In this document: positions 1 to 33,602 of the stretch, piece after piece
Numbering within the stretch: position 1 is the first letter of the stretch
How the letters are laid out: each line of letters opens with the position of its first letter
Source: Polaromonas sp.
GTDB lineage: Bacteria; Pseudomonadota; Gammaproteobacteria; Burkholderiales; Burkholderiaceae_C
Reading direction: 5' to 3'
Assembly (NCBI GenBank): GCA_026400075.1
Contig: JAPLPS010000077.1
Location: 1 to 33,602 of the forward strand
Length of the DNA stretch: 33,602 nt
Program-made: the position numbers and the translations under genes
The notes under the pieces: generated by a model
What the model saw: only the letters and a program-made list of their open reading frames with translations
Told to the model about the DNA's origin: nothing
Databases searched by the model: none

Positions 1-825
1 GACGCCGTCGGCACCGGCAAAGTCGTCTTCTTTGCCGCTTCGTTCGTCTTTGAGGCGTATCTTGACGCCATTGTTCAGGAAACTCAGCTCGCGCAGCCGC
101 TTGCTGAGGATTTCGTAATGGAAATCGTTGTTTTCCTTGAAGATGTCGGTGTCGGGTAAAAAATGGACTTCGGTGCCGCGCTTGTCGGTTTCGCCCATGA
201 CTTTCATCGGCGAGACTTCGATGCCGCCCACGTTTTCCACAAGGCGGTTTTGCACAAAACCGCGTGAAAATTCCATGACGTGGACCTTGCCGTCGCGCCG
301 GATCGTCAGGCGCAGCATTTTGGACAGCGCGTTGACGCAGCTCACGCCCACGCCGTGCAGGCCGCCCGAGACTTTGTAGCTGTTCTGGTTGAATTTACCG
401 CCTGCGTGCAGTTCGGTCAGGGCGATTTCGGCGGCGGAGCGCTTGGGCTCGTGCTTGTCATCCATCTTCACGCCGGTCGGGATGCCGCGCCCGTTATCGA
501 CCACGCTGATCGAATTGTCGGTGTGGATGGTGACCATGATGTCGTCGCAGTGGCCCGCCAGCGACTCGTCGATGGAGTTATCCACAACCTCGAACACCAG
601 ATGGTGCAAGCCGGTGCCGTCGGACGTGTCGCCGATGTACATGCCGGGGCGCTTGCGCACGGCTTCCAGCCCTTCGAGGATCTGGATCGAGCCTTCGCCG
701 TAGGCTTCGGACGCCCCGGCCTGATTCGTGTCGATTTTGGGCTGGAAGTTGGAGCTTTCCTCGCCCGCCGTGCCGTCCGTGACGTGGACTTGATCGGCGC
801 CGTTTGGTGTGTTGTCTTCAGTCAT
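1..825 (-). CDS. gyrB: DNA gyrase subunit B (N-terminal part, truncated by window edge)
   Basis: Minus-strand reading from ATG at 825 gives [12 protein letters not shown]...[46 protein letters not shown]...[27 protein letters not shown], the GyrB GHKL ATPase. Absent from the ORF track because no stop lies in the window. Confidence 0.97.
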
Positions 826-865
826 GGCTCAGTTGTCTCCAATTTCTTCAATCTCTTGAATGACC

Positions 866-889
866 AAACCCGCGAAGCGTCGCGGGTTT
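866..889. terminator. Intergenic hairpin between dnaN and gyrB
   Basis: AAACCCGCGA-AGCG-TCGCGGGTTT, 10-bp perfect stem; no strong U-tract, so terminator function is uncertain. Confidence 0.45.
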
Positions 890-928
890 GTCTCTTGCTT
901 CAGGCGTTTTTTGCGCGCTTCAGTGCGC

Positions 929-2035
929 TTAAATCCGCATCGGCATCACAACGTACTTGAACGCCGTGTTGTCGGGAATCGTCAGCAGCGCCGAGCTGTT
1001 CGAGTCGGCCAGCTCGATTTTCACCAGATCCTGGTTCATGTTGTTCAGCGCGTCGATCAGGTAGGTGACGTTAAAGCCGATTTCAATCGCCGGGCCGTCG
1101 TAGTCAATGTCGAGCTCGTCCATCGCCTCTTCCTGCTCGGCGTTGTTCGAGGCGACGCGCAGCGTGCCCGGCTCGATGTTCAGGCGCACGCCCTTGAACT
1201 TTTCGCTGGTCAAAATGGCGGTGCGCTGCAGGCTGCGCAGCAGCGGCTCACGGCCCAGCGTGATGATGTTCTTGTGGTTGCGCGGAATCACGCGGTTGTA
1301 ATCGGGGAACTTGCCCTCGACCAGCTTGGTGACGAATTCCATGCCTTCAAAGCTGAACTTGGCCTGGTTGCCGGCAAACTGCATTTCAATCGCGCCTTCC
1401 TTGTCGCTGAGCAGGCGCTGCATTTCCAGCACCGTCTTGCGCGGCAGGATCACTTCCTGCTTGGGCACTTCCACGTCCAGCGTCGCCGACGAAAACGCCA
1501 GCCGGTGGCCGTCAGTCGCCACGAGGCTCAATTGCTTGCCTTCGGCGACAAACAAAATGCCGTTCAGGTAGTAGCGGATGTCATGCACGGCCATCGCAAA
1601 CGACACCTGGTTCAGCAGCTCTTTCAGCACCTTTTGCGGCACCGAGAAGGTCGGGCCAAAGCTGGCCGCTTCCTGCACCAGCGGAAAGTCCTCGGCGGGC
1701 AGCGTCTGCAGCGTGAAGCGGCTCTTGCCGCCTTTCAAAATCAGCTTGTTCTGCGCCGATTCGAGCGACACGGTCTGGTCGCTCGGCATCGAGCGCAGGA
1801 TGTCGATCAGCTTGCGCGCGCCGACGGTGGTGGCAAAGTCGCCCTCGTCGCCGTCGAGTTCGGCGCTGGTGCGGATCTGGATTTCCAGATCGCTGGTGGT
1901 CAGCTGCAGCTGCGCGCCGGTTTTGCGGATCAGCACATTGGCCAGAATCGGCAGGGTGTGGCGGCGCTCGACAATCCCGGCGACCGATTGCAACACGGCC
2001 AGAAATTTGTCTTGTGTGGCTTTAAGAACAATCAT
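929..2035 (-). CDS. dnaN: DNA polymerase III subunit beta (sliding clamp)
   Basis: 368 aa: MIVLKATQDKFLAVLQSVAGIVERRHTLPILANVLI...YVVMPMRI; located between dnaA and gyrB. Confidence 0.98.
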   Translation of the reverse strand: MIVLKATQDKFLAVLQSVAGIVERRHTLPILANVLIRKTGAQLQLTTSDLEIQIRTSAELDGDEGDFATTVGARKLIDILRSMPSDQTVSLESAQNKLILKGGKSRFTLQTLPAEDFPLVQEAASFGPTFSVPQKVLKELLNQVSFAMAVHDIRYYLNGILFVAEGKQLSLVATDGHRLAFSSATLDVEVPKQEVILPRKTVLEMQRLLSDKEGAIEMQFAGNQAKFSFEGMEFVTKLVEGKFPDYNRVIPRNHKNIITLGREPLLRSLQRTAILTSEKFKGVRLNIEPGTLRVASNNAEQEEAMDELDIDYDGPAIEIGFNVTYLIDALNNMNQDLVKIELADSNSSALLTIPDNTAFKYVVMPMRI

Positions 2036-2114
2036 TTTTTTCCTCAGTCTTTCTCTTCAATGCTTCATTTTTTCAGGGTGCGTCAAGCAGCAGGCGTCCA
2101 TTGTCAACTGCTTC

Positions 2115-3509
2115 TCAGCCTTTGAGTGTTTGTTCCAGCACATGCAGTTGCTGGTTCAGTTCGCTGAGCAGCTTGCGCTCAGCGACTATTTTGCGCACCG
2201 CGTACAACACCGTCGTGTGGTCACGCCCGCCAAACAGCTCGCCGATTTCGGGCAGGCTTTTTTGCGTCAGCTCCTTGGCCAGGTACATCGCAATCTGGCG
2301 CGGCCGCACGATGTTGGCCGGGCGCTTTTTCGAGTGCATGTCGGCGATTTTTATTTTGTAAAAATCCGCTACAGTTTTCTGGATGTTTTCCACCGAGATC
2401 TGCCGGTTCTGGATCGACAGCAGATCGCGCAGCGAGTCGCGCGCCAGCTGGATCGACAAATCCTTGTGATTGAAGCGCGAGTAGGCGAGCATTTTGCGCA
2501 GTGCGCCTTCGAGCTCGCGCACGTTGGAACGCACATTCTTGGCGACAAAAAACGCCACATCTTCGGGCAGGATCGCGCCCTCGGCATCGGCCTTGCGGAT
2601 CAGGATGGCGACGCGCATTTCCAGCTCCGGCGGCTCAATCGCCACCGTCAGGCCGGAGTCAAAGCGTGACACCAGGCGCTCGTGGATGTCGCTCAGGCCC
2701 TTCGGATAGGTGTCGCTGGTCATCACGATGTGCGATTTTTTCGCCAGCAGCGCTTCAAAGGCGTTGAAAAACTCTTCCTGGGTGCGGTCTTTGTTCGCCA
2801 GAAACTGCACATCGTCGATCAGCAGCAGATCGAGCGCGTGGTAGCGCGCCTTGAAGTCCTCGAAAGTCTTGCGCTGGTAAGCCTTGACAACGTCCGAGAC
2901 AAACTGCTCGGCGTGGATGTACAGCACCTTGGCGGCCGGGTTGTCGGCGAGCAGCTTGTTGCCGATGGCGTGCATCAGGTGGGTTTTGCCCAGACCGACG
3001 CCGCCGTAAATGAACAAAGGGTTGTACAGCTGGCCCAGGCTGTTGGCCACATGCAGCGCGGCGGCGCGCCCCATGCGGTTGGCTGTGCCCTCAATCAGCG
3101 TGTCAAAGGTCAGCGCCGAGTTGAGTCGGCTCTTGAAGACGGTTTTGGGCTTTTCCTCGGGCGCGCTGACGGGGGCGGGCTCGGCCGCGCCGACCGGTTC
3201 AAACTTTCTGACCTGCGCCTCGGCCTTGACCGGCGCCTCGCGCGGGGCCAGGATCAGCTCGATGGGCACTCGCTGGCCAGCGACTTTTTCCAGCAGGGCG
3301 GTGATGCGGGTCGCGTACTGGGCCCTGACCCAGTCGAGTTTGAAGCGGTTTCCGACCTGCACCGTCGCCTTGGACAGGTCTGGCGCGATGTTGACCACCA
3401 GCGGGCGAATCCAGGTGTTGAACTGCTGCTCGGGCAGCTCCTGGGCCAGAAATTCAACGCAAATTTGCCACAAACCGGGACTCACGGTACGCACGGAAGC
3501 CTTGCTCAT
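2115..3509 (-). CDS. dnaA: Chromosomal replication initiator protein DnaA
   Basis: 464 aa with Walker A ([16 protein letters not shown]), Walker B ([13 protein letters not shown]) and DnaA-box binding helix ([15 protein letters not shown]). Confidence 0.98.
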
Positions 3510-3585
3510 GACCGTTTTGGAGCGCGATGCTGGGGCAAAGCGACACCGGGTCGCTTGTGGAGATTGTTAATTTTAGGCACCCGCA

Positions 3586-3615
3586 ATTGTAGTCGGGGCG
3601 CCGAGTTATCCACAA
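3586..3615 (-). promoter_or_regulatory. Candidate dnaA promoter overlapped by a DnaA box
   Basis: Minus strand TTGTGG-18 bp-TACAAT; the -35 overlaps the DnaA box TTATCCACA at 3606-3614. Confidence 0.4.
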
Positions 3616-4015
3616 GCCGAAGGCCTTCCCAGGCTGGCTTTCTGGCGTCGAAAAAGGCGTTTTGACGCGGCTGCAGGGCCGCCAAAAGCACCCAAAAAAG
3701 ACCAAATTGGCGGTGAAAACACCCACATTCAGGCTCAAAAGAGGCTCTCAAAAAAGAGTTTTCCGCTGGGCTGAAACCGCCTCAAAAGCCTGTGGATAAA
3801 CCTGTGGATAACTCCGGGATAACTTTTGAGTTATCCACAGATTTGCGGAGCAAAGGCAAGTTGTTCATATTTCATCCACCGATTTTCCACCGCTTTTACA
3901 CAGGGTTATGCACCGGTCAAGTCATTGATTCTAAAAGAAAAAAGGTAGTTATCCACAGAAAATACCTCCCCTCTACTACTACTACTATCTTTATATTAAA
4001 GAATTAAGAAGATAA
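3606..4015. other. oriC: Replication origin oriC (DnaA-box cluster, DnaA-trio, AT-rich unwinding region)
   Basis: Perfect TTATCCACA boxes at 3606-3614(+), 3791-3799(-), 3803-3811(-), 3831-3839(+), 3949-3957(+); five CTA repeats at 3973-3987; AT-rich 3988-4012; between dnaA and rpmH. Confidence 0.93.
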
Positions 4016-4281
4016 GAGAGCTGACAAAAAATCGCTGAAATTTCGGGGAAAGGCTGCGCAGGTTAGCTCAATTTTGACTGACTTGCAGCAAGATTTGGCG
4101 TTGCAGCCGATTTGTTTTTCAGCGGACTGATTTCTTCGGCCTGCGCTGCCGAGGGTCGGCGCTCGACCTGACCCATCAAAGCCTGCCCGCCGCGCTTTTT
4201 TTTGGTGACCGGCTGGCCCGTTTGTTCGGCCCATGCCGTGCCGCCGTCTGGCGCTGAATTGGTTTTTGATGGCTCAACGGG

Positions 4282-4309
4282 TTGCCAGGATGGAGAAATC
4301 TGTGATAAT
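4282..4309 (+). promoter_or_regulatory. Candidate rpmH operon promoter
   Basis: TTGCCA-16 bp-GATAAT about 200 nt upstream of rpmH. Confidence 0.35.
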
Positions 4310-4515
4310 CACGGGTTTTCTCGATTCGTAGCGGCTTGCTGCTGCCTGCGGGTGGCCTTGAATTTTTCTCAGGCCGCTGCAGGTGTTGGCCAAGTTCCCG
4401 AGACTTGCCAGAACGGCTGTGTTGAACAGCTTCCCCAGAATCATTCGAATCGCCTCCGTGCAGCTTTGCCGCTGAGCGGCCCGTAACACGCCCGAGAGGG
4501 CCAGCAGGATTTACC

Positions 4516-4650
4516 ATGAAACGCACCTACCAACCTTCCAAAGTCAAGCGCGCACGCACCCACGGTTTTCTGACCCGCATGAAAACGCGCGGTGGCCGCG
4601 CCGTCATCGCTGCACGCCGCGCCAAAGGCCGCAAGCGTCTGGCTGTCTAA
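4516..4650 (+). CDS. rpmH: 50S ribosomal protein L34
   Basis: 44 aa: [44 protein letters not shown]. Below the ORF-track length cutoff. Confidence 0.98.
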
Positions 4651-4707
4651 GCTGGTTTTCGGCAACGATTGGCTTGTGGACTGCTCTTGAGCGAATGCTT
4701 GGCGCCA

Positions 4708-5118
4708 GTGCAACGGCTTAAAACCCGGCCCCAGTTTCAGGCTGCGCTGGCGGGGTCTATGGTTGCCAAAACCACGCATTTCGCATTGCACCGCAATGCG
4801 CTGGAGGCCAGGCCCGCCACCGTGCCGCCTGAAGCTTCTGCAAAAGCGCCCGCGCTGTTCGGCGTGCAAGCGATGTGGATAGGCGCCATGGTGCCTAAAC
4901 GCTGGGCCAAAAGGGCGGTGACCCGCAACGCCATCAAGCGACAGATTTACGCCGTGAGCGCTGATTTTGCCGATCAGTACCCGCAGGCCGCTTTTGTCGT
5001 TCGCCTGCGCCGGGCTTTTCCCCGCACCGAGTTTGTCAGCGCCGTCTCCGAGCCGCTCCGCCAGGCCGTGCGCGCCGAAGTCCAGGCCTTGATGCGCGCC
5101 GGTGCAAAAGCCCCATGA
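4708..5118 (+). CDS. rnpA: Ribonuclease P protein component
   Basis: VQRLKTRPQFQAALAG...PKRWAKRAVTRNAIKRQIY, RnpA signature. Likely GTG start at 4708; the ORF track gives 4669. Confidence 0.92.
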   Translation: MQRLKTRPQFQAALAGSMVAKTTHFALHRNALEARPATVPPEASAKAPALFGVQAMWIGAMVPKRWAKRAVTRNAIKRQIYAVSADFADQYPQAAFVVRLRRAFPRTEFVSAVSEPLRQAVRAEVQALMRAGAKAP

Positions 5119-5432
5119 AACCCCTTTTTTCCGTCTTGGTGCATCTGCCGCAACACCTGCTGATGGCGCTGGTCAAGGGCTATCGCCTGCTGCTTAGCCC
5201 GTGGCTGGGTTCGTCTTGCCGGTTTGAGCCGACATGCTCGGCTTATTCGCTGCAGGCCTTGCAGCAGCACGGCGCTGCCATCGGAAGCTATCTCACGCTG
5301 CGCCGCCTGGGGCGCTGCCAGCCTTGGTGCGAAGGCGGTCACGATCCGGTGCCGCCCTGCCAGTCAGCCTCTTTTTTCAGCCGCCTGCTCACGCCAGCGG
5401 TTTCCCCTCCTTCTAAAAAGACGCCGTCATGA
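5115..5432 (+). CDS. yidD: Membrane protein insertion efficiency factor YidD
   Basis: LVKGYRLLLSPWLGSSCRFEPTCSAYSLQALQQHGAAIGSYLTLRRLGRCQPWCEGGHDPVP; ATGA overlaps with rnpA and yidC. Confidence 0.96.
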   Translation: MKPLFSVLVHLPQHLLMALVKGYRLLLSPWLGSSCRFEPTCSAYSLQALQQHGAAIGSYLTLRRLGRCQPWCEGGHDPVPPCQSASFFSRLLTPAVSPPSKKTPS

Positions 5433-7126
5433 ACGACATCCGCCGCACCATCTTGTGGGTGATTTTTGGCTTTTCCATGATCTTGTTGTGGGACCAGTGG
5501 CAGGTTTTTAACGGCAAGAAAGCCACCTTTTTCCCTGCCAGCACGCCAGCTGCCGTGAGCGCGCCCGCCTCCAGCGCGTCTGGCGCCGTGCCTTCGCCAG
5601 TCCTCGGCGCCGCGCCGGGTTCACCGGCGGCCGTGCCGACAGGCACGCCATCGGCGGCCTCCTCGGCGGCCAAAGAGCGTGTGGTGGTCAACAGCGACGT
5701 GCTGTCGCTGACCTTTGACAGCGAAGGCGGAACGCTGGTTCAGACCGGATTCAAAAAGTACAAGGATCAGGCCGACAAGGCGCAGGATTTTGTGCTGCTC
5801 GACGAGAGCGTGAACCGCGTTTATGTGGCCCAGACCGGCTTGATCGCTGGCGGCACCGGCACCGCGTTGCCGACCCACAAAACGCTGATGAAGCTGGTTC
5901 CCGGCGAACGCAGTCTGAAGGACGGGCAAAACGAGCTGCAGGTCAAATTCGAGTCGGCCGATGTTGGCGGCGTCAAGCTGGTCAAAACCTACACCGTCAA
6001 GCGCGGCGCTTACGACGTGGCCGTGCGCCACGAGGTGATCAACACCGGCAGCGCGCCCGTCGCGCCGCAGCTCTACCTGCAGCTGGTGCGCGACGGCAAC
6101 AAGCCGCCCGGCGAGTCCTCGTTTTACTCGACCTTCACCGGCCCGGCGATCTACACCGAAGCCAAAAAATACCAGAAGGTTGAATTCAAGGACATCGAAA
6201 ACAACAAGGTCGATGTGGAAAAGCAGGCCAGCAACGGTTACGTGGCGATGGTGCAGCATTACTTTGCCTCCGCCTGGATCTTGCCCGATGGCATGAAACG
6301 CGACCTGTTCCTGCGCAAGGTGGACAACAACCTGTATTCCGTCGGCATGATCACGTCGCTGGAGGCCATCGCGCCCGGTGCGAGCAAGACCATCGACGCA
6401 AAATTCTTCGTCGGCCCGCAGGAAGAAAAAGTCCTCGAAGCGCTGGCGCCCGGCCTGGAGCTGGTCAAGGACTATGGCTGGCTGACGATTCTGGCCAAGC
6501 CGCTGTACTGGCTGCTCGACAAGCTGCACAGCTTTATTCAGAACTGGGGCTGGTCCATCATGGCGCTGGTGCTGCTGCTGAAAATCACTTTTTACTGGCT
6601 CAACGCCAAGGCTTACGCCAGCATGGCCAAAATGAAGGCCGTGAATCCGAAAATCATGGAAATGCGCGAGCGTCTCAAAGACAAGCCGCAGGAAATGCAG
6701 CAGGCGATGATGAAGCTCTACCGTGAGGAAAAGGTCAACCCGGTGGGCGGCTGCTTCCCGATCATGATCCAGATTCCGGTGTTTATTGCGCTGTACTGGG
6801 TGCTTCTGTCCAGCGTCGAAATGCGCAATGCGCCGTGGATTTTGTGGATTCACGATTTGTCGGCCAAGGATCCGCTGTTCATCCTGCCGGTCATCATGAC
6901 GCTGACAACGCTGCTGCAGACGGCGCTGAACCCCGCGCCGCCGGATCCGATGCAGGCCAAGATGATGTGGTTCATGCCGCTGATCTTCAGCGTGATGTTC
7001 TTTGCCTTCCCGGCCGGTCTGGTGCTGTACTGGATCACCAACAACATCCTGTCGATTACCCAGCAGTGGGTGATCAACACCCGGATGGGCGTGCCGCCGC
7101 AGTTCAACCTGCCGAAGTTTAAATAA
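5429..7126 (+). CDS. yidC: Membrane protein insertase YidC
   Basis: 565 aa, N-terminal MNDIRRTILWVIFGFSMILLWDQWQ and 60KD insertase core (NPVGGCFPIMIQIPVFIALYWVLLSSVEMRNAPWILWIHDLSAKDP). Confidence 0.97.
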   Translation: MNDIRRTILWVIFGFSMILLWDQWQVFNGKKATFFPASTPAAVSAPASSASGAVPSPVLGAAPGSPAAVPTGTPSAASSAAKERVVVNSDVLSLTFDSEGGTLVQTGFKKYKDQADKAQDFVLLDESVNRVYVAQTGLIAGGTGTALPTHKTLMKLVPGERSLKDGQNELQVKFESADVGGVKLVKTYTVKRGAYDVAVRHEVINTGSAPVAPQLYLQLVRDGNKPPGESSFYSTFTGPAIYTEAKKYQKVEFKDIENNKVDVEKQASNGYVAMVQHYFASAWILPDGMKRDLFLRKVDNNLYSVGMITSLEAIAPGASKTIDAKFFVGPQEEKVLEALAPGLELVKDYGWLTILAKPLYWLLDKLHSFIQNWGWSIMALVLLLKITFYWLNAKAYASMAKMKAVNPKIMEMRERLKDKPQEMQQAMMKLYREEKVNPVGGCFPIMIQIPVFIALYWVLLSSVEMRNAPWILWIHDLSAKDPLFILPVIMTLTTLLQTALNPAPPDPMQAKMMWFMPLIFSVMFFAFPAGLVLYWITNNILSITQQWVINTRMGVPPQFNLPKFK

Positions 7127-7132
7127 GCTAAA

Positions 7133-7155
7133 AAAGGGCCGCTCAGCGGCCCTTT
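7133..7155 (+). terminator. Intrinsic terminator after yidC
   Basis: AAAGGGCCG-CTCAG-CGGCCCTTT hairpin 7 nt after the yidC stop; short T-run. Confidence 0.65.
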
Positions 7156-7172
7156 AACATGGTGCCCCTCGC

Positions 7173-8633
7173 ATGCTGGCTCGTCATCATCATCCCATTA
7201 CCGCCATTGCCACGGCGCCCGGTCGCGGCGCGGTCGGCATCGTGCGGATGTCTGGCGCGCAGCTGGCGCCGGTCATTGCGGCCCTCTGTGGCCGGGCGCT
7301 GACACCGCGCCAAGCCAGCTATTTGCCTTTTTGCGATGCGCAGGGGCAGGTGATCGACAAGGGACTGGCGATTTATTTCCCTGCGCCGCATTCGTACACC
7401 GGCGAAGACGTGCTGGAGCTGCAAGCGCACGGCGGCCCGGTCGTGCTGCAACTGCTGCTGGCGCGCTGCCTGGAGGCCGGTGCGGCGCTGAACCCGGCCA
7501 CCGGCCAGCCCTGGCTGCCGGGACTGCGCCTGGCCCAGCCGGGCGAGTTCACCGAGCGCGCTTTTCTGAACGACAAAATCGACCTGGCCCAGGCCGAAGG
7601 CATTGCCGACCTGATCGACGCCAGCACCGAAACGGCGGCGCGCTCGGCGGCACGCTCGATGTCGGGCGAGTTTTCGCAGGCCGTCAACCAGCTGCTGGAG
7701 CAACTGATCCACCTGCGCATGCTCGTCGAAGCCACGCTGGATTTTCCGGAAGAAGACATCGACTTTTTGCAGCAGGCCGACGCGCGCGGCCAATTGCTGC
7801 GCCTGCAGGCGACGCTCGCAGCCGTGATGCGGCGCGCCACGCAGGGCGCGATCCTGCGCGAAGGCATCAAGGTGGTGATCGCCGGCCAGCCCAATGTCGG
7901 CAAAAGCTCGCTGCTGAACGCGCTGGCGGGCGCCGAGCTGGCCATCGTCACGCCGATTGCCGGCACCACGCGCGACAAGGTCTCGCAGCTGATCCAGATC
8001 GAGGGCGTGCCGCTGCATGTGGTCGATACGGCCGGGCTGCGCGAGGCGCTCGACGAGGTTGAAAAAATCGGCGTGCAGCGCGCCTGGGGCGAAATCGAAA
8101 GCGCCGACGCGGTGCTGTTTCTGCACGACCTGACCCGGCAAAATGCGAGCGAGGCGGCTGGCCTGGCCAATGAAACTTCTGCGGATGAGGCTTCTTGTTA
8201 TCTGGCCGATGAGGCCGCTCTGGCCCGCGCGCTGGCCGAAAAACTGCCGAAAAACACCCCCGTCATCGATGTCTGGAACAAGGCCGACAGCGCCCCGGCC
8301 GGGGTGCTGGCGCAAGTGAAAAACGGCGTGCTGATCTCCGCCAAGACTGGCGCCGGTTTGCAAAGTCTGCGCGAAAAACTGCTGCAGGTGGTCGGCTGGC
8401 AGGCCGCGCCTGAAGGTGTGTTCATGGCCCGCGAGCGCCATGTGCGGGCCTTGCACCGGGTTCAAGAGCAACTGGAAACCGCCGATGCCCAGCTCAACGC
8501 CACCCGCCCGGCGCTGGACTTGCTGGCCGAAGACCTGCGCCAGGCGCAATTGAGCCTGAGCGAAATCACCGGCGCCTTCAGCTCGGATGACCTGCTGGGC
8601 GAGATTTTTTCCCGGTTCTGCATCGGCAAATAA
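7173..8633 (+). CDS. mnmE: tRNA modification GTPase MnmE (TrmE)
   Basis: 486 aa: [19 protein letters not shown], GTPase [17 protein letters not shown]-terminal FCIGK. Confidence 0.97.
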
Positions 8634-8877
8634 GCCAGCGGCACTGCTTTTCAAGGCGGCCGCACTAAGCGGTGGCAGCAGGAAATGACGCTGATGAGGT
8701 TGCTAAAAAGCTGAAAAAGCCAGTTTGATGATTTTTTTCAAGAAAAATTGTCCAACAATTGGATACATTCGTGCTTGAATTGAACGTGCTGGTCCGGCGA
8801 CCACGGCAAGCTCCATTTCCAGTCACGACCTATCCTCCTTAGCTGAAGGGGATATTTTTCAAAAGAACCCTCTGAAC

Positions 8878-9561
8878 ATGTCTATTTTCAACCTGTTTTC
8901 CCGTCATTCACAGACCCCTTCGGCGCCAGAGGAAAAAAGCCGTTCGGCCGCCAGTCCGAGAAAATCGCAGCAGGAGCCTGACTCTGATCAGCGCAGCGAG
9001 CACTCAAAAGCACGCCATGTGCGCCGCGATCAGGTGTTTGTGGCGATTCGCGAGGCGATGACGCGCACCGGAATTTTGGCCGCCAACTATAAATTCAAGG
9101 TGCTTTCAGAGGATCCGCAGGGCAATGATTTCATGGTGATGATGACTCTGGTTGTCGTGACAGGCGAGCCGCTGCCGCCGCTCGCCGAGATGGAGGCCAG
9201 CATCATGGAAGCCGCCCTGGAGCGCTCGCAGATCATTGTGTCTGCCGTGTACTGGCGCATGACAGAGGTCGCGCCCGCCGCCAAATTTGTGCCTCCGGTG
9301 CTGGCCGGGCGCGCCGCCTCCCAGCCGGTCTCGGCCGCCCAGCCGGGTAAACCCAAATCGCCGCATGAAACCATCGCGGCCGATGAAGTGATTGCCTTTC
9401 AGCAGGCGCTGCTGGCCGCTTCCGCCCAGGGCCATTCGATGCCGCAGGAAAAATTGCCGCCGCGACGCCGCTCGAACCAGCCCAAGGACTTTCAGGACAC
9501 TGAAATGGTCGATTCAATTCTTCCCCCGAGCCTGAGCAAAACGCAGTATGGGGATTTGTAA
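8878..9561 (+). CDS. Hypothetical protein
   Basis: 227 aa ORF with consistent GC-rich codon use; charged N-terminal linker, compact middle domain (RRDQVFVAIREAMTRTGILAANYKFKVLSEDPQGNDFMVMMTLVV), low-complexity tail. No recognised motif. Confidence 0.7.
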   Translation: MSIFNLFSRHSQTPSAPEEKSRSAASPRKSQQEPDSDQRSEHSKARHVRRDQVFVAIREAMTRTGILAANYKFKVLSEDPQGNDFMVMMTLVVVTGEPLPPLAEMEASIMEAALERSQIIVSAVYWRMTEVAPAAKFVPPVLAGRAASQPVSAAQPGKPKSPHETIAADEVIAFQQALLAASAQGHSMPQEKLPPRRRSNQPKDFQDTEMVDSILPPSLSKTQYGDL

Positions 9562-9607
9562 GCACTGCGGCTAAATTTGCGCTCGCCGCCCGCGTGCCCG
9601 CCGCCTG

Positions 9608-11593
9608 TCAGGCGCGCAGCAAGGCCTCTTCCGCCAGGGCCAGGGCTTCGGGCTTGCCCGACAGCACCAGCGTGTCGCCATCCTGCAAACTGGCATCTTT
9701 CAGGCTCTTGAGGGTTTTGCCATTGGCGCGGCGCAGGCTGACCACGCGCACGCCGACTGTGTGCAGCGCCAGCGCGGCCAGCGGCTGGCCTACCGCGCAG
9801 ATGCCCGGCATCAAGGTGACGCTGGACAGGCGCTCCTGCTCCAGCTCGCTGGCGCTGTGGTCATCGGCGCCGCGAAAATAGCCGCGCAGCAGGTTATAGC
9901 GTGCATCGCGCTGGTCTTGCACCACCCGGATCACCCGGCGCATCGGTACGCCGACCAGCGCCAGCGCGTGGCTGGCCAGCATCAGGCTGCCTTCGATGGC
10001 TTCGGGAACGACTTCGGTGGCCCCGGCGGCCTGCAGCTTTTCCAGGTCGCGGTCGTCGGCGGTGCGCACAATCACCGGAATCGTGGGCGCGTGGGCGCGG
10101 ATGTTGGCCAGCACTTTCAGCGCGCTGGCGGTGTCCAGGTAGGTGACGACCACGGCGCTGGCGCGCGACAGGCCGGCAGCGACCAGCGACTGCAGCCGCA
10201 CCGCATCGCCAAACACCACCGAGTTGCCCGCCGCCGCCGCCAGCCGTACCCGGTCTGGGTCTAAGTCCAGCGCCATGTAGGGAATGCTTTGGCTTTCGAG
10301 TACATGGCCCAGGTTCTGGCCGCAGCGCCCGTAGCCGCAGATGATCACATGCTTGTTCACGTTCATCGACTTGCTGGCAATGCTGGTCATCTGCAGCGAT
10401 TGCAGCATCCATTCGCTGGAGACGAGTTTCATCACGATGCGGTTGCTGTGCATGATGATGAAGGGCGTGGCCACCATCGACAGCACCATGCTGGCCAGAA
10501 TCGGGTTCATCAGCGCTGGTGGAATCAGCTTGCTGCCCTGCGCCAGCGACAGCAGCACAAAGCCGAATTCGCCCGCCTGCGCCAGGTGCAGCCCGGTGCG
10601 CAAAGACACGCTGGCAGAGGCGCTGAGCCAGCGCGCCAGCGCCGTGACCAGCGCCAGCTTGAAAAACAGCGGCAGTGCCAGCAGCGCCAGCACCAGCCCC
10701 CAGTGCGCCACCACCTCGCGCCAGTCCAGCATCATGCCGACGCTGATAAAAAACAGCCCCAGCAGCACATCGTGAAACGGCCGGATGTCGGTTTCCACCT
10801 GGTGCTTGAATTGGGTTTCGGAAATCAGCATCCCGGCGATGAAGGCGCCCAGCGCCAGACTCAGCCCGGCCCGCTCGGTCAGCCAGGCCAGCGCCAGCGT
10901 GACCAGCAGCAGGTTCAGCACGAACAGCTCTTCGCTTTTGTGCCGCGCCACCAGCGTCAGCCACCAGCGCATCACGCGCTGCCCGCCGGTCAGCAGCAGG
11001 CCTAGCAGCGCGGCCGCCTTCAGCGCGGCCAGCCCCAGCGCCGCGAACAGCTCGTCCGGCGAGGAGCCGAGCGCCGGAATCAGCACCAGCAGCGGCACCA
11101 CGGCCAGATCCTGAAACAGCAGCACGCCCATCACGCGCTTGCCGTGCTCGCTGGCCAGCTCCAGCCGCTCGGCCAGCAGCTTGACCACGATGGCGGTGCT
11201 GCTCATCGCAATCGCGCAGGACAGCGCCAGTGCGGTCTGCCAGCCCATCGTCCACCAGCCGGGCGCCAGACGCGCCAGCGCCACCGAGCCCAGCGTAATC
11301 AGCGCCATCGTCAGCGTCACCTGCAGCAGGCCCAGGCCGAACACATGGCGGCGCATCGTGCGCAGCTTGGGCAGGTTGAACTCCAGCCCGATGACGAACA
11401 TCAAAAAGACGACGCCGAACTCGCCCAGATGCGTCACGCCGTCGGCGTTGCGCGCCAGCGCCAGCGCGTGCGGGCCGATCACGACGCCGACGGCCAGGTA
11501 GCCCAGCATCGGCGGCAGTTTCAGCGAACGGCAGACGACGACGCCGAGCACCCCGGCCAGCAGGTAAAGCAAGGTGATTTCAAGCGCACTCAT
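9608..11593 (-). CDS. CPA2-family monovalent cation:proton antiporter with C-terminal TrkA-N domain (Kef/YbaL-like)
   Basis: 661 aa, multi-TM Na+/H+ exchanger domain, then NKHVIICGYGRCGQNLGHVLESQ (Rossmann TrkA-N) and TrkA-C-like tail. Confidence 0.92.
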   Translation of the reverse strand: MSALEITLLYLLAGVLGVVVCRSLKLPPMLGYLAVGVVIGPHALALARNADGVTHLGEFGVVFLMFVIGLEFNLPKLRTMRRHVFGLGLLQVTLTMALITLGSVALARLAPGWWTMGWQTALALSCAIAMSSTAIVVKLLAERLELASEHGKRVMGVLLFQDLAVVPLLVLIPALGSSPDELFAALGLAALKAAALLGLLLTGGQRVMRWWLTLVARHKSEELFVLNLLLVTLALAWLTERAGLSLALGAFIAGMLISETQFKHQVETDIRPFHDVLLGLFFISVGMMLDWREVVAHWGLVLALLALPLFFKLALVTALARWLSASASVSLRTGLHLAQAGEFGFVLLSLAQGSKLIPPALMNPILASMVLSMVATPFIIMHSNRIVMKLVSSEWMLQSLQMTSIASKSMNVNKHVIICGYGRCGQNLGHVLESQSIPYMALDLDPDRVRLAAAAGNSVVFGDAVRLQSLVAAGLSRASAVVVTYLDTASALKVLANIRAHAPTIPVIVRTADDRDLEKLQAAGATEVVPEAIEGSLMLASHALALVGVPMRRVIRVVQDQRDARYNLLRGYFRGADDHSASELEQERLSSVTLMPGICAVGQPLAALALHTVGVRVVSLRRANGKTLKSLKDASLQDGDTLVLSGKPEALALAEEALLRA

Positions 11594-11646
11594 GGGGGGT
11601 GATGGTAGCGGATGGCTTTGCGCCAGCGCCTCGATAGAATGCAGCC

Positions 11647-12639
11647 ATGAAATTTGACGCTGTGAATTTGAATGCCGGGCAAGCCCTGCGCATTGCCCGA
11701 GAGACTTTTCAGACCGAGGCCGCCGCCGTGCTGGCGCTGGCCAGCCGGGTCGGTGACGAGTTTGTTGAGGCCGTCAGGCTGATGGTCGCCTGCCGGGGCC
11801 GCGTGGTGGTGATGGGCATGGGCAAAAGCGGTCACATCGGCCGCAAGATTGCCGCCACGCTGGCCTCGACCGGCACGCCCGCGCTGTTTGTCCATCCGGC
11901 CGAAGCCAGTCATGGCGATCTGGGCATGATCCAGCCGGTTGACGTGGTGCTGGCGATTTCCAACAGCGGCGAGAGCGAGGAAGTGGTGGTGATTTTGCCG
12001 GTGCTGGGCCGCCTGGGCGTGCCGCTGATCGCCATCACCGGCGCCCTGCAATCGACGCTGGCCCGGCAGGCAGCCGTCACGCTGGACAGCAGCGTTCTCA
12101 AGGAAGCCTGCCCGCTGAATCTGGCGCCCACCGCCAGCACCACGGTGCAGCTGGCGCTGGGCGATGCGCTGGCCGTGGCCCTGCTCGATGCGCGCGGCTT
12201 CAAGGCGGAAGACTTTGCCCGCTCGCATCCCGGCGGTGCGCTGGGGCGCAAGCTGCTCACGCATGTCAGCGACGTGATGCGCAGCGGCGCGGCCGTTCCG
12301 CAGGTGCCACCGAACACCTCGTTCACCGAACTGATGCGCGAGATGAGCGGCAAGGGTCTGGGCGCCTCCGCCGTGGTCGATGACAGCCAGCGGGTGCTGG
12401 GCATCTTCACCGACGGCGATCTGCGCCGCCTGATCGAGCGCGGCGTGGACCTGCGCAGCCTGAGCGCGGGCGAGGTGATGCACCCGCGCCCGCAAACCGT
12501 GCCGGCCGACTCGCTGGCCGTCGATGCGGTCGCGTTGATGGAGCGCCACTGCATCAACAGTGTGCTGGTGGTCAATGCCGACGGCCGACTGTGCGGCGCG
12601 CTGAACACCAACGACTTGATGCGCGCAAAGGTGATTTGA
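11647..12639 (+). CDS. kdsD: Arabinose-5-phosphate isomerase (KpsF/GutQ family)
   Basis: 330 aa, SIS domain (GMGKSGHIGRKIAATLASTGTPALFVHPAEASHGDLGMI) plus two CBS domains. Confidence 0.95.
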   Translation: MKFDAVNLNAGQALRIARETFQTEAAAVLALASRVGDEFVEAVRLMVACRGRVVVMGMGKSGHIGRKIAATLASTGTPALFVHPAEASHGDLGMIQPVDVVLAISNSGESEEVVVILPVLGRLGVPLIAITGALQSTLARQAAVTLDSSVLKEACPLNLAPTASTTVQLALGDALAVALLDARGFKAEDFARSHPGGALGRKLLTHVSDVMRSGAAVPQVPPNTSFTELMREMSGKGLGASAVVDDSQRVLGIFTDGDLRRLIERGVDLRSLSAGEVMHPRPQTVPADSLAVDAVALMERHCINSVLVVNADGRLCGALNTNDLMRAKVI

Positions 12640-12640
12640 C

Positions 12641-13261
12641 ATGAATACTTCAACCTTGACGCCGGATACCGGCCCGGTACTGAATTTTTCGCCCGAGCTG
12701 CTGCTGCGCGCCCAGGGCGTCAAAATCGCTTTTTTTGATGTCGATGGCGTGCTGACCGACGGCGGCCTGTATTTTTCCGAATACCCCGACGGCCACGAGC
12801 GGGCCGTGACGCTGGGCGGCTTTCGCTCGGCGGGCGAAATCATCAAGCGCTTCAACACGCTGGACGGCCACGGCCTGAAGCTGCTGCAGCAAGCCGGTAT
12901 CACCCCGGCCGTCATCACCGGCCGCGACAGCGCCGTGCTGCGCGCCCGGCTGCAGGCGCTGGGCATCGTCCACGCGCAGTTCGGCACCGAGGACAAGCGC
13001 CCGGCCGCCGAGCAGATTTTGCAGTCGCTGGGCCTGGACTGGAGCGCCGCCGCCGCGATGGGCGACGACTGGCCAGACCTGCCGATGATGCGCCGCGCCT
13101 GCCTGAGCTGCGCGCCCGCCAACGCGCACGCGGAAGTCAGGGCGCGCGCCTCCTACGTCACCCAGGCGCCGGGCGGCCACGGCGCGGCCCGCGAATGGTG
13201 CGACCTGCTGCTGATTGCCAGCGGGCGCTATGCCGGTTTGCTGGCCGGGTACACCGCGTGA
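12641..13261 (+). CDS. kdsC: 3-deoxy-D-manno-octulosonate 8-phosphate phosphatase
   Basis: HAD motif FFDVDGVLTDGGLYF, ITGRDS, MGDDWPDLPMM; directly after kdsD. Confidence 0.94.
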   Translation: MNTSTLTPDTGPVLNFSPELLLRAQGVKIAFFDVDGVLTDGGLYFSEYPDGHERAVTLGGFRSAGEIIKRFNTLDGHGLKLLQQAGITPAVITGRDSAVLRARLQALGIVHAQFGTEDKRPAAEQILQSLGLDWSAAAAMGDDWPDLPMMRRACLSCAPANAHAEVRARASYVTQAPGGHGAAREWCDLLLIASGRYAGLLAGYTA

Positions 13262-13959
13262 GCCACAGCCTGCCAGCGCCAGCGCAAAGCCGTGGCACGG
13301 CGCTGCCGCCGCGCAAGGCGCTGTGGCTGGCTGTGCTGCGCCTGTGGGATCGCATGGCCATGTACATGCCGCTGCTGCTGATGCTGGCGCTGGCGCTGGG
13401 CACTTACTGGCTGGTGCGCAACACGCCCGGCCCCGCCGCCCCGCCAGCGGCTGAAGAAGTCCGTCACGAGGTGGATTACTTCATGAAAAACTTCACGCTG
13501 AAATCGTTTGATGAAGTCGGCAAGCTGAAAAGCCAAATTGACGGCAGCCAGGCCCGGCATTTCCCGGATACCGACATTCTGGAAATCGATCAGGTGCGGA
13601 TGCGCAGCATTGACCCCAAAAATCTGGTGGTGACGGCAAAAGCGGCGCGGGCTTACGCCAATGGCGACGGCTCGGAAGTTCAGTTGACCGGCCATGCGCA
13701 GGTGCTGCGCCAGGCCAGCCTGAATCCGGGCGGCAGGGAAAACCCGTCGCTCGAATTTCGCGGTGAATTCCTGCATCTTTTCCTGAACGAAGAGCGGCTC
13801 CAGTCGCACCTGCCAGTGGTGTTGACTCGGGGTGCAGACCAGTTCACCGGCAACAATTTTTCCTATAACAACCTGGATCAGGTGGCGGTGCTGACCGGCC
13901 GCGTGCGCGGCGTGCTGATGCCCCAGTCCGCCAGCCGGGCCGCGACTTCAACGCGCTGA
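13258..13959 (+). CDS. lptC: LPS export ABC transporter periplasmic protein LptC
   Basis: Single N-terminal TM then LptC-like beta domain (VDYFMKNFTLKSFDEVGKLKSQIDGSQARHFPDTDILEID). GTG start overlaps the kdsC stop. Confidence 0.9.
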   Translation: MSHSLPAPAQSRGTALPPRKALWLAVLRLWDRMAMYMPLLLMLALALGTYWLVRNTPGPAAPPAAEEVRHEVDYFMKNFTLKSFDEVGKLKSQIDGSQARHFPDTDILEIDQVRMRSIDPKNLVVTAKAARAYANGDGSEVQLTGHAQVLRQASLNPGGRENPSLEFRGEFLHLFLNEERLQSHLPVVLTRGADQFTGNNFSYNNLDQVAVLTGRVRGVLMPQSASRAATSTR

Positions 13960-13991
13960 GCATTGAGGGGGTGAAGAGCGCATCAGAATGC

Positions 13992-14027
13992 AAAAAGGCT
14001 TCAAAACCAAAGTCTTGAAGCCTTTTT
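13992..14027. terminator. Bidirectional intrinsic terminator between lptC and the RRM gene
   Basis: AAAAAGGCTTCAA-10 nt-TTGAAGCCTTTTT, with flanking extension TGAAGAGC...GCTCTTCA. Confidence 0.85.
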
Positions 14028-14097
14028 AAGTGCTCTTCAATCAGGGACTAAAGAGACTGTTGGTGCGGGCAGTGAACCCGCAAGGTTGAAGCAGGGC

Positions 14098-14586
14098 TTA
14101 GTAGCCGCCGCGTCCACCGCCGCCGCCACCGGAGCGGCCGCCGCCAGCACCGCCGCCGCCGTACGGGCTGCGGAAACCGCCGTCGCTGCCGCCGCCGGAC
14201 GAACGGCCACCGCCGCCACCATAGCCGCCACCGCCGGAACGATCACCGCCGCCGCCGTAGCCGCCACCGCCGGAGCGATCGCCGCCACCGCCGTAGCCGC
14301 CACCGCCGCCGAAGCCACCGGTACGTGGAGGACGTGCTTCCATCGGACGTGCTTCGTTCACCACAACGCTACGGCCGCCCAGAGGCTGACCGTTCATGCC
14401 GTTGATGGCAGCTTGTGCTTCTGCATCGCTGGCCATTTCGACAAAGCCAAAGCCCTTGGAGCGACCGGTGTCGCGTTCCATCATGACCTTGGCGCTGGTG
14501 ACAGCGCCGAACTGGCCAAAAGACTGTTGCAGATCTTCGTCACGCACCGAGTAAGGCAGGTTGCCGACGTAAAGTTTGTTGCCCAT
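14098..14586 (-). CDS. Glycine-rich RRM-type RNA-binding protein
   Basis: RNP2 KLYVGNLPY and RNP1 KGFGFVEM; C-terminal GGGGYGGGGDRSG repeats. Confidence 0.95.
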   Translation of the reverse strand: MGNKLYVGNLPYSVRDEDLQQSFGQFGAVTSAKVMMERDTGRSKGFGFVEMASDAEAQAAINGMNGQPLGGRSVVVNEARPMEARPPRTGGFGGGGGYGGGGDRSGGGGYGGGGDRSGGGGYGGGGGRSSGGGSDGGFRSPYGGGGAGGGRSGGGGGGRGGY

Positions 14587-14718
14587 GAAGGGACTCCTCT
14601 AAAACACAAAAATAAAAGCGATGGGGTCCCGAAAGCACAACAAATGTTCAACGTACCGCTGTAGCGCGCGAAACTGACCGATCACCTAACATGCGCGGAT
14701 ATTCTCATCCACGCACAC

Positions 14719-14747
14719 ATATTATGCTCCAGTTATTTAAAAAACAA
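14719..14747 (-). promoter_or_regulatory. Candidate promoter of RRM gene
   Basis: Minus strand TTGTTT-17 bp-TAATAT; implies a 5' UTR of roughly 120 nt. Confidence 0.45.
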
Positions 14748-14827
14748 GTCAAGCTTTTTTTGGGTTTCGGGCTTTTTATACCCATGCAAATGGAGACTGC
14801 GCTGGGGCGTAAAGGCCGTCCAGCCTG

Positions 14828-16030
14828 TCACCAGTTGACTTCCCGGTCGGGCGTGGCGCCGATGCGGTGAATCGACAAATCTGCGCCTTCATACTCTTCT
14901 TCCTGGCTCAGGCGCAGGCCCAGCGTGGCCTTCAGTGTGCCGTACACCGCAAAGCCCATGACCAGCGCCCAGCTCACGCCCATCAGGCTGCCGATTAGCT
15001 GCGCGCTCAGGCTCACGCCGCCGAGTCCGCCCAGCGCCTTGCTGCCGAAAATGCCCGCCGCGATGCCGCCCCAGGTGCCGCACAGCCCGTGCAGCGGCCA
15101 CACGCCGAGCACATCGTCAATCTTCCATTTGTTCTGCGTCCAGGTGAACATCACGACAAACACCGCGCCTGCCACGCCGCCCACCACCAGCGCGCCCAGC
15201 GGGTGCATCACGTCCGAGCCTGCGCACACGGCGACCAGACCGGCCAGCGGGCCGTTATGCACAAAACCGGGGTCGTTCTTGCCCAGCACCAGCGCCACCA
15301 GCGTGCCGCCGACCATCGCCATCAGCGAGTTCACGGCGACCAGGCCTGAGAGCTTGTCCAGCGTCTGCGCGCTCATCACGTTAAAGCCGAACCAGCCGAC
15401 GATCAAAATCCACGCGCCCAGCGCCAGAAACGGAATGTTTGATGGCGGATGCGCCGACATCGCGCCGTCCTTGCGGTAGCGGTTGCTGCGTGCGCCCAGC
15501 AGCAGCACGGCGGGCAGCGCCAGCCAGCCGCCCATTGCATGCACCACGATGGAGCCAGCGAAATCATGAAACTCGGCGCCGGTGACCGCCTTGAGCCAGG
15601 CCTGAACGCCAAAATGCTGATTCCAGACAATGCCTTCAAAAAACGGGTAAACGAAACCAACGATAACGGCTGTTGCGATTAGTTGCGGGTAAAAGCGCGC
15701 CCGCTCGGCAATGCCGCCCGAGATAATCGCCGGAATCGCCGCCGCAAAGGTCAGCAGAAAGAAGAATTTGACCAGCTCGTAGCCGTTTTTGGCCGCCAGC
15801 TGCTCGGCGCCGACAAAGAAATGCGTGCCGTAAGCGACGCCGTAACCGACGACAAAATAAACCACTGTCGAGATCGAAAAATCGACCAGAATTTTGACCA
15901 GCGCGTTGACCTGGTTCTTTTTGCGAACCGTGCCCAGCTCCAGAAAGGCAAAACCGGCGTGCATGGCGAGCACCATAATGCCGCCCAACAAAATGAACAA
16001 GGCATCAGAGCCCTGTTTTAGTGCGTCCAT
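14828..16030 (-). CDS. amtB: Ammonium transporter (Amt family)
   Basis: MDALKQGSDALFILLGGIMVLAMHAGFAFLELGTVRKKNQVNALVKILVDF...; Amt motifs DFAGSIVVHAMGGWLALPAVLLLGAR and PLHGLCGTWGGIAAGIFG. The ORF-track start at 16120 is probably too early. Confidence 0.95.
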   Translation of the reverse strand: MDALKQGSDALFILLGGIMVLAMHAGFAFLELGTVRKKNQVNALVKILVDFSISTVVYFVVGYGVAYGTHFFVGAEQLAAKNGYELVKFFFLLTFAAAIPAIISGGIAERARFYPQLIATAVIVGFVYPFFEGIVWNQHFGVQAWLKAVTGAEFHDFAGSIVVHAMGGWLALPAVLLLGARSNRYRKDGAMSAHPPSNIPFLALGAWILIVGWFGFNVMSAQTLDKLSGLVAVNSLMAMVGGTLVALVLGKNDPGFVHNGPLAGLVAVCAGSDVMHPLGALVVGGVAGAVFVVMFTWTQNKWKIDDVLGVWPLHGLCGTWGGIAAGIFGSKALGGLGGVSLSAQLIGSLMGVSWALVMGFAVYGTLKATLGLRLSQEEEYEGADLSIHRIGATPDREVNW

Positions 16031-16060
16031 AACTCTCTCTTTTGAATGAAATGTGTTGTG

Positions 16061-16098
16061 TTGGTGCGTTTTCGTAAATAAAATTAAAAACGCACCAA
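16061..16098. repeat. 12-bp perfect inverted repeat overlapping predicted amtB transcription start
   Basis: TTGGTGCGTTTT-14 nt-AAAACGCACCAA. Confidence 0.85.
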
Positions 16099-16103
16099 AA
16101 TAA

Positions 16104-16120
16104 AGCAAGAAATGCGCCAA
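16104..16120 (-). promoter_or_regulatory. Sigma54 (RpoN) -24/-12 promoter for amtB
   Basis: Minus strand TTGGCGCATTTCTTGCT aligns with YTGGCACGRNNNTTGCW at correct GG/GC spacing. Confidence 0.75.
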
Positions 16121-16207
16121 ACAAGGTTTTCAACAGATCAAGTGATTTGTTCCTGCTGCAGGATGGGGCGCTTGGTCTGCAGAGGATTGTTTACAATGCC
16201 CGCTGTC

Positions 16208-16333
16208 ATTGGGGAGTAGCCGCCCTTCTTCCTTCGCAAGAGGGACTGAAAGGGGTTTGCGTCAACAGACTTGTCCGGCCCTGCAACGGGGCCGACATGG
16301 CGCAAACAGTCCAGACCTGGCGAGACCTTTGAC
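16208..16333 (+). ncRNA. yybP-ykoY (manganese) riboswitch
   Basis: GGGGAGTAGCCGCCCTTC... start, internal GTCAACA, and terminal CCTGGCGAGACCTTTGAC, the hallmark conserved segments; upstream of a UPF0016 gene. TACAAT at 16192-16197 is a plausible -10. Confidence 0.93.
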
Positions 16334-16420
16334 TGCGCAGCCTCCAACACTGAATAAGCTTCAGGCCGGGGATGCCGCGCAGTCATGGGTTTTTCATTCC
16401 GGCCGGAGCTGTTTTATTGC

Positions 16421-16984
16421 ATGGAAGCTTTCCTCGTCTCCACGGGCATCGTCGCCCTCGCCGAAATGGGCGACAAGACGCAACTTCTCGCCCTCGTGCT
16501 CGCCGCGCGCTTTCGCAAACCCTGGCCCATCGTGCTCGGCATTTTTGTCGCGACGATTGCCAACCACGCGCTGGCCGGTGCGCTGGGCGCCTGGTTCACC
16601 ACGCTGATCGGCCCGCAGGCGCTGCGCTGGATTCTGGGCGTTTCCTTTATCGCGATGGCCGCGTGGATGCTGATTCCCGACAAGCTCGATGACGACGAAG
16701 CCTCGGGCGCGCCGCGCTTTGGCGTGTTTGGCACGACGGTGCTGGCGTTCTTTCTGGCCGAAATGGGCGACAAGACGCAAATTGCCACCGTGATGCTGGT
16801 GGCGCAGTACCAGGCCTATTTCTGGGTCGTCGCGGGCACGACGCTGGGCATGATGCTGGCCAACGCGCCCGTGGTCTGGCTCGGCGAGCGCGTCACGCGG
16901 CTGGTGCCGCTGCGCGTCGTGCATGTCGTGTCGGCCTTGATCTTTGCCGGGCTTGGCGTGCTGGCGCTGCTGATAAAAGCGTAG
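16421..16984 (+). CDS. UPF0016/GDT1 (TMEM165) family cation exporter, probably Mn2+
   Basis: Two EMGDKTQ motifs (ALAEMGDKTQLLA and LAEMGDKTQIATV). Start at MEAFLVST (16421) fits the family better than 16385. Confidence 0.93.
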   Translation: MEAFLVSTGIVALAEMGDKTQLLALVLAARFRKPWPIVLGIFVATIANHALAGALGAWFTTLIGPQALRWILGVSFIAMAAWMLIPDKLDDDEASGAPRFGVFGTTVLAFFLAEMGDKTQIATVMLVAQYQAYFWVVAGTTLGMMLANAPVVWLGERVTRLVPLRVVHVVSALIFAGLGVLALLIKA

Positions 16985-16989
16985 ATTGC

Positions 16990-16995
16990 TATACT
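16990..16995 (+). promoter_or_regulatory. Candidate -10 box of metX leader
   Basis: TATACT 7 nt before the aptamer start; -35 is weak. Confidence 0.35.
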
Positions 16996-16998
16996 TGC

Positions 16999-17058
16999 CC
17001 GGCGCCGATTTGCTCAGCTTGCGGGCGCTTTAAAAGTACCGCTAAAGACGAAGCGCCC
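16999..17058 (+). ncRNA. SAM-II-like riboswitch aptamer (metX leader)
   Basis: GCGC-CGATTTGCTCAGCTTGCGG-GCGC-TTTAAAAGTACC-GCTAAAGA aligns with SAM-II layout GCGC-UGAUUU...UUGCAA-GCGC-...-GCUAAA; candidate pseudoknot GCGG:CCGC. Confidence 0.78.
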
Positions 17059-17061
17059 TTC

Positions 17062-17101
17062 AACCCGGTCTCGCCTTTGGCGACGCCGGGTTTTGTTTTT
17101 T
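17062..17101 (+). terminator. Intrinsic terminator between SAM-II-like aptamer and metX
   Basis: AACCCGG-TC-TCGCC-TTT-GGCGA-CG-CCGGGTT followed by TTGTTTTTT. Confidence 0.88.
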
Positions 17102-17156
17102 CCGCGCCAGTCTTGCCGGTTTGAGCGCGGGTTTTCCTGTTGAGGGGCTTTTTACC

Positions 17157-18329
17157 GTGCCTTCTGCTTCCGTTCTTGTTGCCACGCCCCAGTCCATGCA
17201 TTTTGCCGAGCCGCTGGCGCTGCGCAGCGGCGCGTCGATTCGCGCCTACGACCTGAGTTACGAAACCTACGGCCAGCTCAACGCGGCCAAATCCAATGCG
17301 GTGCTGATCTGCCACGCGCTCAACGCCTCGCACCATGTGGCGGGCGTCTATCTGGACGACAGCGGCCAAGTCAAGCCCCGCTCCGAAGGCTGGTGGGACA
17401 ACATGATCGGCCCCGGCAAACCGCTGGACACCGACCGCTTCTTTGTCATCGGTGTGAACAACCTGGGCTCGTGCTTCGGCTCGACCGGGCCGATGCAGAC
17501 CAACCCGGACACGGGCGCAGTGTACGGCGCCGATTTCCCGGTCGTCACGGTGCAGGATTGGGTGAATGCGCAGGCCAGGCTGCTCGACGCGCTGGGCATC
17601 CAGACGCTGGCCGCCGTGATGGGTGGCAGTCTGGGCGGCATGCAGACCCTGAGCTGGACGCTGCAATACCCCGAGCGCGTGCGCCACGCCCTGGTCATCG
17701 CCAGCGCGCCGAACCTGACGGCTGAAAATATCGCTTTCAACGAAGTGGCGCGCCGCGCCATCGTCACCGACCCGGATTTTCACGGCGTACATTTTTACCG
17801 CTACGGCGTGCTGCCCAAGCGCGGCCTGCGCATCGCCCGCATGATCGGCCACATCACCTATTTGAGCGACGACGTGATGAACGAAAAGTTCGGCCGCCAG
17901 CTGCGCCGCAGCGCCGACGCCAGCGCCGACGGCGCAGCGCCGTACAAATACTCCACCCAGGAAGTCGAGTTTGAGATCGAAAGCTACCTGCGCTACCAGG
18001 GCGACAAGTTCGCCGAATACTTCGACGCCAACACCTATTTACTCATCACGCGGGCGCTGGACTACTTTGACCCGGCCAGCGAATTCGGTGGCGACCTGAG
18101 CCGCGCTCTGGCAAAAGCCAGCGCCAAATTCCTGCTGGTCAGCTTTACCACCGACTGGCGCTTTTCCCCGGCGCGCAGCCGCGAAATCGTCAAGGCGCTG
18201 CTGGCCAACCAGCGCGACGTGAGCTACGCCGAAATCGACGCGCCGCACGGCCACGATGCCTTTTTGCTCGACGACCCGCGTTACATGGGCGTGGTGCGTT
18301 CCTATTTTGAAAGCAAGGTGACGGTATGA
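17157..18329 (+). CDS. metX: Homoserine O-acetyl/succinyltransferase MetX
   Basis: MetX motifs [48 protein letters not shown] at 17157 with upstream GAGGGG is the likely start. Confidence 0.95.
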
Positions 18330-18934
18330 GTGGAACAAGCCAGCGCAATGCGCCGCCGTCGGCGGATTTGCTGTCGATTGCCCGGCTGGTGCCGCACGGC
18401 GCCCGCGTGCTTGATCTGGGCTGCGGCACCGGCGCGCTGCTGGACTATTTGATCCGCGAGCGCGGCTGCTCCGGCTACGGCGTTGAAATCGACGACGCCA
18501 ACGTGCAGGCCTGCATGGCGCGTGGCGTCAACGTGATTCAGTTTGATCTGGAAGCCGGGCTGGCGCTGTTTGGCGACGCCTCCTTCGACGTGGTGCTGCA
18601 GATCGACACCTTGCAACACCTGCGCAACGCCGAAGTGATGCTGCGCGAAACTGCCCGCGTCGGGCGCACCGGCATCGTCGCGTTTCCCAACTTTGCCCAC
18701 TGGCCGAACCGCCTGGCCGTGCTTCGCGGGCGCATGCCGGTGACCAAGGTGCTGCCTTACCAGTGGTACGACACGCCCAATATCCGCGTTGGCACGCTGC
18801 GCGACTTTGAGGCGCTGGCGCGGCAAAACCAGTTGCAGGTGCTCGATTCGTTCGGCCTGCAGGACGGCGAGGAAATCCGCTTCTGGCCCAACGCCCGCGC
18901 CAGCCGGGCCGTGTTCAAGCTGCAGCGCGCTTGA
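18326..18934 (+). CDS. metW: Methionine biosynthesis protein MetW
   Basis: SAM-methyltransferase-like [40 protein letters not shown] overlap with metX. Confidence 0.95.
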
Positions 18935-18995
18935 TGAAGAAATAGGCATTCCGGCCTCTGAGCGCTTCAGGTGTGCAGGCCACAATTAGCGCACC

Positions 18996-20897
18996 ATGAA
19001 ATCTTCAGACGCTCCGGTCGCCGTGTCATTTGCAAGCCTGCCGGGCCGCCTGGCCGAGCGCCTGTTTGGCGACTGGGTGCGCTTGGTCTCGCCCGCCACG
19101 CTGCGCGCTGACGCGCTGGCCGGTCTGCTCGGCGCCGTGCTGGTCTTGCCGCAGGGTATTGCCTTTGCCACGCTGGCCGGGTTGCCGCCCGAATACGGGC
19201 TGTACACCGCCATCATTCCCTGCATCGTCGCGGCGCTGTTTGGTTCGAGCTGGCATGTGATGTCCGGGCCGACGAATGCCAATTCGCTGGCGCTGTTTGC
19301 CATGCTCGCGCCGCTGTCGATGGCGTTCAGCCCGGCCTATATTCAGCTGGCGCTGGCCGTCACCGTGATGGTGGGCGTATTGCAATGGCTGATTGGTGCG
19401 CTGCGGCTGGGCATGCTGGCCAATTTCATTTCGCCCGCTGTGCTGTTTGGCTTTACCTCCGGCGCGGCGCTGTTGATTGCTGTGCATGCGCTGCCCGATT
19501 TGCTCGGACTGGCGGCGGCGCCCGAGCATGGCGCGGGCGCCGTCATCGCCCATGTGCTCAGTCAGCTGGCCTACGCCAACCCGGTCGCCATCGTGGTCGC
19601 TGGCGTCACGCTGGCCGTGGCGCTGGGGCTGCGCCGCTGGCGCCGCAACTGGCCTTCCATGCTGATCGGGCTGGCCGTCGCCACCGCGCTGGCCTGGGGC
19701 TGGAGCCAATTCAGCGCCGCCAGCGCCACGCCGTCCTCGTCGCTGCGCACCGTCGGCCTGATGGCCACGCCGTGGCCGCGCTTTGAGCTGCCGCGCATCG
19801 GCTGGGCGCAGGCGTCGGAACTGGTCGGGCTGGCGTTTGCGCTGACCATCGTCGCGCTCGGCCAGGCGGTGTCGATAGCCAAGGCGGTGGCGCTGCGCTC
19901 GGGCCAGCGCATCGACGTGAACCGCGAGTTCCGGGGGCAAGGCTTGTCGAACATCGTCGGCGGATTCTTTTCCAGTTACGTCTCCTGCGGCTCGCTGAAC
20001 CGCTCGATGCCGAATCTCGAAGCCGGGGCAAAAACGCCGCTGTCGTCGGTGTTTTCGGCGCTGCTGCTGCTGGGGCTGGTGGCTGTCAGCGCGCCGGTGC
20101 TGGCGCAGATTCCGATGGCCGCGCTGGCGGGCTTGCTGGTGCTGGTGGCGCTGGGGCTGGTTGATCTGGCGCGCTGGCGCCAGCTTTTCAGTCTGAGCCG
20201 CAGCGATTTTGCGGTGGCGCTGGCGACGCTGCTGGCCACCGTCACCATCCGCATGGAAATGGCGATTTTGCTCGGCGTGCTGCTGTCGCTGACCGTGTTT
20301 TTGTACCGCACCTCGCGGCCCGCGATGCGCACGATGGGCTTTGACAGCCGGGGGCTGGAGCGGCAGTTTGTCGTGATTGACAGCCCGCCAGCAGACGTGC
20401 CCGACGCCGCCCCCGACGAGCGCCACCCGCCGCTGCCCGAATGCCCGCAACTGAAACTGCTGCGCATGGAGGGCGAAGTTTATTTTGGCGCGACCCAGCA
20501 TGTCGCCGACATCCTGTACGCGCTGCGCCACCAGCCGAATCCGCAAAAACACCTGCTGGTGATGGCCAAAAGCATGAACTTCATCGACCTGGCGGGCGCC
20601 GAACTCTGGGCCACCGAGCTGGCGGCGCGCCGCGCGATGGGCGGCAACCTGTACTTTCACCGGCCGCGCCCGGAAGTCATCCAGATGTGGCGCAAGACCG
20701 GCTTTACCAGCCTGCTCGGGCCTGAGCACCAGTTTGCCGACAAGTTCAGCGCCATTGCCACCATTTTCAGCAAGCTAGACCCTGAGATTTGCCGCCATTG
20801 CCAAGCCCGGATTTTCTGGGAATGCAAAACCGCCCCCGGCGCCGACGACCCGGCCAACCAGCCCAAACCGATTCCGACTCCCACCCCCACGCCCTGA
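18996..20897 (+). CDS. SulP-family anion transporter with STAS domain
   Basis: [45 protein letters not shown] and C-terminal STAS-like region. Confidence 0.94.
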
Positions 20898-20905
20898 GCA
20901 ACGCC

Positions 20906-21730
20906 ATGCCCCAATTTGCCGCCAACCTGAACTGGCTCTACACCGAGCTGCCTTTTGCCGAGCGCTTTGCCGCCGCCGCCCGCGACGGCTTCAAGGCCGT
21001 CGAGCTGCTCTCGCCCTACGCGCTGCCCGCCGCCGAGCTGAAAACGCTGTTAAACGCCAGCGGCCTGCAACTGGTGCTGCTCAACACCCCGCCCGGCGGC
21101 ACGGACGCGGCCAGCATCGAAGCGGCCTGGGCGTCAAAAACCTGCTGGGGAACGGCCTGCCTGCTGGGCCGCGAGGCGGAATTCAATACCGGCCTGGCGC
21201 TGGCGCTGGACTACGCGCAGCAACTGAACTGCCCGCGCATTCACGTCATGGCGGGCGTGACGCACGAAGCCGCGCACGCCGCTTATGTGAATAACCTGCG
21301 CCACGCGGCAGCGCAGGCCGCCGCCGCTGGCGTGGACGCGCTGATCGAGCCGATTAACACCCGCGATATTCCCGGCTATTTTTTAAACCGGCAGGATCAG
21401 GCGCACGCGATATTGGATGAAGTCGGCGCGGCGAATTTAAAAGTGCAAATGGATTTGTACCACTGCCAGATCATGGAAGGCGATTTGGCAACCAAGCTGC
21501 GCCGCTACGTGCCGACGGGGCGGATTGGGCATATTCAAATCGCGGGCGTGCCGGGGCGGAATGAACCGGATTTTGGGGAGATTGATTACCGCTATTTATT
21601 GGCGCTGCTGGATGAGCTGGGGTATGACGGCTGGGTGGGGTGTGAGTATCGGCCGGTGCGCGGGGCGGTGGCTGAGGGAACTTCGGCGGGGCTAGGGTGG
21701 ATGAAGGAATTTTTTATCAGTAGCCTTTAA
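20906..21730 (+). CDS. hyi: Hydroxypyruvate isomerase
   Basis: [66 protein letters not shown]. Start ATG 20906. Confidence 0.9.
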
Positions 21731-21792
21731 ATTTTTAAATGTTTTGGTAAACTGAGATTACCTTTAAAAATTAATTTTTTGTTTTTTTGTAG
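21730..21792 (+). terminator. Terminator-like AT-rich hairpin after hyi
   Basis: AATTTTTAAA...TTTAAAAATT with inner GGTAA/TTACC and T-rich tail TTTTTTGTTTTTTTG. Confidence 0.6.
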
Positions 21793-21855
21793 CATCCCGC
21801 CTGTCTGTTTTGGTCGCTATGCTTGGCCATTTTAGTAATTTTATTCTTCTCATCA

Positions 21856-22920
21856 ATGATTCAACCAACACTTACAAGACGAATAGAGGATGCATTACAG
21901 GCATTGAATGCCGCATCCCCACTGGTAGAAATGCTTGCAGCCCTCGAAGTAATGCACCAGCACATTGACACTCATTTAAATGGAATGACAGAAGGTAGTA
22001 CTCAAGACATTAGTGGAAATGCACATTCTGTGCATGCCAAGCTCGCCTCATTGCCAACCATTACTAAGACCCTAAGTGCCAGAAAGCTTTTTCGTGAAGT
22101 AGAAGTCCTTGAAGGGCGTCTCTCGAAGGCGCTGAAAGATGGACTAGATGAGACTAAATATGTTGTTGAATTTTTAGGAATTCTTGATGAATTCGCTGAA
22201 GCTTACAACGCCTATGTCGTACACCAAACGGGTAAGAATGCTCTTCCTTTGTTATTTATAGCGCGACGATTAACTCAGGCTTTTTCAAGTTTTCAGGGAT
22301 TTCTGGAGTACATACTGGCAAACTCCTCGTATATTTTGAGTCGTAGAGAGAATGAGGCTGAATTTTCGCTTGTACTCACTAACGTCACAGATATTCAAGC
22401 ATTTTCCGAAAAATTAGCAGCCCTGAATGCTTTATATCTTGAAATTTGCTATTTGCTTGGAGTTTCCGTTCCATCGCATCCACTTCGTATAGGGAAAATT
22501 GAATCGGGAAGCCTTTGGACAAAGTTGTTTGGAGATACAAGAGCAGTCGGCCTAATGATTTCTTTGATTGAAGGAGGTATTCATTTTTTCCATCGTAATT
22601 ACACAAAAGAAGGGAAAATTGCAGCAATTCCTAAAAAACTAGAGTCATTGAATGAAATGCTTGATTTTTCCAACCGACTCAAGGAAAGTGGATGTGATGT
22701 AACTGAAATTCAAGAGAAAATTGCAAAGGGCGCGGCCATCATCACTGATAACCTAAATACTCTCTTATCGGATCAGCCAGTTGTTGAGGTGAATGGAAAA
22801 ATTCTTTCCATTGGCCAGGAACTGCAAAAAGCACTCCTTGAACAAATCGCTATCCAAAAAATTGGATATGTACCTTCACCTGATCCGGTTCTTGGACTCA
22901 AACCGCCAGATCAAACTTAA
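21856..22920 (+). CDS. Orphan AT-rich hypothetical protein, mostly helical, no recognised domain
   Basis: Long ORF with markedly lower GC and different codon use than neighbours. ATG 21856 (MIQPTLTRRIEDALQALN) preferred over TTG 21823. Confidence 0.8.
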   Translation: MIQPTLTRRIEDALQALNAASPLVEMLAALEVMHQHIDTHLNGMTEGSTQDISGNAHSVHAKLASLPTITKTLSARKLFREVEVLEGRLSKALKDGLDETKYVVEFLGILDEFAEAYNAYVVHQTGKNALPLLFIARRLTQAFSSFQGFLEYILANSSYILSRRENEAEFSLVLTNVTDIQAFSEKLAALNALYLEICYLLGVSVPSHPLRIGKIESGSLWTKLFGDTRAVGLMISLIEGGIHFFHRNYTKEGKIAAIPKKLESLNEMLDFSNRLKESGCDVTEIQEKIAKGAAIITDNLNTLLSDQPVVEVNGKILSIGQELQKALLEQIAIQKIGYVPSPDPVLGLKPPDQT

Positions 22921-22990
22921 TCGTCAAGAATGTGGTGGTTCGATTGAAATTGAGCTGCCTTTGCAATGCCACCAGGGCGCGGCAAGGCAA

Positions 22991-23491
22991 TCACCCCGCC
23001 ATCACCCGCCGCGCATCCTTCAACAGCAGCAGCAACTGATCCTCCCGCAGCGGCGACGCCTCAAAACCAAACCGCCGATAAAACCGCGCCGCCTCTTCAT
23101 CCATCGGGTGCGTCAGCAGGGCGCGAATCCCGGCCTGGTCTGAAATCATCAGCGCCCGCCGGATGGCATCTTTCAGCAGCCCGATGCCAATGCCGCGCCC
23201 CTGATCCTGCACAGCCACGCCCAGCCGCGCCAAAATCACCACCGGCAGCGGGTATTGACCCATGCCTTTGCGGATGCGCTCCGGCGCCTCCAGCGTGTCC
23301 ACCTGGCCGACGGTCAGGCTGAAAAATCCCGCCACCCGCTCGCCCTCAGCGGCCACAAAGGTTTTGGCCGACCCGCTGGACTGCGCCTGCCGGGCGTGGC
23401 GAATCAGCCAGTCGTTGAGCGCGGGTTTGCCACAGTCAAACGTGTCCAGCCGATGCCGCGCCTGCAACGGTTCGGGCGCGCCCAGCGTCAC
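22991..23491 (-). CDS. GNAT-family N-acetyltransferase toxin (TacT/AtaT-like)
   Basis: HRLDTFDCGKPALNDWLIRHARQAQSSGSAKTFVAAEGERVAGFFSLTVG...LGVAVQDQGRGIGIGLLKDAIRRAL...HPMDEEAARFYRRFGFEASP. GTG start overlaps the antitoxin stop (GTGA); ORF-track start 23800 is artefactual. Confidence 0.92.
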   Translation of the reverse strand: MTLGAPEPLQARHRLDTFDCGKPALNDWLIRHARQAQSSGSAKTFVAAEGERVAGFFSLTVGQVDTLEAPERIRKGMGQYPLPVVILARLGVAVQDQGRGIGIGLLKDAIRRALMISDQAGIRALLTHPMDEEAARFYRRFGFEASPLREDQLLLLLKDARRVMAG

Positions 23492-23787
23492 GCCGCATCC
23501 CACGGCGCTTTGCGCGCAAACAAGTCGCGCAGGCCGGGGTTGTCCTTGGGCGGCGCGTCCAGCGCGTCCATCAGCGCGCCGTACTGGCTGCCGGTCACCA
23601 TGAACAGCCGCTGATCGAGCAAAGTCTGCTCGGCGGCATGGCAGGCGCTGTCCAGAATGAAGTCGGTCAGCGACTTGTGCGCGGCGTCGGCGGCGCGGCG
23701 CAGGATGGCTTCCTGCTGCGGTGTGGCGCGCAAGCCCAGACGGGCAGAGCGCGAGGCGCGGGCGGGCGGGGCAAGTGTCGGTGTCAT
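23488..23787 (-). CDS. DUF1778-family antitoxin (TacA-like)
   Basis: RSARLGLRATPQQEAILRRAADAAHKSLTDFILDSACHAAEQTLLDQRLF; directly upstream of the GNAT toxin. Confidence 0.92.
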   Translation of the reverse strand: MTPTLAPPARASRSARLGLRATPQQEAILRRAADAAHKSLTDFILDSACHAAEQTLLDQRLFMVTGSQYGALMDALDAPPKDNPGLRDLFARKAPWDAA

Positions 23788-23814
23788 GGGCGGCCTTCAA
23801 AACGGGGAATAAGC

Positions 23815-23847
23815 TTGAATGTTAGTACAAATGACAAACAAATTCAA
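23815..23847. promoter_or_regulatory. Candidate toxin-antitoxin operator
   Basis: TTGAAT-21 nt-ATTCAA dyad upstream of the antitoxin gene. Confidence 0.3.
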
Positions 23848-23910
23848 ACCGCCATCTTTGACAACCCGCACCCGCCAGGCATGCAAAAATCCCGCAAACC
23901 CCCAGGAGCC

Positions 23911-24498
23911 ATGCCCATGAAATCCTACTCAGCCTATTTCGTCCGCGCCGCCGCTGTTGAACAAGCCCGGGCTGTGTTCGGCGCCAGCGTTCAGCCCTTG
24001 CCCGATTCGCCGTGGCTGCTGTGCGCCTACCGGCCCGATGACGAGCTGCCCGATGAAGACGTGCTGCTCGGCGAAACCTCCCTCACGCAGGCCAAATCGG
24101 CGGCGCTGGGCGAGGTGTTTTTTGTCTATGGCGACACCTCCGTCGATTTTTTTGTCTATGAGCACGCCCAAGACGGCGAGCTGCTGCGCAAGCTGGTCTG
24201 GGCGACTCTGCCCGAGGGCGACTGGGATGATTGCGGCTGGGCGCTGGTCGAGGGCGCGCCCGAGGCGTGGGAAGCGGCTTTGTTCCGCGCCGACGGTCTG
24301 GCGCGCCACCTCTACAACGAGTCGCAACGCCTGCAAGACGAAGGGCGAGGCGACGAAGTGGCCGCCATGCAGGCCGAGGCTGAAAAGTTCTGGGCCGCAA
24401 AACAAATCACGGCGGGCCAGACCTTACCGATGGGCGACGGCACGGTTGCCATGCTAGTCGAAAAGAGCTATGGCATTGACCGTTTTCAAATCGGATAA
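23911..24498 (+). CDS. Hypothetical acidic cytoplasmic protein
   Basis: MPMKSYSAYFVRAAAVEQARAVFGASVQPL... preceded by CCCAGGAGCC; no known motif. Confidence 0.75.
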   Translation: MPMKSYSAYFVRAAAVEQARAVFGASVQPLPDSPWLLCAYRPDDELPDEDVLLGETSLTQAKSAALGEVFFVYGDTSVDFFVYEHAQDGELLRKLVWATLPEGDWDDCGWALVEGAPEAWEAALFRADGLARHLYNESQRLQDEGRGDEVAAMQAEAEKFWAAKQITAGQTLPMGDGTVAMLVEKSYGIDRFQIG

Positions 24499-24546
24499 TG
24501 ATTTGGCCAGCGGGTGCGTGGCGTGGCCGCTTTTTCAGGAGCCATC

Positions 24547-24930
24547 ATGAAACTTTCAAAACTATGCGCTGTTTTTCTTCTGACGCCTGCGCTGGCCTTG
24601 TGCGCAGAGTGGCATTGCTGGAATCAGGACATGGAGGTCTCCTGCAGCCAGACAGTATGTGAAGCAGCGGAGGCATTTACCCCGATAGATGTCACGGTTA
24701 GCGATCTCGGTTCGATGACCATCTGTGCTTATTCGGGCTGCTGGAGTGGCAAAGGAAAAGTGCTGAAATCCGGCGCTCACGTCATCATTTCGGCCAATAA
24801 GCTGAAGTGGAGCGGCACGTCACCGAATCCGGCAACTTTCATCGTCGGCATTGATAAAACCGACAACGTAGCCGTGATCAAAGGCTCGAATTTCGCCATG
24901 CCTCTGATCTGCAAAAGCGGCGGCGCTTAA
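24547..24930 (+). CDS. Hypothetical secreted Cys-containing protein
   Basis: Signal peptide MKLSKLCAVFLLTPALALCA then small domain with CW/C.Q..C/CAYSGCW/C cysteines; AGGAG upstream. Confidence 0.75.
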   Translation: MKLSKLCAVFLLTPALALCAEWHCWNQDMEVSCSQTVCEAAEAFTPIDVTVSDLGSMTICAYSGCWSGKGKVLKSGAHVIISANKLKWSGTSPNPATFIVGIDKTDNVAVIKGSNFAMPLICKSGGA

Positions 24931-25514
24931 GCTGGGATTCTCGATGTGCTGCAGGGCACGCCGATATCCCGCAGCTGATGTTCGCTCACGACAAAGCCGC
25001 TCAGGCCGTAAGGCAGCAGGGCGCTCGTCAGCTTTTGCTGCAGCCGCCCGGCCAGGCGCCTGAAATCCGGGGCGTCCCAAGTCAGCAAAAGCACCACCGT
25101 CAAGGGCTGGGCGCTGCCGCACCAGGCGTGAGGCTCCAAAGCGCGGTCTTGCGCACGCTGTGCAAAATTCAGCGCGACCAGCGTGTCGCGCATTTTTTCA
25201 ATCACTTCGTCGATGACGAAGGGCTTGCGCCGCTCTGCGTACACGATGCGTTCAAACCCTTTTTCCTTGAGCCAGCGGCGCGTGGTGGCCACTTCTTCCG
25301 GTTCTGCAGGCGACAGACGCGGCAAGCTTGCCAGCTCATCGCCTTGGCAATCCTTGATCTCTATCCACCAATGCCGCCCTTGGCTGGTGGCCAGAATATC
25401 CATCGCTTTGCAGTGGCCAAATTGCTGCCGGTGCCAATCAGTCGCATCGAACTTGATGGCCTCGCAGCCTTCGTCAAATTCGCATTCCAGCGTGCCCTCG
25501 GTCAGTCGGGTCAT
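24927..25514 (-). CDS. Hypothetical protein with PD-(D/E)XK-like motif
   Basis: 195 aa, CKAMDILATSQGRHWWIEIKDCQGDE (D-x(n)-E-x-K layout); ATGA overlap with upstream ATPase gene. Confidence 0.72.
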   Translation of the reverse strand: MTRLTEGTLECEFDEGCEAIKFDATDWHRQQFGHCKAMDILATSQGRHWWIEIKDCQGDELASLPRLSPAEPEEVATTRRWLKEKGFERIVYAERRKPFVIDEVIEKMRDTLVALNFAQRAQDRALEPHAWCGSAQPLTVVLLLTWDAPDFRRLAGRLQQKLTSALLPYGLSGFVVSEHQLRDIGVPCSTSRIPA

Positions 25515-26575
25515 GCGCTGGCTCCGGGGTTTCCAGCCGAAAGCTCCCGGTCGTATTGCGCGAGTTCCTCGTCGAGCGCGACAAGATGGCTCAAACTCGC
25601 CAGACTATCGACCTGCTGGCTGCTCACGCTCAAATCGCCGGGCTGACGGTTCAGGCCAATGAAGCGCTGGGCAATCGCTTGCTGGCGCGACAGCAAATCG
25701 AGTTCCTTGAGCAAAAAGAAACTGTGCGTGGCGATAAAAACCTGCACCCCGCGCAGGCACAGCGCATGAATCACCTGCGCCGCCAGCCGGATCAGGCGCG
25801 GGTTCAGGTTGGCCTCGGGCTCGTCCCAGAACAGATAGCCCTGGGCCTGAATGATGCCGTTGGAAATCAGCCGCGCCAGCATCGCCAGCTTGCGGTAGCC
25901 CTCGGCCACGAGCGGCATTTCCATGTTGCCGCTGCCGGGAATGTTCAGGTAAAAACGCCCGTTGTTGTCCAGCACCACCTTGCCGCCCAAAGCCGTTTCC
26001 AGCGGTTCGAGCAGCGTGGCCGTGGCGTCGGCGCGCTTGCCCTTGAGCGTCAAGGCGCCCAGATGGATGCAGGTGTCGCGCCATGTCTCTTCAAACTCCA
26101 GGTAGTGGTTTTCATAGACCGAGACAAAGCCGGGGTAAATGGTCAGCAGTTCGCGGGTGGGCAGGTAGAGCGGGCTTTGCGCCTCCCAGCGGGCGGGCGG
26201 CTGATCGACCTGCACGTCGGTTTTTGAGTTGGTGGCAAAACTGATGTGGGTATTGAGGCTGGCATCGTCAAAAACCAGCGCCACTTCGCAGCGTTCGCGC
26301 CCTTGCTTGCGGCTGGCCAGACGGCCCAGGGACTCGGGGCGAAAAACGCCGGTCAGCTTGTCGCCATAGGCTTTTTGCAGATAGGTTTTGGTCGGCTCCG
26401 TGCCGTTGAGCTTTTTGCCCGCCTGCGCGCTGGTGGCGATCAGCGCATAGGCGAGTTTGAGCAGGTGCGATTTACCGGCGCTGTTTTCGCCGACGATGAC
26501 GTTGAGTCCCTTGGAAAAATGAAATTGCTCGTCATGAAAAACGGTGAATTTCTTCACCTGCAGTTGCTCAAGCAT
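25511..26575 (-). CDS. AAA/ABC-type ATPase (AAA_21/OLD-like, no visible TOPRIM)
   Basis: Walker A GENSAGKSHLLKLAYAL; signature-like AEGYRKLAMLARLI; Walker B YLFWDEPEANLNP; H-loop ATHS. Confidence 0.9.
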   Translation of the reverse strand: MLEQLQVKKFTVFHDEQFHFSKGLNVIVGENSAGKSHLLKLAYALIATSAQAGKKLNGTEPTKTYLQKAYGDKLTGVFRPESLGRLASRKQGRERCEVALVFDDASLNTHISFATNSKTDVQVDQPPARWEAQSPLYLPTRELLTIYPGFVSVYENHYLEFEETWRDTCIHLGALTLKGKRADATATLLEPLETALGGKVVLDNNGRFYLNIPGSGNMEMPLVAEGYRKLAMLARLISNGIIQAQGYLFWDEPEANLNPRLIRLAAQVIHALCLRGVQVFIATHSFFLLKELDLLSRQQAIAQRFIGLNRQPGDLSVSSQQVDSLASLSHLVALDEELAQYDRELSAGNPGASA

Positions 26576-26637
26576 CGGGTGCCCTCTTGTCTGTTCTGTT
26601 TGCCGCTGTGCGCTGTGGAGGGGGTATTTTCAGCGCA

Positions 26638-27057
26638 TTAATCCGCCAGCCCGCTCAAAATCGGGCAGTCGGGCCGCTGGTTGCCCTGGCAGCAACTGGC
26701 CAGTTCCTGCAGCGTCTGGCGCATGGCCTGCATTTCGGCGATGCGCCGCTCCAGGTCGGCGACATGGGCCAGCGCGATGCGTTTGACATCGGCGCTGGCG
26801 CGGCTCTGGTTTTGCCACAGTTTGAGCAGCTCGGCAATTTCAACCATGCTGAACCCCAGCAGCCGGGCGCGGCGGATAAAGCGCAGCGTGTGAATCTGCG
26901 CCTGGCCGTATTGCCGGTAGCCCGCATCGGTGCGCGGCACGGCGGGCAGCAGGCCCAGCGTTTCGTAGTGGCGAATCATTTTTGCCGACACGCCGGACTG
27001 GGCAGCGGCCTGGCCGATGTTGAACGGGCCAGAACTGGCCGCAGGCGCGGCGCTCAT
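26638..27057 (-). CDS. cueR: MerR-family copper-responsive regulator
   Basis: MerR helix-turn-helix; C-terminal metal loop [10 protein letters not shown]; 4-nt overlap with copA. Confidence 0.93.
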
Positions 27058-29609
27058 TTCGAGCCGCCTTTCCAGCGTCGCAGCAGCAGCGCGTTGCTGA
27101 CCACGCTGACGCTGCTAAACGCCATCGCCGCCCCGGCAATCACCGGACTGAGCAGCCCGAACGCGGCCAGCGGAATGCCGACCACGTTGTAGAAAAATGC
27201 CCAAAATAAGTTTTGCCGGATCTTGGCGTAGGTGCGGCGCGAGATGTCAATGGCGTCGGCCACCAGTGCCGGGTCGCCGCGCATCAACGTGATGCCTGCC
27301 GCCTGCATCGCCACGTCGGTGCCGGTGGACATCGCAATGCCGACATCGGCGGCGGCCAGCGCGGGCGCGTCGTTGATGCCGTCGCCGACCATCGCCACGC
27401 GGGCGTTGTTGCCGTCAATCCCTTCAATCCCGGCCTTGAGCTGGCCGACGATGCTGGCCTTGTCTTCAGGCAGAACCTGGGCGTGGACGATGTCTATGCC
27501 TAGCTGTTTGGCCACCGCGTCGGCGCTGCCCTGGTTGTCGCCGGTGATCAGCGCGGTCTGGATGCCCAGTGCGTGCAGGCTGGCCACCGCTTGCGCCGCA
27601 CTGGTTTTGACGGTGTCGCCAAAGGCCAGCAGCGCCAGCAACTGCGGCGCGTCCGTCACGTCGGCCAGCCAGGACACGGTGCGGCCCTGCGCTTCGAGCG
27701 CGGCGGCGCGTTCGGCAAAGGCGCTGACATCGACTTTTAGTTCCTGCATAAAGCGCGGGCTGCCGAGGCGCAATTCGCGCCCGTCCACCACGGCCGCCAT
27801 GCCGCGCCCGGCCACGGCGCGCACCTGCGTGGCCGTCGGGACGCTGAGCTTTTCTTTCTCGGCCAGCGCGGTGACGGCCTTGGCCAGCGGGTGTTCGCTG
27901 CCGGACTGAATTGCGGCGCTCCAGGCCAGCGCCGCGTCGCGGGAGGTGCTGGGCGGCGTGGCCAATTCGACCAGCTCGGGCTTGCCTTCGGTCAGCGTGC
28001 CAGTTTTGTCGAAAGCCACCACTTTGACCTGGTGCGCGATTTCCAGCGCCTCGGCGTCTTTAATGAGAATGCCGTGTCGCGCCGCCACCCCCGTGCCCGC
28101 CATGATGGCGGTCGGCGTGGCCAGCCCGAGCGCGCACGGGCAGGCAATCACCAGCACAGCGACGGCGTTCAAAATGGCGGTTTCCCAATGGCCGTCGCCC
28201 GCGCCGAGCCAGCCCCAGCCCAGCAGGGTGACGAAAGCGATGCCAATCACCACCGGCACAAACACCGCGCTGACCTGATCGACCAGCCGCTGAATCGGCG
28301 CTTTTTTCGCCTGCGCCGACTCGACCATGCGCACAATGCGCGCCAGCGTCGATTCCGCGCCGACCGCGCTGGTTCGCATGACGATCAGCCCTTCGCCGTT
28401 GACCGCGCCGCCCGTCACCCGGTCGCCGGGCTGCTTGTTGACTGGCAGGCTTTCGCCGGTAATCAGCGACTCGTCGGCCTCGGTCGTGCCCTCGGTGATC
28501 TCGCCATCGACAGCAATGCGCTCGCCGGGGCGCACGACGACCAGATCGCCGACTCTCACTTCGGCCACCGGCACGTCTGTGTCCACGCCATTGCGGCGCA
28601 GCCGGGCGGTTTCGGGGCGCAGCGCGTTCAGGGCGCGTATCGCTTCGGTGGTCTGGCGTTTGGCGCGCGCTTCCAGCCATTTGCCCAGCAGCACCAGCGT
28701 GATGACAACCGCCGAGGCCTCGAAATACAGGTGCGCCATCGCGTGCTCGCCGCTGCCGTGTTTCAGCAGTTGATAAACGCTCAGGCCGTAAGCCGCCGAG
28801 GTGCCCAGCGCGACCAGCAAATCCATATTGCCCGCGCCCGCCCGCAGCGCCTTCCAGCCCGACTTGTAAAAGCGCGCCCCGAGCCAGAACTGCACCGGCG
28901 TGGCCAGCGCCCACTGCAGCCAGCCGTCCAGCATCCAGTGCTGGCCAAACAGCGCGCCGAACATCGGCAGCGCCAGCGGCGCCGACAGCGCAGCGGCCAG
29001 CGCAATCGGCCACCAGCTGGCGCCGGGTTTGGCGGGCGATTTGGCGGCGGCGCTGGCGCCTGAACCGGCGCCGGTGCCTGAACCTGAACTCGCGCCGTTG
29101 CCCGAATCCGTGCCGCTACCACTGCCGCCGTCCGTCGCGCCACCCACGCCCGGCTCGCGCCATTCAGTCGCCGGATAACCGGCCTTGTCCGCCGCCGCGA
29201 TCAGCTGGGCTGGCGTGACGGCGCCGCCGACGACTTTCACCTCCGCCATTTCCGTCGCCAGATTGACCTCCGCCGACAGCACGCCCGGCACCTGCTTCAA
29301 GGCTTTTTCCACCCGCGCCACGCAGGAGGCGCAGGTCATGTCGCTGATGTTCAGGCGCACGGATTCTTCGCCGACGGCGTAACCGGCTTTTTCGACGGCG
29401 GCTGTCAGCGTGGCCAGCGTGACTTCGGCGCTGGCCTGGACGCTGGCTTGTTCGGTGGCGAAATTGACGCTGGCTTCGGCCACGCCGGGCGTCGCGGCCA
29501 GGGCTTTTTCAACGCGGACCACGCAGGAGGCGCAGGTCATGCCTTCGATGGGCAGCGTCCATTCCTTCAGCGCGGATGCGGGTGGTTTTGGCGGGGCGGT
29601 GGCGTTCAT
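27054..29609 (-). CDS. copA: Copper-translocating P1B-type ATPase
   Basis: Two N-terminal HMA domains (GMTCASC, DMTCASC), CPC ([14 protein letters not shown]), [19 protein letters not shown]. Start ATG 29609. Confidence 0.97.
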
Positions 29610-29637
29610 GTGGGCTTTCCTGAGGGGCAGTCGCCGT

Positions 29638-29668
29638 AGTGTGAACCTTCCCACAGTGGAAAGGTCAA
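29638..29668 (-). promoter_or_regulatory. CueR-type promoter/operator for copA-cueR
   Basis: Minus strand TTGACC-19 bp-CACACT with ACCTTTCCACTGTGGGAAGGT dyad. Confidence 0.85.
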
Positions 29669-29716
29669 GTGCGGCCCCTGACGGCACCAAGGCCCACAAG
29701 AAAAAAGGAAAATCGC

Positions 29717-29747
29717 TTGACCTTCCCACCGTGGAAAGGTTCAGACT
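29717..29747 (+). promoter_or_regulatory. CueR-type promoter/operator for copZ
   Basis: TTGACC-19 bp-CAGACT with ACCTTCCCACCGTGGAAAGGT dyad. Confidence 0.85.
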
Positions 29748-29786
29748 GCATTTTTCAGATCATTTTCACCACTTCAAGGAGTTTTT

Positions 29787-29975
29787 ATGGAATTCACCAT
29801 CCCGGCCATGAGTTGCGGCCACTGCGTCAAAGCCATCACGCAGACGCTGACGCAACTGGACTCAGCCGCCACGGTCAGCGTCGATCTGCCGACGAAAAAA
29901 GTCACCGTGCAAACCTCGCAGCCGCCCGAAAAAGTCGCGGCGGCGCTGGCCGAAGCGGGCTACCCGGCGGCCTGA
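29787..29975 (+). CDS. copZ: Copper chaperone CopZ-like HMA protein
   Basis: 62 aa single HMA domain with MSCGHC. Confidence 0.92.
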   Translation: MEFTIPAMSCGHCVKAITQTLTQLDSAATVSVDLPTKKVTVQTSQPPEKVAAALAEAGYPAA

Positions 29976-30025
29976 GCGCGCACACGGCTGGCTAGAATCC
30001 AGCTTTTCCCCTCAAGAAGCCCTGC

Positions 30026-30880
30026 ATGCCCGTGCCTTTGTCTGACCGCCTCGCCGTCCTTCCTCAATACCTGTTGCCCAAGCAGGCGCTGACCCAGTTT
30101 GCGGGCTTCGTCGCCTCCGGCGAGCGCGGCGCGGTGACGACCGGCATCATCCGCCGCTTTGTCGCCCGCTACCGGGTCAACATGGCCGAGGCGCTGAACC
30201 CCGACATTGCCAGCTACGCCACCTTCAACGACTTTTTCACCCGCGCCCTGAAACCCGGCGCGCGCCCGCTGGCGCAGGCCGCTCTGATCTGCCCGGTCGA
30301 TGGCGCAGTCAGCCAGTTCGGCGCGATTGAACAAGACCAGATTTTCCAGGCCAAGGGCCACCGCTATTCGACCACCGCGCTGGTCGGCGGCGACGCTGCG
30401 CTGGCGGCGCAGGTTCAGGACGGCCACTTTGCGACGATTTACCTCAGCCCGAAGGATTACCACCGCATTCACATGCCGTGCGACGGGCGCCTGACGCGGA
30501 TGATTTATGTGCCGGGCGACTTGTTTTCAGTGAACCCGGTGACGGCGCGGGGCGTGCCGGGGCTGTTTGCGCGCAACGAGCGCGTGGTGTGCGTGTTTGA
30601 GTCGGCGCGTGGGCCGTTTGTGCTGGCGCTGGTCGGCGCGACGATTGTCGGCAGCATGGCCACTGTCTGGCACGGCGTGGTGAGTCCGCCGCGCAGCAAA
30701 GCGGTGCGCGAGTGGGTGTATCCGGCGGCTTCCGCCGTCGCGCTGAAACAGGGCGACGAAATGGGCCGCTTCCTGCTCGGCTCCACCGTCGTGATGCTGT
30801 TCCCGAAAGGCCCGCTGCGCTTTAACCCGGACTGGGCGCCGGGGCGCGGCGTGCGGCTGGGTGAGGTGATGGCCGACTGA
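30026..30880 (+). CDS. psd: Phosphatidylserine decarboxylase proenzyme
   Basis: TFNDFFTRALKPGARP, PVDGAVSQFG, YHRIHMP, cleavage motif LGST (FLLGSTVVMLFP). Confidence 0.95.
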   Translation: MPVPLSDRLAVLPQYLLPKQALTQFAGFVASGERGAVTTGIIRRFVARYRVNMAEALNPDIASYATFNDFFTRALKPGARPLAQAALICPVDGAVSQFGAIEQDQIFQAKGHRYSTTALVGGDAALAAQVQDGHFATIYLSPKDYHRIHMPCDGRLTRMIYVPGDLFSVNPVTARGVPGLFARNERVVCVFESARGPFVLALVGATIVGSMATVWHGVVSPPRSKAVREWVYPAASAVALKQGDEMGRFLLGSTVVMLFPKGPLRFNPDWAPGRGVRLGEVMAD

Positions 30881-30960
30881 GACCGATGGCGCGCCAGCCG
30901 TGAAGCGGCGGGCGCCTGCTGGCGCATCTTGGCGCGCCCTGCCGCCGTGGCCGTGACGAC

Positions 30961-31542
30961 TTACGACGTTTTCAGCTTGGTGATCTTCGTGCCTTCGATG
31001 GTCAGGTTGGCCATCAAGCCCTTGTTCGTCATGACAAAGACATTGACCGGTTCCATCGCCGTGTTCAAGTCCACATCGCCGTTCGCGCCGACCTTGACGA
31101 CGGCCACCGAGGCATCAATGCCCGCCGTCCAGCCTTCGCTGGTGCGGAATTTGTCCAGTGCGTCTTGCGTCATGAAGAGAAAAATGACGGCTTTTGACTG
31201 CGCGCCAATCTGCCAGCCGAACGAGGCGCTCACGGTGCTGTAGTAATCGACGCTGCGGCCCCCGACGCGCAACACGCCTTCGCCGTATTCGCCGCCAATG
31301 CCCAGTCCGGCCGCCAGCACCGACGGAAAAACCAGCACGCCGCGCGCCTTGCCGAGCAGTTCGCGCGAACCCGGCACGGTGCTCGACAGCCTGCCCAGCG
31401 CGGCATTCGCGCTGGCATCAATCTCCTGGCGCTTGCCCGCCGTGCCTGCGCCCTGCGTGGTGGTGCAGCCCGAGAGCAGCAGGGTGCCCGCACCAGCGCC
31501 CAGCAAGGTCGCCGACTGGATTAGAAATTGTCTTTTTTGCAT
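30961..31542 (-). CDS. SYLF/YSC84-domain lipoprotein
   Basis: Lipobox LLLSGC; KARGVLVFPSVLAAGLGIGGEYGEGVLRVGG...YYSTVSASFGWQIGAQSKAVIFLFM. Start at 31542 likely. Confidence 0.88.
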   Translation of the reverse strand: MQKRQFLIQSATLLGAGAGTLLLSGCTTTQGAGTAGKRQEIDASANAALGRLSSTVPGSRELLGKARGVLVFPSVLAAGLGIGGEYGEGVLRVGGRSVDYYSTVSASFGWQIGAQSKAVIFLFMTQDALDKFRTSEGWTAGIDASVAVVKVGANGDVDLNTAMEPVNVFVMTNKGLMANLTIEGTKITKLKTS

Positions 31543-31710
31543 TGCAGTCTCCATGAGGTTGAACATCGGTATCTGAGGAAAGCCCGTTTGATTGTGGAAG
31601 GAGCGCAGCGCTTGTCAATCAGACGCGAGCACGTCATGCGCTGGGCGGCGGCAGGCGTAAAGTAGGACTTTTGCAGCCCCGCGCTGCGTTTTCATTTGGA
31701 AAGTCCCGCC

Positions 31711-33186
31711 ATGAACGCCACCCTGCACCGTGAAATCCCCGCCGCCGTTTTGAACGCTGAGCAGGCGCTCGCCCAGGTCACCGCCCAGTGGGACGGCGAC
31801 ATCGTCCAGCAGCTGACCGACTACATCGCCATTCCGGCCAAGTCGCCGATGTTTGACGCCGACTGGGCGCAGCATGGCCACATCGACGCTGTCGTGCGCA
31901 ACGCCGCCGGGTGGGTCGAGGCGCAAAAAGTCCCCGGCCTCAAACTGGAAATCGTCCGGCTGCCCGGCCGCACGCCGGTGATCTTTTTTGAAATTGCCGC
32001 GACTCGCGCCCATTCCACCCAGACCGTGCTGATGTACGGCCACCTGGACAAGCAGCCCGAGTTCAGCGGCTGGCGCAGCGACCTCGGCCCGTGGACGCCC
32101 AAGTACGAAGACGGCAAGCTCTACGGCCGGGGCGGCGCCGACGACGGCTACGCGGTTTATGCCAGCATCGCCGCCGTGCAGGCGCTCAAAACGCAGGGCG
32201 TGGAACACCCGCGCATCGTCGGCCTGATCGAGACCTGCGAGGAAAGCGGCTCTTACGATTTATTACCCTACGTCGATGCGCTCAGAACGCGGCTCGGCGA
32301 GGTGGCGTTGGTCGTGTGCCTCGACTCGGGCGCGGGCAACTACGACCAGCTCTGGCTCACCACCAGCTTGCGCGGCAACGCGGCGGGCGTTTTAAAAGTC
32401 GAGGTGCTGACCGAGGGCGTGCATTCGGGCGACGCCAGCGGCCTGGTGCCGTCGAGCTTTCGCATCATGCGCCAGTTGCTCGACCGGCTCGAAGACAGCG
32501 CCACGGGCCGCTTGCTGCCACAAAGCTTTCACTGCGAGATTCCGGCGGATCGGCTGGCCCAGGCCCAGGCCACGGCGGCGATTTTGGGCGACGAACTTTA
32601 CAAACGCTTTCCGTGGGCGCATTACGACTGCGGCGGCGCAACGAATTTCACCCTGCCGACGACGACCGACCCGCTCGAAGCCTTGTTAAACCGCACCTGG
32701 CGGCCCACGCTGAGCGTCACCGGCGCCGACGGTCTGCCCGCCTTCAAGGATGCGGGCAATGTGCTGCGGCCCTACACCGCGTTCAAACTGTCGCTGCGCC
32801 TGCCGCCGCTGGTCGAGGCCAGCGCGGCGGTGCGCGAGCTGAAAGCCTTATTGGAAGACAACGCGCCGTATCAGGCGAAAGTCACGTTTGAGGGCAACGG
32901 CGGCGCGACCGGCTGGAACGCGCCCAGCAGCACGCCGTGGTTTGAGAATGCCCTGAACGCCGCGTCGCAGAATTTCTTCGGCGCGCCCTGCGGCACGATT
33001 GGCCAGGGCGGCACGATTCCCTTGATGGGCCAGCTCAGCCAGGGTTTCCCGAAGGCGCAAATGATGGTCTGCGGCGTGCTCGGCCCGAAAAGCAACGCCC
33101 ACGGGCCGAACGAATTTCTGCATGTGCCCTACGCCAAGAAGCTGACGGCAGCGGTGGCGCAGGTGATTGCCAGCGTGCCGGGCTGA
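31711..33186 (+). CDS. M20-family metallopeptidase
   Basis: LMYGHLDKQPE, YGRGGADDGYA, ETCEESGS, M20 metal-site motifs. Confidence 0.93.
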   Translation: MNATLHREIPAAVLNAEQALAQVTAQWDGDIVQQLTDYIAIPAKSPMFDADWAQHGHIDAVVRNAAGWVEAQKVPGLKLEIVRLPGRTPVIFFEIAATRAHSTQTVLMYGHLDKQPEFSGWRSDLGPWTPKYEDGKLYGRGGADDGYAVYASIAAVQALKTQGVEHPRIVGLIETCEESGSYDLLPYVDALRTRLGEVALVVCLDSGAGNYDQLWLTTSLRGNAAGVLKVEVLTEGVHSGDASGLVPSSFRIMRQLLDRLEDSATGRLLPQSFHCEIPADRLAQAQATAAILGDELYKRFPWAHYDCGGATNFTLPTTTDPLEALLNRTWRPTLSVTGADGLPAFKDAGNVLRPYTAFKLSLRLPPLVEASAAVRELKALLEDNAPYQAKVTFEGNGGATGWNAPSSTPWFENALNAASQNFFGAPCGTIGQGGTIPLMGQLSQGFPKAQMMVCGVLGPKSNAHGPNEFLHVPYAKKLTAAVAQVIASVPG

Positions 33187-33260
33187 AGCGAGCCGGACAC
33201 AGCCGGATTCAGGCGAGCCGCCGGGGCGGCCCCAAAGCCGTCCGGCGTGCCTGACGGGCT

Positions 33261-33602
33261 TTAGCGCCCTTGCAGCAGCCCGCCCAGCATGCCCATCAAA
33301 TCGCCGCTGTTGCCCAGGCCTTGCGCGGGCGCCTGGCCTTGTGGCGTCAACTGGTTGACCAGCTGCGGCAGCAGTTGCGAGAGCTGACCGGCGACTGCGC
33401 CGGAATCCAGGCCCAGTTTGCCCGCCATGTCGGCCACGGTACCGGAACCCAGCGCGCTGGTAATCTGTTCGGCCGAGACCGGCTGGTTAGCGCCGTTGCC
33501 AATCCATGACTGCACCGCCTCGCCCAGACCGGCTTGCTGGAACTTGCCGACCAGACCCGCCAGGCCGCCGTGCGCGCTGTCATTGCCGAGCATGCCCAGC
33601 AC
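33261..33602 (-). CDS. DUF937/YidB-family protein (partial at window edge)
   Basis: FQQAGLGEAVQSWIGNGANQPVSAEQITSALGSGTVADMAGKLGLDSGAVAGQLSQLLPQLVNQLTPQG. Confidence 0.9.
   Translation of the reverse strand: MLGMLGNDSAHGGLAGLVGKFQQAGLGEAVQSWIGNGANQPVSAEQITSALGSGTVADMAGKLGLDSGAVAGQLSQLLPQLVNQLTPQGQAPAQGLGNSGDLMGMLGGLLQGR

Follow-up and report, generated by a model that had tools for sequence, protein, structure and literature searches.

Two overlapping genes in the 33,602-nucleotide stretch of Polaromonas sp. DNA analysed here (the window) probably constitute a HEC-02-type defence operon that stands alone and belongs to a divergent subtype, in which an ATPase sensor would activate a tail-held nuclease against phage. 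Both open reading frames, on the minus strand and joined by an ATGA overlap, are present as a sequence-only reading of the window had described (Table 1). That reading had proposed a defence-like pair of ATPase and nuclease-like protein, and had taken it to be an undescribed system. The first part stands on the coupling of the genes, the fold of the partner and the defence links of relatives. The second part falls: PADLOC HEC-02 models match both proteins, if weakly for the partner, the pairing itself is published, and WonAB follows the same design.

Table 1 Features of the HEC-02-type gene pair, in window coordinates.
Feature	Coordinates	Strand	Length, residues or basis
HEC-02 family ATPase, OLD/ABC type	25511..26575	(-)	354 aa; ORF; PADLOC PDLC04146, Pfam
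PD-(D/E)XK-like partner	24927..25514	(-)	195 aa; D39, E52, K54, K107; PADLOC PDLC04228
ATGA shared by the ATPase stop and the partner start	25511..25514	(-)	sequence
ATPase C-terminal segment, residues about 296-348, tail LDEELAQYDRE	25532..25690	(-)	putative nuclease-docking element
Partner insert region, around residues 58-99	25218..25343	(-)	alignments

The ATPase retains its motifs intact, namely Walker A GENSAGKS, Walker B LFWDEPEANLNP and H-loop ATHS; all three had been picked out in the sequence-only reading, and their key residues prove invariant, with G34, K35, D251, E252 and H284 unchanged in 39 family sequences. The protein matches the PADLOC HEC-02 model PDLC04146 almost end to end (E 2.9e-152, 505 bits, residues 1-347 on positions 1-342 of 344) and finds AAA_21 and AAA_15 in Pfam. 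Its predicted model has a pLDDT of 87, falling to 57-59 over residues 331-350 when the protein is modelled alone, and Foldseek places it closest to SMC/Rad50 heads and Septu PtuA (E 4e-13 to 3e-12). No TOPRIM domain was found in the 354-aa protein, whose matches are of AAA/SMC type only, in agreement with the earlier remark that none was visible.

The partner carries MDILATSQGRHWWIEIKD, in which a D-x(n)-E-x-K layout had been seen, and the layout holds up across the family: among 59 partners, D23, E52, K54 and K107 are invariant, and K36, D39, D55 and L112 are conserved at 90% or more. In the AlphaFold2 model (pLDDT 91.3, pTM 0.83, with residues 51-70 as the least confident stretch), D39 sits directly before strand 40-44 and E52 and K54 lie within strand 47-54, giving a D...E-x-K arrangement, while K107 is found on the long helix after strand 47-54, the same helix that carries E103. 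This is the layout of the PD-(D/E)XK superfamily, with the conserved D and E-x-K residues on neighbouring strands of the core. Among the top 50 Foldseek matches in the PDB, about half are PD-(D/E)XK nucleases (Cdn1, Hjc, BspD6I, FokI and Can2). The nuclease-like fold assumed from sequence is borne out in the arrangement of the model but not by any individually significant solved structure (Foldseek; best E 0.04, none below 0.001). Pfam and NCBIfam yielded no significant family for the partner, a search of PDB sequences with the partner profile no match, and a Foldseek search of viral structure models nothing significant. A nuclease fold is likely, and we infer that the partner would cut nucleic acid.

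By sequence match, both proteins can be placed in the already named candidate family HEC-02. The match of the partner to PDLC04228 is weak (E 7.5e-12, 43.6 bits, residues 5-123 on positions 4-114 of 199, for a model with no cut-off given). By the sequence-only reading's own account, a match of both proteins to an already named system would count against an undescribed one, and both do match, the partner at only 44 bits. HEC denotes a Hma-embedded candidate, found through 'guilt by embedding' (PMC12988326, PMC10855318, PMC11411939). HEC-02 is a family of PADLOC-DB 2.0.0, with the Payne et al. 2024 preprint, as cited in PMC11411939, as its source; no paper describing HEC-02 itself was found in the literature searched, which has bioRxiv outside its scope. 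In common with HEC-02, the window pair has an ATPase that matches the family model, the two-gene order, and relatives lying between HmaB and HmaC; it differs in its low-scoring partner, a roughly 33-residue insert, the QYDRE tail of the ATPase and its stand-alone location.

Several characterised systems invite comparison. WonAB, from the V. cholerae WASA-1 prophage, combines an OLD-ABC ATPase with a PD-(D/E)XK nuclease, is experimentally anti-phage, and stops phage ICP1 through abortive infection, arresting translation while genomic DNA is left intact (PMC12137116). By description, its architecture and motifs are those of the window pair, an operon of OLD-ABC ATPase and small PD-(D/E)XK nuclease; both parts of WonAB are needed, and its nuclease is predicted to contact C-terminal extensions of the ATPase. 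By the reported numbering and values, however, WonA has about 50 more residues from Walker A to H-loop (K34/H333 vs K35/H284), and WonB is a 16.1 kDa protein with catalytic K71, whereas the window partner has 195 aa and K54. More broadly, BREX loci and BREX-related (Hma) ones contain pairs of an OLD-ABC ATPase and a PD-(D/E)XK nuclease (PMC12839542). These OLD-ABC and REase dyads share with the HEC-02 pairs both the pairing and the location in Hma operons (partly called Type-1 BREX-related), but are described in bulk (PMC12839542).

Other candidates fit less well. PD-T4-4 likewise consists of an ATPase and a second gene, but its weak match to the window ATPase (E 4e-14) is limited to the generic ATPase region. 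PARIS (AriA/AriB) also sets an ABC ATPase sensor beside a separate nuclease effector; the effector AriB is a TOPRIM protein (DUF4435), and PARIS was rejected because the partner has no DUF4435 or TOPRIM match and shows a PD-(D/E)XK-like fold instead. OLD and Gabija were set aside for want of an ATPase-TOPRIM fusion, the 354-aa protein having AAA/SMC-type matches only. Septu PtuA has a similar ATPase fold (Foldseek 8eea, E 2.7e-12), but the window ATPase is shorter, and Septu was rejected since its second protein, PtuB, is an HNH protein and the partner has no HNH family match in Pfam or NCBIfam.

The two genes belong together well beyond the window. A scan of one genome per species, covering 84,980 species, returned 519 ATPase relatives, of which the best 80 were kept. 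Among these best 80 of 519, 74 loci have a partner homologue, recognised with the partner profile, directly downstream of the ATPase, in line with the coupling that the sequence-only reading had proposed. The 74 include three loci in which the homologue is split between frames (L025, L047 and L076), and in two of the six loci without a partner (L023 and L075) the contig runs out. The pairing is well above chance, and with the partner directly downstream at so many loci, the coupling of the two genes is strong and extends over Proteobacteria, Cyanobacteria, Planctomycetes and other groups.

Closer to home the pair is scarce. A close homologue of the ATPase at full length turned up in one (G023) of the 36 further species sampled in the genus; the HEC-02 pair of G023 (L085, 1253-2547) has a standard-type partner cut to 80 aa and an adjoining transposase-like gene. 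The partner has one other match among about 400 genomes of the order, no match in 368 other genomes of the class and none in plasmids, three of which hold relatives of the ATPase. Window-type partners were not found in viral contigs; a standard HEC-02 pair on a viral contig (L133, 5001-9395) adjoins a phage anti-repressor gene. Elsewhere, a HEC-02 ATPase (L016, 5001-6014) occurs with neither the C-terminal tail motif nor a partner gene. Most dN/dS estimates are saturated, and the usable values, one for the ATPase (0.045) and one for the partner (0.12), weakly suggest purifying selection on both genes.

The pair consists of accessory genes at a variable site, placed between cueR and sulP-side genes. 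Upstream of the ATPase lie what we take, by sequence recognition, to be a cueR-like regulator and a copper-type P-type ATPase. A 138-aa ORF (24514-24930) converges on the partner gene, its end overlapping the partner stop; it has no match in Pfam, NCBIfam or PADLOC. Past this and a 205-aa ORF sits the toxin-antitoxin pair that the sequence-only reading had placed alongside, and which is real: overlapping genes at 22991-23787 encode a TacA1 antitoxin (E 2.9e-25) and a GNAT acetyltransferase toxin (E 1.2e-8). A 365-aa ORF at 21823-22920 sits in DNA of low GC content (about 42%, against about 60%) and yields only a partial, weak ZorA match, with no match in Pfam or NCBIfam; it is probably of foreign origin. 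Across the genus, the cueR-sulP interval (window 20900-26640 compared with L120-L131) varies in content, holding a single alkB-like gene in L129 and L130 and elsewhere extending over several kilobases that include IS elements, a VapBC-like pair (L122) or a CAP12/TIR (PDC-S35) protein (L127). The window as a whole seems to be located close to the origin of chromosomal replication: we take the genes at 929-3509, by their recognisable sequence, to be dnaN and dnaA, with yidC- and mnmE-like ORFs further along.

Links to defence come chiefly from relatives. Among the best 80 of 519 loci, eight have an Hma operon context. The pair lies exactly between HmaB and HmaC in L007, L015, L055, L062 and L082, and also in L038, where the flanks are incomplete; in L022 it comes after HmaB, and in L012 (5001-6068) HmaB and HmaC flank an ATPase that has a QSDRY tail but no partner gene. 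L007 and L022 belong to the window's own subtype, and PADLOC confirmed HmaB and HmaC for the former and HmaB for the latter, with Hma matches also in the neighbour set that contains L012 and L082. In L022 (6636-9146), the pair is followed by an AAA_5 protein matching PDC-M26A (E 1e-52) and not by HmaC. Because most of the 80 homologues lie outside Hma, as does the window pair, which stands alone next to cueR, embedding is a criterion of discovery and not a property of each member. The window pair does not fall within any recognised defence operon, and its source genome holds no convincing Hma, only a weak partial match.

Defence genes within 5 kb of 18 loci were compared with those of 18 control regions, taken about 85-105 kb away in the same genomes. 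Hma alone clearly stands out, with no occurrence in the 18 control regions; other single matches occur on both sides, and outside the Hma cases the enrichment at the 18 loci is modest relative to controls. Individual neighbourhoods add to the case for defence. For example, PARIS-like AriA/AriB, a short IS-like ORF and a window-type HEC-02 pair follow one another in L168 (3062-7615), a small defence island, and pairs of related subtypes adjoin BREX PglX (L138) and AbiE (L136).

The divergent subtype comprises seven sequences, those of the window, L004, L005, L006, L007, L010 and L022 (six of the best 80 loci), and it is rarer than the standard version and appears to be new. In alignments, all seven partners are longer by about 33 residues in the stretch from EIKD to the helix with E103 and K107. 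Membership of this subtype accounts for the partner's weak PADLOC match: the window-type partners tested reach best scores of 44-67 bits, and standard partners 130-282 bits with PDLC04145. The seven ATPases all end in LDEELAQYDRE, which is absent from the other loci, most of which have QSDR[FY]. The seven form one clade in a partner tree built without the insert (SH-aLRT 99) and again in a tree of the ATPase tail (95), but not in the ATPase body (residues 1-280), where 3-4 changes are needed and a single clade is rejected (AU p 4e-60). The group was recognised from the same data as the trees; the one out-of-sample locus, L168, found later, has a window-type partner and a QYDRE tail, as predicted.

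Two further comparisons bear on the boundary. Between Halomonas L022 and Ectothiorhodospira L082, DNA identity is about 80% over much of hmaA and hmaB and continues into the ATPase gene as far as about codon 290; this homology is then lost, just past the H-loop, through the tail and the whole partner gene, with a breakpoint at about codons 280-297. When only the standard subtype is considered, partner divergence shows a partial correlation of 0.01 with ATPase residues 251-300 and of 0.53 with residues 301-350, segments outside the tail giving 0.22 or less. In essence, the trees and alignments show that tail and nuclease are inherited as one cassette and have moved between genomes together, and this joint inheritance points to the tail as a putative docking element.

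In the mechanism that we propose, the OLD/ABC ATPase would respond to a cue of phage infection, probably as an ABC-type dimer or higher oligomer. Its C-terminal tail would hold, and then activate, the PD-(D/E)XK partner, which once activated would cut nucleic acid, so that phage is stopped or infection aborted, as with WonAB. By analogy, RNA is slightly favoured as the substrate, because WonAB leaves genomic DNA intact while translation stops.

Physical contact would be the most attractive reason for the co-inheritance of tail and nuclease, but linkage alone could suffice, because the partner gene adjoins the tail and recombination would naturally start in the conserved Walker B/H-loop region. 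Such recombination would carry the downstream DNA along with no contact between tail and nuclease, an account that we find doubtful, if worth serious attention. It agrees with the L022/L082 breakpoint, which borders on the most conserved stretch, and with the position of the tail as the part of the ATPase gene nearest the partner gene. It sits less easily with the sharp rise in partial correlation, although a conserved recombination start could also yield such a step, with the lack of both tail and partner in L016, and with the predicted binding of the WonAB nuclease to C-terminal extensions of its ATPase (PMC12137116).

Other readings concern the function of the operon as a whole. The overlapping two-gene organisation, patchy distribution and nearby TacA/GNAT pair might suggest a toxin-antitoxin-like addiction module or mobile-element stability module, in which the ATPase restrains a toxic nuclease and senses no phage. 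We consider this unlikely, as exact placement in Hma operons and the association of relatives with BREX, PARIS and AbiE argue for defence, and tests of WonAB spoke against simple sequestration (PMC12137116). It is also improbable that the partner has lost catalysis and, as a degenerate REase fold, serves as a DNA or nucleotide sensor or a specificity subunit; inactive REases paired with NTPases have been proposed as sensors elsewhere (PMC12839542), but here E52, K54 and K107 are invariant in 59 sequences and D39 nearly so. A Rad50/RecN-like role in DNA repair or housekeeping, unconnected with defence, draws on SMC/Rad50 heads as the closest ATPase folds; it is very hard to credit when nearly all relatives lack the pair and its occurrences include defence operons and a phage-like contig.

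Taking defence as the preferred function, a more general proposition, which we rate about even, is that HEC-02 ATPases act as interchangeable sensor bodies, with the final ~55 residues of each forming the plug for a cognate nuclease. Recombination just past the H-loop would swap tail and nuclease as a cassette, giving new effector types to the same sensor inside and outside Hma, and the window would hold a previously unmodelled cassette. Because the subtype is poorly represented in the HEC-02 partner models of PADLOC-DB 2.0.0, surveys of genomes may overlook it.

Pairs of an ABC/OLD ATPase and a nuclease make up a large, mostly unexplained class of bacterial defence. The pair described here is real, named at the level of the family, and a divergent subtype with informative modular structure. 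Natural swaps of tail and nuclease on a near-identical ATPase body offer a genetics-ready test of communication between ATPase and nuclease, and the same swaps allow testing whether sensing and killing are separable modules.
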